Assembly (NCBI RefSeq): GCF_003625485.1
Contig: NZ_RAIR01000007.1
Coordinates: forward strand, 124,001 to 188,000
Length of the DNA stretch: 64,000 bases
Reading direction: 5' to 3'
Origin: Butyrivibrio sp. CB08
GTDB lineage: Bacteria; Bacillota; Clostridia; Lachnospirales; Lachnospiraceae
Position numbers and translations under genes: made by a program. Every line of letters starts with the position of its first letter. Position 1 is the first letter of the stretch. A model generated the notes under the pieces. That model searched no databases and was not told the origin of the DNA. It worked only from the letters and a program-made list of their open reading frames with translations. Shown here in pieces: positions 1 to 64,000 of this stretch.

Positions 1-43
1 CCTTATCTCTATCTTTTCCAACTATCCCTGCTATACCACACAT
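1..43 (-). CDS. Asparagine synthase (glutamine-hydrolysing), N-terminal fragment cut by window edge
   Basis: The reverse strand opens with ATG and reads MCGIAGIVGKDRDK before the window ends. Met-Cys-Gly-Ile is the hallmark N-terminus of class II (Ntn) glutamine amidotransferases of the asparagine synthetase B family, where Cys2 is the nucleophile after removal of Met1. The start lies 6 nt downstream of the preceding stop codon, so the gene belongs to the same operon. In surface polysaccharide loci such enzymes may amidate uronic acids rather than aspartate. Only 14 codons are visible, so everything beyond the glutaminase start is inference. Confidence 0.6.
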   Translation of the reverse strand, partial: MCGIAGIVGKDRDK

Positions 44-49
44 AAATAA

Positions 50-1681
50 TTAGGCTCCATTCTTCATTCCTTCTATGTTCATACCCAAAAGAATAATAAT
101 TCCTGTACAAGCCAAAGGAATGTCATCCTCTTTTGCTTTTTTTGATAAGATTTCATAATCTTTACATATCTGAAAGCATTTCAGCCACGCATCAGTCTGT
201 CTTGCTGCAGCATAGTCTACATCCCAGTAATTTTGTGTAATATCTTTCCACTTCAATCCTAATGTCCGCCTCACCCTTGCAGTCACCCTTGATGCCCAGA
301 AAAAACCTTTTTTAATTCTTTCGTATGTAAGCTTTATAGGATTAACTGTCATGGAATATCCCTGATCGGTCTCAATTTCTGAAAGAGCAGGGTAATCTCT
401 ATGTATCTGTCTTCTCTGCCATATTGCCATAGCAAGGAAGAACGGATTTTTATCTGCTATACTTCTTATTAGCCTTGGATCAACAAGCGGATCAGCCTGT
501 ATCATATCTCTTGTGATAGAATTGGTTATATCCGAAAAGGTGCTTCTAAGTCTGTAAAAACCAGCATGGTTAAAAAGCGCCAGCTGATCGTCCTCTACTT
601 CAAGTTTATCTTGGAATAACTCTAAAATTTGTTTTTCTAAGCCTTTGGTTTGCTGTAATATGCTATCTGAAAGCCATGCGTAACAGCCTGTGTTATGACC
701 AAATACTTTGTTGACTACATCTCGAACAGATGCTTTTTGAAAAATAATCTTGTCGCGGAAAGGATTAATATAGTAGTTTTTGTAAAATTCTCCACCAACA
801 CCGCCAAACAATAATCTGGTTCCAGCTTTTAATGACCTTACAGTTTGTAGCTGACGATAAGCTAATACTGGGTCAAAACAACCATCAAAAAAGTCATAAC
901 TTTTCTCAATCCACCCATTCTCATGTTCATCAGAATCAAGTATCACCAAATCAACTCCAGCAATGTCTGCTATCTTTTTTGATATTGGTATATCTGGATT
1001 GCCGGCATGACCAGTTATAATTGTTTCTGGTTTATTTCCAGATTTCAAAATACTAGCAAGTATAGCCCTAGAATCATTCCCTCCAGTAACTCGCGCCCCT
1101 ATAAGATTCCCTTTATTCACACGGCACTCAGCAGCTACAAAATCATAAAGATTATGTCCAGTATATTTATCGCAAAATCGCTTAAGCCCTTTACTATGTT
1201 TTATGATTGTTTTATCTTTAATTTCATAATAATAATCGCTATCAGTTTTAGTAATTCCCTTTGCTATGGTCTTTCCATCTGCTATCGTACCCCAAGCAAA
1301 CAATTGTGCTATTGCATTCCTGTCAATTTTATCAACCCCGATGCCCTTCATAAGACTAAGAAAACTGTCTGACACACTGATAGTATTCTCATTCATATAA
1401 AATCGCTGGCTTCCAAGGTTGTCAGAAAAGAAATACTGTGAGGATATTTCTTTATCCACAATGAAAAGTCTATAATATCCATATATTCTTTCAAAATCAG
1501 CTTCCTGATTAGTTATTGCTTTGGCTATACTTTCAAGATATTTTGCCTCTCCTCCAGGTTCCAGCGATTCTTTATCATCCAGATTGTAAATATCTCCTGA
1601 TAAATACATATCAAATCTTTCCGTATGATATTCCTTATATTCACTTATACATAAATCTATTTCTCCAATTTTCAAAATCAA
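50..1681 (-). CDS. Asparagine synthetase-like protein of the polysaccharide operon, lacking the glutaminase cysteine
   Basis: About 543 residues. A PP-loop ATP pyrophosphatase signature (TGGNDSR, near residue 199) and a second loop (LLFGGVGGEF, near residue 289) mark the C-terminal synthetase domain. The N-terminal ~150 residues resemble the Ntn-fold half, but the protein starts MILKIGEI with no Cys2 nucleophile, so it cannot hydrolyse glutamine in the usual way. Homologues in polysaccharide clusters (for example WbpS in Pseudomonas) are linked to amidation of uronic acids; that role is inferred here from context. The start is TTG, either at 1681 or two codons later, behind a GGTGAG motif. 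The next gene downstream begins with the Cys2 motif, so the two may divide synthetase and glutaminase work. Confidence 0.75.
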   Translation of the reverse strand: MILKIGEIDLCISEYKEYHTERFDMYLSGDIYNLDDKESLEPGGEAKYLESIAKAITNQEADFERIYGYYRLFIVDKEISSQYFFSDNLGSQRFYMNENTISVSDSFLSLMKGIGVDKIDRNAIAQLFAWGTIADGKTIAKGITKTDSDYYYEIKDKTIIKHSKGLKRFCDKYTGHNLYDFVAAECRVNKGNLIGARVTGGNDSRAILASILKSGNKPETIITGHAGNPDIPISKKIADIAGVDLVILDSDEHENGWIEKSYDFFDGCFDPVLAYRQLQTVRSLKAGTRLLFGGVGGEFYKNYYINPFRDKIIFQKASVRDVVNKVFGHNTGCYAWLSDSILQQTKGLEKQILELFQDKLEVEDDQLALFNHAGFYRLRSTFSDITNSITRDMIQADPLVDPRLIRSIADKNPFFLAMAIWQRRQIHRDYPALSEIETDQGYSMTVNPIKLTYERIKKGFFWASRVTARVRRTLGLKWKDITQNYWDVDYAAARQTDAWLKCFQICKDYEILSKKAKEDDIPLACTGIIILLGMNIEGMKNGA

Positions 1682-1718
1682 CTCACCATCTTTCTTACTA
1701 GCTTTTTTCCAATAGTAT

Positions 1719-1755
1719 AAGTATAGTCATTCCAATGCTTGGAATGACTATACTT
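1719..1755. repeat. Perfect 17-bp inverted repeat inside the polysaccharide operon
   Basis: The arms AAGTATAGTCATTCCAA (1719-1735) and TTGGAATGACTATACTT (1739-1755) are exact reverse complements separated by TGC. It sits between the GT4 gene and the asparagine-synthetase-like gene. No T-tract follows on the minus strand, so it is not a standard intrinsic terminator. It could be an mRNA-processing or stability hairpin, or an operator. Confidence 0.8.
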
Positions 1756-1779
1756 AATTTGTATTTCTTCTAACCAATA

Positions 1780-2982
1780 TTATTGAAAAAGCTGTTTATA
1801 TTCCTTTTTAAGCTTTTCAGATTCCACCTCCCAACAAAGTTCTGTGGCTGCTTTAATTTCGTTTTCTATATACTCTTTTTTTACATTCTCATTATTGAGA
1901 ATATTAGAAAGAGCCTCATAAATATCATTTATATCATACTTCTTACACAATTCCCCAACCTTATATTCTTCCACAATTCGTCGAATCTCTGGTAAATCTG
2001 TAGCAACAACAGGCACGTGAACCTGAATTGCCTCGAATAGCTTATTAGGAAGTGCAAAATAATAGCTTTGCACTATTGGTTGTATCAATACCATTTCTAC
2101 ATCTACTGCTCCTATATATTTCCAAAGCTCTTCATAAGAAACTGGATCATAGAATTTTACTCTATCATAAATACCGTATTCATCTATAAGTTTTTCCAGT
2201 TCTTCTCTATATTTACTGCTCTGAAGTTTCCCCAACAAAATCAGGCATAACCTTTCATCCAATGATAAAACGTTTAGGCATTCCTCTATTCCACGCCCGC
2301 AACAGATTGCGCCATGGTACATGAGTAATGGTCCTTCAGCCCTTTTAAAATCGGAAAGGAATTTTGAACGAACATATCTGCACTCCTCTTCATTGACAGT
2401 CCAACGAGGTGGAATATTTCTGACTACTACCGGTCTCTTTTTTAATCTATGTATTTTAACAACCTCATCAGCAATGCTGTCATTGACAACAATCATAAAT
2501 GCGCTTTTGCTGATGAGAAGTCTCTCTAACTTAGTGATAATCCATTTCTGTAGCCTATTACGCTTAACATTTCTACCTATTTCAAATTCATGTGAGTCAT
2601 AAACCAGCTTTGCTTTATTATTCTCTTTTGAAAACCAATTAGAAATCCACGCAATGGTAAGACCTATAATATCATGACCACTAATGATATCCGCTTGTAA
2701 CAAGTGAACATATCTAGCCCATGTAAAAACAGAAATAATACGATTCAATGATGATGGTAAGAACTTAACTGGCCTTGAAGATAATCGATGCACCTCATAT
2801 CCATCCACATTCTCCACTCTTCCATAATCACCGATGTCGCCCTTTGCAACAACTTCTATTTTTGCACCTAATTCTCTGCAAACTGAAAGCTCTTTTTTGT
2901 CACGACTTTCATTCTCCCACTCATTTATACATACCTTAACAACTAATGTACCGCATGAAGAATCATCTTCTTTTCTATACAT
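1780..2982 (-). CDS. GT4 family glycosyltransferase
   Basis: 400 residues with a GT-B architecture: an N-terminal acceptor domain and a C-terminal nucleotide-sugar domain. The C-terminal half carries the segment LFEAIQVHVPVVATDLPEI, the E-x7-E-like donor-binding region of GT4 enzymes, preceded by a LLMYHGAICCGRGIEE segment typical of the linker and first Rossmann strand. No membrane segment or signal is seen, so it should act at the cytoplasmic face on the lipid-linked repeat unit. ATG at 2982 has AAGGA eight bases upstream. Donor and linkage cannot be read from sequence. It is the third GT4 enzyme of the operon in transcription order. Confidence 0.85.
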   Translation of the reverse strand: MYRKEDDSSCGTLVVKVCINEWENESRDKKELSVCRELGAKIEVVAKGDIGDYGRVENVDGYEVHRLSSRPVKFLPSSLNRIISVFTWARYVHLLQADIISGHDIIGLTIAWISNWFSKENNKAKLVYDSHEFEIGRNVKRNRLQKWIITKLERLLISKSAFMIVVNDSIADEVVKIHRLKKRPVVVRNIPPRWTVNEEECRYVRSKFLSDFKRAEGPLLMYHGAICCGRGIEECLNVLSLDERLCLILLGKLQSSKYREELEKLIDEYGIYDRVKFYDPVSYEELWKYIGAVDVEMVLIQPIVQSYYFALPNKLFEAIQVHVPVVATDLPEIRRIVEEYKVGELCKKYDINDIYEALSNILNNENVKKEYIENEIKAATELCWEVESEKLKKEYKQLFQ

Positions 2983-3026
2983 GAATAATATCCTTAAAAC
3001 TTTTTTGTAGGTTCAAAAAGCTATAT

Positions 3027-4154
3027 TTACTTCTTAATACGCCTCTTAACGCTCTGCATCAACTTCATCAATTTCTTGTTGTTCTTATAGTCATCTTCCG
3101 TCTTATTCGGTGCCGCCATAAGAGCGTTCCATTCATCAATAGAAATATCCAGTTTCTTGAGAATATAATCACGATCTTCCAGCATCTGTACCTCAGTATA
3201 TGCCGAATCGTCGGACATTTCACGAAGCCCTTCTTCTCTTGATATCTCGCCTCCAACTATAAGACTTGAAATATGGGCTCTCTTCTTTTCATACCTAAAT
3301 TTTTTTGGCAAATAATATGATTGGAAAAACTTTGTAAACCTTGATTCAAAATGTTTACCTCCATAATAATTCCAATCGAATTCATTATGTAAAACCTCTA
3401 TCGCCATTTTTTTGGAGTATGGAACATAATTAAGCAGATTAACTCTTTTGGTTTTACCCAAGTAAGTCAAGGAATATGTGAATAAAGACATTTTGGGATA
3501 TTTCCTTAATGACACTTTTCCTCGACCACACTTCTTATAAACATCCTTAATGTTCTTATAATCTATCGCAGCATAACCATAGTTGGATGGAAGGATTCCT
3601 TCTGTCTGATAATTACTGCCATTAAGCATATAATCTATCCCATACTTCCTCGCAAACTTATATGTTCCAGCAAGAAAAGCATGATCCTGCACAACATCAA
3701 GATTTGGTAATCCAGAAAACATATATGCTCGTTGCAGCTCCTTAATAGTAGTCCAATCAACTACAATCGTATGAAGCTCTATATCCAGCGCTTTACACAA
3801 TTTTTTTATGTTTTCAACAGCAACATCAGTATTCCATCCAGCATCCACATGTGTTGCAAGAATACGAAGGCCTGCTTTTTTTGCAATATATGCTAAATAA
3901 GCACTATCAACTCCACCGGATATTCCTAGAACACAATCAAACTCCTTGCCTTTTCCATGTTCCTTTATCTCTTGAATAATTGAATTAAATGCAATCTCTT
4001 TCTCTTGATCTGTTTTAGGTAACTTATCAACTACGCTATCAAAATCACGACAATGATTACACACTCCATTATTATCAAAAGTAATCAATGGATCTGATTT
4101 ATTGTCCATGATACATCGTGTACATATTTGGTAGTCCAATCTTAATTCCTCCAA
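3027..4154 (-). CDS. N-acetyl sugar amidotransferase (WbpG/PseA type)
   Basis: 375 residues. The N-terminus has a CTRC...CNHC four-cysteine cluster (about residues 11-37), followed by a PP-loop SGGVDS near residue 80, the layout of N-acetyl sugar amidotransferases (family TIGR03573 by my recognition). In P. aeruginosa O5, WbpG works with HisH2 and HisF2 to turn a C3 acetamido group into an acetamidino group on a nucleotide-sugar uronic acid. PseA does the analogous step on flagellin sugars. Here the gene is 3 nt downstream of hisF and in the same operon as hisH, which strongly supports the amidination module. The target sugar is inferred from the dehydrogenase, Gfo/Idh and DegT genes upstream. 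Confidence 0.85.
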   Translation of the reverse strand: MEELRLDYQICTRCIMDNKSDPLITFDNNGVCNHCRDFDSVVDKLPKTDQEKEIAFNSIIQEIKEHGKGKEFDCVLGISGGVDSAYLAYIAKKAGLRILATHVDAGWNTDVAVENIKKLCKALDIELHTIVVDWTTIKELQRAYMFSGLPNLDVVQDHAFLAGTYKFARKYGIDYMLNGSNYQTEGILPSNYGYAAIDYKNIKDVYKKCGRGKVSLRKYPKMSLFTYSLTYLGKTKRVNLLNYVPYSKKMAIEVLHNEFDWNYYGGKHFESRFTKFFQSYYLPKKFRYEKKRAHISSLIVGGEISREEGLREMSDDSAYTEVQMLEDRDYILKKLDISIDEWNALMAAPNKTEDDYKNNKKLMKLMQSVKRRIKK

Positions 4155-4157
4155 TTC

Positions 4158-4922
4158 CTAAAATATACCCGCTTCCGCCTGTTCTTGTTCAGTCGGATAA
4201 TTAATTAGAACCGCTTTACGCTCCCCATAATAAACAAACATACTACCCGCCGCAACCGCATGGGCACCGCACTCATTTACTGCCTTGACCATGTCTGAAA
4301 GATTACCTGCACCTCCTAAGCAAATAACCGGAAGTATCGTATTAGATGTTATGTTTCCAATAAGAGAGTAGTCATAGCCCTTCATTACTCCATCGTTATC
4401 TATGGATTGAAGTAGTATTTCTCCAACCCCTAAGTTTTCAACTTGATGTAAGTAATCGATAATATTGGATTTTATTTTCTTACATCCATGATCTGTATAG
4501 CAAACAGTTTTTCCAAACAAGTCTCGTCTCACATCAATAGATGCCACAATACTCTGCGATCCCGCAAAAGCTACTGCTTCCCTAATAAGATCTGGTTTTT
4601 CATATAATGCAGTGTTAAATATCAATTTCTCAAATCCTATTCGAAACAGTTTTTTCACTTCGTCCATATCCATTATCCCTCCTCCGTAAGATAATGGCAT
4701 AAAAGCCTCAGTTGCAATGTCTTCTAACAAACTGAAATTGATATCATCGTTCTTCTTCACTGAAATATCAAGAAGGCACAATTCATCTGCTTCTTCTTCA
4801 TTGAATATTTTTACTGCATTGATAGGATCTCCAATATATGTTCTTTTTTTAAATCTTTCTGTCTTTACTAAATCTCCATTTTCTATGAGGAGACTAGGTA
4901 TAACTCTTGGTTTTGTATACAT
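4158..4922 (-). CDS. hisF: HisF-like cyclase subunit of the sugar amidotransferase module
   Basis: 254 residues, a (beta/alpha)8 barrel of the HisF family. Barrel segments SIDVRRDLFGK and EILLQSIDNDGVMKGYD are well conserved, including the second catalytic Asp (SID). At the first catalytic position, where HisF of histidine synthesis has IPCLD, this protein has IPSLL, so that Asp is replaced by Leu. The loss fits a role in ammonia channelling for sugar amidination (HisF2 type) rather than imidazole ring closure. The start is 3 nt after the hisH stop. No other histidine gene lies nearby. Confidence 0.85.
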   Translation of the reverse strand: MYTKPRVIPSLLIENGDLVKTERFKKRTYIGDPINAVKIFNEEEADELCLLDISVKKNDDINFSLLEDIATEAFMPLSYGGGIMDMDEVKKLFRIGFEKLIFNTALYEKPDLIREAVAFAGSQSIVASIDVRRDLFGKTVCYTDHGCKKIKSNIIDYLHQVENLGVGEILLQSIDNDGVMKGYDYSLIGNITSNTILPVICLGGAGNLSDMVKAVNECGAHAVAAGSMFVYYGERKAVLINYPTEQEQAEAGIF

Positions 4923-4925
4923 CTA

Positions 4926-5537
4926 TTAGATCTCCGTAAAATTCTTAATTAGCCACTTTCCATAGTTGTGGCTCTTCTCAGGATGGAATTGAACGCCATA
5001 TACATTTTTTTTATTTACACCTGCAGCAAATGTAATTCCATAATCGCAAGAAAACAAAATATCATTCTTATCCTCGCACTCAGCATAATAAGAATGAACA
5101 AAATAAAATCTCATTTTTTCTTTTGGATTCCGTGTTAGCGGTACTTCTTTGTTTATTTCCACATAGTCCCACCCCATGTGCGGAATATGCAAATTATGGT
5201 CAGAGATGTTAAATTTATAACATTTAAAATCAATGTACCCTAAACCTGCCTCATTTCCTTCTTCGCTTCCTTTACCAAGCATTTGCATTCCTAAACATAT
5301 CCCTAGAATTGGCTTGTGATTATCCATCACCTGTATATCCAATTCCTGCCGCAATCCGGACTCATTTAACAGTTTCATTCCTGTATCAAATGCCCCAACA
5401 CCGGGTAATATTATTTTGTCAGCTTTTTTTATGTCATCTGAAGTAGTGGCTAGAACAATCTCATCCACTCCAACCTTTTTTAGCATATTGCTGATAGAGC
5501 CGAGATTTCCAACCCCATAATCTACTATGGCTATCAT
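4926..5537 (-). CDS. hisH: HisH-like glutamine amidotransferase subunit
   Basis: 203 residues, class I glutaminase. The nucleophile elbow GICLGMQML carries the catalytic Cys and FHPEKS carries the His-Glu pair; the N-terminus IVDYGVGNLGS is typical of HisH. It should hydrolyse glutamine and pass ammonia through the HisF-like barrel to the WbpG-type amidotransferase. It is translated directly before hisF, with a 3-nt gap, as expected for a stoichiometric complex. All catalytic residues look intact, unlike the first Asp of the HisF partner. Confidence 0.88.
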   Translation of the reverse strand: MIAIVDYGVGNLGSISNMLKKVGVDEIVLATTSDDIKKADKIILPGVGAFDTGMKLLNESGLRQELDIQVMDNHKPILGICLGMQMLGKGSEEGNEAGLGYIDFKCYKFNISDHNLHIPHMGWDYVEINKEVPLTRNPKEKMRFYFVHSYYAECEDKNDILFSCDYGITFAAGVNKKNVYGVQFHPEKSHNYGKWLIKNFTEI

Positions 5538-5545
5538 TTCTCTTG

Positions 5546-6655
5546 TTATTCTCCCAAGATTGTTTTATAAAAGCTCACCAGTTTTTCTGCATCTAACTCC
5601 CAACTCATTTCTTCCTTTATGGCACGTTTACCCTCTTCTCCCATTTTTTTCATTCTATCTTTATCAGCAGCCAATTCAATTATTGCTTTCGCAACAGACT
5701 GATCATCTGTTGAATCAACCGTCAGGCCAAACGCATACTTTTCTATAATTCTGTTATAGAAAGGAAAGTTGGATAACACAACTGGCATTCCCATCATCAT
5801 ATATTCATATACTTTTGTTGGCAAATTATCAATGTTTACATACTGTGCTACAGGTTCTAATAACGACAAACCCATCCCACATTTGGCAACTTCCTTCATT
5901 GCTTCATCATGTGGCAACACTCCCATATACTCTACACAATCATATTCTGGCATGCTCTCAATTTTCTCTTTTAAATCAGCATCAATGCTTCCAATTAGCA
6001 CAAGCCGTTTTCCTGCCAAATAGCATCCTTTGATCATATGGAAGATTCCTCGAATTGCTGTAATACCGCCCACATAACAGCATTTATTAAAATCTATATC
6101 CCCCCTACTAATTTCGTCGAAATGTCCACGTTTTGGATAGTTACCAATAATCACCTTCGGAATACCTATTTTTCCGAAAAAATCTTTCCCATTGTACGTG
6201 CAGGGCTCAACCATTCCATCTAGTTTTCGAAGAATTCTCGCCTCGTATAGCTTATACATATCTGAAACAGGCTTGCGAAGAAACTCTGGAATATATGGTT
6301 TATATTCTATCTGCACTGCAGTAAACTCATGACTATCAAAAACAACTGTTTTTCCATATCTTTTGAGCTTTAAAGCTATGCTCAGCAATTCCGGGTCATG
6401 CAAATGATAGATATCAGCATCAACTTCTAACGCCTTTCTCAGAACACATTTTGGTGCCTTGATAATACGATCAATCCTGCCTTTATATTTCTCTCCAGTT
6501 GAAATGATATGTACGCCTCTATATTCCTCATCTGCTTCAGGATCATTTACCACCAAAAACACATCAAAACCATACTCAGATAGCGAAACACATTCTTTCT
6601 CGCATATTCTAATATCGTGTCTTGGATGAACGCTCGTCACATGACATACTCTCAT
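5546..6655 (-). CDS. GT4 family glycosyltransferase
   Basis: 369 residues, GT-B fold. N-terminal MRVCHVTSVHPRHDIRI and DIYHLHDPELL resemble WbpH/WbnH-like GT4 enzymes. The donor domain has YVGGITAIRG and PTKVYEYMMMGMPVVLSNF, with the usual E-x-x-x-x-G-x-P spacing near residue 290. No membrane segment is seen. It lies 8 nt upstream of hisH on the minus strand, inside the operon, and probably adds one sugar of the repeat unit; specificity is unknown. Confidence 0.85.
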   Translation of the reverse strand: MRVCHVTSVHPRHDIRICEKECVSLSEYGFDVFLVVNDPEADEEYRGVHIISTGEKYKGRIDRIIKAPKCVLRKALEVDADIYHLHDPELLSIALKLKRYGKTVVFDSHEFTAVQIEYKPYIPEFLRKPVSDMYKLYEARILRKLDGMVEPCTYNGKDFFGKIGIPKVIIGNYPKRGHFDEISRGDIDFNKCCYVGGITAIRGIFHMIKGCYLAGKRLVLIGSIDADLKEKIESMPEYDCVEYMGVLPHDEAMKEVAKCGMGLSLLEPVAQYVNIDNLPTKVYEYMMMGMPVVLSNFPFYNRIIEKYAFGLTVDSTDDQSVAKAIIELAADKDRMKKMGEEGKRAIKEEMSWELDAEKLVSFYKTILGE

Positions 6656-6699
6656 TTCTTATGCTTCTCCATTGCCAATACGTTTTTTAGATGTAAATC

Positions 6700-8022
6700 T
6701 CATAATCTCCACCACTGGAGTCCTGATGCCTTCAGCTCATCCACCTTATAAATTCCCTTAACATCAATCAAAACCTTCTCATCATCTGCTCCATCTCTAT
6801 AAAGCTTCTTTACTTTATCTAGTCCTAATTCTTTAAACTCATTATGCGCAACCGCTACAATCACACAATCGGCATCTTTTACGTCCTCAAGCTTTGTGAG
6901 TTCCACGCCATACTCATTCATTGCATCTCGCTCATTTGCCCATGGATCCACAACTAAAGGTCTTATTCTAAACCTCCCCAACTCATTTATAATATCAGAC
7001 ACTTTGCTATTCCTTGTATCTGGACAATTTTCCTTAAAAGTAAGACCGAGAATGACCACCTTACTCTTCTTAGGAGCCTGTCCCGCCTTGATCATCTTAC
7101 GTATCGCAGCATCAGCAACGTATGCGCCCATATGATCATTAACCATTCGCCCATTAAGAATTATTTGGCTATGATACCCTAGCTTTTCCGCTTCATAAGT
7201 AAAGTAGTAAGGATCGACACCTATGCAGTGACCACCCACCAAGCCTGGTCTGAAGCCAAGTGCATTCCATTTGGTATTCATTCCGTCAACTACTTCATTT
7301 GTATCAATGCTCATACGGTCAAACACCATTGCTAGTTCGTTCATGAAAGCAATATTTATGTCACGCTGAGAATTCTCAACCACCTTCACCGCTTCAGCTG
7401 TACGAAGGTTTGAAACAGGGAATGTTCCCACTTCAATTACAATGTCATAAACCGCCTTAATTATATCAAGCGATTCTTGGTCTATTCCCGATACAATCTT
7501 TCGAATATTTTCGAGTCGATGAACTTTGTCTCCAGGATTAATACGTTCTGGTGAGTAACCAACTTTAAAACCTTCTCCGCATTTTAACCTCGACTCTCTT
7601 TCGAGAATAGGAATACATACATCCTCCGTACACCCTGGATATACTGTCGATTCATATACAACTATTGATCCCTTTTGAAGGTTTCTTCCAACTATCTCTG
7701 ATGCTCCGATAACAGGTGTCAAATCTGGTGTATGATCAGTGTTTACTGGAGTAGGAACAGCAATAATAATAAACTTTGCCTTGTTTAATTCAGTCTCGTC
7801 ACAAGTAAAATGTATCTTTGTCTTCTTAATCTCCTCATTGCCTACTTCATTTGTCGGATCAATACCAGACTTGTAGAGTTCAATCTTTTCTTTGTTCAGA
7901 TCAAAACCAATTACATTTATTCCCTTCTTAGCAAAAGCATGCGCTATAGGCATTCCTACATACCCCAGCCCCACAAGTGCAAGTGAATCTTCGTTAGTAA
8001 TCAATTTGTTATATAAATCCAT
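6700..8022 (-). CDS. UDP-N-acetyl-hexosamine 6-dehydrogenase (WbpA/TviB type)
   Basis: 440 residues. It has an N-terminal Rossmann motif ALVGLGYVGMP, a central active-site segment GLVGGHCIGVDPYY with the catalytic Cys, and a C-terminal UDP-binding domain. This is the three-domain NAD-dependent nucleotide-sugar dehydrogenase layout. The stretch around KVVENSQRDINIAFMNELA groups it with UDP-GlcNAc/GalNAc 6-dehydrogenases (TviB, WbpA, WbpO) rather than with UDP-glucose dehydrogenases. It should produce the N-acetyl-hexosaminuronic acid that feeds the next dehydrogenase. ATG at 8022 is preferred over TTG at 8037 because GGAGATAA precedes it at normal spacing. The gene ends 44 nt before the GT4 gene. 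Confidence 0.85.
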   Translation of the reverse strand: MDLYNKLITNEDSLALVGLGYVGMPIAHAFAKKGINVIGFDLNKEKIELYKSGIDPTNEVGNEEIKKTKIHFTCDETELNKAKFIIIAVPTPVNTDHTPDLTPVIGASEIVGRNLQKGSIVVYESTVYPGCTEDVCIPILERESRLKCGEGFKVGYSPERINPGDKVHRLENIRKIVSGIDQESLDIIKAVYDIVIEVGTFPVSNLRTAEAVKVVENSQRDINIAFMNELAMVFDRMSIDTNEVVDGMNTKWNALGFRPGLVGGHCIGVDPYYFTYEAEKLGYHSQIILNGRMVNDHMGAYVADAAIRKMIKAGQAPKKSKVVILGLTFKENCPDTRNSKVSDIINELGRFRIRPLVVDPWANERDAMNEYGVELTKLEDVKDADCVIVAVAHNEFKELGLDKVKKLYRDGADDEKVLIDVKGIYKVDELKASGLQWWRL

Positions 8023-8041
8023 TTTATTTATCTCCAAAAAC

Positions 8042-9130
8042 TCATTTCATGATTTTTCGTTCGCCGAATCTTCCAACGAAATCCATAGTGCTGCAGTCTG
8101 TAAGTGGCAACTTCACCGGCTTGCCTTCAGCTGCAGACTTATATACAGCAAGCACAAGCTCTAGCGCTCTACGTCCATCTTCCGCAGTAACATATGGCTC
8201 CCTATCATTCTTAATGGCATCTATGACATCTGCATATAATGGTGTATGACCAAATCCGTATACATTCGGTGGATTCTCGTGGAACTGTGCCATCACCTCT
8301 TCTGGATCATCAAGCTGATCGGAGAATCTCCATTCCTCTATACGATTAACACTTGTTCCGCCTGCCTTAATAGTCCCTTTTTCTCCAAAAAGGTAAAGAG
8401 TCTCTTCCAAATTTTTGGGATAGATATCCGTAGTTCCCTCGAGTATTCCATATGAGCCATTCTTAAACTTAATAAGAGCTATTCCAAGATCTTCCGCCTC
8501 AATATAATCATGATTAAGTTTATCAGTCATTCCTACAACAGTATCAATCTCATCTCCCATCATCCATCTGAGAAGATCAGTGTTGTGGATGCACTGATTC
8601 ATTAAAGCTCCTCCATCCTGTTCCCAAGTTCCACGCCAATCAGCTCTGGAATAATAGTTCCAGTCACGGCACCAGCGAATATGAGCGGTTCCATAAAACA
8701 TTTTTCCAAATCTTCCCTTATCAACAGCATCGCGGATTTTCTGAATTGATTTATTAAAGCGATTCTGATGATTAGCACAAACCTTGACACCTTTTTCTTT
8801 TCCGCGCCTAATAATTTCATCTGCATCGGCCAAAGATAACGCAATTGGTTTTTCGATAATCACATTACATCCTGCATCTATACAATCAAGAGCTATTTGA
8901 GCATGTTTTCCAGATTCCGTGCAAATGGCTACAAGTTCAGGTTTTTCTACCTCCAACATTTCCTTATAGTTGGAATATGTATGAATAGGATTCAGTTCAA
9001 ATTTCAGGATCTTATCCTGCATATTTTCTGGATTAATATCACAGATGCCCACAAACTCAAGATTGTTCGCCTTTGCTGCCGCAATATGATTCGGACTTAT
9101 TCTTCCACATCCAATTAGTGCATATTTCAT
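8042..9130 (-). CDS. Gfo/Idh/MocA family oxidoreductase, candidate UDP-uronic acid 3-dehydrogenase
   Basis: 362 residues. The N-terminal NAD-binding motif ALIGCGRISPNH and the EKPIAL motif with its catalytic Lys (near residue 94) define the family. The GRISPNH variant resembles WbpB/WlbA enzymes, which oxidise C3 of UDP-GlcNAcA before transamination. The gene lies between the 6-dehydrogenase and a GT4 gene, with a DegT aminotransferase in the same operon, which is the WbpA-WbpB-WbpE order of steps. AAAAGGAGATAAG supports the start at 9130. The exact substrate is inference. Confidence 0.8.
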   Translation of the reverse strand: MKYALIGCGRISPNHIAAAKANNLEFVGICDINPENMQDKILKFELNPIHTYSNYKEMLEVEKPELVAICTESGKHAQIALDCIDAGCNVIIEKPIALSLADADEIIRRGKEKGVKVCANHQNRFNKSIQKIRDAVDKGRFGKMFYGTAHIRWCRDWNYYSRADWRGTWEQDGGALMNQCIHNTDLLRWMMGDEIDTVVGMTDKLNHDYIEAEDLGIALIKFKNGSYGILEGTTDIYPKNLEETLYLFGEKGTIKAGGTSVNRIEEWRFSDQLDDPEEVMAQFHENPPNVYGFGHTPLYADVIDAIKNDREPYVTAEDGRRALELVLAVYKSAAEGKPVKLPLTDCSTMDFVGRFGERKIMK

Positions 9131-9186
9131 TTTCTTATCTCCTTTTGTATTTTAAAATCTCTTGAACAGTGCATTTGTTTAATAGA

Positions 9187-10407
9187 TTATTTATCAATTC
9201 TTTGAATAAAGCATTCAGCTAGTTTTTTATAAGTATAGTTCTTTTTCACTGCATTTCTGCCGTTTATCCCAATCTTTTGTCTGTCACCTTCACTCATCCT
9301 GGCAAATCTTTCCACAGACTTTGCTATCTCAAATGGCGATACATCTGAAATCTGCTCCCCACAATTGTATTCATCTACCAACGTTTTCGGAGCGCTAATC
9401 GCACATATTATTGGTTTCCCAGCCATCATAGAATCATACATCTTGTTCATGCACAATCCGTATTTATATAGTGGTGATGGCACACCCGTCATTATAGAAA
9501 CATCAAATTGTTTAGTTAATGTTGGAACTACAGATTTCTTTATTGGCGGAAGAAAAAAAACGTTGTCAATACTCTCATCTTGTTTGCGTTTGATAAGATT
9601 CTCTTTTTTTACGCCATTTCCCACCAAAACAAAGATTATGCCGGGATCAGTTATCATTTTTGCTGCATCTAGCAAATTATCTAATGCATTTGAAAGCGCA
9701 TGACCACCAAAATATCCAACTATAAACTTATCTTTATGCTCCTCGAAAAATTTCTGATGTTCTTCAGGAAGTGGATCTGGATTATCCCACTCCTCCTCAA
9801 CTATACCATTTTGAACATTCACCCATTTTTCTGGTTCTAATCCATGTTGCACCATATATCCCTTAGAATAAGGAGTTAGTGACACGCACAAATCACAATG
9901 CTTATAAGCAGAATTCTCAGCAATCTGCATAGCAACTACAAAAGGATGTTTTTTTGACATCCCTCCTACCTCATATAGTGTAGCCGGCCACAAGTCATGT
10001 ACTTCGTGAATATATTTGCATTGTGCTATTTTACTAATTTTCTGTGCCGGCCAAGTATCTAAAGGATATGTAGATGATGCTATTACTATATCAGGCTTCC
10101 ATCTTTGGGCTATCATCCTTGAACAAGTATAGAGTTTTCTAACAAAACGCTCCATTGTTAGCGCACGGGCGACTCCGTTACCTTCATACGACCCAGTTTT
10201 CACCCAAACATATTCAATTCCATCTATATCTTCAGATTGAAAATCCCGAGTTACAATAGGGTTTTTCTTACGCAGATGCGAATAGTCTCCAGCAATTATT
10301 GTGACCTTGTGCCCCATCTTCACCCATTCTCGCGACAAATAATAAGGCCTGAACTCCATCCCCATTTCAGGTGAGCCGGCGTAATGTTCTAAGTACAATA
10401 TATTCAT
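9187..10407 (-). CDS. GT4 family glycosyltransferase (WbuB-like)
   Basis: 406 residues. The N-terminal MNILYLEHYAGSPEMGMEFR and GHKVTIIAGDYSH segment is characteristic of WbuB/CapM-type GT4 enzymes, which often transfer 6-deoxy-amino sugars or uronic acids to the lipid-linked first sugar. The donor domain contains VGYFGGHALSNALDNLL and PKTLVDEYNCGE. No membrane spans are predicted by eye. It is the first of the three GT4 genes to be transcribed, so it may add the second sugar of the repeat. Confidence 0.85.
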   Translation of the reverse strand: MNILYLEHYAGSPEMGMEFRPYYLSREWVKMGHKVTIIAGDYSHLRKKNPIVTRDFQSEDIDGIEYVWVKTGSYEGNGVARALTMERFVRKLYTCSRMIAQRWKPDIVIASSTYPLDTWPAQKISKIAQCKYIHEVHDLWPATLYEVGGMSKKHPFVVAMQIAENSAYKHCDLCVSLTPYSKGYMVQHGLEPEKWVNVQNGIVEEEWDNPDPLPEEHQKFFEEHKDKFIVGYFGGHALSNALDNLLDAAKMITDPGIIFVLVGNGVKKENLIKRKQDESIDNVFFLPPIKKSVVPTLTKQFDVSIMTGVPSPLYKYGLCMNKMYDSMMAGKPIICAISAPKTLVDEYNCGEQISDVSPFEIAKSVERFARMSEGDRQKIGINGRNAVKKNYTYKKLAECFIQRIDK

Positions 10408-10479
10408 CAGTATTCTTTATCCACCAAATCGACTAAAATAAGGAACTTAGTTCCCATTTCATGGTGATTGCTCCTTAAT

Positions 10480-11190
10480 TCAATTACTTTTTCGATATAC
10501 ATAAGCCCCCAAATATTTCCACTTGTCTGGAATAATTGCTTCGAAAAAGATGTCAATTCTTCCAAGTATTTTTCTGGTTTTTTCTGTGGGTCCAAACAAC
10601 CCCAAATAACCGTAGTATTTCTTGTCTATAAGAATATAATCCTTAAACAATTCATTGATATTGAGATCAGTTTGATAATGCCATCTATGACCATGTTTTC
10701 TGAATATTCTTCTTAACATTACATGTAAGTCAGATGCCTTCATGTTTTCGATAAAAACAACAATTCCGTTATCTGTTAATACTCTTCCTATCAGTTCAAC
10801 CATCTTTTTTTCGTTATCAACATTTTCGTATGAACCCACTCCACCTAATACACTCTTAAAAGTAACAATATCGAAACTATTGATATACTTTTCTGGAATT
10901 TTATCTTCTGTTGCATCAAGCGCTGCATAGCTTATTCTATTATCAACCTTCCATTTCCTATGCTTATTTTTGGCTTTTTCTCCTGGGATAAATAAATCAG
11001 TACAAGTACAAAAGGCACCTCGATTTGCAAAATATAAACTCATTCCGCCATTTCGCGCCCCCATCTCTAGTACCTTTTTTCCATTAATGTCTAGATTCAA
11101 GCCATCGATCCATTTAATAGCCTTTCCCCAATTTACTGTGTCCCACTCTGTAATATCCAATAATTCTTCATTCGATAAATTTGCGCTCAT
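10480..11190 (-). CDS. Class I SAM-dependent methyltransferase
   Basis: About 236 residues. The glycine-rich motif VLEMGARNGGMSLYFA (motif I) and a later VTFKSVLGG segment mark a class I Rossmann methyltransferase. It probably methylates a sugar of the surface polysaccharide; substrate unknown. The reading frame can be extended to ATG at 11211, which overlaps the aminotransferase stop as ATGA and would allow translational coupling. AGGA five bases upstream of the ATG at 11190 argues for MSANLSNEE as the start. Distance to the next gene is about 70 nt. Confidence 0.75.
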   Translation of the reverse strand: MSANLSNEELLDITEWDTVNWGKAIKWIDGLNLDINGKKVLEMGARNGGMSLYFANRGAFCTCTDLFIPGEKAKNKHRKWKVDNRISYAALDATEDKIPEKYINSFDIVTFKSVLGGVGSYENVDNEKKMVELIGRVLTDNGIVVFIENMKASDLHVMLRRIFRKHGHRWHYQTDLNINELFKDYILIDKKYYGYLGLFGPTEKTRKILGRIDIFFEAIIPDKWKYLGAYVYRKSN

Positions 11191-11207
11191 AAACGTCCTA
11201 ACCCTTA

Positions 11208-12458
11208 TCATTTATTCTGTGAAATTACGTAGCGGAACATTTGAACAATAAAATCCAGGTCATCATCAGTTAACAATGTGTACAGCGGAAGTGTTATCAG
11301 GTTTTGATAATATGCAAAAGCATTAGGATAATCTTCTATTTTTATTCCCATCTTCTTATATGCTGTCATCATCGGAAGAGGTTTATAGTGAACATTAACA
11401 GGGAGATGATTATCTGCCAGGCATTTAATCACCTCATTACGGCCACTTTCATCTAACCATGGAGTTCTTGTAACATATAAATGACCAGAAGAAGTGTAAT
11501 CATCAGTATAGTGAATTACATGCTCTACTCCCATCTCATCCATCGCTTTATCATATATACCGATTATCTCTCTTCGGCGATCCAACATTTTATTGTATCT
11601 TCGAAGCTGAACAAGTCCCACTGATGCCAGGATATCAGTCATATTGCACTTATACCATGGTCCTAAAATATCATACTCCCAACCACCGCCTTTATTCTTT
11701 GTAAAAGCGTCTTTACTCTGACCATGTAAACTATAAAGCATAAATTGACGATAGATATCATCATCCGACACTCCTGGAATCGGTCTCCACACTGATGCTC
11801 CACCCTCAGCAGAAGTAATATTCTTTACTGAATGAAAGCTAAACGATGTAAAATCTGCAATCTGACCGCATTTTACCCTGGTATTATTTACTATTCGGTC
11901 AGCACCTAGAGCGTGAGCAGCATCAGATATTATAGCCACTCGTCCCAACGCAGCTTGTAGATCAGACTTTGGTTCAAACAAGGATTTTTTTTGTTCAACA
12001 ATTGAATATAGCCTGTCATAATCACATGGAATACCATAAATATCAACAGGTATAATCGCCTTAGTGTATTTATCTATCGCCTTCTCAACAGCCTCATAAT
12101 CCATCTCTGGAGTTTTAGATACTGGATTAGGCATTACATCGATCATCACTGGTTTTGCGCCAACATGAATAACTGCAGAAACCGTAGCTGAATATGTAAA
12201 GGCAGGAACGATTACCTCATCACCCTCTCCAATACCTAGTACCCTGAGATTCATCTCCTCCGCAGCAGTAGCTGAATTCAGTGCGACAGCACGATTGCCA
12301 CCTACAAATTCAGCTATATCCTTTTCAAACTGTTTAGTCTTAGGTCCAGTAGTAATCCACCCAGTTCTAAGAGTGTCAACAACTTCTTCAATTTCCTCTT
12401 CAGTTAAATCTGGCCAACAAAACTTAATATGGTCATCATCATTATAATTAAGATTCAT
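11208..12458 (-). CDS. DegT/DnrJ/EryC1/StrS aminotransferase
   Basis: 416 residues, PLP-dependent sugar aminotransferase. The Schiff-base lysine lies in SFHSVKNITSAEGG, near residue 215. The upstream ISDAAHALG segment supplies the Asp that binds the PLP nitrogen. The likely job is amination of the 3-keto uronic acid made by the Gfo/Idh/MocA enzyme (WbpE step), or of a 4-keto-6-deoxy sugar made by the SDR enzyme at 14.6-15.8 kb; the sequence alone does not decide. It overlaps the possible upstream start of the methyltransferase by 4 nt. Confidence 0.85.
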   Translation of the reverse strand: MNLNYNDDDHIKFCWPDLTEEEIEEVVDTLRTGWITTGPKTKQFEKDIAEFVGGNRAVALNSATAAEEMNLRVLGIGEGDEVIVPAFTYSATVSAVIHVGAKPVMIDVMPNPVSKTPEMDYEAVEKAIDKYTKAIIPVDIYGIPCDYDRLYSIVEQKKSLFEPKSDLQAALGRVAIISDAAHALGADRIVNNTRVKCGQIADFTSFSFHSVKNITSAEGGASVWRPIPGVSDDDIYRQFMLYSLHGQSKDAFTKNKGGGWEYDILGPWYKCNMTDILASVGLVQLRRYNKMLDRRREIIGIYDKAMDEMGVEHVIHYTDDYTSSGHLYVTRTPWLDESGRNEVIKCLADNHLPVNVHYKPLPMMTAYKKMGIKIEDYPNAFAYYQNLITLPLYTLLTDDDLDFIVQMFRYVISQNK

Positions 12459-12471
12459 AGTATTTACTCCA

Positions 12472-13134
12472 TTAGATATACGGTTTTAGCTCATCAGGTA
12501 TTTCAGGCAAATCCTTAAGCTTTTTCCAACTATTATCTCCCGGTTTTAGTACTGCCTTCACTGTAAGCCAAATCATTTTGAAATATAGTCCGACAGTTTT
12601 ATGCTGAATATAATAGCATTCCAACTTGCTCTTATAAGGACTGATTATCTCCTCGTAAAACTTTTCGTGATCATCTATCCCTCTTAGCATTTCTTCTTCA
12701 TCTCGAAATACAACCGCTCCAAGCCCGGAAAGTCCAGGAATGTCAGTAGCCATAAGTTTCTGATCTTCAACAGGAAAAAATTCATACTGTTTCCTGACTT
12801 GAGGCCTATACCCTATAATGCTCATATCACCTTTCAGGATGTTTATCAACTGAGGGAGCTCATTTATCTTAGTTTTGCGGAGAAAGGGTCCCATTGGAAG
12901 CATTCTTGGGTCATTCTCAGATGTAAACAATCCGCCTGGCAGATTCGGGCTATTTCTCAACATGGTAGCAAACTTAAGTAATCCAAATTCCTTGCCATAT
13001 TTGCCCACTCGCATTTGCTTATAGAAAATATCATGCTCTCCAGTAAGCTTTAAAGCTATCATAATCGGAATCATGAATGGGGTAAGAATAACTATGGCGA
13101 CAAATGAAAAAACAATATCAAAAACTCTAGTCAA
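12472..13134 (-). CDS. Bacterial sugar transferase, small (PglC-like) initiating phosphoglycosyltransferase
   Basis: 220 residues. One N-terminal hydrophobic segment (about residues 8-28), then the monotopic phosphoglycosyltransferase core: FYKQMRVGKYGKEFGLLKFATM, KINELPQLINILKGDMSIIG and YRPQ. Such enzymes transfer a sugar-1-phosphate from a UDP-sugar to undecaprenyl phosphate. It follows a larger transferase of the same superfamily by 1 nt, so the operon has two initiating enzymes in tandem. The usual GPRP motif reads GYRP here. Confidence 0.85.
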   Translation of the reverse strand: MTRVFDIVFSFVAIVILTPFMIPIMIALKLTGEHDIFYKQMRVGKYGKEFGLLKFATMLRNSPNLPGGLFTSENDPRMLPMGPFLRKTKINELPQLINILKGDMSIIGYRPQVRKQYEFFPVEDQKLMATDIPGLSGLGAVVFRDEEEMLRGIDDHEKFYEEIISPYKSKLECYYIQHKTVGLYFKMIWLTVKAVLKPGDNSWKKLKDLPEIPDELKPYI

Positions 13135-13135
13135 A

Positions 13136-14536
13136 TCAATTCCTCATTTCATTTATGTTTTTTTCTGTAAACCCTTCTGTACTATCTTTATGAAGAAGTA
13201 TCTTTATTGTCTCAAAAATAATCTGAAGGTCCAAAAGAAGCGAATAATTCGTGATATAGCATAAATCTAATTTAAGCTTATCCAACGCTGTAGTATTATA
13301 CTTACCATATACCTGTGCGTAACCTGTAAGTCCGGCTTTCATCTTTAACCTATAGGAGAATTCCGGAATCTCTTGCGTATATTTTTCCACATGTTCCCAC
13401 CTTTCAGGTCTTGGCCCTACTATAGACATATCTCCCTTGATAATGTTGATAAGCTGTGGCAACTCATCTATTCTTACTTTTCGAATGAATTTTCCTATTT
13501 TGGTTATCCTGTCATCATCCTGACCAGCAGGACGAGGAGTTCCATCTCTCTCCGCATCAACAATCATTGACCGAAACTTTATAATCATAAAGCGCTTCGA
13601 ACATAAAGTAACTCGTTCCTGCTTATAAAATACCGGTCCGCCATCCTCTAAATGAATCAATAATGCTACTATTAGCATTAAAGGACTTAATACGATTAAC
13701 GCAATAAAACTGAGAATTATATCAAAAAATCTCTTGGCAAACCGTGTGATTGGTCCAATTCCATTATTTCTGTTGAGAAACAATGGTGCATCTATCTGAT
13801 TTAATTCTTCCGCGCTCTTAACTATGATGTCTGACAGCTTTGGCACATAATAGACTCTGGCATCAATCTCAAAACAAATCTTTATCATTCTGTTTTCTGT
13901 GTGAGAATCCAGATCATTTAATATAACGGCATCGTATTGTTTAATATACTCTTTCAGCGCACTTTCATCTGTCTCTGCTGAAATTCTATCAACCACTTGA
14001 TACTTATGATAAACACCATTTAATCTCTCACTAAGATCGTTCTCGTAATGTCCAAAGATTTCCAGGAGCTTTAGTGGTGGAAATAATTTTCTATACACAT
14101 CAATCATAGGAATAGAAATCACACAATTGATGAGAGCCTGAACAAAAAACAACCCAGCATACATTTTTACAAGATCAAAATAGTATCTAAACTGTCCCGA
14201 AATCGCGCTAGATAATAGAGTTCCCAAAAAATTCACAGTAAGAAGTGTTAGAACATGGCTTGCCAGCACGTTTGATTTTCGCTCAACACCTATCTTAAAT
14301 GCATGAAGCCATCTGCCAACAATAAGGTACAAGATTCCGTATAACCCAACAGACATTGCCAAGTTACCTAGACCAAGAAGCGAGTCAGTCGGCAAATAAT
14401 GTCCTTTTACGTAAGGAATCCAGAAAGGCAAAAACAACAGCGCTGAAATCAGCACAAATACAGCCGCACACACATATCGATATAAGTATTTACTATTTCT
14501 CCTGGATGTAGGAGGAACCATCTTTTTCATTGACAA
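13136..14536 (-). CDS. Polyprenyl glycosylphosphotransferase (WcaJ/CpsE-like)
   Basis: 466 residues. Four hydrophobic helices in the first ~150 residues, a CoA-binding-like middle domain, and a C-terminal phosphoglycosyltransferase core with FAKRFFDIILS, VFYKQERVT, RIDELPQLINIIKGDMSIVGPRPE and LKMKAGLTGYAQVYGKYN. It should start repeat-unit synthesis on undecaprenyl phosphate at the inner membrane face. It is the second gene of the operon, 23 nt after the SDR gene. Confidence 0.88.
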   Translation of the reverse strand: MSMKKMVPPTSRRNSKYLYRYVCAAVFVLISALLFLPFWIPYVKGHYLPTDSLLGLGNLAMSVGLYGILYLIVGRWLHAFKIGVERKSNVLASHVLTLLTVNFLGTLLSSAISGQFRYYFDLVKMYAGLFFVQALINCVISIPMIDVYRKLFPPLKLLEIFGHYENDLSERLNGVYHKYQVVDRISAETDESALKEYIKQYDAVILNDLDSHTENRMIKICFEIDARVYYVPKLSDIIVKSAEELNQIDAPLFLNRNNGIGPITRFAKRFFDIILSFIALIVLSPLMLIVALLIHLEDGGPVFYKQERVTLCSKRFMIIKFRSMIVDAERDGTPRPAGQDDDRITKIGKFIRKVRIDELPQLINIIKGDMSIVGPRPERWEHVEKYTQEIPEFSYRLKMKAGLTGYAQVYGKYNTTALDKLKLDLCYITNYSLLLDLQIIFETIKILLHKDSTEGFTEKNINEMRN

Positions 14537-14559
14537 TGCACCATCATTCTAAAAGTAGT

Positions 14560-15774
14560 TTACATTCTTGAATCCAGGAATTTTCCTGTTTCCTTATGAT
14601 TAAAGTCGGGAATCATTTCGTTGAAAAGATCTATAATCTCACCTCTGCTCCATATTCCACTTGTTTTAAATGAATCAATAGTCTTTTCAAACATATCCAG
14701 TTTATCACTATCATAATCAGCATTATTCTTGATAACACCTATGGATTCAAATCTATCCATATCAAGAATCTCATTTTCGGTATAGAACTCCTCAAAATCC
14801 TTTTCACCCGTGGTGTCACTGGTAAAGAAGTATACAGGGTACTTGTGAATTGCCTTGAGCTCTGAAACTCTGTCTCTTGCTTCCTGCTCTGTCGCACACT
14901 GCACAGGCTCGTATCCCAAGTTTTCAAGGTACTTCTCTGCTATGCTACTAAACGTGACAAGATTAAGTTCTTCATCAAGCTTAGGGAAATAGATATCTCT
15001 ATTTTCTCCAGTCAGGCACGACATAAGGCATAACTGTCCGGACTCTTTGGGCGTCACGAAATATCTTCTAACATCACAAGGAGCAGACAAGGGCTGGTTC
15101 TTCTCAATTCGTCTGTTAAAGCCATACAAAAGGCTGCCATCAGAAAAAGCCACATTGGCAAATCGTGCGGTAGATACAGGCATTGTTTCGCTCCTGCGAT
15201 TTAAAAACATCTCCATAATACGCTTGGAAGCACCCATCATGTTAACGGGATTGGCTGCCTTATCTGTGGACACACAGAAATATTTCTTGGCACCCATATC
15301 ACTCGCCATCATCATGGTGAGGTCTGTGTTGAAGATATTGGTGTCTATCATGCGCATCAAAGTATATGGGTCTTTTTCTGATCTAACATGCTTGAGGGCT
15401 GAGGTATTAAAGATGTAGTCATACCCTCCAAACCTCTTGGTCTGTTCGTCAATAAATGCCTTGAAGATATCGCTGCCACAATCAATGGCAAAGGTAGCAA
15501 ATTCGCCAGTTCCATATCCCTTTGAAGATCTGATATCCCTGACAAGCTCCACCATGTTGTTCTCAGAAATATCTACCACATGAAGCACTTTGGGGTCCCT
15601 TGCAAACAGTTCTCTACAAATTGCAGACCCAATTGTACCAGCACCGCCTATAACCAGGAACTTGGAACCATGGACTATCTCGCTGATACTATCTTCTATA
15701 CGGGCTATATCGTTATCAAAAAGTGGTTTTGTACGTCCCACCATGGATAAAACACTGTCGTTGTGACTGGTCAT
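14560..15774 (-). CDS. Polysaccharide biosynthesis SDR (CapD/FlaA1-like nucleotide-sugar 4,6-dehydratase or epimerase)
   Basis: 404 residues. The NAD-binding motif VIGGAGTIGSAICREL (near residue 38) and STDKAANPVNMMGASKR, with the catalytic Asp-Lys and Lys residues, place it in the short CapD/FlaA1 class. It has no N-terminal membrane domain, unlike WbpM. It probably makes a 4-keto-6-deoxy or epimerised UDP-HexNAc. It is the first gene of the operon: GAGGAAG precedes ATG at 15774 and a promoter-like sequence lies about 45 nt upstream. Confidence 0.82.
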   Translation of the reverse strand: MTSHNDSVLSMVGRTKPLFDNDIARIEDSISEIVHGSKFLVIGGAGTIGSAICRELFARDPKVLHVVDISENNMVELVRDIRSSKGYGTGEFATFAIDCGSDIFKAFIDEQTKRFGGYDYIFNTSALKHVRSEKDPYTLMRMIDTNIFNTDLTMMMASDMGAKKYFCVSTDKAANPVNMMGASKRIMEMFLNRRSETMPVSTARFANVAFSDGSLLYGFNRRIEKNQPLSAPCDVRRYFVTPKESGQLCLMSCLTGENRDIYFPKLDEELNLVTFSSIAEKYLENLGYEPVQCATEQEARDRVSELKAIHKYPVYFFTSDTTGEKDFEEFYTENEILDMDRFESIGVIKNNADYDSDKLDMFEKTIDSFKTSGIWSRGEIIDLFNEMIPDFNHKETGKFLDSRM

Positions 15775-15819
15775 TATTCTTCCTCTTTTTAGATATATTT
15801 AAACAAAATACAACATCCT

Positions 15820-15848
15820 ATTATAACATAATATAGCGGAAGCGTGAA
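15820..15848 (-). promoter_or_regulatory. Candidate promoter of the polysaccharide operon
   Basis: On the minus strand TTCACG (15843-15848), a 17-nt spacer and TATAAT (15820-15825) match a sigma-A promoter, with a perfect -10 and a 4/6 -35. The -35 lies in the loop of the hairpin at 15831-15864. It is the only good candidate before the first gene of the operon. Confidence 0.5.
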
Positions 15849-15864
15849 ACGCTTCCGCTATATA
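15831..15864. repeat. Perfect 15-bp inverted repeat before the polysaccharide operon
   Basis: Arms ATATAGCGGAAGCGT and ACGCTTCCGCTATAT enclose GAA. It lies downstream of the desulfoferrodoxin gene and upstream of the polysaccharide operon. It has no T-tract, so termination would be weak. It overlaps the candidate promoter, so it could be an operator or a 3'-end stabiliser. Confidence 0.75.
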
Positions 15865-15892
15865 GTAATGTGATATCAATCCAATTACCGTA

Positions 15893-16267
15893 TCAGATTT
15901 CCTTAACCCAAAGTCCGTGGAGATTGCAGTATTCATATACTGCTATAGCCTTTTCTCCGGCTGGAAGTACGAATTCAGCAACTGGTTTCTCAGAAGGCTT
16001 GAGATACTTGACCTGCGCACCACTTGTTGTTTCCAGCGCGATAAACTGAATATAGTGGTTATCCATCATAGGATGCTCCACTTCACCAATCTGAACCTTA
16101 ATAGTACTTCCCTCTACAGTTACTGCAGGCACGTGTTTTTCTACTGCGCCATCAACAGCACCAGGAACAAGTTCCTTCATGGGCTCTCCGCAACATACAA
16201 CTGGTACCCCTGAATCATTTAACTTAGTAATTATGTTTCCGCAAGTTTCACATCTGTAGAATTTCAT
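15893..16267 (-). CDS. Desulfoferrodoxin (superoxide reductase)
   Basis: 124 residues. The N-terminal desulforedoxin domain has CETCG and VVCCGEPM, four cysteines for the Fe(SCys)4 centre. The C-terminal domain has EHPMMDNHYIQFI and YCNLHGLW, giving the His4Cys centre that reduces superoxide to peroxide. The reading frame extends 5 codons upstream, but GGAGGG then sits exactly where the Shine-Dalgarno should be for the ATG at 16267, so MKFYRCETCG is the start. It follows rubredoxin, its likely electron donor, by 30 nt. Confidence 0.93.
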   Translation of the reverse strand: MKFYRCETCGNIITKLNDSGVPVVCCGEPMKELVPGAVDGAVEKHVPAVTVEGSTIKVQIGEVEHPMMDNHYIQFIALETTSGAQVKYLKPSEKPVAEFVLPAGEKAIAVYEYCNLHGLWVKEI

Positions 16268-16297
16268 GTTGTTACCCTCCATTAGTTTAGTTGTTTT

Positions 16298-16456
16298 TTA
16301 CTCCTGTGATGAGAACTGATCCTTGCCTACGCTGCACAGTGGGCATGTAAAGTCTGCTGGGAGATCGTCCCACTTTGTTCCAGGAGCGATTCCGTTATCT
16401 GGATCGCCTGCTGCCTCGTCGTAAACATACCCACATACATTACATACATACTTCAT
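16298..16456 (-). CDS. Rubredoxin
   Basis: 52 residues, [18 protein letters not shown] at the N-terminus and CPLCSVGK at the C-terminal half. The two CxxC pairs bind one iron. AAGGAGGG lies seven bases upstream of ATG. It is the first gene of a two-gene unit with desulfoferrodoxin and should pass electrons to it for superoxide detoxification in the cytoplasm. Short but clear. Confidence 0.93.
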
Positions 16457-16534
16457 TAAGTTACCCTCCTTCATGAATTTTTATGTTTTTATATATTTCT
16501 AATTTCCTCAAATAAATACATCCTGAGTTTAATA

Positions 16535-16693
16535 TTAGTGATCAAATGCCGGCAAGTAGGTCAGTATACCTGTTGATGTCCGGTTTATCATAGTCTGAAT
16601 GGACATGTGAACGAACAGATATATTGAAAAACTAAATGCTATGATAAGCTCTTTTCGCGAGAATATCTTTGTTGTGCGGTATTTCGCAGCCAT
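16535..16693 (-). pseudogene. 52-codon ORF after the WecG-like gene, possible 5' remnant of a membrane protein gene
   Basis: The ORF starts one nucleotide after the WecG-like stop codon. It encodes a basic N-terminus (MAAKYRTTKIFSRKE) and one hydrophobic stretch of about 18 residues, ending with YLPAFDH. GAGGG lies twelve bases upstream of ATG. It reads like the first transmembrane helix of a larger polytopic protein (for example an O-antigen polymerase or ligase) cut short, but no family is recognised. It could also be a genuine small membrane protein or chance. Confidence 0.35.
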
Positions 16694-16694
16694 A

Positions 16695-17492
16695 TTATAT
16701 TGTTGCCCTCTTTGAATGTTCAGTAAGCAAATACCAGAAGAATTTTGTGTTGGTAACAAGATACCTCATAAACAAGCGCTTAGGATCTCTTGTCAAACGA
16801 TATAGCCACTCGAGACCTATCTTCTGTACCCACACAGGGGCTCTTTGGATTGTTCCAGCGTGGAAATCAAAGCCGGCGCCAACTCCCATCATAACGCCAT
16901 TAAACTTGCCCTTATGGGCATTCATCCATTGCTCTTGCTTGGGAGCTCCCAGACCGATCCAGATAATATCTGCGTCAGAATCGTTGATTCGGCTGATGGC
17001 CTCGTCGTCTTCTTCTGGCGATAATGGTCTGAAGGGCGGAGAATACATGCCACATATGTTGAGGTTGGGGTACTTCTTAATCAAGTTACGCTTTAGAGCT
17101 TCAAGGGTCTCTAGTTTAGAGCCATAGAAGTAGTGTTTAACAGTTCCATCCGCTGTTGCCTTAAACATCAGATCCATGAAATCCGGTCCCGCCACGCGCT
17201 TGGCTTCCGGATGTTTTCTCTTTCTCTGAAGCTTTGCAACTGGTGCTCCATCCGGGTATGTAAGAGCTGCTGCGTTGAGGATGTTGCAGTACTCCGTATT
17301 CTCTTTTGCCATAACTGTGGTATGGACGTTGGAGAAACATATGTATTGGCCCGAAAGGTCGTTCAAGTGAGTATAGACATACTGGACTGCGTCATAGAGA
17401 TTGGAGACGCAGTAATTCACGCAGAAAATGGGGCATCGGGTGGGAGATATGTATGATGTTTGGGTGGATTTTATGTTGTTATCGATATCCAT
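16695..17492 (-). CDS. WecG/TagA/CpsF family glycosyltransferase (GT26)
   Basis: 265 residues. Motifs TYPDGAPVAKLQRKR, RVAGPDFMDLM, PFRPLSPEEDDEAISRIN and WIGLGAPKQEQWM are typical of GT26 enzymes, which add N-acetylmannosamine or a related sugar to undecaprenyl-PP-GlcNAc. The C-terminal helices attach to the membrane. It may act in teichoic-acid-like linkage-unit synthesis or in the surface polysaccharide. It is not in the main operon, being separated by the rubredoxin and desulfoferrodoxin genes. Confidence 0.88.
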   Translation of the reverse strand: MDIDNNIKSTQTSYISPTRCPIFCVNYCVSNLYDAVQYVYTHLNDLSGQYICFSNVHTTVMAKENTEYCNILNAAALTYPDGAPVAKLQRKRKHPEAKRVAGPDFMDLMFKATADGTVKHYFYGSKLETLEALKRNLIKKYPNLNICGMYSPPFRPLSPEEDDEAISRINDSDADIIWIGLGAPKQEQWMNAHKGKFNGVMMGVGAGFDFHAGTIQRAPVWVQKIGLEWLYRLTRDPKRLFMRYLVTNTKFFWYLLTEHSKRATI

Positions 17493-17523
17493 TTATTGTT
17501 TTGTTTACTCTCTTTATTAGTAT

Positions 17524-18165
17524 TTATCTGATTATCTTCTCAAAGTCATCTTTTCCATGCTTGCAGATAGGGCAGATAAAGTCATCTGGAAGATCTTCGC
17601 CGACATACTCATATCCGCAGATCACGCATCTCCAGATTGTCTCACCCTTTGGAGTTTCGCCAACAGGCTGAGGCTTTGGTTTGATATTATTCTGATAGTA
17701 TTCATAAGTGCAGGATGGAGTGTCTGAGAGTACTGTCATGAAGGTAGGCTCGCAGATGAACAAAGTGTGGGAGCCAAGATCAACCTCTTTTTCCACCTTC
17801 AGCGAAAAGTAGGCGTTAGTACCTGTAATGATATAAGGAATACCATTTTCAGCCAGCTGATAGGTAGTATAATCCTTGGAGAATTTGTCCACATCCCTAC
17901 CTGACTGGAAACCGAAGTGCTTAAACATATCAAATCCTGCTGAAGTACTGATAACAGATATGTTACATTCGCCCGTTTCTTTTACCATATCATGGGTATA
18001 GTTGGCCTTGTTGATGGCGATGGATATGCGGTTGGGATCTGAAGCCACCTGGACTGCAGTATTGATGATACAGCCGTTCATCTTGTCGCCGCGCTTGGCA
18101 GTACATACAAAGAGACCGTATGACAACTTGTACATAGCCTTGTTATTAAATTCATTAGAACTCAT
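17524..18165 (-). CDS. Flavin reductase-rubredoxin fusion (high-molecular-weight rubredoxin)
   Basis: 213 residues. Residues 1-155 form an FMN-binding split-barrel flavin reductase domain (KLSYGLFVCTAKRGDKMNGCIIN). Residues ~165-213 form a rubredoxin domain with CVICGYEYVG and CPICKHG. Such fusions (Hrb) pass electrons from NADH-linked systems to flavodiiron oxidases or superoxide/peroxide reductases in anaerobes. Together with the rubredoxin-desulfoferrodoxin pair 1.1 kb away it suggests an oxygen-defence neighbourhood. The start ATG at 18165 follows AAAGGAGAG. Confidence 0.9.
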   Translation of the reverse strand: MSSNEFNNKAMYKLSYGLFVCTAKRGDKMNGCIINTAVQVASDPNRISIAINKANYTHDMVKETGECNISVISTSAGFDMFKHFGFQSGRDVDKFSKDYTTYQLAENGIPYIITGTNAYFSLKVEKEVDLGSHTLFICEPTFMTVLSDTPSCTYEYYQNNIKPKPQPVGETPKGETIWRCVICGYEYVGEDLPDDFICPICKHGKDDFEKIIR

Positions 18166-18224
18166 GGGACGCTCTCCTTTCTTGGTGACTTATCACAAAC
18201 GAACCGAAATCATGTGTCTTATTT

Positions 18225-18289
18225 TATAATTATACGCCACTTTATGATAGTTTACTAACATGAATGCATTATCCTGATAATTATGATAT
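18225..18289. promoter_or_regulatory. PerR-box-like sequences in the divergent intergenic region
   Basis: TGATAATTATGATAT (18275-18289) matches 12 of 14 fixed positions of the PerR consensus TTATAATNATTATAA. A second half-site, TTATAATTATA, lies at 18225-18235. On the minus strand TATAAT (18229-18234) could be the -10 of the flavin reductase-rubredoxin gene. The region is AT-rich, so chance similarity is a real possibility. Confidence 0.35.
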
Positions 18290-18292
18290 AAT
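18285..18292 (+). promoter_or_regulatory. Extended -10 promoter element for the gtrA gene
   Basis: GATATAAT preceded by T forms TGATATAAT, an extended -10 (TGn-TATAAT, hexamer at 18287-18292), 30 bases before ATG. No good -35 is present at 17 nt, as is allowed for extended -10 promoters. It overlaps the PerR-like sequence. Confidence 0.45.
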
Positions 18293-18322
18293 TCATTGTT
18301 ACGCGAAAAAGGTATAGAATAA

Positions 18323-18760
18323 ATGATAAATAAGATAATAGAGAAACTAAAAGATAAGGAACAATTAAAAGAGCTGTTCTGGTATGGAATCTCAGGAGTG
18401 ACTACCACCATCGTCAACATCGGTGTGTATTACCTTCTGCAGAAGGCAGGTCTTGGTTACAACATAGCCAATCTCATTGCCATTGTAACCGCCAAGCTCT
18501 ATGCGTTTGTAACCAATAAGATCCTGGTATTCAGGACTCACACTCCAAGCTTCAAGGAATTCTTTGTTGAATTCTTCAAGTTCTTTATAGCAAGAGGGTT
18601 CACTGGTATAGTGGACTTCGTGGGCGTGTGGTTTATGGTCAGCGTATGTGGCATAGACCAGATGATATCCAAATATTTCATTCAGGTCATTGTTATCATC
18701 CTGAACTATGTTTTTGGTAAAAAGTTTGTTTTTGTAAAGAAAGAGGAAGAAACAGAATGA
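18323..18760 (+). CDS. GtrA family membrane protein
   Basis: 145 residues with four hydrophobic helices (roughly residues 20-40, 50-68, 85-105 and 112-135). The motif FWYGISGVTTTIVNIGVYYLL and the central ITAKLYAFVTNKILVF-type segment are typical of GtrA/DPMS-like proteins, proposed flippases or accessory proteins for polyprenyl-phosphate-linked sugars. It overlaps the next gene, a GtrB-like synthase, by 4 nt (ATGA), so the two are translationally coupled. Confidence 0.88.
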   Translation: MINKIIEKLKDKEQLKELFWYGISGVTTTIVNIGVYYLLQKAGLGYNIANLIAIVTAKLYAFVTNKILVFRTHTPSFKEFFVEFFKFFIARGFTGIVDFVGVWFMVSVCGIDQMISKYFIQVIVIILNYVFGKKFVFVKKEEETE

Positions 18761-19701
18761 AGTCAGTTTCAATAGTAGTACCTGTTTATAACGAGGAAGG
18801 AAACGCGAGGGAACTTCACAACGAGATCAAGGACGTCTGTGTCAAAGAGGGTTATGACTACGAGATCATTTTTATCAATGATGGATCCACTGATAAGACC
18901 GATGAGATCTGCAGGTCCCTTAAGCCACTAAAATACATCGAAATGCGCCGTAACTTTGGTCAGACTGCTGCCATGGATGCTGGCATCCATGCCGCAACCA
19001 AGGATTACATCGTCACAATGGATGGCGACAGACAGAACGACCCCGCGGATATTCCAAAGCTTATTGCTTACCTTGAGGAAAATGATCTGGATGTTGTCTC
19101 CGGTTGGAGAAAAAATAGAAAAGATACTCCTGCCAAAAAGTTTGTATCAAGAGGTGCTAATCTTTTAAGAGGCATTATTGTCAAGGATCATATCCATGAC
19201 AGTGGTTGTTCTCTTAAGATCTATAAGAGAGAATGTTTCGAAGGTCTTACTCTCTACGGCGAGCAGCACAGATTTATTCCAGCCCTTCTTGAGATCAGAG
19301 GTTTTAAGGTTGGCGAGATGGTTGTAAACCACAGACCTCGTACAGCAGGAGTTACCAAGTACAACTGGAAGAGAACCGTTAAGGGCTTCGTAGATATGAT
19401 TTCTGTATGGTTCTGGAATCGCTATGCATCAAGACCTCTCCATCTTCTCGGAGCAATAGGAATTACATTCTTTACATTGGGTCTAGTATGTGGTATCTGG
19501 TCAATAGTTCTTTTCGCCACTGGCTTTGATATGTCAGATAACCTGATGGCGCCACTTCTCACAGTATTCTTTATTGTTCTAGGAATCATGATGTTCATAT
19601 TTGGACTTATGAGCGAGATACTGATGAAGATATACTTCAACACAGGAGATGCTAGTTATAAGAAGGCCTATTCAGTTAAAGAAATAACTATTATAGAGTA
19701 A
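18757..19701 (+). CDS. GT2 polyprenyl-phosphate sugar synthase (GtrB/DPM1-like)
   Basis: 314 residues. GT-A domain with SIVVPVYNEEGNARELH, INDGSTDKT and MDGDRQNDPADIP (the DxD region), then two C-terminal transmembrane helices (about 230-255 and 265-290). It transfers a sugar from UDP- or GDP-sugar to undecaprenyl phosphate on the cytoplasmic face, giving the donor for GT-C enzymes outside. It is coupled to gtrA, and with the GT-C genes nearby makes a three-component glycosylation set. Confidence 0.9.
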   Translation: MKSVSIVVPVYNEEGNARELHNEIKDVCVKEGYDYEIIFINDGSTDKTDEICRSLKPLKYIEMRRNFGQTAAMDAGIHAATKDYIVTMDGDRQNDPADIPKLIAYLEENDLDVVSGWRKNRKDTPAKKFVSRGANLLRGIIVKDHIHDSGCSLKIYKRECFEGLTLYGEQHRFIPALLEIRGFKVGEMVVNHRPRTAGVTKYNWKRTVKGFVDMISVWFWNRYASRPLHLLGAIGITFFTLGLVCGIWSIVLFATGFDMSDNLMAPLLTVFFIVLGIMMFIFGLMSEILMKIYFNTGDASYKKAYSVKEITIIE

Positions 19702-19722
19702 GCTTTCGCAGGAGAATACAAA

Positions 19723-21168
19723 ATGTTATTTAATTCCTATATTTTATCTTAGCTTTCTTCCCGCTTACGCTAATACTTTATTTTTTGATAGCTCAACATA
19801 GTGAGAAGTTATCTAAAGCAGTATTAGGTTTTATGTCCCTTCTTTTCTATGGATATTTCAATCCATGGTATTTATTTATTATCTGCGGAAGTGTTCTTTT
19901 TAATTATTTCTTTTCGAAAATAGTCTTTTCTCGAAAAAGCAAGACACTACTCACTATTGGGATAATTGTCAACGTCTCTGTAATATTCTATTTTAAATAC
20001 TTTGATTTCTTTAAAGAATGTATCAATACCGCTTTCAAAACTGATTTCGTGATAAGCAATATTGTAATTCCTCTGGGAATCAGCTTCTATACCTTTCAGC
20101 AAATTTCTTTTTTGGTGGATTCATACAAGGGAGAAACTTCAGATTATAGTTTCCTTGAATATGCTCTTTTCGTTACATTCTTCCCACAATTAATAGCTGG
20201 CCCCATCGTCCTTCACAATGAATTAATTCCTCAATTTCGAAATACTTCAAACCTAAAACCAAATGCGGATAACATCTATTCCGGACTTGTTTTGTTTTCT
20301 TTTGGTTTAGCAAAAAAGGTTTTATTGGCTGATACATATTCAAGATGCGTTGATTGGGCATGGAATGGCAATCTGTATACACTAACATCCCTTGAAATTT
20401 TCATAGTCATGTTGTCATACACATTTCAGATTTATTTTGACTTCAGTGCATATAGCGATATGGCAACGGGCATCGCTCGTTGTTTTAACTTCGCCCTTCC
20501 AATGAACTTTAATTCACCATATAAAGCTATGACCATTCCTGATTTTTGGAAAAGATGGCACATGACTCTTACGAGGTTTTTTAAGACAGTATATCTACTT
20601 TCCACTTGGAGGAAGCAGAAAGGGTACCATTAAAACGTATATTAATATCTTTATTGTCTTTGTAGTAAGTGGAGTTTGGCATGGAGCAAACTGGACATTT
20701 ATATTATGGGGTGTTTTACACGGAATCGCTAATATCATTACAAGAGCACTAAATAACCAATATCAGAAGATGCATGTTGCATTTCAATGGTTTATCACAT
20801 TTATTTCTGTGAATATCCTTTGGCTATTATTTAGAGCAGACAGCATATCACAATGGATTCGATTAGTACTTAGGATGATAAAAATGGAGAATCTGACTGT
20901 AAGGGACGAGCTACTCAATTGCTTCTCTCTTCCTGAGAAACCTTTTATAACCGATATTCTTCACTTAAATCCGATTATCAGTAAAGCTCCTTTTGTTATA
21001 GCACTATTCTTTATTATCATGGGATTCTGCATCTGCTTGAATCATAGAAACAATATTGAAAAGAAGATACAGATAAACTTTAGAACTTCGTTAATTGCTG
21101 CAATCCTCCTCTTTTGCTCAATTGTTTCTCTGGGTGGAGTTTCCGTATTTATTTATTTCAATTTCTAA
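19723..21168 (+). pseudogene. MBOAT family O-acyltransferase interrupted by two T-tract frameshifts
   Basis: ATG at 19723 follows AGGAGA. It reads MLFNSYI, then hits a stop because the T-run at 19742-19745 is one T short. One more T restores FILAFFPLTLILYFLIA and the 19785-20633 reading frame. A second break is at the T6 run 20577-20582: one T fewer gives TRFLRQYIYFPLGGSRKG, the classical MBOAT motif. The frame then runs to 21168 through VSGVWHGANWTFILWG, which holds the catalytic His. The two indels cancel, so the span is exactly 482 codons, close to AlgI/DltB size. The gene is either inactive, phase-variable through slippage, or carries two sequencing errors. Confidence 0.85.
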
Positions 21169-21178
21169 GGTGTATAAA

Positions 21179-22246
21179 ATGGCTAAGAAAAACATATCTA
21201 TCATTTTGATAATCACATTGCTTCTTTTGACAATTCATGGAGCCATTGTGGTATATATTGATCCCTTTTTTCACTTTCATGCTCCATTGAATTCCTTTTA
21301 TTATAAGCGTTCAGCAACAGTAGAAAGATACACCAACGATGGTATCGCGAGGCATTTTGACTTTAATGCTCTTATAACCGGTGTCTCTGTCAGCGAAGGC
21401 TTTTGCATGTCTGAATTTGACTCGCTATTCGGTGTGAAAAGCGAAAAGATCATTTACTCTGGCGGAACATTCAAGGAAACTGGTGAAGGCATATCAAGAA
21501 CTCTTCGCTCCAAGCCAGATACCAGAATAGTTCTGTGTAGTCTGTTCCTTTCGAAGCTGTATCAGGATAAAGATCACAGACGTTCAGATATACTGGATCA
21601 TCCAACATATCTATACAATGATTTTTTCCTGGATGATGTAAAATACATCTTCAACAAAGAAGTTCTTTTTACTTATATCTATCCCATGATAAAAGCAGCT
21701 AAAGCAGGCGAACAGCCTGGTGTTGAAAGCTATGAAAAGCAGGGCTACCTGCATTTATCCAACGATGATTATGACTATTCTGATGGTAGCTGGGTTAACA
21801 ATGTTATAGCTCCTCTGGATAAATCAGTTTTTCAAGATGAACTAACTGAATCCGAAATCAAGAATGTAGAAAGCAATGTACAGCAAAATATCATCGATAT
21901 AGCTAAAAGATACCCTGACACAAAAATGATTTACTTCATCCCTCCCTGCAGCATCTATCATTACAAACAGATGTATAAGGAAGGAAGTTTAGTTAAAGTA
22001 CTTCAGGCAGAAGAAATTGCCATAAACATGATGCTTAAACAGGAAAATATAGAAGTATACTCTTTCAATGACCATACCGAAATACTAGAGGATCCCAAAA
22101 ACTATAATGATGCAGTCCATTATGTTGGATGGGTGAGTTCTTTCATTCTACAGAACATAGCAAACGAAGAAGGAAAGATCACTTCTGACAATGTGGATGA
22201 ATTCCTTGACAAAGAACAATCTTACCTTACAAATTATAACTATTAA
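21179..22246 (+). CDS. SGNH-hydrolase-like/AlgJ-like partner of the MBOAT acyltransferase
   Basis: 355 residues. One N-terminal membrane anchor (about residues 8-28), then an extracytoplasmic domain beginning VYIDPFFHFHAPL. The segments LITGVSVSEGF and DAVHYVGWVSSFI, with its late Asp-x-x-His, resemble DltD/AlgJ/SGNH acyl-ester proteins that partner with MBOAT proteins to O-acetylate cell-wall polymers. The longer frame starting at 21095 is rejected because it overlaps the MBOAT C-terminus; MAKKNISI at 21179 is 10 nt after that stop. This gene is intact although its partner is frameshifted. Confidence 0.75.
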   Translation: MAKKNISIILIITLLLLTIHGAIVVYIDPFFHFHAPLNSFYYKRSATVERYTNDGIARHFDFNALITGVSVSEGFCMSEFDSLFGVKSEKIIYSGGTFKETGEGISRTLRSKPDTRIVLCSLFLSKLYQDKDHRRSDILDHPTYLYNDFFLDDVKYIFNKEVLFTYIYPMIKAAKAGEQPGVESYEKQGYLHLSNDDYDYSDGSWVNNVIAPLDKSVFQDELTESEIKNVESNVQQNIIDIAKRYPDTKMIYFIPPCSIYHYKQMYKEGSLVKVLQAEEIAINMMLKQENIEVYSFNDHTEILEDPKNYNDAVHYVGWVSSFILQNIANEEGKITSDNVDEFLDKEQSYLTNYNY

Positions 22247-22262
22247 ACTCTTCTCTCAAATA

Positions 22263-22293
22263 AAAAAGCTTGGTCAAATTGGCCAAGCTTTTT
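22263..22293. terminator. Bidirectional intrinsic terminator
   Basis: AAAAAGCTTGG and CCAAGCTTTTT form an 11-bp stem with an A-tract on one side and a T-tract on the other. It sits between the convergent SGNH-like gene and the GT39 gene, and would terminate both. Confidence 0.92.
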
Positions 22294-22294
22294 G

Positions 22295-23833
22295 TTAATA
22301 CGTGTCGTGAATAAAATAAATATATCCATCATCCTGAATAATCACATGACCTGACAATCGATCAATAAATCTATCCAGAATATCTTTATTTACTACTAGA
22401 ATTCCATCTTCTGCCTCTTTCCAGGCATCTATTCCGCCCTTCTTTTCATGCCAGTCACACTCATACTCAGCATAAGCTAGCTTGTCAAAGAACAGTTCTT
22501 GACTTGTAGGTGCATCCTCAATAGAGATGTCATCCAGGTCCGCATATTGTGAGATATCTTCCACATAGACATCGCTTCCCTGGTATTGGTCTCCATACAT
22601 TTCTTTGATTTCTCGCATATCCGCCCAGAAAGGAAGTGCTGGTCCACCTCCATTGCCAGCTAGCCAATAACTACCAAGATTATGGATTCCATCATATGCT
22701 GCTACAGCCAAAATTACGCCAATAGACAATGTAGCTATCACCTTCAAAGCAACTGTTGTATCCTTTAATGAATCAATACCTATAGCTACATAGATACCAC
22801 TCAGAACAGCGGCTAATACGAACGACGAATATATGTACCACTCATTAAAAAAACCAGCCCAGGAATAGAACAAAATCGAAACCCAAAACCATATCCACAA
22901 GATCGCATTTTCTCTCAAATCAGACAAAACAGCCTCAGCAACCATTTTGCCTGATTTTTTACCAATGAAGAGCGCTATAATGTAAAACGCCATTCCGTAC
23001 ATTAACAGTCTAAACGTAAGCGTTTTGGGCATCATCTGAAAGAATTCAAAAGTCACTCCAACAAGCTTATCTTTTGCTTCTCCAAAAAGCATATTATAAA
23101 AGAATTCTGTGCCATCAAATCTAAATCTTAACGCTGCCCAAGGAAAGACTACTACAATTGCAGTAAGAACAGAATAAATAATATATTTTAGCCTCTTTTC
23201 CTTTGCCAACAAAGGTATACAACAAATTGCTGACAAAACTACTGTTGTTGAATTGAATCCCTTAGCCAAAAAAGCCAATCCGGTAAATGCGCCAAAAGGA
23301 ATAAGATATCTGTTATCGTCCTGAGCTTTTATCATGCAGATAATACCAGCGAGTATAAAGAGAACGTATAATGCATCAAAATTACCAGTTCTAATCATGT
23401 GATAATCATATAATAGGTCCATGGAAAGAAATACGGCCAGAAATACTACTACCCCGCTAAGAGCTAAATCCTTTTTGCCAAATCTTTTAGTAATATGTCT
23501 ATATAAAAAAACAGAAATAATAACACAAAGAATCGTACCAGCTATAGCAGATGGCAATTTAAACGTTAATATGTTTATTCCAAATAATCCAAAAAGGATG
23601 TTTGTAAGCCAATAATATAAAGGTGGCTTAGAATTAACGTAGTCTACTTCTCCGTTATATAAATGCACCACCCAGTTACCTGCCTTAAATGTTTCATACG
23701 CATTGGATGCATGCTTAGCTTCATCAATATCAAGCCAGCCAATAGCATCCAGTCTGTAGAAAATACGAAGCAGTATCAGTACCGCAAAAAAAGCTATTAA
23801 TATGATATTTGTAACTTTGTATAGATTTTTCAC
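22295..23833 (-). CDS. GT39/ArnT-like membrane glycosyltransferase
   Basis: 512 residues, about 11 hydrophobic helices. The first periplasmic loop LDIDEAKHASNAYETFKAG carries the acidic pair of ArnT/PMT-type GT-C enzymes, and DYVNSKPPLYYWL is the typical following motif. It should use a polyprenyl-phosphate sugar outside the membrane. The C-terminal ~100 residues form an outer soluble tail. It is the last gene of a four-gene unit (27873 to 22295). A paralogue is the first gene of that unit. Confidence 0.88.
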   Translation of the reverse strand: MKNLYKVTNIILIAFFAVLILLRIFYRLDAIGWLDIDEAKHASNAYETFKAGNWVVHLYNGEVDYVNSKPPLYYWLTNILFGLFGINILTFKLPSAIAGTILCVIISVFLYRHITKRFGKKDLALSGVVVFLAVFLSMDLLYDYHMIRTGNFDALYVLFILAGIICMIKAQDDNRYLIPFGAFTGLAFLAKGFNSTTVVLSAICCIPLLAKEKRLKYIIYSVLTAIVVVFPWAALRFRFDGTEFFYNMLFGEAKDKLVGVTFEFFQMMPKTLTFRLLMYGMAFYIIALFIGKKSGKMVAEAVLSDLRENAILWIWFWVSILFYSWAGFFNEWYIYSSFVLAAVLSGIYVAIGIDSLKDTTVALKVIATLSIGVILAVAAYDGIHNLGSYWLAGNGGGPALPFWADMREIKEMYGDQYQGSDVYVEDISQYADLDDISIEDAPTSQELFFDKLAYAEYECDWHEKKGGIDAWKEAEDGILVVNKDILDRFIDRLSGHVIIQDDGYIYFIHDTY

Positions 23834-23858
23834 TTATTACTCCTCTTGTTTGAAATTT

Positions 23859-25376
23859 TTACATATCTAGATGAGTATAATCTTTATCAAGAACAAATAC
23901 AACGAAATCACCAAATTCTTTTTGTTCTACTATCGTCGGATCATTGTTCTTAAGAAACACATCAAACTCTTCTAATCTCGGCTTGGAAACCACATAACAC
24001 GTCGGTCCCTGATCATTCTTGATGGGAGGGTACCAGGTGGCATCACTTAGCCACTTCATGGCGTTTAATTCTTCAAACTTATCAAGCTGTCTGATCTTGA
24101 CCGCTTCATTGGCCACTACAGTCATGGTACTTGCATGGGCAAAGTTTGAGTAACCATACTCATAGCCGTTGTCCTGCATCCACCTGGCCATCTCCATATA
24201 GGTTGAACTGTCTGAAGCATCATTCTTAATAAGAACCTGGTCAAAAAGCATTCCTGAATCTGCTCCAAATACAATGACCAGAGCAGCTACTATAGCAGCT
24301 ATCCATGATTTTGAATAATGGGATAAAAGAGCAAGTCCTACTGCCACCAGGAAGATCAGCGGAAGGAAATATCTTGGTGCAACCTCCACTGTACTAAAGG
24401 TGGTAGATATCATTACTACTGCAATCTCAATCGGTATTACTGCTGCTCCCCACAGATTAGGTGTATCCAGGAAATGCTTAATGGATAGTATAACTCCAGC
24501 AACAGCAAGGATGATAAACACTATGATCAGTGGCTGCATCCTGTTTATCTGAAATACCTCAGTAAATGACGGCCACACTTCCTGGAGGAATTTCTCGGGA
24601 GCGTGCCTTAGATTTCTGGAGGTATCACTGTACATGTGTGTTCCAAGAAATATAGCACAAGCAAGGGCTGTAACAGCATAGACTATAACGCTTACTGTTA
24701 CAAATCTGGCTTCATCCTTTTTCTTCTGGAGAAAAAGCACCAGTCTTCTAAGTATCTCTGTTCCAAGGAGAGGCATAAAGATAAATACGCTGGCGTGCAT
24801 ACCCTGCAGTCCGTTAACAACAGTAAGTGCCAGGGCGATTATGCTAAGAAGGGATAGCTTTTTTAACCGAAGCGATCTTGCATATACTGCCATCACAAAG
24901 AACATGGTGATGAAAAGTCCAAGATACATTACGCCGTAAAGGTATAGCATCTTGTGTATAGAGCCTGCAGGTACTGCAAGAGTCAGGGACAGGATCAGCA
25001 TGACAAGGCTCTCTTTTAGCGTAAGTCCGATCTCAAAATTGAAGAAAAGCATACAGCCAATCAGGGCAATCACCATGATGGTGCAGGCTATTCCCATGGA
25101 GAGATTAAGGTCGTTTCCTACATATGGATAAATAAAGGGCGCGAGCCTCGCTGCTGCGAAAATCTCTCGACCGGTGGACATAAACCATGTGTCTGGCTGC
25201 CAGCCCCCGTTCTCCCAACAGGCTTTGGCAAGGAGTGTCTCTCCTGCCACATCTGCGTCCATATATGCTGTATAGTGATTGATATTGGCATCTGCAAATA
25301 TCAACACGATCCAAATAGTCAGAGCTGCTGCCACAAGGCACAGAACGACATTTACTATTTTGTCGAGTTTAGCCAT
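23859..25376 (-). CDS. Polytopic membrane protein, GT-C-like, unassigned family
   Basis: 505 residues with about 11 hydrophobic helices and a C-terminal soluble tail of ~110 residues. The first outer loop contains YMDADVAGETLLAKACWENG, an acidic loop in the place where GT-C enzymes keep catalytic residues. I do not recognise a named family. It starts 5 nt after the GtrB-like gene stop and ends 25 nt before a GT39 gene, so a role as a polyprenyl-phosphate-sugar-dependent transferase is a reasonable inference. Confidence 0.7.
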   Translation of the reverse strand: MAKLDKIVNVVLCLVAAALTIWIVLIFADANINHYTAYMDADVAGETLLAKACWENGGWQPDTWFMSTGREIFAAARLAPFIYPYVGNDLNLSMGIACTIMVIALIGCMLFFNFEIGLTLKESLVMLILSLTLAVPAGSIHKMLYLYGVMYLGLFITMFFVMAVYARSLRLKKLSLLSIIALALTVVNGLQGMHASVFIFMPLLGTEILRRLVLFLQKKKDEARFVTVSVIVYAVTALACAIFLGTHMYSDTSRNLRHAPEKFLQEVWPSFTEVFQINRMQPLIIVFIILAVAGVILSIKHFLDTPNLWGAAVIPIEIAVVMISTTFSTVEVAPRYFLPLIFLVAVGLALLSHYSKSWIAAIVAALVIVFGADSGMLFDQVLIKNDASDSSTYMEMARWMQDNGYEYGYSNFAHASTMTVVANEAVKIRQLDKFEELNAMKWLSDATWYPPIKNDQGPTCYVVSKPRLEEFDVFLKNNDPTIVEQKEFGDFVVFVLDKDYTHLDM

Positions 25377-25381
25377 TAACC

Positions 25382-26317
25382 TTAAGTCCTTTCCTGATGG
25401 TCATTAAGGACCTCTGAAATAACATATATTGGGCGGCTCTTGCTCTCTGAGAAGATGTTACCAATATACAGGCCCACAATTCCAATGGCACTCAAAGTAA
25501 GTCCTCCCATGAGATAGATTGAAGCGATCATAGATGGCCAGCCCATGTCCAGATCTCCCACTGCAAAGTTTCTGATCAGCAGGTAAATGATGAATATGGC
25601 TGATATGGCAGCAATTCCAAGTCCGGCTTTCATGGCCATGATCAGAGGTTTGTTTGACTGCTCAGTAATGATACTGATGGCGAGATTCACCTTTTTCCTG
25701 AAGGTATATGAAGACTCGCCAGCAAAACGCTCATCACCTTCGATTTCTATAGTGGTGTCATTGTAGCCAAGCCACATAAGGAACATGATGTAGTCTCTGT
25801 TCTGCTCCTTCATCTCAAGGAATGAGTCAACAACTTTTCTTCTGGCAATACTGTAGTTACCAACCTCAAAGTCGTATTTCATATCAGAAAGATAATTGTA
25901 AACTGCGTAGAAGGATCTGGACAAAGCCTTAACTATTGCGGAATCCTTACGCTCTTTTCTCTTGGAATAGACGATATCGTAGCCCTCATCTATCTTGTCC
26001 AGGAATTGAGGTATAAACTCCGGACGGTCCTGAAGGTCGCAGTCCATAACAATAACAAGATCACCTACTGACTTCTGAAGACCTGCTGTTATGGCTCTCA
26101 TCTGGCCAAAGTTCCTTGAGAGATGGATTCCCTCCACTCTGGTATCAGCCTCACAGATCTTCTTAATCTCGATCCAGGAGCCCTGAGGACAGCAATCATC
26201 TACAAGTATTATCTCAAAAGTCCTGCCTGTCTGCTCCAGGGTCGCCACTAGTCTCTTATGAAGTTCTGGTACTGCTTCTCTGCAGCCATACACAGGTATT
26301 ACTACTGATATATCCAT
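25382..26317 (-). CDS. GT2 polyprenyl-phosphate sugar synthase (GtrB/DPM1-like)
   Basis: 311 residues. GT-A motifs ISVVIPVYGCREAVPELHK, ILVDDCCPQGSW and MDCDLQDRPEFIP, then two C-terminal helices (about 232-252 and 268-290). It is the second enzyme of this class in the window, clearly diverged from the one at 18.8 kb. It makes the lipid-linked donor for the three GT-C type proteins in this unit. The gene lies 53 nt downstream of one GT39 gene and 5 nt upstream of the unassigned membrane protein. Confidence 0.9.
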   Translation of the reverse strand: MDISVVIPVYGCREAVPELHKRLVATLEQTGRTFEIILVDDCCPQGSWIEIKKICEADTRVEGIHLSRNFGQMRAITAGLQKSVGDLVIVMDCDLQDRPEFIPQFLDKIDEGYDIVYSKRKERKDSAIVKALSRSFYAVYNYLSDMKYDFEVGNYSIARRKVVDSFLEMKEQNRDYIMFLMWLGYNDTTIEIEGDERFAGESSYTFRKKVNLAISIITEQSNKPLIMAMKAGLGIAAISAIFIIYLLIRNFAVGDLDMGWPSMIASIYLMGGLTLSAIGIVGLYIGNIFSESKSRPIYVISEVLNDHQERT

Positions 26318-26370
26318 TTAGTTGCCTTTCGTTTCAGTGTTTTTCTCTTGGTGCATATTACACTATTTGA

Positions 26371-27873
26371 TCAGTACATGTCACTACTTAATATAAGATA
26401 TGAGCCATCGAACAGGATCACATGACCACTTAAATCTCCTGCAAACTCATCCCAGCGGTCTTTGTCAACGATGATGATTGAATCTGGGTCAGACAGGAAA
26501 TTGTCTACTGTACCATCTACCGGCATGAGATCAGGATACATCTCAGCCGGAGCAACGTACTCCGGCTCCCAGTGGTCCTCATTTGCCACATCCAGTCTGA
26601 ACTCTGATATCAGGTATGCGTTGACTCCTGAATAGGTATCACCGTACTGATCCTTGAACTGCTGCATGTCTTCCAGGAACTGATCCACCGGATGTCCTCC
26701 TGTTCCAGCAAGATTTACATCGTACATAATTGTTGGAACGATGCAGAACAGTGAAACAGCAATTATAGCTACTGCAGTAAGTGCCTGGGATATTACAGTT
26801 TCTTTTCCCACCTCTTTGATACAGTACTCAGCAAGGCGGGCTGCTAAGATGCAAAGAGCTATCTGTGCGGTGTATGTGTACCATGAAAGGAAGCTTCTGG
26901 TTGCTGCAAAAAACACTACAGGGACCACAGTCCAGACGATAAAGAGGTAGTTGTCCCATGCAAATTCCTTAAGGGACGTTGTAGCTCTTTTCTCCTGATC
27001 CGAAGCAGTGCGTTTTGCGACCAATGCTATGATCACCATCGCTATAACAGTTGCCACAAATACAAAGAAACTGTTTGATGTAAAGAAATCTATGATGGGC
27101 GCGCTCATATTCTGGCTGGCGTTTGAAACTCTTCCAGCAACTTCGCCCATAAAGAGTTTATTGATGAGCTCCATTCCATCAAACATATATCTCTTAGCCA
27201 TCCAGGCAAGCGGAATAGCTGCAGCAAGGAGTGCTGAAATGATAACTCTTGGAATAGACTTAAATGCTGCCTTGCACTTCGGAATATAGAGAAGGCCGAT
27301 CACAAATATCAGTGCTGAGTGAGGGCCTTTGCACATGAAGGCCAGGCCAAAGGAAAGGCCATAGAGGTACATGAAGTTTGGCTGTTCAGCCATCATGTAG
27401 AGAGACAGCATAGCTGTCACAAAGAACAGATTGTAAATGGCATCCATCTCTGCTGCTCTGTACATATGGAATGTAAAGAAGGTTGAGCATGCTCCAAAGA
27501 TTATTGGGAACAGTGCTGCTGCGTAGGTTTTCTTGTCTCGGATAAGAAATACTACGATGAGTGCTATAGTGATAAGTCCAGCCAGTGCTGAAGGAAATCT
27601 GGCTGCAAAATTGCTGACACCAAATATCTTGTAGGACACCATCATCAGGTCCAGACAAAGCGGTGGCTTGGAATTGAAGTAGTCAGCCGCATAGCGGTAG
27701 GAATTGATGATCCAGTTGCCCTGCTTGACCATCTCATAGCCGTTAGTCGCATGCCATGCCTCATCAGTCTGAACAAGGAAGCCTTTTCCAAGGTTGTGGA
27801 ACAGCATGTAGGCATCTACAGCTATAAATGCAGCAAGTATTATTATCCAAAAAATTTTGGTTTTTGATTTCAT
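26371..27873 (-). CDS. GT39/ArnT-like membrane glycosyltransferase
   Basis: 500 residues with about 11 hydrophobic helices. The motifs LVQTDEAWHATNGYEMVKQG and ADYFNSKPPLCLDLM match the other GT39 protein at 22.3 kb (acidic pair, then NSKPPL). The C-terminal tail VNAYLISEFRLDVANEDHW is outside the membrane. It is the first gene of the four-gene minus-strand unit. Two GT39 paralogues behind one GtrB suggest decoration of two acceptors or positions with the same sugar. Confidence 0.88.
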   Translation of the reverse strand: MKSKTKIFWIIILAAFIAVDAYMLFHNLGKGFLVQTDEAWHATNGYEMVKQGNWIINSYRYAADYFNSKPPLCLDLMMVSYKIFGVSNFAARFPSALAGLITIALIVVFLIRDKKTYAAALFPIIFGACSTFFTFHMYRAAEMDAIYNLFFVTAMLSLYMMAEQPNFMYLYGLSFGLAFMCKGPHSALIFVIGLLYIPKCKAAFKSIPRVIISALLAAAIPLAWMAKRYMFDGMELINKLFMGEVAGRVSNASQNMSAPIIDFFTSNSFFVFVATVIAMVIIALVAKRTASDQEKRATTSLKEFAWDNYLFIVWTVVPVVFFAATRSFLSWYTYTAQIALCILAARLAEYCIKEVGKETVISQALTAVAIIAVSLFCIVPTIMYDVNLAGTGGHPVDQFLEDMQQFKDQYGDTYSGVNAYLISEFRLDVANEDHWEPEYVAPAEMYPDLMPVDGTVDNFLSDPDSIIIVDKDRWDEFAGDLSGHVILFDGSYLILSSDMY

Positions 27874-27943
27874 GGGTTCTTACACTCCTGTTTTAGGGAA
27901 TATTATTCCTAGAATAACCACATAACAGTATACCACATAAAGA

Positions 27944-27977
27944 GGGCGCAAATCTGTTGTTTTTCGGATTTGCGCCC
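27944..27977 (-). terminator. Intrinsic terminator after the PseC-like aminotransferase
   Basis: GGGCGCAAATC and GGATTTGCGCCC form an 11-bp GC-rich stem. It lies between the aminotransferase stop (28016) and the GT39 start. A T-rich stretch follows on both strands (ATTTTTT on plus, TCTTTAT on minus), so it ends the upstream transcript before the glycosyltransferase unit. Confidence 0.8.
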
Positions 27978-28015
27978 ATTTTTTGAGTCATTGATAGTTA
28001 TTATTTATGCATGTT

Positions 28016-29212
28016 TTATTTTCTGTAGTAATCTACAATCTTCTTAACAGCTGCGATTACGGATTCTACGTCATCATCTGTCATCATTGGGTACAGAGGA
28101 ATACTCATGATTCCTTCATATATAGCTTCTGCATTGGGGCAGAGGCCTTTTTTATAGCCACGTTCCTGATAGAACGGGAAGTAATAAACAGGTACATAGT
28201 GCACCTGGCACTGAACATTCTCTGCGCTCATAGCATCAAAGAACTCTCGTCTTGTGCAGGAGAGCTTGTCCTTGTTGAGACGAATGATATACAGATGTCT
28301 TGTTGTGTCGGACTCTGGGATTTCTTTTTGCACAATGATCTCTGGCATGTCGGCAAAAGCTTCATTGTAGCGGTTAACTATGGCCTTACGTCTGTCTGAG
28401 AACTCTTTAAGCTTAGTGAGCTGACTGGTAAGGAGAGCCGCCTGGAAGTCAGTCATTCTATAGTTAAATCCAAGGGTCTGCATTTCATATACCCATGGTC
28501 CCTCAGGGTTCTTGTCCACGAATTCTGCTGGATCATGGCTGATACCATGCTGTGAAGCAAGGCGCAGCTTGCGGTACAGTTCTGGGTCATTGGTTGTAAT
28601 AGCTCCGCCCTCTCCGGATGTGATGGTCTTAACTGGATGGAAGCTAAAGCATGTTATATCTTCGATGGAGCCCTCTGGCTTACCGTTATATTTTGTACCA
28701 ATGGCGTGAGCTGCATCAATAATAAGGGTAAGACCGTGCTTGTCACAGATCTCCCTGATTCTGTCATGTTCTACTGCCTGACCAGTGAAATCAACTGCAA
28801 CCACTGCCTTAGTCTTGTCAGTGATATGCGCTTCGATTGAGTCTGGATCTATGTTGTAGGTCTCAGGATTGACGTCAGCAAATACAGGTGTTGCACCCAC
28901 ATATACTGCACAGTTCGCTGAAGCAGCAAATGTAAGCGGTGTTGTGATCATCTCATCACCAGGGCCAAGGCCTGCAGCGATTGCTGCACAGTGAAGAGCT
29001 GCTGTTCCGTTGCAGACTGAAACTGCATACTTCGCACCAGTAACCTCACAGAGCTTCTGTTCAAGGGCTGTTACTCTTGGACCGCATGTGATGTAGTCTC
29101 CTGTAAGTGAGTCTGCTACAGCCTTAACATCGTCATCGCCAATCCACTGACGACCGTAATATATCTTTTTTGATCTAACCGGGGTTCCCCCGTGTATTGC
29201 AAGTTTTTCCAT
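28016..29212 (-). CDS. DegT family aminotransferase, PseC-like
   Basis: 398 residues. AIHGGTPVRSKKI at the N-terminus, IIDAAHAIG (PLP nitrogen Asp) and CFSFHPVKTITSGEGGA with the Schiff-base Lys. The FHPVKxITxGEGG form is typical of PseC-type enzymes that aminate C4 of UDP-4-keto-6-deoxy-HexNAc. No PseB-type dehydratase is adjacent; the SDR at 14.6-15.8 kb could supply the keto sugar. AGAGGAATACT precedes ATG. It is 65 nt downstream of the MBL hydrolase gene. Confidence 0.85.
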   Translation of the reverse strand: MEKLAIHGGTPVRSKKIYYGRQWIGDDDVKAVADSLTGDYITCGPRVTALEQKLCEVTGAKYAVSVCNGTAALHCAAIAAGLGPGDEMITTPLTFAASANCAVYVGATPVFADVNPETYNIDPDSIEAHITDKTKAVVAVDFTGQAVEHDRIREICDKHGLTLIIDAAHAIGTKYNGKPEGSIEDITCFSFHPVKTITSGEGGAITTNDPELYRKLRLASQHGISHDPAEFVDKNPEGPWVYEMQTLGFNYRMTDFQAALLTSQLTKLKEFSDRRKAIVNRYNEAFADMPEIIVQKEIPESDTTRHLYIIRLNKDKLSCTRREFFDAMSAENVQCQVHYVPVYYFPFYQERGYKKGLCPNAEAIYEGIMSIPLYPMMTDDDVESVIAAVKKIVDYYRK

Positions 29213-29277
29213 AGTATTCCTCTTTGCGATTCAGTGTTTTTTGCTCTCTATATAGTAACATTTTCTGTCAAGTAGGT

Positions 29278-30162
29278 TTATTTAATTGTAATCTCATCGC
29301 CCTCTCTTGCCAGGCGCATTTCGTTCGAAGCGCAGTTATATATGTCGTGCATGGCATTCTCCATGCCATTAAGGAATGCATCGGAGTGATTAGGTGCATG
29401 GTGAACCAGGATCATCTCTTTAACTCCGGCTGTGGTCCTGAGTTCGTTGGCTTTCTCGCAGGTTGAGTGACCAAAGGTCTTACATCCTGGGTACTCTTCT
29501 GGGGTGTACTGGGCGTCGTAGAGGACGAGGTCTGCCCCCTGAGAAAAGTCTATCAGAGTTTTGAGTGGCTCTGTAGAATACGGTGGTATGAGCCCACTGT
29601 CCTTCCTGTCATCTGGAAGTTCCTCGTGCTCGAAGTCTGTAGCATAAACTAAGGTTGTTCCATCGCACTCAAGTTTATATATAGTGGATCCGCCTGGGTG
29701 ATTGGCTGGTATAGCTGTTATAGTAACAGGACCAATCTGAAAGGCAGAAGCATCTTCTTTTACATCAATGTAATTGATCTTAGCTGGGAAAATATCAAGG
29801 CTTACAGGCCATAGTGGGCGTTTGATGTAAGTGTCCAGCTGCTGGCGTATTGTGCGGCCTTCGTGAGAAGCTCCGGCAATCGTCAGTTCTTTTGCCCCAA
29901 GAGTTGCAACGTACATGGGGAGTCCCAGCACGTGGTCGATGTGGGCGTGAGTTATGATAATGGTCACGTTCCTGTCGCCAATGTCAGGCATGTTCATGAT
30001 ACCTGTGCCTGCATCAAGGATGATTGCCTCTGTTTCTGTCATGTAAAGATAGCTACTGGTAGCTCCTCCAAACTCTACATACTCAGGGCCTGAAACCGGC
30101 ATGGAACCTCGGCATCCAAGGACGTGAAGTGATATTTTATTAGTTGATTTTTCGTTTGTCAT
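29278..30162 (-). CDS. MBL-fold metallo-hydrolase
   Basis: 294 residues. The zinc motif THAHIDH (HxHxDH) is near residue 95, with later His and Asp ligands in PANHPGGS, ATDFEHE and HHAPNHSDA. It resembles phosphodiesterase-like members of the PqsE/RNase Z-like MBL superfamily. The substrate is unknown. GAGGTATCAAC precedes ATG. It lies just upstream of the aminotransferase gene and may be cotranscribed with it. Confidence 0.85.
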   Translation of the reverse strand: MTNEKSTNKISLHVLGCRGSMPVSGPEYVEFGGATSSYLYMTETEAIILDAGTGIMNMPDIGDRNVTIIITHAHIDHVLGLPMYVATLGAKELTIAGASHEGRTIRQQLDTYIKRPLWPVSLDIFPAKINYIDVKEDASAFQIGPVTITAIPANHPGGSTIYKLECDGTTLVYATDFEHEELPDDRKDSGLIPPYSTEPLKTLIDFSQGADLVLYDAQYTPEEYPGCKTFGHSTCEKANELRTTAGVKEMILVHHAPNHSDAFLNGMENAMHDIYNCASNEMRLAREGDEITIK

Positions 30163-30217
30163 GTTGATACCTCTTTTAATAATTGTATCAAAACTAAACG
30201 GTAAAAAAGAAAAAAAT

Positions 30218-30254
30218 TTGCATATTAATCAAAAAAAGGAATATAATATATTCC
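30218..30254 (+). promoter_or_regulatory. Promoter with palindromic operator before the DUF6465 gene
   Basis: TTGCAT (30218-30223), an 18-nt spacer and TATAAT (30242-30247) form a sigma-A promoter. The -10 is embedded in a perfect 17-nt palindrome, GGAATATAATATATTCC (30238-30254), which could be a repressor site. ATG follows about 42 nt downstream, after AGGGAGG. Confidence 0.65.
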
Positions 30255-30295
30255 AATAGTTTACATTTAAATTTTCTTAAAGGGAGGAAACAGCG

Positions 30296-30490
30296 ATGGC
30301 AGCTAAGGTTAATACTAAGATTGAGCTTCAGTTTGGCGATAAGGCAGTTAGCGAGGATCAGCTCGTTGCTCAGGCTAAGAAGGCTTATGGCAAGAAGGAT
30401 ATCAAGAATCTTGATATTTATGTAAAGCCAGAAGAAGGCAAAGCTTACTATGTTGTTAATAACGATGTAACTGGTAGCTTTGATCTTTAA
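30296..30490 (+). CDS. DUF6465 family small protein
   Basis: 64 residues, MAAKVNTKIELQFGDKAV at the start and NLDIYVKPEEGKAYYVV near the end. This matches a small acidic Clostridia family I recognise as DUF6465, function unknown. AAGGGAGG sits seven to eight bases upstream of ATG, a strong site. The protein is soluble with no Cys. The strong promoter and RBS suggest high expression. Confidence 0.85.
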   Translation: MAAKVNTKIELQFGDKAVSEDQLVAQAKKAYGKKDIKNLDIYVKPEEGKAYYVVNNDVTGSFDL

Positions 30491-30604
30491 TTTTTCTTTT
30501 TAATTTTGTTAAAAGGGCTTCGTGTGACAGGATCGCGCGGGGTCTTTTTTATTTGCGCGGAACAGGGTCGCTTGCGAGGGTCTTTGGTGACGATGACGCC
30601 TGGA

Positions 30605-30790
30605 TCAGCCAATGGCTTTGGCTGCGATGGCGCAGACTGCTGCCAGTACGACAGCTATGATGGCGAAGATACGCATCCACCTGTAAGTTTCTGCCTCTTC
30701 TTCATTATCTTTATTGAGTTGCCCAATTGTGAATACCACCACTCCTGCTATAAAGATAAGAGCGGCGTAGATTGTGAGCATTCTATTCAT
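30605..30790 (-). CDS. Small two-helix membrane protein
   Basis: 61 residues: one helix at about 6-25, a short charged loop DNEEEAETYRW, and a second helix at about 38-58. Its ATG overlaps the stop of the preceding 279-residue gene by 4 nt (ATGA), so translation is coupled. No family recognised. Function unknown; the pairing with the upstream protein is the only hint. Confidence 0.65.
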   Translation of the reverse strand: MNRMLTIYAALIFIAGVVVFTIGQLNKDNEEEAETYRWMRIFAIIAVVLAAVCAIAAKAIG

Positions 30791-31626
30791 AATGTAAAGT
30801 CTCCAAATATACTTGTTGTAGCTGCTGATGAAGCGTTGCTGGTGTAGGCCTTGATCAGGGCCTTAGCCAGGTCGGAAGTGTTGTTGGTGGCGTTCGATGT
30901 AGTTGCTGTCTCTGTAGCCACGTTTCCGGATGTAAGTGCATTCGTCACGTTTCCAGATGTCAGTGCGTTGGCCAACAGGGAATTTGTGTTAAGGTCTGAC
31001 AGTGATACTGTATCGAAGGCTGAGGTTCCATTGCTGCTCTTATTCTCCGAATCGTTACCCTCATTGAAAAGCGAGCTCTGGATGAGGTTAGCTGAGAAGT
31101 ACTGTGACTTGGACAGATCCTGAAGAGCCTCTGTGCTAAGAGTTCCGCTGTATGCATCGCGGTTAGTGTTGGTATTTAAAGCGTTAGCACCTGTAGCACC
31201 AGTAGTTGATGTTATTCCAGATGCAGCAGTTCCTGAAGCAACAGCCTTTGCCAAGGGATTGGTAGCGTCTGCCGCCTTAGTAGCTTCTACCGCTTTGTCT
31301 GTATCTGTCACTGCGTTGGCAGCTCCAGCCTTTCTGATCTCTTCAAACGCACCATTGAGCTGCTCGAATGTATTGTCAATTGAACTTACAGCCTGCTGCA
31401 CTTTAGCTTCTACTGTGTCCTGAACCTGCTTCCCGATGTCAGGCATTGTAACCTGGTCATGGATCCTGTTCTCTATGTTCTGCTGAATAGCGCTTGAGAG
31501 CTCGGTTGAGAATTGTGTCTTAGCTGCAATCTCTTCCTGAGCACGCTTGGAAGCCAGGCTTATTTCTGATATTGAATTGAGGTATTTGTTGACAGCACTT
31601 GTCAGTTTTGAAATATCGAATGACAT
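30787..31626 (-). CDS. Uncharacterised protein with N-terminal coiled coil and Ser/Thr/Asn/Ala-rich C-terminal half
   Basis: 279 residues. Residues ~1-110 are helical and coiled-coil-like (SLASKRAQEEIAAKTQF, QVQDTVEAKVQQAV). From ~120 on the protein is low-complexity and rich in Ala, Thr, Asn and Ser, including a near-duplicated block NALTSGNVTNALTSGNVATE. No signal peptide or membrane helix. The frame extends to a TTG at 31641, but ATG at 31626 has GGAAAGAA at correct spacing. Followed by the coupled 61-residue membrane protein. No homologous family recognised; a structural or secreted filament role is only a guess. Confidence 0.75.
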   Translation of the reverse strand: MSFDISKLTSAVNKYLNSISEISLASKRAQEEIAAKTQFSTELSSAIQQNIENRIHDQVTMPDIGKQVQDTVEAKVQQAVSSIDNTFEQLNGAFEEIRKAGAANAVTDTDKAVEATKAADATNPLAKAVASGTAASGITSTTGATGANALNTNTNRDAYSGTLSTEALQDLSKSQYFSANLIQSSLFNEGNDSENKSSNGTSAFDTVSLSDLNTNSLLANALTSGNVTNALTSGNVATETATTSNATNNTSDLAKALIKAYTSNASSAATTSIFGDFTL

Positions 31627-31739
31627 ATCTTCTTTCCTCAAAACACTAGATATATGGTCTTAGTTAGCTTTATTATACTATATTTTCCCATTTCTGCCAT
31701 AAGTATATATTTAGCATCTTTCTTAAGCAGAGGGTGCCA

Positions 31740-31784
31740 AGTATAAATATGGATTTTTCTGCACATCAGAACAATGTATAGCGG
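31740..31784. repeat. Direct repeat A, copy 1
   Basis: About 41-45 nt starting AGTATAAATATGGATTTTTC, nearly identical to copy 2 at 32021-32064. It contains GCACAT CAGAACA ATGTAT, a degenerate dyad. Non-coding; the pair flanks the palindromic repeats B. Confidence 0.75.
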
Positions 31785-31800
31785 CAAAAAAAATAGAAAT

Positions 31801-31990
31801 ATGCCTTCAGGAGATGTTTTCGCTCGCTAAAGGTATACTTTTTTCAAGTTATTGTATGTGGGCTATCTCAGCGTATGCCTTCAGAGACTCTTTTCGCTCA
31901 CCGAAGGTATACTTTTTGCAACAGCATCATCAACACTCAAAAAAGGTATACCTTCACGCAACAATTTTCACTCATGAAGGTATAAATTCA
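31801..31990. repeat. Three tandem palindromic repeats (B) upstream of the GHKL kinase
   Basis: Units at about 31802-31842, 31873-31915 and 31943-31985. Each has CCTTC and GAAGG arms around a spacer containing TTTTCGCTC or TTTTCACTC. The second unit is nearly perfect: GTATGCCTTC pairs with GAAGGTATAC. Non-coding on both strands. They could form hairpins in the RNA or serve as protein-binding dyads. Confidence 0.75.
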
Positions 31991-32020
31991 ACAAAAAGCC
32001 CGTAAACTCATCAAAATCCC

Positions 32021-32116
32021 AGTATAAAATGGATTTTTCCGTACATCAGAACAATGTACAGTAACCGCAGATGCGGTAAAAACAGAATCCCCGCACATCA
32101 ACACAAAGTGCAGAGC
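32021..32116. repeat. Direct repeat A, copy 2, plus partial copy 3
   Basis: Copy 2 (32021-32064) repeats the 31740 sequence with a perfect dyad GTACAT CAGAACA ATGTAC. A diverged third motif, GCACATCAACACAAAGTGC, lies at 32093-32111; its changed arms still pair (GCAC/GTGC). Compensating changes suggest the dyad matters as RNA structure or as an operator. The stretch 31627-32204 holds no gene that I can support. Confidence 0.7.
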
Positions 32117-32204
32117 CAATAATAACAACTACTACGCAAACAGTCAAGAACACGCCGGCTTATGGCAATTGACTCTCTCCCCCAATAAACCTTATACTTA
32201 TTTC

Positions 32205-33458
32205 ATGAATACTAATTACGCAACAGACAGCTTTCGCGGGCGATTCCGCTACAATTTAAAACAGCTGATGGACTTTGAGAAGGATGAATCCATACAGAAG
32301 CAGCGGTATCACACCGCCATGATCCTGTTCGTGGGGTTTATCCTCTACTCTGCCATTACTATCATTCCCTGCGTCAACAGGGGATATCTTCATGGCATGG
32401 TTTCAAACCTCTCTATCATCGTGGTTTTCCTTTTGGCGATGCTACATCTCCAGCTATTCCATAATCATGCCAGCACCGTTATCCTGGGGTCTTACGAGTT
32501 GTGTCTGGTGCTGTTCATCCATTTCATCACAGAGACTGACTGGACCATCGGAATGGACGCCTTCTGGCTCTTTATTCTGGTCATGCCCTTTATAACAGAC
32601 TACATGGCAGGAGTTGTGTATGGCACTATAGCTGCCTTTAGCGGACTGATACTGAGTTTTGTGTGCTTCCACACCAGGATGCTGTATTACCTTCAGCCCT
32701 ACGGCAAGAACATGATCAACTGGTTTACCGTTATCTACTTTGTAATGATGATGGCATCAGCTGTAATCGAGTATGAGCTTACCACTTACCAGATAGATAA
32801 AAAGCTCTCGGACGAGAAGATCTCTTTTTACCAGAAAGAGAGAACTCACAGGCTACAGCGTCTTCTTGAGATCTACGAGAGCAACGAGCAGACCATCAGA
32901 AAATACAAGCACGACGTAAGGCACTACAACCGCGTGCTGGCAGGATTCATACAGAATAAAGAGTATGACGAAGCCGCCAAGTACCTGCAGGAATTTGACG
33001 ATATGTTAGAAACCGTAACATCGGTGAGCTTTTGCGACAATCCTATTGTCAACGAGCTTTTGTCCATCTACGCAAACCGCTGTCAGAAGATGGGATTTAA
33101 GCCAAGATTCAAGGCAGTTGTACCGGAGCACTTCCCAATAGAGTCCACCGACCTTACAAGTCTTGTGGGCAATATCCTCGAAAATGCCTGCGAAGCCTTA
33201 AGCCACGTAGAGGAGGAGCGACGCGCTCTCCAGTTTGAAATAACCTACGATGGCAGGAAGCTCAAGCTCTTTACCAGGAATCCCTACACAGTGGAGACCA
33301 CCTTTAAAGAGAACGGTCTTCCCGTCAGCACCAGAGAGGTCCAAAGCGGTGTCGGAACCGCCCAGATCAAAGGAATCGCCGAGAAGTACGGAGGCGTGGC
33401 AAGCTTCACCCAGGAAGAAGACAGCTTCACAGTAAAAGCGGTCCTGACCTGCATGTAA
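32205..33458 (+). CDS. AgrC-like sensor histidine kinase (GHKL family), orphan
   Basis: 417 residues. Five or six hydrophobic helices in the first ~190 residues form the sensor. A linker YKHDVRHYNRVL (near residue 250) carries the phospho-accepting His of HPK10 kinases. The GHKL ATPase domain has NILENACEAL (N box) and SGVGTAQIKGIAEKYGG (G box). This is the architecture of peptide-pheromone receptors such as AgrC and of citrate/DcuS-type sensors. No LytTR response regulator lies next to it. ATG at 32205 is preferred to TTG at 32169; neither has a clear RBS. Confidence 0.85.
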   Translation: MNTNYATDSFRGRFRYNLKQLMDFEKDESIQKQRYHTAMILFVGFILYSAITIIPCVNRGYLHGMVSNLSIIVVFLLAMLHLQLFHNHASTVILGSYELCLVLFIHFITETDWTIGMDAFWLFILVMPFITDYMAGVVYGTIAAFSGLILSFVCFHTRMLYYLQPYGKNMINWFTVIYFVMMMASAVIEYELTTYQIDKKLSDEKISFYQKERTHRLQRLLEIYESNEQTIRKYKHDVRHYNRVLAGFIQNKEYDEAAKYLQEFDDMLETVTSVSFCDNPIVNELLSIYANRCQKMGFKPRFKAVVPEHFPIESTDLTSLVGNILENACEALSHVEEERRALQFEITYDGRKLKLFTRNPYTVETTFKENGLPVSTREVQSGVGTAQIKGIAEKYGGVASFTQEEDSFTVKAVLTCM

Positions 33459-33487
33459 TATAAATAATCGCGCCAGCAGAGCGCATT

Positions 33488-33529
33488 AAAAAAGAGCACA
33501 TTCTGGTTCAGCCAGCAATGTGCTCTTTG
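33488..33529. terminator. Bidirectional terminator overlapping the 3' end of plsC
   Basis: AAAGAGCACATT and AATGTGCTCTTT form a 12-bp stem with an inner CTGG/CCAG extension. The stop codon of the minus-strand plsC gene (33508) lies in the loop. It ends the plus-strand kinase transcript too. Confidence 0.88.
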
Positions 33530-34230
33530 ATCTTGTCCTTAATTCTATTCTCCACCAGAGTTGCGATCTCCTGGGTCTTCATTCCCTTATATTCCTCGTA
33601 ACTGATGGGATCAAGGTAGTAAACGTAAGTGGTCACAGGTCCCTTGTGAGGGCTGTTGTAAACCTTGTAGGAATCAACAAGCGCCACTGGAACGATGGGA
33701 CACTTGGCCATCTGCGCCGCCTTAAAGCTTCCTGCCTTAAAGGGCTCCACCACGTTCTGATTGTTCTCCTTGTAGCCACCCTCCGGGAAGAGGATGTATT
33801 TCTTGCCGTCCTTTTGGATCTCTTTTGCCATCTCCTGGAAAACCCTGATGGTACCGCGAAGATCCGTAAGTCCAAATGACTTGCCGTCCACCAGCATCAG
33901 AAACTCCGCCACCAGGATGATGTGGGCCTTGGCCTCATCCATAACGAAGGAACATGGCGCATCGTGAGTAGCAAAGATACCAGGAACGTCGTACTTGCCC
34001 TGATGATTGGGGTACAGGATGTATCCACCCTCCTTGGGGAGTTTGTCCTGACCGATAGCTACAGTCTTGTAGCCCATGGAACCGTTCATCTTGGACACCA
34101 TCTCTCTTGCCACCGCGTAGCGATCTTCCAGGCTGTGCCTCTCCGGATGTCTCATCCAGATCCTTGCCTTCACCACGTAGTAGATGATCCGATGAAGATT
34201 TTTAATAATCGTAACTACATAATTGCTCAT
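33508..34230 (-). CDS. plsC: 1-acyl-sn-glycerol-3-phosphate acyltransferase (PlsC family)
   Basis: 240 residues. The acyltransferase motif I reads NHQGKYD (near residue 76; NHx4D form), and motif III FPEGGYKENNQ is near residue 150. One hydrophobic helix at the N-terminus. It transfers the second acyl chain to lysophosphatidic acid at the membrane, or acts on a related lysolipid. Motif I has Gly-Lys instead of the usual Ser-x, seen in Clostridial paralogues. It ends inside a terminator hairpin. Confidence 0.85.
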   Translation of the reverse strand: MSNYVVTIIKNLHRIIYYVVKARIWMRHPERHSLEDRYAVAREMVSKMNGSMGYKTVAIGQDKLPKEGGYILYPNHQGKYDVPGIFATHDAPCSFVMDEAKAHIILVAEFLMLVDGKSFGLTDLRGTIRVFQEMAKEIQKDGKKYILFPEGGYKENNQNVVEPFKAGSFKAAQMAKCPIVPVALVDSYKVYNSPHKGPVTTYVYYLDPISYEEYKGMKTQEIATLVENRIKDKIKEHIAG

Positions 34231-34284
34231 TCAAAAAACTTTCTAGTCCTAAAAATGTGTATAACAACGAAGAATTATATCACA

Positions 34285-35316
34285 TCAAATCTTTTCCATC
34301 AAAGACTTAAATCCAAACTCCTTAAACTGAGCCACAGCCTTATCTTTATCGAACTTTATGCGGTAGTGCTCAAGCTCATCCGGAACTGGGAAGTCCCTGC
34401 GGATCTGTGCAAGCTCTTTTGACAAAAGAGCTATATCCCTGTATTCACAAAGTGGCTTCATGGGGCTTCTGGTGATCCCAAGCTCTTCTTTCCAGCTGCC
34501 AGCAAGGGCTTTGAGCGCCTTGTCATCTCCCGCCTCGTCGATAGCTTCGTAGATACCCTCAATAGTGTCATATTTAGCCAAAAGAGGTATCGCCGCACTG
34601 CTGACTCCCTTGACGCCCGGAATGTTATCGCTGCTATCACCCTGAATGCCCTTCAGGTCCGGAATCTGCTCAGGGCGGACGCCGTACTCCTTAAGGCAAA
34701 GGTCCGGAGTTACTTCAAAGGCTTTATCAGGAAGGCTTACAAGCTTCTTGTTCCAGCCGTACTCCGCACCGTATTTATTCTGAAGTTCCTCAGCGGTCTC
34801 CTGCTTGGTCTGGATCAGCCACACTCTTGTGTAATCGGACACCAGCTGAAGATAATCGTGGTCCTTGGTAATGATATAGGACGGGATCTCTTTTTCAAAA
34901 CGCGTAACCACGCTGCCTACGATGTCGTCGGCTTCAAACCTGTTATCGCTCATGACAACAAAGCCAAGCTCCCTTAGCATGTTCTCCATGTTCTCGAACT
35001 GCTCCTTGAGTGGCTCTGGAGTGTCGCCTCTATTGCCCTTATAATCCGGGTATTTCTCACGACGGAAAGTGTCCCTTGTCCTGTCGAAAGCAAACATCAT
35101 ATGTGTGGGCTTCTGCTCAGCCATGATCTTAAGGATCGTGCGCATCATGCCATACATGGCGTTGGTGTACTGGCCCTTGTCGTTGTGCATGATCTGATTG
35201 TAGAGCGCCACCTTCTTGTCAGGATCTTTTTCGAACAAAAGAGCTTTCGGAAGGTTTCCATAATAATTGGTTACCAGCATGGAGCTGCCATCTATGAGGA
35301 TAAATTTGTCGGACAT
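34285..35316 (-). CDS. Stand-alone 5'-3' exonuclease (Pol I N-terminal domain family)
   Basis: 343 residues. N-terminal LIDGSSMLVTNYYG, MFAFDRTRDTFRREKYPDYKGNR and EADDIVGSVV carry the acidic metal-binding residues of the FEN/Pol I 5' nuclease fold. A helix-hairpin-helix region follows (PDLKGIQGDSSDNIPGVKGV). No polymerase domain is attached. It probably removes flaps or RNA primers in replication and repair. Length fits a domain-only exonuclease of this family plus a short C-terminal tail. Good spacing from AGGAGGC to ATG at 35316. Confidence 0.9.
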   Translation of the reverse strand: MSDKFILIDGSSMLVTNYYGNLPKALLFEKDPDKKVALYNQIMHNDKGQYTNAMYGMMRTILKIMAEQKPTHMMFAFDRTRDTFRREKYPDYKGNRGDTPEPLKEQFENMENMLRELGFVVMSDNRFEADDIVGSVVTRFEKEIPSYIITKDHDYLQLVSDYTRVWLIQTKQETAEELQNKYGAEYGWNKKLVSLPDKAFEVTPDLCLKEYGVRPEQIPDLKGIQGDSSDNIPGVKGVSSAAIPLLAKYDTIEGIYEAIDEAGDDKALKALAGSWKEELGITRSPMKPLCEYRDIALLSKELAQIRRDFPVPDELEHYRIKFDKDKAVAQFKEFGFKSLMEKI

Positions 35317-35502
35317 AATGCCTCCTTAAATTTCATAGCAATATACCCATAAATCTTATCATTATATAAGTTTTGCAACAAGAAAAATGAGATGATGATT
35401 CTAAAATGTGCCTATTTTGTCAAACTTTATGCAAAATTTAGAGAATTGTTAGGAAAATGAGATAATTTTAGTCGGTAAAGCGTTATAATATTCATATGAA
35501 AT

Positions 35503-35510
35503 GCCGATAA
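35503..35510 (+). promoter_or_regulatory. Sigma-28 (SigD/FliA) -10 element of the chemotaxis receptor
   Basis: GCCGATAA is identical to the sigma-28 -10 consensus and lies 40 nt upstream of ATG at 35550. The -35 (consensus TAAA) at N15 is only TATA, so it is weak. The class of gene fits motility-sigma control. Confidence 0.55.
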
Positions 35511-35549
35511 TCATTATGATGATATTACTTATATTAGGAGGCGCCAAAG

Positions 35550-37190
35550 ATGAAGAAAGGTTTTTCAATTAAGTTAAGGATTTTATCATTCACAGTTCTG
35601 CCTGCTACCGTTATCACGATAGCTCTTTTGATCTGCGGTATCAGACTGATCAAGGGCGGAATGGAGCAGGAGATCTTAAAGGGACTTATGTCCTCTGCTT
35701 ATACCTATAAGGATATAGGTGTGAATGTTACATACCGTGAACCTGGAGACAACGAAATTGAGAGTAATCTGAAAAAAGATACTGGCTACGATTTCACCTG
35801 GTTTGACGGAGATACCAGAAAGAACTCATCCCTGGGAGCAAACGTAATCGGAACCCAGGCTGCAGATACTGTAATAAAGGCCGTAATTAACGGCGGTAAC
35901 ACTTTCTCTTCCACCAATACACAGGTCGCTGGAAAAGCGTATTTCGTTGCATATGTACCTGTTAAGGATGAATCCGGAAAGACAGTTGCCATGGCATTTA
36001 CCGGTGTTTCCAGAGAGTCTGTGGACGCACTTGTGGCAAGATCAACCAGTATCATGGTGATCGTTGCAGTTATCGTACTTGTTCTCTCTATCCTGGTTGC
36101 CATCTATCTTTCATCCGGAATGGCAGGAGCCATCAGAGAGATAAATAAGAGTATTGAGCACTTGGCAAATGGTGAATTCGTTCGTCCTGAAAAATATCTT
36201 GATAGAAGCGACGAACTTGGAGTAACACTTAACAATACAAATGGAGTTATTGATACTCTTGAGACTATAGTTGATAACATCAGACAGTCAGCAAGTTCTG
36301 TAAACGCTTCATCCACAGAGCTCTCTGACATGGCAGATCAGATTTCACACACAGCTGAAGACGTTTCAAATGCTGTACAGGAGATCGCATCCGGAGCAAC
36401 CCAGCAGGCAGACGAGATCCAGAATGCCGCAGACAACGTTGGAAGAATTGGCGATGCAGTTGGAAACGTACAGACATCTACTGGCGAGCTCGACAATCTT
36501 GCAGGCAAGATGAAAGAGGCTTCTGAAGTTTCAAGTTCATCCCTTGAATCCCTCAAGAGCTCATCTGCTGAGATGACAGCTAAGATCGACGAGATCTCAA
36601 CTACCATCCAGAGAACACAGGAAGCAGTTAACAATATTTCTTCAAAGGTTGAAGGAATCACATCCATCGCAACACAGACCAACCTCCTTTCACTCAACGC
36701 TTCTATCGAGGCTGCAAGAGCCGGTGAAGCAGGAAAAGGATTTGCAGTCGTTGCTGGAGAGATCGGTAATCTTGCTGAGAACTCAAGAATCATGGCAGAC
36801 GAGATCAGGAAAGAGATGGAGATCCTCCTTGAAGAGGCAAATGCAGCAGTTAGTGCAGCAGATGACGTTCGCCAGGGCAATCTGGATCAGCAGGAAGCTC
36901 TTGAAGGAACCATCACATCCATCAACGGAATGCTTGATGACATCAACTCCACAGTTGGCGGCGTAAAGAGCATCAGCGAAGGCGCTGACCAGTGCGAGAC
37001 AAGTAAGAATGCGGTTGTAGATACAATGAGTGCTCTTTCAGCTATTTCTGAAGAGAATGCAGCTTCTTCACAGGAAACTGGCGCTTCCATGCAGGAGCTC
37101 TCCGCAACAGTTACTACCCTCGCTGGCAATGCTAACGACCTCAAGAGCGTTGCAGATAAGCTTGAACAGGATCTGGCGTTCTTCAAATAA
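35550..37190 (+). CDS. Methyl-accepting chemotaxis protein
   Basis: 546 residues. Transmembrane helix 1 (about 13-35), extracellular sensor domain (~36-165, sCache-like), transmembrane helix 2 (~166-192), HAMP domain (~193-245), then a long coiled-coil signalling domain with the conserved tip [26 protein letters not shown] (near residue 370). GGAGGCG precedes ATG. The sensor ligand is unknown. Expressed from a probable sigma-28 promoter, so the organism is likely flagellated. No other chemotaxis gene is adjacent. Confidence 0.93.
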
Positions 37191-37209
37191 TCCATATCAT
37201 GACATAGTT

Positions 37210-37240
37210 AAAGCCCGGTGCTTTTGCATCGGGCTTTTCT
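37210..37240. terminator. Terminator after the chemotaxis receptor gene
   Basis: AAAGCCCGGTG pairs with CATCGGGCTTT (one G-U), followed by TTCTTAT. It lies between the convergent receptor and cytidylate-kinase-like genes. Confidence 0.88.
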
Positions 37241-37248
37241 TATACTCT

Positions 37249-37887
37249 TTAGTCGAATATATCCTCGCCGAAGCGAACCTTGCAGTGGGCTTTTATGGCT
37301 TCTACGCACTTTTCAAATCCCAATTTACTAGAATCCAGGCAGAGGTCGTAGTTCATGGCGTCTGTCCACTTCTGACCTGTGTGGTGCTCATAGTAAGCTG
37401 CGCGATACTTGTCCTCTTTGGCCATGAATTTCTCAAGTTCATCCTTGGGAAGGCTCTTAACCTTGGCTGCCTGCTCCACGAGGAAATCGTGTGGGGCATG
37501 AACGAATACGCTAAGAACGTTGTCGTAGTCCCTAAGCACAAAATCTGCTGCTCTTCCAACAACTACTCCGCTGGTGGTCTCAGCAAGCTTTCTGATGGCT
37601 CTTGCCTGGAATGCAAAGAGGTTGTCCTCTGAAGTAAATTCCTTGCTCTCAGGTCCGATTATCTCGCCGTTATACACCTTAACAGGGACCTTGAAGAAGA
37701 GACTGTTCCTCATCCTCTCATCGTTCTCAAGGAAAAGGCTCTCGCTGATACCGCTCTCTTCTGAAGCAAGCCTTATCAGCTCATTATTGTAATAGTGGAT
37801 ACCGAGGTCCTTGGCGAGCATCTCGCCAACAGTCCTTCCGCCACTTCCGTACTGTCTTGCGATTGTGATGACTATGTTACGCTTCAT
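37249..37887 (-). CDS. Cytidylate-kinase-like protein
   Basis: 212 residues. P-loop TIARQYGSGGRTVGEMLA at the N-terminus (GxxGxG variant) and a LID/NMP region (VVVGRAADFVLRDYDN) near the middle match the cytidylate kinase-like family of Lachnospiraceae, distinct from canonical Cmk. Essential NMP kinase function is not shown. The gene stands alone on the minus strand. Its true substrate is unknown; nucleoside monophosphate or small-molecule phosphorylation is the safest statement. Confidence 0.8.
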   Translation of the reverse strand: MKRNIVITIARQYGSGGRTVGEMLAKDLGIHYYNNELIRLASEESGISESLFLENDERMRNSLFFKVPVKVYNGEIIGPESKEFTSEDNLFAFQARAIRKLAETTSGVVVGRAADFVLRDYDNVLSVFVHAPHDFLVEQAAKVKSLPKDELEKFMAKEDKYRAAYYEHHTGQKWTDAMNYDLCLDSSKLGFEKCVEAIKAHCKVRFGEDIFD

Positions 37888-37918
37888 ATGCGCCTCCGTC
37901 TATCTGAATTAGTAGCTA

Positions 37919-37941
37919 AGCTCCCGCAGGATGCGGAGCTC
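37919..37941 (-). terminator. Possible hairpin terminator after livF
   Basis: AGCTCCCGCA and TGCGGAGCT form a 9-bp stem with one bulged C. It lies just downstream of the livF stop on the minus strand. It lacks a T-tract, so termination efficiency is uncertain. Confidence 0.4.
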
Positions 37942-37955
37942 GGCAGTTCTTGAAC

Positions 37956-38669
37956 TTACTCTCCAAGGTATGCCTTACGAATTGCTTCGTCATTAAGCAG
38001 CTCTTTTGCATCGCCCTCTTTGGCAATTGAGCCAGTCTCTAAAACGTAGGCTCTGTTGGCGATTGAAAGGGCCTTCTTGGCGTTCTGCTCAACCAAAAGA
38101 ACTGTAACGCCGTCCTTATTGACGTCCTCGATAATGCTAAAGATCTCGTTAACGAAGATAGGTGACAGTCCCATGGATGGCTCATCCATAAGGATAAGGT
38201 CAGGATGTGACATCAGAGCTCTTCCCATGGCAAGCATCTGCTGCTCGCCACCTGAAAGTGTTCCAGCAAGCTGATTCTTACGCTCTTCAAGTCTTGGGAA
38301 ACGCTTGTAGATGTTAGCAAGTGTAGCCTCCATCTCAGCCTTGTCAGCTCTTGTGTAGGCACCCATCTTCAGGTTCTGAAGAACTGTCATCTGAGCGAAT
38401 ACGCGCCTTCCCTCAGGCACCTGTGCCATTCCAAAGGTTACGATCTGATGGCTTGGGATCTTGGTAAGCTCATGTCCCTTATAATTAATTGTACCACCAT
38501 CTGCCGCGATCAGTCCCGACAAAGTATGAAGAGTTGTAGTCTTACCAGCGCCGTTTGCACCGATAAGAGCCACGATCTCGCCCCTGTCTACGTGAAAAGA
38601 GATTCCCTTTAGGGCCTGGATCACGCCATAATATACGGATAAATCTTTGACTTCCAAAATTGAACTCAT
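37956..38669 (-). CDS. livF: Branched-chain amino acid ABC transporter ATP-binding protein LivF
   Basis: 237 residues. Walker A GANGAGKTT, signature LSGGEQQML, Walker B LILMDEPSMGLSP and the H-loop region are intact. LivF-type N-terminus SILEVKDLSVYYGVIQALK. The frame extends 15 codons upstream, but AGAGG spacing points to ATG at 38669. A perfect hairpin, AGGTTC GACA GAACCT (38730-38745), lies in the gap after livG. It energises import together with LivG. Confidence 0.93.
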   Translation of the reverse strand: MSSILEVKDLSVYYGVIQALKGISFHVDRGEIVALIGANGAGKTTTLHTLSGLIAADGGTINYKGHELTKIPSHQIVTFGMAQVPEGRRVFAQMTVLQNLKMGAYTRADKAEMEATLANIYKRFPRLEERKNQLAGTLSGGEQQMLAMGRALMSHPDLILMDEPSMGLSPIFVNEIFSIIEDVNKDGVTVLLVEQNAKKALSIANRAYVLETGSIAKEGDAKELLNDEAIRKAYLGE

Positions 38670-38757
38670 ATATACCTCTTTCATAAGGAAGTTCTGCCTC
38701 GCTACGCTCACCATAACAACGTTCGAACTAGGTTCGACAGAACCTCACCAAGTTCTC

Positions 38758-39516
38758 TCAGCTTCCCAGATACGCAGTAATAACTTCCGGATTAGCCAGC
38801 ACCTCTTTTGTCTCGCCCTGGCAAAGAACTCTACCAAAGTTCAGCACTGTCAGCTTCTCACAGATTCCTGAAACCAGCTTCATATCATGCTCGATAAGAA
38901 GTATAGTCATATCAAACTCCCTGCGGACAAGGGCGATGGTGTCCATCAGCTCTTTTGTCTCGTTGGGGTTCATTCCGGCTGCGGGCTCGTCAAGAAGAAG
39001 GAGCTTAGGGCCTGTAGCCATGGCTCTTGCGATCTCAAGCTTACGCTGTTTCCCGTAAGGGAGGTTCGCAGCAAGAGTGTCCCTCTCAGCGTCAAGATCA
39101 AAGACCTTTAAAAGGCGCATTGCCTCAGCGTCCATCTCTTTTTCCACCTTGGAGAATCTTCCAAGATGAAGGATTCCCTCGAGGGCGCTGTACTTGAAGT
39201 GCTCTGAAAGACCTACCTTAACGTTGTCGATAACGCTCATGTTCTTGAAAAGCCTGATGTTCTGGAAGGTTCTGGCGATACCTGCGTGGTTGATCTCGAT
39301 GGTGCTCTTTCTTGTGATATCCTCGCCGTCAAGCCTGATGATACCTTCGTTTGGCTTGTACACACCTGTCAAAAGGTTGAAAACTGTGGTCTTACCGGCG
39401 CCGTTAGGTCCGATAAGGCCGTAGAGCTCGCCCTTTTCGATGGATATATTGAAATTGTCAACGGCGCGAAGACCGCCAAATGAAATGCTAAGGTTGTTTA
39501 CGTCAAGAAGTGCCAT
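38758..39516 (-). CDS. livG: Branched-chain amino acid ABC transporter ATP-binding protein LivG
   Basis: 252 residues. Walker A GPNGAGKTT, LivG-type insert NHAGIARTFQNIRLFKNM, signature ANLPYGKQRKLEIARAM and Walker B LLLLDEPAAGMNP. LSYG/LPYG instead of LSGG in the signature is normal for LivG. It is 2 nt after livM and forms a heterodimer with LivF. Confidence 0.93.
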   Translation of the reverse strand: MALLDVNNLSISFGGLRAVDNFNISIEKGELYGLIGPNGAGKTTVFNLLTGVYKPNEGIIRLDGEDITRKSTIEINHAGIARTFQNIRLFKNMSVIDNVKVGLSEHFKYSALEGILHLGRFSKVEKEMDAEAMRLLKVFDLDAERDTLAANLPYGKQRKLEIARAMATGPKLLLLDEPAAGMNPNETKELMDTIALVRREFDMTILLIEHDMKLVSGICEKLTVLNFGRVLCQGETKEVLANPEVITAYLGS

Positions 39517-39518
39517 AT

Positions 39519-40571
39519 TTAAGCCACCTCCTTTGCGCGTTTAAGGTTCAGGCGGCCGAAAGTTCTTTTCCTCCACTCGATAACCTTCGGTGACCAGTTC
39601 ACGATCATCATGACGATGAGCACGATTGAATAGATCAGCATTCTGTAGGTGTTGAGGCCTCTAAGGAGCTCAGGAAGCAGGTACAGGATGCATGCCGCAA
39701 TGACGCTGCCTCTGATGTTTCCGATGCCACCAAGTACCACGTATACCAGGATCATGATGGATGCGTTGTAGCCAAAGTACTGTGATGACGCCGTCAGGGT
39801 TGTGATGTTATGGGAGAAAAGAACTCCCGCAGCCCCTGCAATTGCAGCAGAAATGGTAAATGCCATCATCTTGTAACCTGTGATGTTGATACCTGTTGCC
39901 TCAGCGGCGATATAGTTGTCACGGATGGCCATGATAGCACGGCCGTCACGGGAATTAACAAGGTTCTGTACTACGAAAAGTGAGATGAGGAGCACCACGA
40001 TACCGATGGTGAAGTTGGCGTTGTGAGGTGTTCCTGTAATACCCATGGCACCGTTGACGATGATGTCTCCGTCCGCCTCCATGCCAAGAGCCATGCTGTC
40101 CTTCATGGAGAAGTGCACGCCCTTAGAATCGATTCCGATGTAAAAAGAGTTGATGACGTTCTTGATGATCTCGCCAAAGGCCAGAGTTACGATCGCCAGG
40201 TAGTCACCTTTAAGACGAAGAACAGGGATTCCGATAAGGAAGCCAAACAGCGCTGCGAAGGCAATTCCTATGATGAAAGCAATGATGAATCTTGGCACTG
40301 TTGGGATGCTGTTCTCTGTAGCTCTTGAAAAGAACGCACTTGTAAATGCTCCGATGCACATAAAGCCGCAGTGTCCGATGGATAGCTCTCCAAGGATACC
40401 TACGCAGAGGTTAAGGGCAACGGCGATGATAGCGTAATAGGTCATCGGTACCAGAAGGCCCTTCATGTGGCTTGACAGAACACCTGTCAGCATCAGGATC
40501 TCAACGATTATATAGAAGGCAAGGACAATGCCATATGTGATTAAGTTCTGTTTAGTGATCTTGTTTTTCAT
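39519..40571 (-). CDS. livM: Branched-chain amino acid ABC transporter permease LivM
   Basis: 350 residues with about nine membrane helices. Characteristic segments are NLCVGILGELSIGHCGFMCIGAF and IPVLRLKGDYLAIVTLAFGEI. A long loop between helices (about residues 155-190) is Clostridia-typical. It is the second permease of the heterodimeric LIV channel, between livH and livG. Confidence 0.93.
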   Translation of the reverse strand: MKNKITKQNLITYGIVLAFYIIVEILMLTGVLSSHMKGLLVPMTYYAIIAVALNLCVGILGELSIGHCGFMCIGAFTSAFFSRATENSIPTVPRFIIAFIIGIAFAALFGFLIGIPVLRLKGDYLAIVTLAFGEIIKNVINSFYIGIDSKGVHFSMKDSMALGMEADGDIIVNGAMGITGTPHNANFTIGIVVLLISLFVVQNLVNSRDGRAIMAIRDNYIAAEATGINITGYKMMAFTISAAIAGAAGVLFSHNITTLTASSQYFGYNASIMILVYVVLGGIGNIRGSVIAACILYLLPELLRGLNTYRMLIYSIVLIVMMIVNWSPKVIEWRKRTFGRLNLKRAKEVA

Positions 40572-40583
40572 GGCTCCTCCCCC

Positions 40584-41468
40584 TTATACCTTTTCCTGTA
40601 TCTGCTTGCCCAGGATTCCTGTTGGTTTTACAAGCAGCACGATTACCAGGATTCCGAACACGATGGCATCGGAAAGCTGTGATGAAATGTAGGTCTTGGA
40701 CAGGATCTCAACGATTCCAAGAACGAGACCGCCTATCATGGCACCTGGGATTGAGCCGATTCCTCCAAGAACCGCTGCAACGAAAGCCTTGATACCAGGC
40801 ATTGCTCCGGTGTATGGAGAAAGTGAAGGATAAGCTGAGCAAAGAAGTGCACCGGCAACAGCTGCAAGAGCTGAACCAATGGCGAATGTCAGGGCAATTG
40901 TCCTGTTTACATTGATGCCCATGAGAGCTGCAGCTCCCTTGTCCTCAGAAGCAGCCAGCATAGCCTGGCCCTGCTTGGTCTTGTTGATGAAAAGCTGAAG
41001 AGCAATGAGGATCACTACGCTAATGGCGATGGTCACGATTGTTACGCCCTGGATCTTGAGCTCTCCGCCTGCAAAGCTAAGGCCTTCCCAGTTAACTACG
41101 GATGTGAATGACTTGATATCTGCGCCGTAGATAAGAAGCGCTATATTTTCCAGAAGGTAGCTGACACCGATGGCAGTGATAAGAACCGCCAGAGGAGATG
41201 CAGCCCCTCTAAGAGGCCTGTAGGCCACGAATTCAGTTGTTACGCCAAGGACGGTGCACAGGACGATAGCCACGATAATGCCCACCACAGAATTGCCCGA
41301 CAGCGCTGCGCTGACAGAAAAGATAATGTAGCAGCCCACCATGATGAAGTCGCCATGAGCGAAATTCAGCATCTTGGCAATACCATAAACCATGGTATAT
41401 CCAAGGGCGATTATGGCATATATGCTCCCCAGACTTAGTCCATTAATGAGATAGGTTAAAAAACTCAT
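40584..41468 (-). CDS. livH: Branched-chain amino acid ABC transporter permease LivH
   Basis: 294 residues, about eight membrane helices. LSLGSIYAIIALGYTMVYGIAKMLNFAHGD at the N-terminus and FVAAVLGGIGSIPGAMIGG near the C-terminus are family signatures. It is the first gene of the permease block, separated from livJ by 193 nt with a hairpin, and 12 nt from livM. Confidence 0.93.
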   Translation of the reverse strand: MSFLTYLINGLSLGSIYAIIALGYTMVYGIAKMLNFAHGDFIMVGCYIIFSVSAALSGNSVVGIIVAIVLCTVLGVTTEFVAYRPLRGAASPLAVLITAIGVSYLLENIALLIYGADIKSFTSVVNWEGLSFAGGELKIQGVTIVTIAISVVILIALQLFINKTKQGQAMLAASEDKGAAALMGINVNRTIALTFAIGSALAAVAGALLCSAYPSLSPYTGAMPGIKAFVAAVLGGIGSIPGAMIGGLVLGIVEILSKTYISSQLSDAIVFGILVIVLLVKPTGILGKQIQEKV

Positions 41469-41562
41469 CCCGCACCTCCAAGTTAATATTATCTAATATA
41501 TGATAAACGAATTGTTCCGTTGCATGCAAGCATGTATGAATATTCCGCCTACAACAGAGAAT

Positions 41563-41592
41563 GCGAGGGATACCTTTGACAGCATCCCTCGC
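41563..41592 (-). promoter_or_regulatory. Hairpin between livJ and livHMGF
   Basis: GCGAGGGAT pairs exactly with ATCCCTCGC across a 12-nt loop. No T-tract follows on the minus strand. In LIV operons such hairpins attenuate or stabilise the livJ message so that the binding protein exceeds the permease; that role is inferred. Confidence 0.6.
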
Positions 41593-41661
41593 TGTATGAA
41601 AATGTTTAGTCGTTGTTAAATTGTTGAGTCAGCCGTTAGCTCTTTTGCCCGTAAGCAGAAA

Positions 41662-42825
41662 TTACTCAGCTGAAACGTATGTGCCGCCCTTGATTACAAC
41701 AGCCTTAGGCTCCTTGTTAGGCTCACCTGAAGCCTCCCAAGTCATCTTCTGTGATGTAAGACCCTTAGCTTCGATTTCAAGCATAGCAGCCTTAACTGCG
41801 TCGCAGATCTCTGATGTTGACTTGTCAGGTGTTACGCCAGCCTTCTCGATAGCTGCCTTGATGATGTAAACTGCATCGTAAGCGTCAGCTGCGAACTGGT
41901 TAGGAGTCTCACCGAACTTGTCGTTGTACTGCTTAACGAAGTTAACTGTAAGGTCATCTGTTGCATCAGCTGCGAAAGGAGTAAGAAGCATAAGTCCCTC
42001 AGCAAGTGATGTGTCGAAGTTCTCAACTGTAAGGATTCCGTCCATACCGTCTACACCGAAGAATGTAGGAGCGTAACCCATTGTGTTAGCCTGTGTAAGG
42101 ATAAGAGCTGCATCTGAGTAGTAGATAGGAAGGAATACGAGGTCAGCGCCTGCATCCTTAGCCTTCTGAAGCTGTACAGAGAAGTCTGTGTTGTTGTCCT
42201 GTGTGTAAGCCTCAGCTGAAACTATCTCGTAGTTCTTGCCCTCAGACTCCTGAGCGAACTTCTGGTAGATACCTGAAGAATAAACGTCTGAGTTGTCATA
42301 GATGATACCAACCTTAGTTGCAAGGTTGTGATCACTGATGTACTGAGCAGAAGCGATACCCTGGTTAGGATCTGAGAAGCATACGCGGAATACGTTGTCG
42401 TACTTAACGCAATCCTCAGCTGATCCTGAAGGAGTAAGCTGGAACATGTTGTCGTTCTTGGTGTTCTCTGAAACTGCGATTGAGCAAGCAGATGTTGTTG
42501 AACCAACAAGGATCTGCATACCCCAGTCCTTAAGAGTGTTGTAAGCGTTAACTGACTTCTCAGCGTTGAGCTCGTCGTCTTCTGACTTGTACTCGATCTG
42601 ATATCCGTTAATGCCGCCTGCTGCGTTGATCTCGTCAACAGCGATCTGAGCACCATTTACTACAGCGTTACCATAAGCTGCTGCTGCACCTGTGAGAGGT
42701 CCAATGGCACCAATCTTGAATGTGTCACTTCCGCCCTTTGCAGCGCCTGCGCCACATCCTGCAAGAAGTGAAAGAGCCATTGCTGAAGCAAGAACAGCAC
42801 TGAATACTTTTTTAGCCTTCTTCAT
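41662..42825 (-). CDS. livJ: Branched-chain amino acid ABC transporter substrate-binding lipoprotein LivJ/K
   Basis: 387 residues. Lipoprotein signal MKKAKKVFSAVLASAMALSLLAGC with lipobox LAGC. Periplasmic-binding-protein type 1 fold: FKIGAIGPLTGAAAAYGNAV at the mature N-terminus, then EIAAAGGINGYQIEY-type segments. It captures leucine, isoleucine, valine or related ligands outside and passes them to LivHM. It is the first gene of the operon, with AGGAGGACATTA before ATG. Confidence 0.93.
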   Translation of the reverse strand: MKKAKKVFSAVLASAMALSLLAGCGAGAAKGGSDTFKIGAIGPLTGAAAAYGNAVVNGAQIAVDEINAAGGINGYQIEYKSEDDELNAEKSVNAYNTLKDWGMQILVGSTTSACSIAVSENTKNDNMFQLTPSGSAEDCVKYDNVFRVCFSDPNQGIASAQYISDHNLATKVGIIYDNSDVYSSGIYQKFAQESEGKNYEIVSAEAYTQDNNTDFSVQLQKAKDAGADLVFLPIYYSDAALILTQANTMGYAPTFFGVDGMDGILTVENFDTSLAEGLMLLTPFAADATDDLTVNFVKQYNDKFGETPNQFAADAYDAVYIIKAAIEKAGVTPDKSTSEICDAVKAAMLEIEAKGLTSQKMTWEASGEPNKEPKAVVIKGGTYVSAE

Positions 42826-42938
42826 AATTAATGTCCTCCTCGATTTGTATATTTGTATACAATTATATATATTTCAAGTTTAATTAATTATAGTAAAAAG
42901 TCAATACTTTAAAGCAAAAAAGTGTTTGAAGATAAAAA

Positions 42939-42965
42939 AAAGCGTCTGCTTAACGCAGACGCTTT
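42939..42965 (-). terminator. Intrinsic terminator with the stop codon of the 166-residue gene in its loop
   Basis: AAAGCGTCTGC and GCAGACGCTTT enclose the 5-nt loop TTAAC, which contains the TAA of the gene on the minus strand. An A8 run on plus (T8 on minus) follows. Strong terminator. Confidence 0.92.
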
Positions 42966-43450
42966 GCTTCCTGTATCTTGTCGTTTACATCGCACAAAAA
43001 CTGGTGATTGTGCGGATCCGATATGAATTCCAGAAAATCTGAAGCCTCTCTGTTAGAGAGCTTCTGGCTGTCAGTTAAGTACGTAAATATCTCGTCTCTG
43101 CTCTTACCTTCACGCCTGAATCTGTCCACGATGTCGAACAGAACCATAAACCTGCGCATACGCACTCTCGTGTTAATCTGATGAAGTTCTATGATGATGG
43201 AAAGTACGATGAAAACCGCAAAAGAAGAGAAAACAAGAAATCCCACGCCATAGATTGTAAGCCCTAGTCGTAGATTCAGGACTCCAGCAGTGGTACCCGA
43301 TATTGCAAAAACAAACATGGAAGTAATAAGAATTACTAACCTTGCCTTATTTCTGGCTTTTTCAGTCAACTCCATGAAGCGAACAGCTAAGCCAAACACA
43401 ACGTAGAAAACCAGAGAAAAGGCAATCCCCGCATAAGCTAATGTAAGCAT
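42950..43450 (-). CDS. Uncharacterised membrane protein with three helices and a charged C-terminal domain
   Basis: 166 residues. Three helices at about 4-24, 38-62 and 66-92. The C-terminal ~75 residues are polar, with RMRRFMVLFDIVDRFRREG and a helical SNREASDFLEFISDPHNH segment. No family recognised. It stands alone between livJ and the DUF4234 gene, both in the same direction. The stop codon lies in the loop of its own terminator. Confidence 0.65.
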   Translation of the reverse strand: MLTLAYAGIAFSLVFYVVFGLAVRFMELTEKARNKARLVILITSMFVFAISGTTAGVLNLRLGLTIYGVGFLVFSSFAVFIVLSIIIELHQINTRVRMRRFMVLFDIVDRFRREGKSRDEIFTYLTDSQKLSNREASDFLEFISDPHNHQFLCDVNDKIQEAKRLR

Positions 43451-43614
43451 GAAGTTTATCCCCCTATAGAATAATTTTACGCTTCATGAAACATTATTGC
43501 AATCATGTAATAAACGTTAATTCATGTTCGTTTTCGCGTATATTAGGGGATTGTGAGGGACGCGGTGCGTGAAACGTGCAAAGTTGGTGGATACTGGGGT
43601 TAGGGGCATAAAAA

Positions 43615-43645
43615 CACCCCAAGATGGTAAGTCCATCCTGGGGTG
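43615..43645 (-). terminator. Terminator after the DUF4234 gene
   Basis: CACCCCAAGATGG and CCATCCTGGGGTG form a 13-bp stem with one mismatch around TAAGT. T5 follows on the minus strand. Confidence 0.9.
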
Positions 43646-43673
43646 AGATAGCTCTTTTGCCCAAAATATCTTA

Positions 43674-44300
43674 TTAGCCTACGCCATGCTCTCTGTTATA
43701 GCCCGCACAGACCATGTTTGTGTTGTTAATAAGGATGTTCCATCCGATGAATGGTCCAACGCCGCAAAGAAGTGCACCAAACAGGAACCAGAGAAGCACT
43801 GTTGTGCCATTCTCAGTAACTGTGTAGCCATATCTCTGGCAGTTTCTTGCAAGTCTGTCGCCAAGCTTGTAAACCCAGATGTATGAATAGATACCGCAAG
43901 TTACCAGGGACAGAAGGATGTACAGAAGAAGCCCTGGTGTCTCATCGCCATCGCCAGCGCAGGCTGTGTTTACATCCTTGATCATGTAGTACAGGAAAAT
44001 GTACATGTAAATTCCGCAGGTTACAAGTGACAGAAGAATGAAGATCAGAAGGCTTCTGTCAGTTCTAAGTGGCATGAATGCCTGTGGGCCAGCGTTGTAG
44101 CTGCCTGCGTTGTATCCGTTGTTTACTCCATTGTATCCGCCGTTTGTTCCTGTAAAGCCAGGTGCTGGAGCTGGATCAACTGGTGTATTCTCGTCATAAA
44201 CAAAGCCCTTAACTTCACCGCTATTATTCACAGGTGTTCCGCAGTTAGGGCAGAACTTTGCGCCGTCTTCTACCTGTGTTCCACAATTCTCACAAAACAT
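43674..44300 (-). CDS. Zinc-ribbon DUF4234 membrane protein
   Basis: 208 residues. N-terminal zinc ribbon MFCENCGTQVEDGAKFCPNCG. A Pro/Gly/Asn-rich linker (about 35-75). Then a DUF4234 domain with four helices, in which LLSLVTCGIYMYIFLYYMI and LLSLVTCGIYSYIWVYKLG are an internal repeat. Function unknown. It is last in a likely three-gene unit with a CLC channel and a DUF2752 protein. Confidence 0.85.
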   Translation of the reverse strand: MFCENCGTQVEDGAKFCPNCGTPVNNSGEVKGFVYDENTPVDPAPAPGFTGTNGGYNGVNNGYNAGSYNAGPQAFMPLRTDRSLLIFILLSLVTCGIYMYIFLYYMIKDVNTACAGDGDETPGLLLYILLSLVTCGIYSYIWVYKLGDRLARNCQRYGYTVTENGTTVLLWFLFGALLCGVGPFIGWNILINNTNMVCAGYNREHGVG

Positions 44301-44347
44301 TTATCTTTTCTCCTCCTCAATATATGGCAGGGAATAGAGATCTCTTT

Positions 44348-44752
44348 TCACCCAAAAAAGCTAAGCCCCAGCCGTATAGTTCTGTAGATCGCTCCGTGAG
44401 CCGGCTCGCACACTACTACTGTATCTGCCGGGTTCCAAAGCCTCAACAGGTATATTATAGAGAAGAGGACTATGGTTGTAAACAACAAAAAATGGGTTAG
44501 TTTCTTTGAAAGTCTTGCGCGGAAAGGGAAGATGGTTGCTGCGATCAAGGGGATTATCCATAACGGATGATATTTAAATGCACTGGCGAAGTCGAGGCGA
44601 AGCAGGGACACATACGCCCTGGTCATGCCACAGCCCATGCAGGAAATCCCCGTCAGATATTTGATGGGGCAACCAATGCCTGATATGTAAAATAGACAAT
44701 AGACAAGCACTACCGCTAGGATCGCCGGCAGTGCTTCTTTTAGTTTCTTCAT
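44348..44752 (-). CDS. DUF2752 membrane protein
   Basis: 134 residues. Segments GIGCPIKYLTGISCMGCGMTRAYVSLL and FKYHPLW are the DUF2752 signature, with the CxxCGxTR motif. Three to four helices. The gene follows the CLC gene by 1 nt and precedes the DUF4234 gene by 47 nt, a frequent pairing in this family. Function unknown. Confidence 0.85.
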   Translation of the reverse strand: MKKLKEALPAILAVVLVYCLFYISGIGCPIKYLTGISCMGCGMTRAYVSLLRLDFASAFKYHPLWIIPLIAATIFPFRARLSKKLTHFLLFTTIVLFSIIYLLRLWNPADTVVVCEPAHGAIYRTIRLGLSFFG

Positions 44753-44753
44753 A

Positions 44754-46037
44754 TTATTTGGTTTCCCTGTTAACGTACTTGTTGTGGAACTTGGAATACA
44801 TGATCTTCTGGCTGCTGTAGAGGCTGTAGTAGCCAGAGAAGGTGTAGCTTAAGGCAATTGCCAGAAGGTAATATGGCATTCCCTTGAATCCAAAGAGCTC
44901 AAAGCATATGAACAGCGAAGAGATCGGACAGTTGGTGACGCCGCAGAACAGCGCTCCCATTCCGATAGCTGCGCAAAGAGCCGGATCAAAGCCAAGAAGC
45001 TGTGAATACAGGCATCCGAAGGTCGCTCCGATGTACAGCGCTGGCACGATCTCACCGCCTTTATAGCCTGCTCCCAGTGTCAGAGCTGTGAAGATTATCT
45101 TTAATAGGAAGGCCCAGGCTGGAGCCTCGCCCTTAAGCGCCATCTCGATGACGTTCATACCTGCACCATTGTAGTATCTTGTTCCTGATATGAAGGTCAA
45201 TGCTGTTACGATACAGCCGCCTACGAATACGCGAATATATGGATTTGCGAAAACTTTTTTGTATGTCTTGCCTGCAAGTTTAAGGGTTGTACAGAACAGC
45301 ACGCTGACAAAGGCGCAAAGAAGCGCCAGAAGGCCAGTATAGATGCCGTTTTGAACCGTCAGCTCAGGAACGATGTTAACTGCAAACTGCTCTCCTGTTG
45401 CGCCAAGGAATTCCGCAACTCCCTGAGCTACAAGAGCTGAGATTACGCATGGAACCAGGGCTGAATAGTACATTACACCTACGTTCTCGATCTCCATCGC
45501 CATGAATGACGCTGTCATAGGCGTTCCAAACAGCGCTGAGAAAGCGGCACTCATACCGCACATGGTCATGATCTTGACGTTTCCTTCTTTTAACCTGCAG
45601 AGTTTGCCCAGGTTATAGCCAATGCTGCCGCCCATCTGGAGCGCAGCACTCTCACGTCCTGTAGATCCACCAAACAGGTGGGTTATCGTCGTTGAAATAA
45701 AGATAAGCGGCGCCTTCGTTACCGGAAGGTGCTCTCCCTCCTGAATAGACTTGATGACAAGGTTTGTGCCCTTGTCCTCGTAGTCCTTGCAGAGCCTGTA
45801 GAGGAATACGATGAACAGACCTGCTACTGGCAGGCCTAAGATGATCAGGTCATGGCTGGTCCTAAACTCCGTCGCAAAGCCAATAGCCTTGGAGAACAAG
45901 GCTCCGATCGCGCCAACTATAGCGCCCGTCAGCCCTCCAAGGACTACCCATCTAAACAGCACCCTGATCCTGCCAATGAGGTCAAGGTCTGGAATATGTT
46001 CAATTAGTGTGCCGATTCGGCTGTTTTTTTCTTCCAT
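44754..46037 (-). CDS. CLC-family chloride (or fluoride) channel/transporter
   Basis: 427 residues, about 10-12 helices. The gating-glutamate motif reads GSTGRESAALQMGGSIG, so the Glu of GREGP is kept but the following Gly-Pro is Ser-Ala. The later GGEIVPALYIGA stands for GxFxP. CLC-F-like fluoride antiporters share a similar divergent motif, but I cannot assign the ion. There is no C-terminal CBS domain. The ATG at 46037 has no Shine-Dalgarno sequence and sits 6 nt after the -10 element. Confidence 0.85.
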   Translation of the reverse strand: MEEKNSRIGTLIEHIPDLDLIGRIRVLFRWVVLGGLTGAIVGAIGALFSKAIGFATEFRTSHDLIILGLPVAGLFIVFLYRLCKDYEDKGTNLVIKSIQEGEHLPVTKAPLIFISTTITHLFGGSTGRESAALQMGGSIGYNLGKLCRLKEGNVKIMTMCGMSAAFSALFGTPMTASFMAMEIENVGVMYYSALVPCVISALVAQGVAEFLGATGEQFAVNIVPELTVQNGIYTGLLALLCAFVSVLFCTTLKLAGKTYKKVFANPYIRVFVGGCIVTALTFISGTRYYNGAGMNVIEMALKGEAPAWAFLLKIIFTALTLGAGYKGGEIVPALYIGATFGCLYSQLLGFDPALCAAIGMGALFCGVTNCPISSLFICFELFGFKGMPYYLLAIALSYTFSGYYSLYSSQKIMYSKFHNKYVNRETK

Positions 46038-46043
46038 AGGTCA

Positions 46044-46072
46044 ATAGTACCACTTGGGGAGGGGAATTTCAA
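46044..46072 (-). promoter_or_regulatory. Promoter directly abutting the CLC start codon
   Basis: On the minus strand TTGAAA (46067-46072), a 17-nt spacer and TACTAT (46044-46049). Only six nucleotides separate the -10 from the CLC ATG, so the transcript would be leaderless. Confidence 0.6.
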
Positions 46073-46200
46073 AAAGGGTTAAGGAGATTTGGTGACTGGC
46101 GCTGGTTGGGCAGAATTTTGATCGTTATGCGCTTGGCTATGATGGCTGGCGCGGAACGCGCCAAAACAATTCTATCTTTTTGTTATGCTCTTGTTCAGAT

Positions 46201-46440
46201 GCAATTTGGGCCAAAAGTCTCTCTGCTCGCTGCAATTTGGGCCAAAAGCCGCCATTTTCAAAAAGGGGTGTACCTGACTTTTAAAAACTTATCGCTATAT
46301 CGCACTCTTTTGGGCCAAACCCCTATCTTTTGAAAAAGAGGGGCAATTCAGATAGCCTTTTTCCTTGGATTTCCTATGAAAAACCTTGATTCTGATTGCC
46401 CCTCTTTTCCCCAAACCCACTTTTTGGCCCAATTTTACAT
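46201..46440. repeat. MITE-like non-coding element with nested inverted repeats
   Basis: GCAATTTGGGCCAAAAG occurs at 46201-46217 and 46232-46248; TTTTGGGCCAAA is at 46308-46319; the inverted form TTTTTGGCCCAATTTTA is at 46421-46437. Inside, GAAAAAGAGGGGCAATTCAG (46332-46351) pairs with CTGATTGCCCCTCTTTTC (46392-46409) with two single-base bulges. The region 46050-46447 has no supportable ORF. Ends resemble terminal inverted repeats (AATTTGGGCCAAAA). Confidence 0.6.
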
Positions 46441-46447
46441 GGCAACA

Positions 46448-47248
46448 TCAGTAATGATTAACAAAATAATGTTCAATCACATCTACAGCTTTTATTGAAG
46501 TCAATGGGCAGTCTTTAGTCTCGTAAGTACAGATTAGATTCATGGTTTCTATGTAGCCATTCCGGGTATAGATCTGCATCTTCCTTAGATACTTTTCAAC
46601 ATAGTCAGGATCATCCATCTTGCCATAGTGCTCCCATATCCGAATGTCCTTCGTCTTTGGATCAAGAATGGTAAAGTCCGGACTAAGCAGTTGTCCACCA
46701 AACATCCTCACCCATTCATATCTATATGGAATTCCTCTCCTGTATAACTCATCAGCTATCATAGCTTCTGACTTAGATCGAACTAGATGTCCTTTCATTG
46801 TCGGAAATACAAGATGCTCAGGGTGATCCGTGCTCTGGTCATATGGTTCTTTTTCCCATCCTTCACACGAGTTATCCGGAATCACCTGTGGTTCAAGGAG
46901 CGCCCTGAATCCTGGCGCAGTTCGGAAAAGCTCATCTGCAGTTTGTTTAGGATAATACTCAAGATATTCATCTATCGCTTTGATCTCACGTTCAATCCCA
47001 TAAATCACGCGCTTTTTATAGGATTTCATAGCCAGCTCTTTGGCCAGACCCTGATTTGACTTTTTTATATACTTCCACTTCGTGCCAGATGGCGTTTCTA
47101 TCAGTTGATAGTATTTGAAATAATCGCCATTTTTCTTAGCCCTTAATCCGCCTTCAGGATAATGAGCCTTCTCAAACTCATATTCCTCTCTAGCCAGCCT
47201 CTCTACAAGCTTTGCCCTTTCTGCAAGCATAAGTGCAGTAATATCCAT
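46448..47248 (-). CDS. PD-(D/E)XK nuclease-like protein of unknown role
   Basis: 266 residues. A helical N-terminal half (LAERAKLVERLAREEYEFE, KKRVIYGIEREIKAIDEYL) is followed by a domain with VRSKSEAMIADELYRRGIPY, then SPDFTILDPKT and IWEHYGKMDDPDY. The E...PDF...WEH spacing fits a PD-(D/E)XK nuclease core. Similar proteins are common in Firmicutes accessory regions with no known role. It lies beside the MITE-like element. A single gene on the minus strand with no methylase or helicase nearby. Confidence 0.75.
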   Translation of the reverse strand: MDITALMLAERAKLVERLAREEYEFEKAHYPEGGLRAKKNGDYFKYYQLIETPSGTKWKYIKKSNQGLAKELAMKSYKKRVIYGIEREIKAIDEYLEYYPKQTADELFRTAPGFRALLEPQVIPDNSCEGWEKEPYDQSTDHPEHLVFPTMKGHLVRSKSEAMIADELYRRGIPYRYEWVRMFGGQLLSPDFTILDPKTKDIRIWEHYGKMDDPDYVEKYLRKMQIYTRNGYIETMNLICTYETKDCPLTSIKAVDVIEHYFVNHY

Positions 47249-47339
47249 GTTTCATACCTCTTCATTCAAAAATAAGAATCTTCTTTAGGAAGTGTTCCTG
47301 GCGAATCGCCATAAATGAATCCCATAAGAATACGCTAGA

Positions 47340-47414
47340 ACTGTGCAGACACAGTAACCTAAGAACGTGCAGTAATTGCACAAAGACAACTATACCAGTC
47401 AAATCTTAAGATTT
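47340..47414. repeat. Small palindromes in the 47.25-47.6 kb intergenic region
   Basis: GTGCAGTAATTGCAC (47368-47382) and AAATCTTAAGATTT (47401-47414) are short perfect dyads. CTGTGCAGACACAG (47341-47354) is similar in style to the 32.1 kb dyads. The gap 47249-47615 otherwise holds no supported gene. Confidence 0.45.
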
Positions 47415-47615
47415 ACCATCGAAAATCATTAATTTTTCTTAAGAAATACAAAATCCTCGCCATACTCCCCACTAGAGAAAAAGCACAACTATATACCATC
47501 CCTGTAACAAAATATCTGAAATTTTGTTCACTTCTGTGCTATCATATTGAAGAGGGGTATATTTATCCTTCGGACTTGCAACTTCAATTTTTGCCAGAGA
47601 AAGGAGCACCTGATT

Positions 47616-47891
47616 ATGTCAACTAACCAGCTGCAATATTCTCCGTTCAAACCAAATTTGAAGACAGCCGAAGTATTTGCGTGGGGTGATCCGGAGTACA
47701 ATTTATTCGACCAGCTTAATGAAAAGTATGAGAAGACACATCCTGAGTTCCAGGATCTGTCAAACTACGAAAAGATGGTCATCAAGCAGCAGATCCATCA
47801 TGAGGCAATTGGCTTAACGCCGCTTAATCTCATTATGGAGTTTGTGGAAGATCCACAGTTTGATGAGTTCAGAGCCATCGAGAACATCTAA
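47616..47891 (+). CDS. Uncharacterised 91-residue protein
   Basis: MSTNQLQYSPFKPNLKTAEV at the start; a helical acidic body with SNYEKMVIKQQIHHEAIG and a C-terminal MEFVEDPQFDEFRAIENI. No membrane segment, Cys or signal. AAGGAG lies nine bases upstream of ATG at 47616. An upstream in-frame extension to 47547 lacks such a site. No family recognised. Followed by a strong terminator, so the transcript is monocistronic. Confidence 0.6.
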   Translation: MSTNQLQYSPFKPNLKTAEVFAWGDPEYNLFDQLNEKYEKTHPEFQDLSNYEKMVIKQQIHHEAIGLTPLNLIMEFVEDPQFDEFRAIENI

Positions 47892-47920
47892 CCAGCAAAA
47901 CAGAATCCAACTAAAACAAA

Positions 47921-47956
47921 TCGCCGCAAAAGGCCTAAACAAGCCCTTTGCGGCGA
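47921..47956 (+). terminator. Terminator after the 91-residue gene
   Basis: TCGCCGCAAA(A)GGC pairs with GCC(C)TTTGCGGCGA, then CTTTATGTTTATTT. A long GC stem with a T-rich tail. Confidence 0.8.
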
Positions 47957-48065
47957 CTTTATGTTTATTTAATACTTATTTCCCACTCTCATAATTGAAT
48001 CCGCCAGCCTGTAGCTGTAATATTTCCATACAAGCTAAATTATAAAGGTAGTTTGCGGTTTTTTA

Positions 48066-48114
48066 GATGACGGCGCACATGGGGTCCAAATTGTTGCCCC
48101 AGACGCGCGTCATC
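48066..48114 (+). promoter_or_regulatory. Structured 5' leader hairpin of the 118-residue gene
   Basis: GATGACGGCGC pairs with GCGCGTCATC (one bulge), with an inner GGGG/CCCC stem. It ends immediately before GAGAGGGAG, the Shine-Dalgarno sequence. The position would allow it to control translation initiation; no known riboswitch class fits. Confidence 0.6.
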
Positions 48115-48127
48115 GAGAGGGAGTCAA

Positions 48128-48484
48128 ATGGCTATATCAATCGGTGGTATCGGAAGTGCATACGGAATGAGCTTCATTCAGCCAATGAACTATCCAGTTA
48201 AGAACGAAGGCTCTGTATCAGATGCTTTCATGGAGACTGGAATGTCAAATGCCATTATGAATGTGCCTCCTGTGGTTTATCCAAACGCACAGGAAATTCC
48301 AAAGGCAGATGATGAAAGCGATCCACTTGCACTTTCAATAAATACAGTTCAGAAAAGTCAGGAAGCAAATCGTATGTACAATGATGTAGCTTCCAAATTC
48401 CAGGGGATGACAACAGGGTACGCACAGAACTCAGAAGCCCTGAGCTATGGAATGAGTGGCAGTGCTATCGACCTATACGCGTAA
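48128..48484 (+). CDS. Uncharacterised 118-residue protein
   Basis: N-terminus MAISIGGIGSAYGMSFIQPM, C-terminus YAQNSEALSYGMSGSAIDLYA. The Gly/Ser/Ala-rich ends are reminiscent of Clostridial small motility-linked proteins, but I recognise no family. No membrane helix or signal peptide. GGGAG lies four to five bases upstream of ATG, directly after the hairpin. Monocistronic on the plus strand. Function unknown. Confidence 0.65.
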   Translation: MAISIGGIGSAYGMSFIQPMNYPVKNEGSVSDAFMETGMSNAIMNVPPVVYPNAQEIPKADDESDPLALSINTVQKSQEANRMYNDVASKFQGMTTGYAQNSEALSYGMSGSAIDLYA

Positions 48485-48509
48485 GGTAGGTGACATATAT
48501 ATAATGCAA

Positions 48510-48542
48510 AAGAGCGGGTGCCAGATGGCAGTCGTTTTTTTG
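48510..48542 (+). terminator. Weak terminator after the 118-residue gene
   Basis: GTGCCAGATGGCAGTC, a short TGCC/GGCA stem followed by GTTTTTTT. A weak stem but a good T-tract. Confidence 0.5.
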
Positions 48543-48548
48543 CGCCCA

Positions 48549-48592
48549 AAAATAGTGGCTCCCAGCTAGTTTCTTCAGCTACCCAGGAGCCA
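48549..48592 (-). terminator. Terminator after the Hpt gene
   Basis: GTGGCTCC and GGAGCCAC form an 8-bp stem across a loop with a smaller AGCT pairing. TATTTTT follows on the minus strand. Confidence 0.8.
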
Positions 48593-48604
48593 CCAAACAA
48601 CCTT

Positions 48605-48937
48605 TCACCCCTCCATTATCCTCTTCCGCTGTTCCATCACCCGCTGGTACAGCGCCTTGTAATCAACGTCAGCCTTGACCCGAAGGAATTCCGTCATATC
48701 AGAAATAGTGTTATATAGTGGCCCCAGCGCCAGGTTACCGATCACTCCCTTAAGGGCATGGACCATTTCAAAGGCCTCATCAAAGCGCCCGGCGTCCAAT
48801 AGTTCTCCCAGCGCTTCAAAGCGCTGGTCAGAAAGACCAAGCTCTATCATTTCCAGATAGAAGTCTTCCATGCCCATGCACCGCTCAAGGCCCTCATCTA
48901 CATTTGCACCAAACTCCCTAAGAGAATCGATCGTCAT
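48605..48937 (-). CDS. Histidine phosphotransfer (Hpt) domain protein
   Basis: 110 residues, all helical. HALKGVIGNLAL (near residue 61) carries the phospho-accepting His of the HxLKG motif. It follows the REC-GGDEF-EAL gene by 23 nt, with GGAGG before its ATG. It probably relays phosphate to or from the REC domain of that protein. No membrane kinase lies next to the pair. Confidence 0.85.
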   Translation of the reverse strand: MTIDSLREFGANVDEGLERCMGMEDFYLEMIELGLSDQRFEALGELLDAGRFDEAFEMVHALKGVIGNLALGPLYNTISDMTEFLRVKADVDYKALYQRVMEQRKRIMEG

Positions 48938-48960
48938 CTCTCATCCTCCAATACGTCGCC

Positions 48961-50679
48961 TTACCTGCCGCTTCTCTCTATCAGATGCCCAAATTCACTG
49001 GAACTGACTGGCTTCGAGAAGTAGTATCCCTGAATCACGTCGCAGCCTGCCTTCTTAAGCAAAAGGTACTGCTCCGAATTCTCCACACCCTCCGCGATTA
49101 GCGGAACATCCAGGAATCTTGCCACATTTACAATAAACTCCACCATGCTGATCTCTTTGTTGTTCTCAGCGATGCCCTTAATGAAGCCCATATCAAGCTT
49201 CAGCGCATCGATAGGCAGTGACGTCAGCATGTTAAGGGAAGAATATCCTCTTCCAAAATCGTCCATCTCTACTTTAAATCCTGCGTCCCGCAGGCTGTTT
49301 ACCACATCAACAATGGTAGTCACAGCGTCTGTATAGGCAGTCTCCGTGATCTCAAGGTGCATGTCCTTTGACTCCAGACCATTGTCTGCCAAAATCTTCT
49401 GCAAGAACTCCAATAGATCCGGGTCAAATATATCAACTCTGGAAACATTGACAGACACTGGCATTGTCACGCCATACATGTCACGCCACCTGCGCACATG
49501 CTTGGCAGCCTCCCGCCAGACAAACCTGTCCAGTTCCTTGATCTGTCCGTTTTCCTCAAACAAAGGAATGAAGAAGTCCGGCTTTATGTACCCAAGCTCA
49601 GGATGCTTCCATCTGACCAGCACCTCTGCGCTGTACAGCTCTGGTTCACCACTGCGAATATCGTACTTTGGCTGGAACACCACATTAAACTGGTTTTCCA
49701 AAAGAGCTTTCTCAATGTCGCCAAGAAGTTTGGCCTCATAAAGCTCTTTTTCATGCATGTTGTTGTCGTAGATTGCTACCATATCAAGGCTGGTGGTCTT
49801 TGATACGCTGTTGCAGGCCTGAAGTGCCCTGTCAAAGCGCTGTTGAAGATGAGCCGAGTGATACAGATCAGGGTACACGCCGACTCTAAAATGAATATCA
49901 TGATTCTCAGAAATATCGATAAGTCTGTCCGCCAAAGTCTTCCTTAGGAAGTCATAGTTCTCCTGATGCTCAATGTACAGATAGAAGCAGTCCGCATTAC
50001 TCCTGCAGGCAACGCCGCCGCATCCCCTGGCCACAGACCTGATACCATCTGCAATTGAGCACAGCACTCTGTTTCCAAAGCTTCTGCCGTACAGCTCATT
50101 TATCAGATGGAACTTGCTTATGTTTACCACCACCGCGTCAACTTCCTGCTCCGGGTGGAATTTGTCGTACTCTCTTGCGTACTGGAAGAAATACTCCCTG
50201 GTCAAAAGCCCAGTAAGAGCGTCCTTTCCGGTGGCTTCGATGATGTTTCTGTCGATGGACAGCTCAATTGCGCGCCTTACCCTGGCCTTTAACACCTCCG
50301 GCCTGTCATAAGGCTTGTTTAAAAAATCTATCGCTCCCCTGCGCAAACTCTCAACCTCGGCGCTTTCATCCGCCGTCAGCACAATAACTGGAATGTAGCG
50401 CAGATCCTCACTTCCCTTGATCTCCTCAAGGACCATGTACCCGTTGCCCCCTGGCATATGCAGGTCAAGCAAAACCAGCGACAGAAAATCCTTCTGGTTC
50501 TTGATAACATAGAGAGCCTCTTCTCCGGTCTCCGCGTAGGCAATGTCGTATTCCTCTTTAAGAATATTGCCCAGAATCCTTAGGTTTACAGGCTCATCAT
50601 CCACTACAAGAATTGTACGTCTGAAATCCTGCTCATGCTTCGCTTCAATGTCCAATGTGTTCCGGTTATTATTTGCCAT
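48961..50679 (-). CDS. Response regulator with degenerate GGDEF and EAL domain
   Basis: 572 residues. REC domain (about 18-135) with LVLLDLHMPGGNGY phospho-Asp. Degenerate GGDEF (about 150-300): the active loop reads SNADC, so no cyclase activity is expected. EAL domain (about 315-565): AEVLVRW, NVSRVD, EITETAY, DDFGRGYSS, LKLDMGFIKG and EGVEN keep the metal and base residues, though the EAL tripeptide is EVL. It is a probable c-di-GMP phosphodiesterase controlled by phosphorylation. ATG at 50679 (MANNNRN) has GAGGATG upstream and is preferred over 50712. Confidence 0.88.
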   Translation of the reverse strand: MANNNRNTLDIEAKHEQDFRRTILVVDDEPVNLRILGNILKEEYDIAYAETGEEALYVIKNQKDFLSLVLLDLHMPGGNGYMVLEEIKGSEDLRYIPVIVLTADESAEVESLRRGAIDFLNKPYDRPEVLKARVRRAIELSIDRNIIEATGKDALTGLLTREYFFQYAREYDKFHPEQEVDAVVVNISKFHLINELYGRSFGNRVLCSIADGIRSVARGCGGVACRSNADCFYLYIEHQENYDFLRKTLADRLIDISENHDIHFRVGVYPDLYHSAHLQQRFDRALQACNSVSKTTSLDMVAIYDNNMHEKELYEAKLLGDIEKALLENQFNVVFQPKYDIRSGEPELYSAEVLVRWKHPELGYIKPDFFIPLFEENGQIKELDRFVWREAAKHVRRWRDMYGVTMPVSVNVSRVDIFDPDLLEFLQKILADNGLESKDMHLEITETAYTDAVTTIVDVVNSLRDAGFKVEMDDFGRGYSSLNMLTSLPIDALKLDMGFIKGIAENNKEISMVEFIVNVARFLDVPLIAEGVENSEQYLLLKKAGCDVIQGYYFSKPVSSSEFGHLIERSGR

Positions 50680-50857
50680 ATCCACATCCTCACTGATATC
50701 GCGCCGCCCCATTGCGGCGAAAAAAACGGATAGTCACCCTTGTACTACTATTATAAAGAATAATCAACAAAAAGACCATCTTTTACCAAAATTTCGAATT
50801 CGTACCCCTAGCCAAAAAAGCATCGCAGCCACAGCACCTCGTCCATAAAAAGGCAAC

Positions 50858-50892
50858 AAAAAAGCTGCGACCAGGTTTCCCCAGCCGCAGCC
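50858..50892 (-). terminator. Terminator after the DUF1858 gene
   Basis: GCTGCGGCTGGGG...CCTGGTCGCAGC on the minus strand, followed by TTTTTT. A stem of about 10 bp with one mismatch. Confidence 0.85.
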
Positions 50893-50912
50893 GATTTCTC
50901 TTTTCCCAAATA

Positions 50913-51212
50913 TTATACGTTAGAGTTGTGCTCAAGAAGGTAATCGTTGAGCGCTTCTGTGATCTCGTCGCCGTCGATGCCGTGTACTGCACAAGCCTCA
51001 GCCAGTGACTCCATCTGTGATGCAGGGCATGAAATGCATCCCATTCCGCACTCCATAAGGAACTGCGCTGCGATAGGATGTTCCCTGATGATATCTCCAA
51101 CCAGCATGCTGGAATCAATTACGTCGCCAGCTGCCTTATTCTCTTCGTTTCCCATGTTACTTGCCTCTCTTTCTGTATCACTACCAAAGAATAAATCCTT
51201 TAATGAACCCAT
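50913..51212 (-). CDS. DUF1858 domain protein
   Basis: 99 residues. MLVGDIIREHPIAAQFLMECGMGCISCPASQMESLAEA is the DUF1858 core, with a CxxC pair (GCISCPA). Short N-terminal extension MGSLKDLFFGSD. AGGAG seven bases before ATG at 51212 decides the start; a longer frame to 51263 is unlikely. Domain often seen next to redox enzymes and hybrid-cluster proteins. It is 78 nt downstream of the aldo/keto reductase and could share its transcript. Confidence 0.85.
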   Translation of the reverse strand: MGSLKDLFFGSDTEREASNMGNEENKAAGDVIDSSMLVGDIIREHPIAAQFLMECGMGCISCPASQMESLAEACAVHGIDGDEITEALNDYLLEHNSNV

Positions 51213-51290
51213 TTTGTTACTCCTATAACGCCATTTCTGTAGCGCCAAAAAATCTTTCACCACACCAAAAATAGATTGTGCGAAACCATT

Positions 51291-52325
51291 TTACATCACT
51301 GACACTTCACCCGCAAGTACCTTTTTGTAGTCCTCGTAATTTTTCTTGAGAAGCTCAGGAGTACTGAGCTCGTAAGGGCACTTGGTGGTGCAGGCTCTGC
51401 AGTTTATGCAGGTGTCGATCTTGGCCATCTCGGCCTGCCATTCCTCAGACAGCCAGCCCTTGGATGGCGCGCGCCTGATCATAAGTGACATTCTCGCGCA
51501 GTTGTTTATCTTAATGCCCATTGGGCAAGGCATACAATATCCACAGCCCCTGCAGAAGTCTCCTGCAAGCTCTGCCTTTTCTTTTTGGACAAAAAAGCTG
51601 ATCTCGCCGGTCATGCTTGGCGTAACGTCAAAATATGAAAGCCACTCATCAAGCTCTTTTTCCTTCTGGATTCCCCAGATAGGCATGACGTTGTCGAACT
51701 GGTTCATGAAGGCCATTGCAGCATCGGAGCGGTTGATGAGGCCGCCAGCCAGGCCCTTCATGGCGATGTAACCCATGTTGTGGTCTTTACACATCTGGAC
51801 AAGTTCGATCTCTTTTTCAGAAGAAAGGTAGCTAAGAGGGAACTGAAGGGTCTCGTAGAGGTCAGATTCTATGCACTCTTTGGCCACCATGAGCTTGTGG
51901 GCTGTGACTCCGATGTGAAGGATCTTGCCCTGCTCCTTGGCCTTTAGCATGCACTCGTACATGCCAGTTCCGTCCCCAGGCCTGTAGCACTGGCTTACCA
52001 TGTGGAACTGGTAGAGGTCGATGTGGTCGGTCTGGAGGTTATTAAGTGAAGTCTCAAGGTCAGACCAGAAGGCCTCTGGCGTAGTTGCAGCTGTCTTGGT
52101 TGCGATAAAGAGCTTGTCTCGAAGGCCAGCTTCTCCGAAAGCCTTGCCAAGCTTAACCTCGCTGTCTGTGTACGCTCTTGCGGTGTCAAAATAGGTCATT
52201 CCGCCCTCGAAAGCTTTGCGCAGGATCTTAACAGCCTCTTCCTCAGATACTCTCTGGATTGGAAGGGCGCCAAAACCGTTCTGTGGCGCAGTTATGCCAG
52301 TTTTGCCAAGTGTGATCTGCCTCAT
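51291..52325 (-). CDS. Aldo/keto reductase with C-terminal 4Fe-4S domain
   Basis: 344 residues. An AKR TIM barrel (FGALPIQRVSEEEAVKILRKA, YFDTARAYTDSE with the Asp-Tyr catalytic residues) covers about 1-260. Residues ~275-325 hold two 4Fe-4S clusters: CRGCGYCMPCPMGIKINNC and CINCRACTTKCPYEL. Such ferredoxin-fused reductases use low-potential electrons in anaerobes. Substrate unknown. ATG at 52325 follows AAGGAGATTTAAT. Confidence 0.88.
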   Translation of the reverse strand: MRQITLGKTGITAPQNGFGALPIQRVSEEEAVKILRKAFEGGMTYFDTARAYTDSEVKLGKAFGEAGLRDKLFIATKTAATTPEAFWSDLETSLNNLQTDHIDLYQFHMVSQCYRPGDGTGMYECMLKAKEQGKILHIGVTAHKLMVAKECIESDLYETLQFPLSYLSSEKEIELVQMCKDHNMGYIAMKGLAGGLINRSDAAMAFMNQFDNVMPIWGIQKEKELDEWLSYFDVTPSMTGEISFFVQKEKAELAGDFCRGCGYCMPCPMGIKINNCARMSLMIRRAPSKGWLSEEWQAEMAKIDTCINCRACTTKCPYELSTPELLKKNYEDYKKVLAGEVSVM

Positions 52326-52376
52326 ATTAAATCTCCTTAATTGGTGGTGCTGCCAAGCGCACTTGCCATGCGCAGT

Positions 52377-53645
52377 TTACGCGTAAACGATCCAAATGAA
52401 CAAATATCCAACACACACAGCTGTCAGTGTAAATGGAATGCCGATCTTCATGAAGTCGCCAAAGGATACTTCATAGCCCTCTTTTCTAAGCATTCCTACG
52501 CCTGCGATGTTAGCTGAAGCACCGATTGGTGTAAGGTTTCCGCCAAGGGTTGCTCCGATCAGAAGTCCAAAGTACAGAAGAAGTGGGCTTACTGACATTA
52601 CGCTTGAAAGTGATGCAAGAACCGGAAGCATTGTCGCAACGTATGGGATGTTGTCGATAAATGCTGAAATTGCAACGGATCCAAATACGATGATGGTGTA
52701 AAGCAGGAATACGTTGCCCTTTCCGCTTGTAGCGATGAGATTTGCGAACTCATCGATGATTCCAACATTGGTGATACCTGCGATTACGCAGAACAGTCCG
52801 GCAAGGAGCAGCATTGTATCGTAGTCGATGGCCTTGAGTGAATGCCACATGCTGTCTGTGCCCTTGGATAAAAAGATCTCCCAGACGATATTGATAATTC
52901 CGCAAACCATACAGATCACGCCGTTTGTGATGTCTGGCTTGTTTGGAATGAATGAAGCGAATACGAGAAGAACTACGTGTCCAAGCATCATGATGGTTGG
53001 AACATAGTCAGTTACTGTTGTGTGCTCTTCGTTGCTTACAGGCTCTTTGTCCTTGCGGAACATCCACATCATGATAGGAACTGTGGCAAGAGCACCGAGC
53101 TCAACTGCAAAGAAGATACCTGGATGACCGTCCATCCAGAAGAAGTCGTTGAAATCCATCTTGGCTGCTGCAGCCAGCATGATAGATGTTGTGTCGCCGA
53201 CCAGTGTTGCTGCGCCCTGAAGGTTAGATGAAACCGCGATACAGATGATCATCTGAACCGGTGAGATCTTAAGCTTCTTGCAGATAGCCAAGCCAACTGG
53301 GGCAACCATGAGAACTGTTGCAACGTTGTCGATGAAAGCTGAGATGATTCCTGAAAACAGCGACATGAAAATGGTAACCCATAATACATTAGGCGCTGCA
53401 TCAAGGAGCTTCTCTGCAATAAGATTTGGCATCTTGGATTCGATGAAGTAATCAACGATAACCATAGTACCAAAGATCATCATTAGTACGTTCCAGTCGA
53501 TGGCTCCAAATACCTGCTTAAGTGGCAGGATTCCTGTTATCACAAAAATAACAGCTGTTGTTAATGCCACAATCGCGCGCCTCTTGGGAAGGGCGATCAT
53601 GAGAACGTACATGAGTACAAACAAAATAATAGCTAGTGTCTTCAA
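52377..53645 (-). CDS. SLC13/ArsB-like permease, possibly manganese-responsive
   Basis: 422 residues with about 11 helices. The repeated INDNVATVLMVAPV and AFIDNIPYVATMLPV segments are typical of the SLC13/ArsB/NhaD ion-transporter superfamily. Starts at TTG (53645) with GGAGG nine bases upstream. An aptamer-terminator element in the leader suggests control by manganese, so Mn or other metal efflux, or a compensating ion flux, is an inference. No operon partner. Confidence 0.8.
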   Translation of the reverse strand: MKTLAIILFVLMYVLMIALPKRRAIVALTTAVIFVITGILPLKQVFGAIDWNVLMMIFGTMVIVDYFIESKMPNLIAEKLLDAAPNVLWVTIFMSLFSGIISAFIDNVATVLMVAPVGLAICKKLKISPVQMIICIAVSSNLQGAATLVGDTTSIMLAAAAKMDFNDFFWMDGHPGIFFAVELGALATVPIMMWMFRKDKEPVSNEEHTTVTDYVPTIMMLGHVVLLVFASFIPNKPDITNGVICMVCGIINIVWEIFLSKGTDSMWHSLKAIDYDTMLLLAGLFCVIAGITNVGIIDEFANLIATSGKGNVFLLYTIIVFGSVAISAFIDNIPYVATMLPVLASLSSVMSVSPLLLYFGLLIGATLGGNLTPIGASANIAGVGMLRKEGYEVSFGDFMKIGIPFTLTAVCVGYLFIWIVYA

Positions 53646-53702
53646 TTCTTTTTTCCTCCGATTTGATAGGGCAAGCAGTGAAATTCTTCATATTAAAGAA
53701 AA

Positions 53703-53845
53703 AAGACTTATGCCATAGCCCCTTGCTACGACAAAAGTCTTGCTGTCAGTAAAGTAAAAAACCTTATGCCGGGCTCGGATGCACATGCATCGTCCTGACG
53801 GGCCCGACAGCCGGCACAAGTGCCAACCAGCTACTCCCTCTTATC
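53703..53845 (-). promoter_or_regulatory. yybP-ykoY manganese riboswitch with intrinsic terminator
   Basis: On the minus strand GATAAGAGGGAGTAGCTGG (53838-53845 and on) matches the 5' conserved GGGGAGUAGC loop, and AGCAAGACTTTTGTC matches the 3' conserved AGCAAGACCUUU loop. GATAAGAG pairs with CTTTTGTC (53730-53737) as P1. The same CTTTTGTC strand is part of a terminator stem, AAGACTT...AAGTCTT (53703-53741), followed by TTTTTTC. Aptamer folding and the terminator exclude each other, so ligand binding should permit expression of the permease. Confidence 0.75.
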
Positions 53846-53928
53846 AAGATAATATTAAAGAAAAAAGTGGTGGCTGTCAAACAAATATTGGATGTTGCTG
53901 ATATAGTTTTTTTGCAGGTTTTTCCTAA

Positions 53929-54204
53929 TTACGGGAAGAATCTGATCTGCAGATTGTCGCACTCATTTGCTGCGTTTTTGCACATCTTCTGAAGCTTCGT
54001 CAGATAGTTTTCCATATCAACTGTTATCTTTGTAACATTGTAAAAGATAAGGTTCCAGCCCTCACCTTGTTCCGTAAGTACGTCATATAGCGCATCCAGA
54101 TTACTGCCATAATAGTCCGGAAGAGGCAGTTCTTTTGTCAAAAGAGCTTGTAGCTCCTCTTTACTTGATATTCCAGTTAAGTCGATGTAAAACACCTGTC
54201 CCAT
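53929..54204 (-). CDS. Barstar family ribonuclease inhibitor
   Basis: 91 residues. FYIDLTGISSKEELQALL, LPLPDYYGSNLDALYDVLTE and a C-terminal CDNLQIRFFP tail follow the barstar fold, including the acidic/Tyr patch (DYYGSNLD) that blocks barnase. It is translated 10 nt after the ribonuclease stop. GAGGA seven bases upstream of the ATG at 54204 sets the start; the longer frame to 54279 overlaps the ribonuclease. Confidence 0.9.
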   Translation of the reverse strand: MGQVFYIDLTGISSKEELQALLTKELPLPDYYGSNLDALYDVLTEQGEGWNLIFYNVTKITVDMENYLTKLQKMCKNAANECDNLQIRFFP

Positions 54205-54214
54205 AGTCTGATCC

Positions 54215-54868
54215 TCATGGCTCATACAGTAGTTCAAAGCTCTCGTAGTGGTCCTTTGTATAGTAGATATAACCGTCATCGGAATAAATGATGCGCTTAG
54301 CGCCGCGGCTCTTCTTGCCCAGCGTGTCTATGTCGCACTCGTGATACTCTTTATCTTCCGGAAGAATTCCTTCATAGTTGCCAAAATAATCGCCGCCGAT
54401 ACACATTCCCGGCGCAAAGCTCTCCAATGAGCCTCCGCTCCATCCGAGCTTCTTGGCCGCCTTCTTGGTCATAAAGTTCTGTGGAAGCTTCCCATAAGTG
54501 TGGATGTACAGCGCCACGTCTTCTTTGGTGGTGTAGATGCCATCCTCGTCAAGAAGTGCTTCCTCGCTAGCCACCGCAGAAGCGTTGTTCGCAGTTTCGC
54601 TGCCCGTTTGGGTGTCAGTCGCCTGCGTGTCTGCGTCGCTACTGCTTGCAAACTGCGCAAGGTCGATCGTCGCTGCAGTTCCTGCTTCGGACGCTTCCGT
54701 TGCTGGAATCGATGCAATAATTTCAGCTGAACTCGCCTCTGTCGCTCCGCCATCGGGCTTAGCTGCCGGCTTCTTGTCGCATCCAACTGAAGATAGCACA
54801 AGCGCCATTACAAGCAGAGTCGCCAGCGACCATCTCTTAAATTGTCCAAATATACTGCTTCTCTTCAT
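54215..54868 (-). CDS. Barnase-like secreted ribonuclease lipoprotein
   Basis: 217 residues. Signal peptide with lipobox LSSVGC (Cys near residue 30). A Thr/Ala/Ser/Glu-rich spacer of ~70 residues then leads into a barnase domain (about 115-217): YGKLPQNFMTKKAAKKLGW, APGMCIGGDYFGNYEG, and GAKRIIYSDDGYIYYTKDHYESFELLYE. Barnase catalytic Glu73, Arg87 and His102 equivalents are visible (ECDID, AKRII, KDHYESF). A surface-tethered ribonuclease may act in nutrient scavenging or contact antagonism. The cognate barstar follows. Confidence 0.9.
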   Translation of the reverse strand: MKRSSIFGQFKRWSLATLLVMALVLSSVGCDKKPAAKPDGGATEASSAEIIASIPATEASEAGTAATIDLAQFASSSDADTQATDTQTGSETANNASAVASEEALLDEDGIYTTKEDVALYIHTYGKLPQNFMTKKAAKKLGWSGGSLESFAPGMCIGGDYFGNYEGILPEDKEYHECDIDTLGKKSRGAKRIIYSDDGYIYYTKDHYESFELLYEP

Positions 54869-54929
54869 TTGCCACTCTCAAAAAATACTAGCTTTACAAA
54901 GCACTACTCGCACATGGCGATTATGCCCT

Positions 54930-56030
54930 TCACTTCCCAGCACAAACCTTCACAACTTCATCTGCTCTTGCAGAAAGCTCTTCGGCAAGCTTCTCATCGA
55001 TATCCTTAACCCAGGGATTCTTGCCTGAAAGGTCCACCAGCTCTCCGCCAAAAGCCGCGGCGCCGGTCGCACCAGCCTCGCCCTCTATCAGCCTGGTTCC
55101 GAATTCTCCATAAAATGTCTCGGGCTCGTCCTTTGTTATGCCGCCCCAGCCAGAGAACCGCTGTGGAGCAATGCTCTTGTCGCAGGCGCAGTTAAGGAAC
55201 ACGGTCCTTGCTTCCTCGCGCCAAGGGCGTCCAAGGAATACACTTCCTTCTTCGCAGCCCTTTGCTCCAGTGATCACACAGTTCCTGAACACGAAACCCA
55301 GATCTTCTGCTCGTCCGCAGGTCGCTGTAACATAGCCATTTACAAGGCGCTCAGTCACATCGATCTGGTCCTTGTCCAGCTTACCGCCCGCAACTGCTCC
55401 GCCAGAAGCCCCCGCCAGGTCTGCAAATCCGCCGTGCTGCCTGTCATTACATGTGATCTTGCAATCATCAAACACCGCATCAGCACCGCCAAAGATAAAG
55501 TCCACATCTCCAGTGATAATGCAGTTCTTATAATACTGTTTTGTAAGGCGCCTCTCGGTCATGACCCTTGGCCCCATAAAGCCGTTCTTCTGTCTCTCAG
55601 CTCGTGGAAGAGGTGCACAGAAAAGAGTGTCCTGACAGCCGTTCATCTCAACGTTCTCAAAGAGGCATACGTCTGCATCAGCGTAAACAGCCACTGCCTG
55701 ACCCACTACTCGGCCGTCTCCAGCGCTGTTGCGGATGGTCATGTCCCTGACCTCAACTCTCTTACCACCAAAGAAAGCAGTGTAGCTCCTGAAAGTGCCG
55801 CGCTTGCTGCCATCTGGCATAACTTCGTTGGCGTAGTCATCAAAATCGATGACGGTTTTATCGATTCCCGCACCAACAAATGTGATGTCCTTCTTCTCGC
55901 AGAAGATCTTCTCGCGGTAAACACCTTCGCCTATCACGATCTTAGCGCTTTCCTCGTAAGGCACAGCCTCAATGGCCTCCTGAACTGAAGAAAAATCACC
56001 ACCGCTCTTCGCAACTCTTATCTCAAGCAT
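54930..56030 (-). CDS. Pectin methylesterase (CE8), no signal peptide
   Basis: 366 residues. Right-handed beta-helix with the CE8 motifs CQDTLFC (first catalytic residues), GDVDFIFGGADAVFDDC (catalytic Asp) and LGRPWR (catalytic Arg). Starts MLEIRVAKSGGDFSSVQEAI with no signal peptide, so it is cytoplasmic and probably de-esterifies imported oligogalacturonides. ATG at 56030 is preferred because AAAGGCGG stands upstream; the frame to 56048 would place that site inside the gene. It is downstream of the GH28 gene on the same strand. Confidence 0.9.
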   Translation of the reverse strand: MLEIRVAKSGGDFSSVQEAIEAVPYEESAKIVIGEGVYREKIFCEKKDITFVGAGIDKTVIDFDDYANEVMPDGSKRGTFRSYTAFFGGKRVEVRDMTIRNSAGDGRVVGQAVAVYADADVCLFENVEMNGCQDTLFCAPLPRAERQKNGFMGPRVMTERRLTKQYYKNCIITGDVDFIFGGADAVFDDCKITCNDRQHGGFADLAGASGGAVAGGKLDKDQIDVTERLVNGYVTATCGRAEDLGFVFRNCVITGAKGCEEGSVFLGRPWREEARTVFLNCACDKSIAPQRFSGWGGITKDEPETFYGEFGTRLIEGEAGATGAAAFGGELVDLSGKNPWVKDIDEKLAEELSARADEVVKVCAGK

Positions 56031-56046
56031 ATTAGAACCGCCTTTC

Positions 56047-56084
56047 ATGCGCCTTAGCGCATATCCTACGCGCCCTTCGGGCGC
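56047..56084 (-). promoter_or_regulatory. Two tandem hairpins between the GH28 and CE8 genes
   Basis: ATGCGC CTTA GCGCAT (56047-56062) and GCGCCC TTC GGGCGC (56070-56084) are perfect stems. No T-tract follows, so they may act as mRNA-processing or stability elements within the pectin unit. Function inferred. Confidence 0.45.
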
Positions 56085-56115
56085 TCAACACTTCCCTATC
56101 TACCAACGCCAGGCA

Positions 56116-57693
56116 TCAGCAGTATTCCACCTCACTAAGTTCCTGCTTCTCAACGCCGAGAAGCTCTGGCGCTGTGTCCGCACAACCATGTATCTCCACG
56201 TTCTTAAGGACCAGCTCTTTTACGTTCTTGGCGTAGATGCTGCGTCCTGTCATCTCGTCGAAGTTATCCATCATAACAGGCCTTTCAGGCACACGCTCTG
56301 CCTCAGGCAGGAAGCTCGCCTTGATATTCTCAAACTGAAGCTTACCTATTGGGCTCTCTGGAAGTCCCACAGCGCACAGCATGCAGGCGCTTACTCCCTC
56401 GCAGTTTATGTTCCTTCCTGCAATAGTTCCGATCGCAGGAGTCATCTCCGTAACAGGAGCAGGCTCCTGATTCTGCACGTAGTCCGTGTGTCCGTCGGGA
56501 TCGCAGAAATAGAACATATTTACAGTAAAGGGCATGTGAACCCCGCTCATATCAATGTTTTCAAAAAGAATGTCATCAAGCACGGACCTCTCTCCGCGAC
56601 CGCGCCTTGTCTTGATGCGAAGTCCCCTGTCCGTTCCATCGAAAATGCACTGGGAAACCCTCACATTCTTTACCCCGCCAGCGATCTCAGAGCCCACAGT
56701 CACGCTTCCGTGTCCGCGCTCAAACTTGCAGTTGCGGATAACCACGTCCTCAGTGACCTTGTGGTGCTTGAGGCTCATGTAGTACTTGCCGCTCTTAATT
56801 GCGATGCAGTCGTCGCCAACAGAGATCACGGTTCCCAGAATGCGCACACTGCTGCAGCTCTCAGGGTCAAGGCCGTCGGTATTTGGTGAATCAGATGGAT
56901 TGTGGATATAAAGATTAAGGAAAGCCAGGTCATCGCTGTAATATGGATGCACGGTCCAGCATGGAGAATTCTGGATTGTCACGTTCTGCACCCTGACCTT
57001 CCTGCAGCGCACCAGATACATGTCGTTTGGACGCCACGCAATGCGCTTTTTCTTGGCATCCTTCCACCAGTCAGAATTCTGGGCGTTGCCATCGATGGTT
57101 CCAGGCCCGATAATATCAAGATTCTCGGCATCAATCGCCGTAATAAGTGAAGCAAAGCTGGTAAGGGGATTGCCCTCCCAGGTTGCCAGATTGTACTCGT
57201 CCTTCTCGTCGGTAGTCCTGGTCATACCAGGCAGGATCGGGTAGTGCGTCCTGTCAGTATCTCCAAGGATCCTAGCACCTTCATCAAGCCACAGGGTCAT
57301 GTTGCTCTTTAGGAAAAGAGCTGTCGAATAGTAGTCACCTGCTGGCAGATAAACGGTTCCGTCCTTGGGACAGCAGCTGATAGCCGCCTGTATTGCAGCA
57401 GTATCTGGTGTCTCGCCGTCGCCCTTGGCACCAAACTCTCTGACATCAAGGAGCACAGACTCATGGCCTGTCACAAACTCTTTTTCGGAAAAAGAGCCGT
57501 CACCGGCCTCAACTTTAATCACATACTTAGTATCGGGAAGAAGCCCCATAACAGAGAATACATTTCTGTCTGTACGAAGTTTCTTTTCCCCATTGATATA
57601 AACATCAAACTCGGCATCCTGCTTGAAGATCCTGTCAGAGACAAGCTCTGCTGTGACGCTTCGGTTGAATATTTCTACGATGTTAAACTGCAT
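56116..57693 (-). CDS. Polygalacturonase (GH28) with N-terminal FN3-like domain, no signal peptide
   Basis: 525 residues. N-terminal beta-domain (about 1-80, VYINGEKKLRTDRNVFSVMG, TKYVIKVEAGDG) then a GH28 beta-helix. Catalytic motifs NTDGLDPES, VGDDCIAIKSG, RGHGSVTVGSE and LRIKTRRG are intact. No signal peptide, so it should act on oligogalacturonides inside the cell as an exo-enzyme. It is the first gene of the pectin pair. The start MQFNIVEIFN is preceded by a GGAGGGTT motif. Confidence 0.9.
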   Translation of the reverse strand: MQFNIVEIFNRSVTAELVSDRIFKQDAEFDVYINGEKKLRTDRNVFSVMGLLPDTKYVIKVEAGDGSFSEKEFVTGHESVLLDVREFGAKGDGETPDTAAIQAAISCCPKDGTVYLPAGDYYSTALFLKSNMTLWLDEGARILGDTDRTHYPILPGMTRTTDEKDEYNLATWEGNPLTSFASLITAIDAENLDIIGPGTIDGNAQNSDWWKDAKKKRIAWRPNDMYLVRCRKVRVQNVTIQNSPCWTVHPYYSDDLAFLNLYIHNPSDSPNTDGLDPESCSSVRILGTVISVGDDCIAIKSGKYYMSLKHHKVTEDVVIRNCKFERGHGSVTVGSEIAGGVKNVRVSQCIFDGTDRGLRIKTRRGRGERSVLDDILFENIDMSGVHMPFTVNMFYFCDPDGHTDYVQNQEPAPVTEMTPAIGTIAGRNINCEGVSACMLCAVGLPESPIGKLQFENIKASFLPEAERVPERPVMMDNFDEMTGRSIYAKNVKELVLKNVEIHGCADTAPELLGVEKQELSEVEYC

Positions 57694-57799
57694 AAACCCT
57701 CCACTTGTAAAAACGACAATTATTCCCCTACATCATATCATTGTCTGCATTAGAATCCTTGTTAATTCATGAAGTAAAACTTGCAGTTACAGGACGAAT

Positions 57800-58594
57800 T
57801 TAGTTGCCCGAGATCCACTCGTCGATGAGGCTCGCAGTGATCTCGATCTGCTCCTGATTGGAGATGGTTGGAGTACCGTCCCCAGCCTGGATACCATAGC
57901 TTCCAAAGTAGCTGTGGATACCGCCGTCGATGACCTTCTCGGTGGAGTTAGAAGGCCAGAAGCCCCTGCTCTCCTCGTATTTATCTGCTTTTAAAACGCC
58001 GTCGTTGGAGCCCCTGATGGACAACATACGAAGGTTCGTCCCCGAAAGGTCATCCGCCGGATAGGACGCGCACAGGATCAGTCCCTTAAAGCCTCCGTTA
58101 GCATTCCCTGCATTCTCAGCCAGGTACCTGCCTGCTGCCACACCTCCCAAAGAGTGCCCTGCAAGGTACCAGTCAACGTCACCTACAATCGTCATCTCTT
58201 CTGCGTATTTCCTTCGGATATCGTCGATCACATCAACCCCGAGAAATGCCAGGTTGTCCGGCATCTTGGGAATCACGCAGACATACCCCTTTGCAGCGAG
58301 CTCGTACATAAGGCTGCTGTAGGCTGAAAACTCAACCTTACCACCGGGATAGAAAATGATGACTGCCCTGGTGTCCTGACCGGAAGGAATAAAAACCGTT
58401 CCCGTCTCGTCAGTAAAAGATATGGCCTTATCGCCGACAAGATCCCGGACTTCTTCAATCTCTTTTTCATCCGCAGCATAATAATTGCTGGTGTAAATCT
58501 TGAAGCCCACAAAGGCGGCCACAAGAGAGACAACCAGCAACAAAGCCAAAATCAGAATTATTCTCTTAATCTTTTTCTTCTTATCCAAACTCAA
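57800..58594 (-). CDS. Membrane-anchored alpha/beta hydrolase
   Basis: 264 residues. A basic start (MSLDKKKKIKRI) and one helix (about 12-32) anchor the protein, catalytic domain outside. The nucleophile elbow is GHSLGGVAAG (near residue 150), with oxyanion segment IIFYPGGKVE. Catalytic acid lies in SIRGSNDGVL and catalytic His in DGGIHSYFG. Substrate unknown; esterase or lipase-like. It lies upstream of the pectin genes on the same strand, though a separate transcript is likely. Confidence 0.85.
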   Translation of the reverse strand: MSLDKKKKIKRIILILALLLVVSLVAAFVGFKIYTSNYYAADEKEIEEVRDLVGDKAISFTDETGTVFIPSGQDTRAVIIFYPGGKVEFSAYSSLMYELAAKGYVCVIPKMPDNLAFLGVDVIDDIRRKYAEEMTIVGDVDWYLAGHSLGGVAAGRYLAENAGNANGGFKGLILCASYPADDLSGTNLRMLSIRGSNDGVLKADKYEESRGFWPSNSTEKVIDGGIHSYFGSYGIQAGDGTPTISNQEQIEITASLIDEWISGN

Positions 58595-58645
58595 CTACCA
58601 ACCACATCTACTAATAAAACGCCAGCCAAGGCGCAAAATGCTTGC

Positions 58646-59116
58646 TTACTTAGTCAGCGCTCTGTCCATTATCCTGATAAGCTCAAGTGCGCTTCCAAAA
58701 TCAATCTTCTCATTCTCTTCCTGGTGGATCACATGTCCCTGCCATGTAGCATCCTGTCTGAAGACAACCTGAACCACAAAGGTTCCAAGTTTGCCCTTCT
58801 TGTTCTGGACATTGCGCACTCCGTTGGCATCAGAGATGATCTCGATCTTAAGCCTGTCATCATCTGAATCAGGAACAGGTCTTGAGTGATTCTCTTTTTT
58901 CTTGTCGAACTTGCGCTCAGCAAGGCCCCTCTGAGGGAAATCCCACTCATCAAAGAGCTTCTCCATCTCAATAACCATCTCTGCTGTTCCATTAAACTCG
59001 ATAGGGCCATCAGCATACTGATGGTAGAGCACGCCCTGATAGTCTGCGTCCTGATTGTCATTGATGCAAACACATATAAGATTTTTCGCAAAAAGCATCT
59101 GCTTTGATTCACTCAT
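58646..59116 (-). CDS. WQG-domain protein (two-part), paralogue of the 63-residue gene
   Basis: 156 residues. The C-terminal ~55 residues (GTFVVQVVFRQDATWQGHV, DFGSALELIRIMDRAL) match the whole 63-residue protein encoded at 59288-59479. The N-terminal part (MLFAKNLICVCINDNQDADYQGVLYHQYADGPIEF, MVIEMEKLFDEWDFPQ) may contain a second, diverged copy (QGVLYHQ). A small charged linker (KFDKKKENHSRP) joins them. No membrane segment. Function unknown; the family is common in Lachnospiraceae by my recognition only. Start chosen at ATG 59116; an alternative is 59143. Confidence 0.65.
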   Translation of the reverse strand: MSESKQMLFAKNLICVCINDNQDADYQGVLYHQYADGPIEFNGTAEMVIEMEKLFDEWDFPQRGLAERKFDKKKENHSRPVPDSDDDRLKIEIISDANGVRNVQNKKGKLGTFVVQVVFRQDATWQGHVIHQEENEKIDFGSALELIRIMDRALTK

Positions 59117-59202
59117 ATCACGCCGAATTCCTTTTTCATACAAAGTCTCGATAACTTACTTTAGTATACCACAGTCCCCCTCACATTTGCCAAATAGAAT
59201 GA

Positions 59203-59227
59203 GCCGCGCAGTAAAATTACCGCGCGG
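59203..59227 (-). terminator. Hairpin after the 63-residue WQG gene
   Basis: GCCGCGC and GCGCGGC enclose GTAA/TTAC for an 11-bp stem with one mismatch. A second small stem, TTAAGTC/GACTTAA, lies at 59245-59263. The tail is only weakly T-rich (TCTATTT), so termination efficiency is uncertain. Confidence 0.6.
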
Positions 59228-59287
59228 CCCATCCGTCTCACATTTTAAGTCCCTTAAGACTTAATCCGTTAGCTCTCTTTTTTCCTT

Positions 59288-59479
59288 TTAGCTTGATATC
59301 TGCTTCCGACTAATGGCCCTTGCATCAACTGCTTCGTCGATCAGCTTAACCAGCTCCAGGGCGCTTCTGAAATGCTCTGTCACATTTTCATCAGCCCAGA
59401 TGACTCTGCCCTGCCAGGTGCCATTTTGGTAATTATCAACTTTTACGATGAATGTTCCCCTGCTGTTTTTCATAGGCAT
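59288..59479 (-). CDS. Small WQG-domain protein
   Basis: 63 residues: MPMKNSRGTFIVKVDNYQNG, then TWQGRVIWADENVTEHFRSA and LELVKLIDEAVDARAI. Key residues W-Q-G, W, F-R-S-A-L-E-L-x-x-L-I are shared with the C-terminus of the 58.6 kb protein. GGAGAGGATC precedes ATG. Soluble and compact. The gene pair is tandem on the minus strand. No known function. Confidence 0.65.
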   Translation of the reverse strand: MPMKNSRGTFIVKVDNYQNGTWQGRVIWADENVTEHFRSALELVKLIDEAVDARAISRKQISS

Positions 59480-59783
59480 GATCCTCTCCTAGCTTTGATA
59501 CTTATATGGTACATGTCTGACTATCACACAAAAAATCATACAAGCACCTGTTTTTTGTAGATTCAGCTTAAAAGAAAATGAATATGATGAAGCTTAAATT
59601 AAGATTATTAAAAGCTTCTAAAGAAAACGTTTGATATGCAATCATTGAATGTGTTCTTGGAAATAAAGATTTTAGGCTTTATGATTAGCGCACAAAAAAG
59701 CCAGTGTTTATGCGGGGTTTTGCATGGGCTGTAATTGTGGTACAATCGTAAGAGCACAATGGAGTGCGGATGAGGACATTATT

Positions 59784-61511
59784 ATGGAAAAGATAGGAAT
59801 TGTATTTGGCTGTTTCATACCTCTTCACAAGGGACATGAGTCTTTGATCGAGCGTGCGCTTTCTGAGAACGACCGCATGATCATCGCTGTCTGTGGCTAT
59901 CAGCAGGACCGCGGCAAAGACTTTCTTCCATTTACAGTGCGCTACAAGCTGGTAAAAGAGATATTCAGGGACAATCCAAGAGTAGTCATCGGTCTTATCG
60001 ACGACAAGAAGATCGGCCTTGATGGAACCTTTACCCACGAGAACTGGGTAGCCTGGGGAAAAGAGCTTTTTGCCTCCGCAGGTATAGAACCTGACAGCGC
60101 AGAGTTTACATGGTACACAGGAGAGCCTCCTTACGTTGAGAAGCTCCAGCCTATATATCCGGACCACAAATTTGTCCTTGTGGACCGCACTGTGATAAAG
60201 GCAAGCGGAACCCAGATCAGAAACAATCCACAGGTTCATCTTGGCGATATCAATTTTGTTTTTGAACAATACCTGCGTAAGACAGGAAAACTCGAGGAGG
60301 ATCCTATGAATCCAATTATTGACAGTTTACTTGAAACTGACCTTTACAAATTTTCAATGGGTCAGGCAATCTATCACCAGTTCCCGGACTACACCACCAC
60401 ATGGTCTTTCAAGTGCCGCAACAAGGACGTGCACTTCACAAAAGAGATGGTGGACGAGATAAAGAGACAGATCTACCTGTACTGCGACTTAAACTTCACA
60501 GAGGATGAGCTCAACTACCTTGCAGGCATCAAGTGGATCAAGAAATCATACGTTGATTTCCTTAGACTGTGGCATCCAAGATACGAAGACTTTACTATTA
60601 CAGATGAGGCTGAGTGCGGACTTTCAATCGAGACCAACGGAACATGGCTCAACACTTCCATGTACGAAATCCCAACTCTTGCCATCGTCAACGAAGTTTA
60701 TTTCAGAATGGCTTATGACTATGAGGAGCTCATGGAATCCTTCGAGGAGAGACTCGATGCGAAGATAGCTCTTTTGACTAATGAAACATACAATCTCGGG
60801 GCCTTCTCAGAGTTCGGCTTAAGGAGAAGATTATCAGCTGAGGCTCAGGAACTTGCAGTTATGAAGCTCAGAGATTCCAAGCTTGGTAAGTCAATATTTG
60901 TAGGAACTTCAAATGTTCTCCTTGCTAAGAAGCTAGGAGTTAACCCTGTTGGAACCATGGCTCACGAGTGGATCATGTGCGTTGGACAGGGCAATCACAA
61001 GCACAACCCTGCTTACTCAAACTGGTACGCTCTTGATGCATGGGTTAAGGAGTATGGTATCCTGAACGGAACTGCTCTTACAGACGCCATCACAACAGAC
61101 TGCTTCCTCAGAGACTTCCAGCTGACTTATTCAACACTGTTCTCTGGCGTTCGCCATGACAGCGGAGATCCAATCGAGTGGGGCGAGAAGATGATCGAGC
61201 ACTACAAGTCACTTGGCATCGATCCAGCTACCAAGACTCTTCTGTTCTCAGACAGCCTTGACTTCGAGCGCGCTAACAACATCCACGCACACTTTGATGG
61301 AAGAGCCAAGGTTGCTTTCGGAATCGGAACATACATTGCAAACGACACCAAGGTTCCTGCCCTCAACATCGTAATGAAAACCACAGCCTGCAACGGACAG
61401 GATGTAGCTAAGGTTTCAGACGTAGAAGGCAAGGGCATGTGCAAGAACCCTGACTACGTTGATTACCTGCAGAGATGCATCAACTGGAGAATGGAGCACG
61501 AGGAGGCTTAA
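59784..61511 (+). CDS. NadR-type NMN/NaMN adenylyltransferase fused to nicotinate phosphoribosyltransferase
   Basis: 575 residues. Domain 1 (~1-170) is a nucleotidylyltransferase: GCFIPLHKGHESLI with the HxGH motif, and KASGTQIRNNP matching the NadR ISGTxIR loop. Domain 2 (~175-575) is a nicotinate phosphoribosyltransferase with LLETDLYKFSMGQAI, TNEVYFRM-type, GTSNVLLAKKLG and GVRHDSGDP segments. The start MEKIGIVFG at 59784 follows GATGAGGAC. An internal GAGGAGG precedes an in-frame ATG at 60306 (residue 175), so PncB may also be made alone. It joins two Preiss-Handler steps. Confidence 0.88.
   Translation: MEKIGIVFGCFIPLHKGHESLIERALSENDRMIIAVCGYQQDRGKDFLPFTVRYKLVKEIFRDNPRVVIGLIDDKKIGLDGTFTHENWVAWGKELFASAGIEPDSAEFTWYTGEPPYVEKLQPIYPDHKFVLVDRTVIKASGTQIRNNPQVHLGDINFVFEQYLRKTGKLEEDPMNPIIDSLLETDLYKFSMGQAIYHQFPDYTTTWSFKCRNKDVHFTKEMVDEIKRQIYLYCDLNFTEDELNYLAGIKWIKKSYVDFLRLWHPRYEDFTITDEAECGLSIETNGTWLNTSMYEIPTLAIVNEVYFRMAYDYEELMESFEERLDAKIALLTNETYNLGAFSEFGLRRRLSAEAQELAVMKLRDSKLGKSIFVGTSNVLLAKKLGVNPVGTMAHEWIMCVGQGNHKHNPAYSNWYALDAWVKEYGILNGTALTDAITTDCFLRDFQLTYSTLFSGVRHDSGDPIEWGEKMIEHYKSLGIDPATKTLLFSDSLDFERANNIHAHFDGRAKVAFGIGTYIANDTKVPALNIVMKTTACNGQDVAKVSDVEGKGMCKNPDYVDYLQRCINWRMEHEEA
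60293..60308 (+). promoter_or_regulatory. Internal ribosome binding site between the NMNAT and PncB domains
   Basis: GAGGAGG followed by ATCCT and ATG (60306) inside the ORF. The sequence encodes Glu-Glu-Asp-Pro-Met in the fusion, so it is both coding and a canonical SD-ATG at good spacing. Confidence 0.6.
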
Positions 61512-61552
61512 GGGCAGCTTGCTGCTCCCTCTAGCGCCAGGAGGATATGAAA

Positions 61553-62302
61553 ATGAGTACTAATGGATTTAATGCTAATGAAGAGATAGAAAAGATTGTA
61601 GCCTGGATCCAGGACTGGTTTGAGAACAATGGTCCTAAGGCAAATGCCGTTATCGGAGTATCAGGTGGTAAGGATTCTTCCATCGTTTCAGCGCTTCTAG
61701 TTAAGGCTCTTGGTAAAGATCGCGTTGTGGGCGTTCTGATGCCAAACGGCGAGCAGAAGGATATCGCTGATTCCAAGAAGCTTGTGGAGTTCCTTGGTAT
61801 CAGGCACTATATTGTAAACATCAATCCCGCTGTAGAAGGCGAGTATGCTGCTCTTAGAGCAGCCGGCATTGAGGTTGGCAAGGATGCTATCATCAATACT
61901 CCGCCAAGAATCAGGATGACAACTCTTTATGCTGTTGCACAGTCTCTTCCAGAGGGCGGACGCGTTGCCAACACCTGCAACAAGTCTGAGGACTGGGTTG
62001 GTTATTCCACCAAGTATGGCGATGCAGCCGGAGACTTCAGCCCCTGCTCAGATTACCTTGTTAGCGAGATGCTCCAGATCGGAGATGCTCTTGGTCTTCC
62101 AACAGAGCTTATCCACAAGACTCCATCCGACGGCCTCTCAGGAATGTCCGACGAGGACAAGCTTGGCTTCACCTACGCAGTACTTGACCACTACGTTCTC
62201 ACTGGCGAGATTGAAGATCAGACCACCAAGGAAAAGATCGACCGCCTGCACAGACTTAACCTTCATAAGCTGCAGACAATCCCAATGTATAAGAGGGGAT
62301 GA
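61553..62302 (+). CDS. nadE: NAD(+) synthase, ammonia-dependent
   Basis: 249 residues. The PP-loop reads GVSGGKDSSIV; EDWVGYSTKYGDAAGDFSP and SDGLSGMSDEDKLG are NadE signatures. There is no glutaminase domain. AGGAGG is two bases from the ATG at 61547 and eight from the ATG at 61553, so the second is used. It follows the NMNAT-PncB fusion by about 40 nt and completes the nicotinate to NAD route in the cytoplasm. Confidence 0.93.
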   Translation: MSTNGFNANEEIEKIVAWIQDWFENNGPKANAVIGVSGGKDSSIVSALLVKALGKDRVVGVLMPNGEQKDIADSKKLVEFLGIRHYIVNINPAVEGEYAALRAAGIEVGKDAIINTPPRIRMTTLYAVAQSLPEGGRVANTCNKSEDWVGYSTKYGDAAGDFSPCSDYLVSEMLQIGDALGLPTELIHKTPSDGLSGMSDEDKLGFTYAVLDHYVLTGEIEDQTTKEKIDRLHRLNLHKLQTIPMYKRG

Positions 62303-62326
62303 AATAGGATAATACATAGGACAATT

Positions 62327-62382
62327 CCTGGCAAAAGCCAGGCTGTAATCAAGGGATGCCACTAAACGTGGCGTCCCTTTTT
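62327..62382 (+). terminator. Tandem hairpins with terminator after nadE
   Basis: CCTGGC AAAA GCCAGG is followed by AAGGGATGCCAC TAAAC GTGGCGTCCCTTTTT. The second is a strong intrinsic terminator. Confidence 0.92.
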
Positions 62383-62433
62383 CTTGAAAATAGGCGGTTT
62401 CATAAAAATCCGATGACAAATTTAAAAATTTTT

Positions 62434-62474
62434 ACAATTAAATTGTTGACAATACATTTAGATTGTGTTAAATA
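62434..62474 (+). promoter_or_regulatory. Thioredoxin promoter with palindrome over the -35
   Basis: TTGACA (62446-62451), a 17-nt spacer and TAAATA (62469-62474). A perfect dyad ACAATT A AATTGT (62434-62446) overlaps the upstream edge of the -35, a position suited to an activator or repressor. Confidence 0.6.
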
Positions 62475-62529
62475 TAATTGTATCAAGAAACAAATCGTAA
62501 CGAAATCAACTCTAGGAAGGAGAACTCTT

Positions 62530-62847
62530 ATGGAATATAAATTCACAGAAGCTAATTTCGAAGCAGAAGTACTTAACAGCGATATCCCAGTTCTTGTAGA
62601 TTTCTACGCAGACTGGTGCGGACCTTGCAAGATGATGATGCCAACTGTTGAGAAGATGGCAGAGACCTATGATGGCAAGATCAAGGTTGGCAAGATCAAC
62701 GCTGATGACAATGGAGACCTGGCAGCTAAATATGGCATTATGTCTATCCCAAGTTTCCTTATCTTTAAGAATGGTGAGGTTGTTGACACCATGACTGGTG
62801 CAATGCCTGCAGAAGCTCTTGCTGCAAGGCTTGACGCACAGCTTTAA
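62530..62847 (+). CDS. trxA: Thioredoxin
   Basis: 105 residues. The active site is DWCGPCKMMMP with the CGPC pair, and the cis-Pro loop is SIPSFLIFKNG. Full-length compared with the family. GGAAGGAG precedes ATG at 62530. It serves general cytoplasmic disulfide reduction, including oxidative-stress enzymes. The reading frame extends upstream to 62356 but this part is not thioredoxin-like. Confidence 0.95.
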   Translation: MEYKFTEANFEAEVLNSDIPVLVDFYADWCGPCKMMMPTVEKMAETYDGKIKVGKINADDNGDLAAKYGIMSIPSFLIFKNGEVVDTMTGAMPAEALAARLDAQL

Positions 62848-62890
62848 TTTGCTGACAACGGTTATAGTTTCGCCGTTTCAGATATATCAT

Positions 62891-62983
62891 ATCAGATGTC
62901 TCAAGAGACATCTGATCCCGCGAGCGTCGTCGGATGGACATGCTAGCATGTCCGACCGACTCGTGCTATCGCGTAACTTTTTT
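62891..62983 (+). terminator. Composite hairpins and terminator after trxA
   Basis: ATCAGATGTCT CAAG AGACATCTGAT (62891-62916) is a perfect stem. It is followed by CGCGA...TCGCG (62919-62973), enclosing GGACATGC/GCATGTCC with bulges. CTTTTTTCC follows. This ends the trxA transcript. Confidence 0.8.
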
Positions 62984-63043
62984 CCTCTCACTTCAAATGT
63001 CGGTCCCCTCCGTCATTTGAAACATAAAACACTCATAACACAT

Positions 63044-63078
63044 GAAAACGCCCTGGACGTATGCCCCAGGGCGTTTTC
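63044..63078. terminator. Bidirectional terminator between trxA and purF
   Basis: GAAAACGCCCTGG and CCAGGGCGTTTTC form a perfect 13-bp stem across a 9-nt loop. It serves the minus-strand purF transcript. Confidence 0.92.
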
Positions 63079-63084
63079 AATGTA

Positions 63085-64000
63085 TCAATCTTTTCCAACC
63101 GGATATTTACTGTCAAAGCATGCTTTGCAAAGTTCCAGATCACCAAGCATTTCCTTGAAATCTTCTATCTGAAGATATGCGAGGGAATCAGCTCCGATCT
63201 TCTTTCTGATCTCTTCATAGGAATTGTCAGATGCTATGAGCTGGCCCGAGCTTGGTACGTCAGTACCGTAATAGCAAGGATACAGGAAAGGTGGTGCACT
63301 GATCCTTACGTGAACCTTTTTAGCTCCTGCCTGACGAAGCATCTCGATGATATATTTCATGGTAGTTCCTCTGACGATGGAATCGTCAATGAGAACTATG
63401 CTCTTATCTTTTACCACATCCCTAAGGACATTGAGCTTCATATGAACTGCTGAATGTCTCTCTTCGTCTGTAGGTTTGATAAAGCTTCTTCCTATATAAC
63501 TGTTCTTGTGGAAAGCCAGAGCAAAAGGAATTCCTGAAGCCTTGGCATAGCCTTCTGCTGCCGCAAGTCCGGAGTCCGGAACACCTGCAACGATATCGGC
63601 TTCTACAGGCTCTCTCTTGGCAAGGGCCTGACCTGCTCTGATCCTGGCTTCATGAACAAGGATTCCATCAATAACAGAATCAGTTCTTGCAAAATAAATA
63701 TACTCAAATACGCAGTGAGCATGATGCTTCTGGCAAAGAGATTCATTGCTAAGAAGCTGACCATCCTCTGTAACGGTAACAATCTCGCCAGGTTTGATAT
63801 CTCTGATAAACTGACCGCCAACAGCATCAATAGCCGCTGTCTCAGAAGCCAGAATATAGGCTTTATCTCTTTTTCCAAGGACAAGTGGCTTGATTCCAAA
63901 TGGATCTCTTACTGCCACAAGTTTTCTTGGACTCATGATGATGCAGGCATATCCGCCCTTAAGAGTTCCAGCTACTTTGATAACTGCATCTTCAATGCTT
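63085..64000 (-). CDS. purF: Amidophosphoribosyltransferase, 3' part (start beyond window)
   Basis: At least 305 C-terminal residues. LVAVRDPFGIKPLVLGKR and DSGLAAAEGYAKASGIPFA mark PurF; VLIDDSIVRGTT is the PRPP-binding loop. The frame continues past the window edge with KGGYACIIMSPRKL, so the N-terminal Ntn glutaminase part is not visible. PurF converts PRPP and glutamine to phosphoribosylamine, the first step of purine synthesis. C-terminus CKACFDSKYPVGKD has two Cys pairs often seen with a 4Fe-4S cluster in Bacillus-type PurF. Confidence 0.93.
   Translation of the reverse strand, partial: SIEDAVIKVAGTLKGGYACIIMSPRKLVAVRDPFGIKPLVLGKRDKAYILASETAAIDAVGGQFIRDIKPGEIVTVTEDGQLLSNESLCQKHHAHCVFEYIYFARTDSVIDGILVHEARIRAGQALAKREPVEADIVAGVPDSGLAAAEGYAKASGIPFALAFHKNSYIGRSFIKPTDEERHSAVHMKLNVLRDVVKDKSIVLIDDSIVRGTTMKYIIEMLRQAGAKKVHVRISAPPFLYPCYYGTDVPSSGQLIASDNSYEEIRKKIGADSLAYLQIEDFKEMLGDLELCKACFDSKYPVGKD

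Follow-up and report, generated by a model that had tools for sequence, protein, structure and literature searches.

A recurrent NMNAT-PncB gene fusion in Butyrivibrio with a conserved candidate start site for free PncB

The window analyzed here, a 64,000-nucleotide stretch of the Butyrivibrio sp. CB08 genome, encodes a NadR-type NMN/NaMN adenylyltransferase (NMNAT) and a complete nicotinate phosphoribosyltransferase (PncB) within one reading frame. The fusion is real, recurrent and, among the genomes sampled, confined to Lachnospiraceae. Its product is probably a bifunctional nicotinate phosphoribosyltransferase/NaMN adenylyltransferase that would have arisen by loss of a stop codon, with the inherited pncB start still yielding some free PncB. 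This reading is drawn from comparison of fused and split genes across the genus.

The fusion gene, its domains and nadE

The gene and its surroundings comprise the following features, all on the + strand:

59719..59746, +, promoter-like TTTGCA-16-TACAAT upstream of the fusion (weak: 6 found against 4.3 expected)
59784..61511, +, NMNAT-PncB fusion gene, an uninterrupted frame of 575 codons plus stop
59784..60299, +, NadR-type NMN/NaMN adenylyltransferase domain, aa 1-172, with the motifs GCFIPLHKGH and SGTQIR
60306..61511, +, PncB, aa 175-575, assigned by family match and equal to the product expected from the internal start
61547..62302, +, nadE, NAD synthase without a glutaminase domain (TIGR00552, 157.4 bits against a cut-off of 63.65)
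62351..62379, +, terminator-like stem-loop after nadE, 12 pairs followed by a T run (4 found in the scanned region against 2.7 expected by shuffling)

The N-termini of orthologues begin at the position equivalent to 59784, which is preceded by GAGGA at 59772. A longer frame is also open from 59724; the orthologues nevertheless start at the 59784 equivalent. Residues 3 to 167 match the NadR model TIGR01526 over positions 2-164 of 325, with 84.8 bits (E 6e-24), a score that stays under the cut-off of 341 because the kinase half of the model is absent from the fusion. The profile matches include no ribosylnicotinamide kinase domain, and it is PncB that follows the NMNAT instead. The NMNAT domain also matches Pfam CTP_transf_like. 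Residues H15, G17 and H18 of the HxGH-type motif and S141, I145 and R146 of the S-x-T-x-I-R-like motif are invariant in all 16 aligned rows, while T143 is replaced by Ser in one of them. Residues 175 to 575 match TIGR01514 (NAPRTase) over positions 1-395 of 399 with 409.9 bits (cut-off 269.55) and thus constitute a complete PncB. The in-frame joining of the two domains, as described in the earlier note, is therefore confirmed by the 575-codon frame and by both family matches. AlphaFold prediction on 10 fused sequences was of low confidence (pLDDT 55.3, pTM 0.45).

The nadE product scores 168.6 against the narrower PRK13980 model, below its cut-off of 255, and translation of nadE may begin at the second ATG (61553), whose distance from AGGAGG is more favourable. 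nadE lies downstream in 17 of 17 fused loci and in 13 of 13 split loci read, and the claim that the three Preiss-Handler activities stand in one unit is borne out in the form of a two-gene unit. A spacer of 35 nt separates the fusion from nadE in the window, unlike in L008, L010, L012, L013 and L014, where nadE starts in another frame within the last codons of the fusion gene and overlaps it. In L008 this start, ATGAGC.., reads M-S-K-F-D-A.

Distribution and origin of the fusions

PncB of this kind is present in 55 of the 79 genomes of the genus Butyrivibrio. NMNAT and PncB are fused, with no stop between them, in 17 of the 79. In another 14, a separate gene adjoining pncB encodes an NMNAT of that subfamily (67-72% identical), and 12 have a divergent NMNAT (28-38% identical) in that place, both of the two scanned being NadR-type. 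NadD occupies the slot before pncB in 2 genomes, and a search limited to tblastn and motifs found no NMNAT directly upstream of pncB in 10. Four genomes listed with open frames of 606-629 aa (G008, G009, G052 and G064) were rejected as fused and counted as split, because in all four a stop follows the NMNAT and an in-frame stop lies 4 to 21 codons ahead of pncB.

The earlier note had raised the alternative that a stop was lost here by error; as 17 of 79 genomes of the genus are fused, this is excluded. Sequencing error or a chimaeric assembly was also rejected, the fusion of group A being common to 15 species that include the isolates FCS014, XPD2006 and NC2007. An assembly artefact was rejected in group B as well, which consists of the isolates MC2021 and AE3009. 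The 15 fused species of group A, that of the window among them, share the linker KTGKLEEDP-M with small variations, and the two species of group B have the linker GKLDIPESEFN-M. A further fusion, F3, was found in two uncultured Lachnospiraceae, L119 (RUG12455) and L121 (RUG14896). Its linkers are rich in Lys and Arg, and the 28 codons that precede the PncB motif RSLLETDLY contain no ATG.

When 397 genomes of the family, a sample and not a census, were searched with the complete fusion (E <= 1e-15), no fusion outside the genus was found; L119 and L121 came from a different genome collection. Equally as samples and not censuses, 392 genomes of the order searched with the NMNAT alignment and 398 genomes of the phylum searched with the PncB family gave no further fusion. 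PncB frames are listed as long in G455, G454, G117 and G190, where a motif search gave no NMNAT, and in G198, where the stretch read held no recognisable frame.

Trees were built from both domains combined, with the junction columns left out. Of the 31 loci in groups A, B and S, 30 entered each combined tree, together with 5 outgroup rows; L041, L042, L043, L055 and L056, for which no frame was found, are absent, and the NMNAT tree omits the NMNAT rows of L033 and L035, which are of the NadD type. A single origin of groups A and B is rejected by these trees. Forcing the two into one clade cost 13.75 log units (AU p 0.023) with the PncB outgroup and 9.93 (AU p 0.0239) with other Lachnospiraceae as outgroup. 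Group A formed one clade with both outgroups, with support of 100/99 and 89/85, respectively. Group B appeared as successive branches, not a clade, with the PncB outgroup and as a clade (80/100) with the Lachnospiraceae outgroup. With split outgroups the cheapest history has two fusions, and one fusion followed by later splits is only one step longer; two separate fusions are favoured because the linkers are unlike. The F3 relatives L118, L120 and L123 are split, and their region of the tree brings long branches together, so that the independence of F3 rests on its linker and its distance.

Split relatives such as L017 suggest how group A may have formed. Their NMNAT ends in ...GKLK-stop, followed by a short spacer with AAGGAG and then by pncB. 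A derivation of group A from an L017-like arrangement, minus the stop and part of the spacer, is supported by this comparison, and the pncB ribosome site would now serve as linker codons. In such a scheme the stop codon and spacer between adjacent NMNAT and pncB genes would have been lost, and the old ribosome site would have become the codons Glu-Glu-Asp-Pro that precede the old start Met.

The candidate internal start at the domain junction

Three overlapping or adjacent features mark the junction:

60252..60335, +, codons 157-184, with the least synonymous variation of any 28-codon stretch in the 15 group-A genes (O/E 0.575)
60272..60286, +, possible small hairpin CCTG-7nt-CAGG, its stem invariant in group A and its loop variable, present at 15/15 group-A loci and 3/13 split loci
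60294..60308, +, candidate internal ribosome-binding site and start GAGGAGG-ATCCT-ATG, an apparent relic of the pncB start as judged from split orthologues

The earlier note described a perfect GAGGAGG-ATG unit within the coding sequence. Both elements are indeed present at 60294-60308, but they are not contiguous, the Shine-Dalgarno (SD) sequence and the ATG being spaced by 5 nt. Taken in this sequence alone the motif is no rarer than chance, since GGAGGN5ATG occurs twice in the window against 1.95 expected from shuffles. It is nevertheless more than a chance match, because it coincides with the pncB start of split orthologues and because SD and ATG are kept at the domain border in 15 of 15 group-A species.

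The predicted anti-SD duplex at the internal site has an energy of -8.6 to -11.7 kcal/mol in all 15 group-A genes, compared with -5.6 to -10.3 at their own starts. The internal site is at least equal to the own start in every gene, though only by 0.1 in L006 and L007; in L014, which has no ATG before the NMNAT motif, the start was taken as GTG and its upstream string ends after GTG. Among 212 other in-frame Met sites of the group-A genes the best reaches -9.8 and the next -7.8 kcal/mol. The corresponding values in group B are -2.5 and -6.1, and a strong ribosome site with ATG is retained by the 15-species group only.

These data can be set against the possibility that the full-length fusion is the sole product, the internal SD-ATG surviving as a non-functional fossil of the pncB start through protein constraint on the linker together with a preference for GAG. 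We consider this unlikely. It would agree with the two or so such motifs expected by chance in a window of this size, and with the ordinary opening energy of the internal site (on average 3.16 kcal/mol, compared with 3.87; of the 194 other Met sites, 42% are as open). The fusions B and F3, which have no comparable internal start, also speak for it, and free PncB is therefore not a general need. The internal ATG is kept in 15/15 genes and Glu-171 and Glu-172 are GAG in 15/15 and 14/15, respectively; the two Glu codons are weak evidence because GAG makes up 74% of Glu codons, a bias that would itself suit a fossil, and 5 of the 29 conserved Glu columns are all GAG. Against it stand the strong SD at the right spacing in all 15 genes and the pattern of synonymous variation, which is lowest exactly at the junction.

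Ten of the 12 lowest 9-codon windows of group A start at codons 157-164 or 175-176, the others at 249 and 391, and the SD codons 171-173 have an O/E of 0.13. Gene-wide permutation gave modest p values of 0.0025-0.11 overall, depending on window and thinning. With column shuffling and windows of 9, 15 and 28 codons, p was 0.061, 0.0165 and 0.0025 for all 15 sequences, 0.1075, 0.0245 and 0.0175 for 10 representatives, and 0.0235, 0.0185 and 0.0535 for five pairs, which were chosen by eye and are not fully independent, as L006-L011 and L008-L015 share a tree branch. Codons 176-186, after the internal ATG, have an O/E of 0.67 with 15 rows and of 0.77 and 0.83 when thinned. Controls were not comparably reduced: O/E was 0.87 (codons 157-174) and 1.35 (160-179) at the group-B junction, each on about 6 expected differences, 1.12 at split NMNAT ends, 0.97 (codons 2-12) and 0.77 (13-23) at split PncB starts, and 1.29 at the group-A main start. 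The signal is therefore particular to the group-A junction and not a general mark of start sites. Leu-164 is CTG and Lys-169 is AAA in 15/15 genes, although CTG accounts for only about 25% of Leu codons and AAA for about 26% of Lys codons, which also argues against a fossil held by protein constraint. Codons 161, 162 and 165, which lie between and beside Leu-164 and Lys-169, change amino acid freely; recent exchange of the whole stretch is therefore an unlikely cause.

Constraint is strongest at codons 159-167, immediately ahead of the SD and 24-48 nt before the start, a location for which the SD alone gives no account. The region includes the possible hairpin, which falls within the most constrained codons, 163-167, and reaches about -3.7 to -6.6 kcal/mol when 26 nt are folded alone. 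Given protein and codon usage, its chance per gene is about 0.05 (four genes tried). The hairpin is invariant in group A and therefore displays no covariation. It belongs to the best structure in 3 of 7 longer folds. A stable RNA structure at the junction was rejected, the 7 folds of 111-115 nt giving z-scores of -0.74 to 0.21, no better than shuffles.

The location of this constraint, together with the occurrence of the hairpin in 15/15 group-A genes as opposed to 3/13 split genes, could mean that the SD-like stretch and the hairpin delay ribosomes during elongation where the two domains meet, giving the NMNAT time to fold before PncB is made, without any initiation. Such pausing would require neither an ATG at the correct spacing nor lowered variation after it, at codons 176-186, and folds of 111-115 nt that are no more stable than shuffles do not favour it either; we regard it as very unlikely. 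The hairpin itself may belong to the initiation region, may act as a pausing element, or may do neither.

On balance we favour synthesis of free PncB from the internal start in group A. The earlier proposal that the internal SD-ATG gives free PncB is thus plausible, with comparative support from the position of the site at the split pncB start, its retention in 15/15 species and the low synonymous variation. In this 15-species lineage the internal site would still initiate, and one mRNA would give the full fusion plus a certain amount of normal-sized free PncB. The latter would allow PncB oligomers without an NMNAT on every subunit and would set the ratio of PncB and NMNAT activities. A broader proposal, for and against which we hold the balance to be even, is that Lachnospiraceae fused the same two enzymes on three or more separate occasions, and that one lineage keeps the pncB start by selection, maybe with the hairpin, as a dosage device giving mixed assemblies of fused and free PncB, the other two making the fusion only.

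NAD salvage and relation to known systems

From family assignments and gene context, PncB would make NaMN, the NMNAT domain would adenylate NaMN to NaAD, and NadE would amidate NaAD to NAD. No nadA was found in the 17 fused genomes, 5 of which are less than 80% complete. The gene is patchy in the genus as a whole, with 14/79 genomes carrying it, 0/17 of the fused and 6/14 of the split-gene genomes. PnuC, the usual NR/NMN importer, occurs in 9/79 genomes and in 1/17 fused genomes (G011), and was not found in the genome of the window. These results for nadA and PnuC in fused genomes point to a need for nicotinate or nicotinamide, with PncB as the point of entry.

A standalone NadD is encoded in the genome of the window (151.4 bits against a cut-off of 112.45), and NadD is over the cut-off in 12/17 fused genomes, the other five being 60-76% complete. 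The NMNAT domain is therefore not the only NaMN adenylyltransferase. Two relatives, L129 (G029) and L130 (G054), have a NadD-type gene (TIGR00482, over cut-off) directly before pncB and nadE. As this is the only NadD over the cut-off in both genomes, it suggests that one adenylyltransferase type replaced another. Compact clusters at L118:1632-5529 and L119:1426-5548 contain an NrtR-like regulator, an isochorismatase-family amidase (PncA-like), NMNAT, pncB and nadE, which places the whole nicotinamide-to-NAD route in one place; NMNAT and pncB are fused in L119.

The nadE context, the presence of NadD in the same slot and the NrtR- and PncA-like neighbours together make NaMN the most likely substrate of the NMNAT domain. 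The domain might instead act outside the Preiss-Handler route, using NMN or sensing nucleotides to regulate PncB while NadD makes NaAD. That the genome holds a NadD over its cut-off would leave room for such a role, and the NMNAT domain of NadR acts on NMN (PMC7221760). We find it quite unlikely, as the NMNAT stands with PncB and NadE in every fused (17/17) and split (13/13) locus read, PnuC is missing from the matches in the window's genome, NadD itself fills the slot in two relatives, and the HxGH residues are invariant in the 16 aligned rows.

That enzymes of consecutive pathway steps have been fused repeatedly is good evidence for their joint action, and here it places a vaguely named NadR-like domain in nicotinate salvage. 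Within the genus, split genes, a fusion with an internal start and a fusion without one can also be compared, which suits asking whether start signals persist after fusion as leftovers or are kept by selection. That no nadA was found in the 17 fused genomes, complete or not, also bears on the vitamin B3 dependence of rumen butyrate producers.

No report of an NMNAT-PncB fusion was found in the open-licence literature, searched by titles and the beginnings of abstracts, and 'nicotin', 'NAD biosynthesis' and 'PncB' do not occur in the main text of a survey of metabolic fusions (PMC4921024). Fused enzymes and internal initiation are each known; their combination, with a natural comparison between lineages, is new as far as the literature was searched.

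NadR proper carries a kinase, and the earlier statement that the NadR domain is usually fused to one agrees with PMC7221760. The nearest solved relative of the NMNAT domain is L. lactis NadR (6gye, E 2e-22 over aa 3-166). NadR, an NMNAT-ribosylnicotinamide kinase (L. lactis 6gye, H. influenzae 1lw7), has an N-terminal NMNAT of the same family as the fusion. No kinase or DNA-binding domain was found in the fusion, where PncB takes the place of the kinase; PncB would supply NaMN from nicotinate, whereas the kinase of NadR supplies NMN from nicotinamide riboside. With PncB/NAPRTase (TIGR01514; PDB 1yir, 3os4) the fusion shares the full-length module, to which it adds an N-terminal NMNAT. NadM-Nudix (NMNAT/ADP-ribose pyrophosphatase) also joins an NMNAT to an NAD-related enzyme, according to PMC9503650, but with another NMNAT subfamily and another partner, and the match of the fusion to PRK05379 is weak. 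A parallel to the candidate internal start is Cas11b inside cas8b, where a single frame encodes both a long protein and, beginning at an internal Met, the C-terminal part of that protein (PMC11899642). The Cas11b start is reported there from experiment, whereas that of the fusion is deduced from sequence and its site would be the former start of a separate gene.
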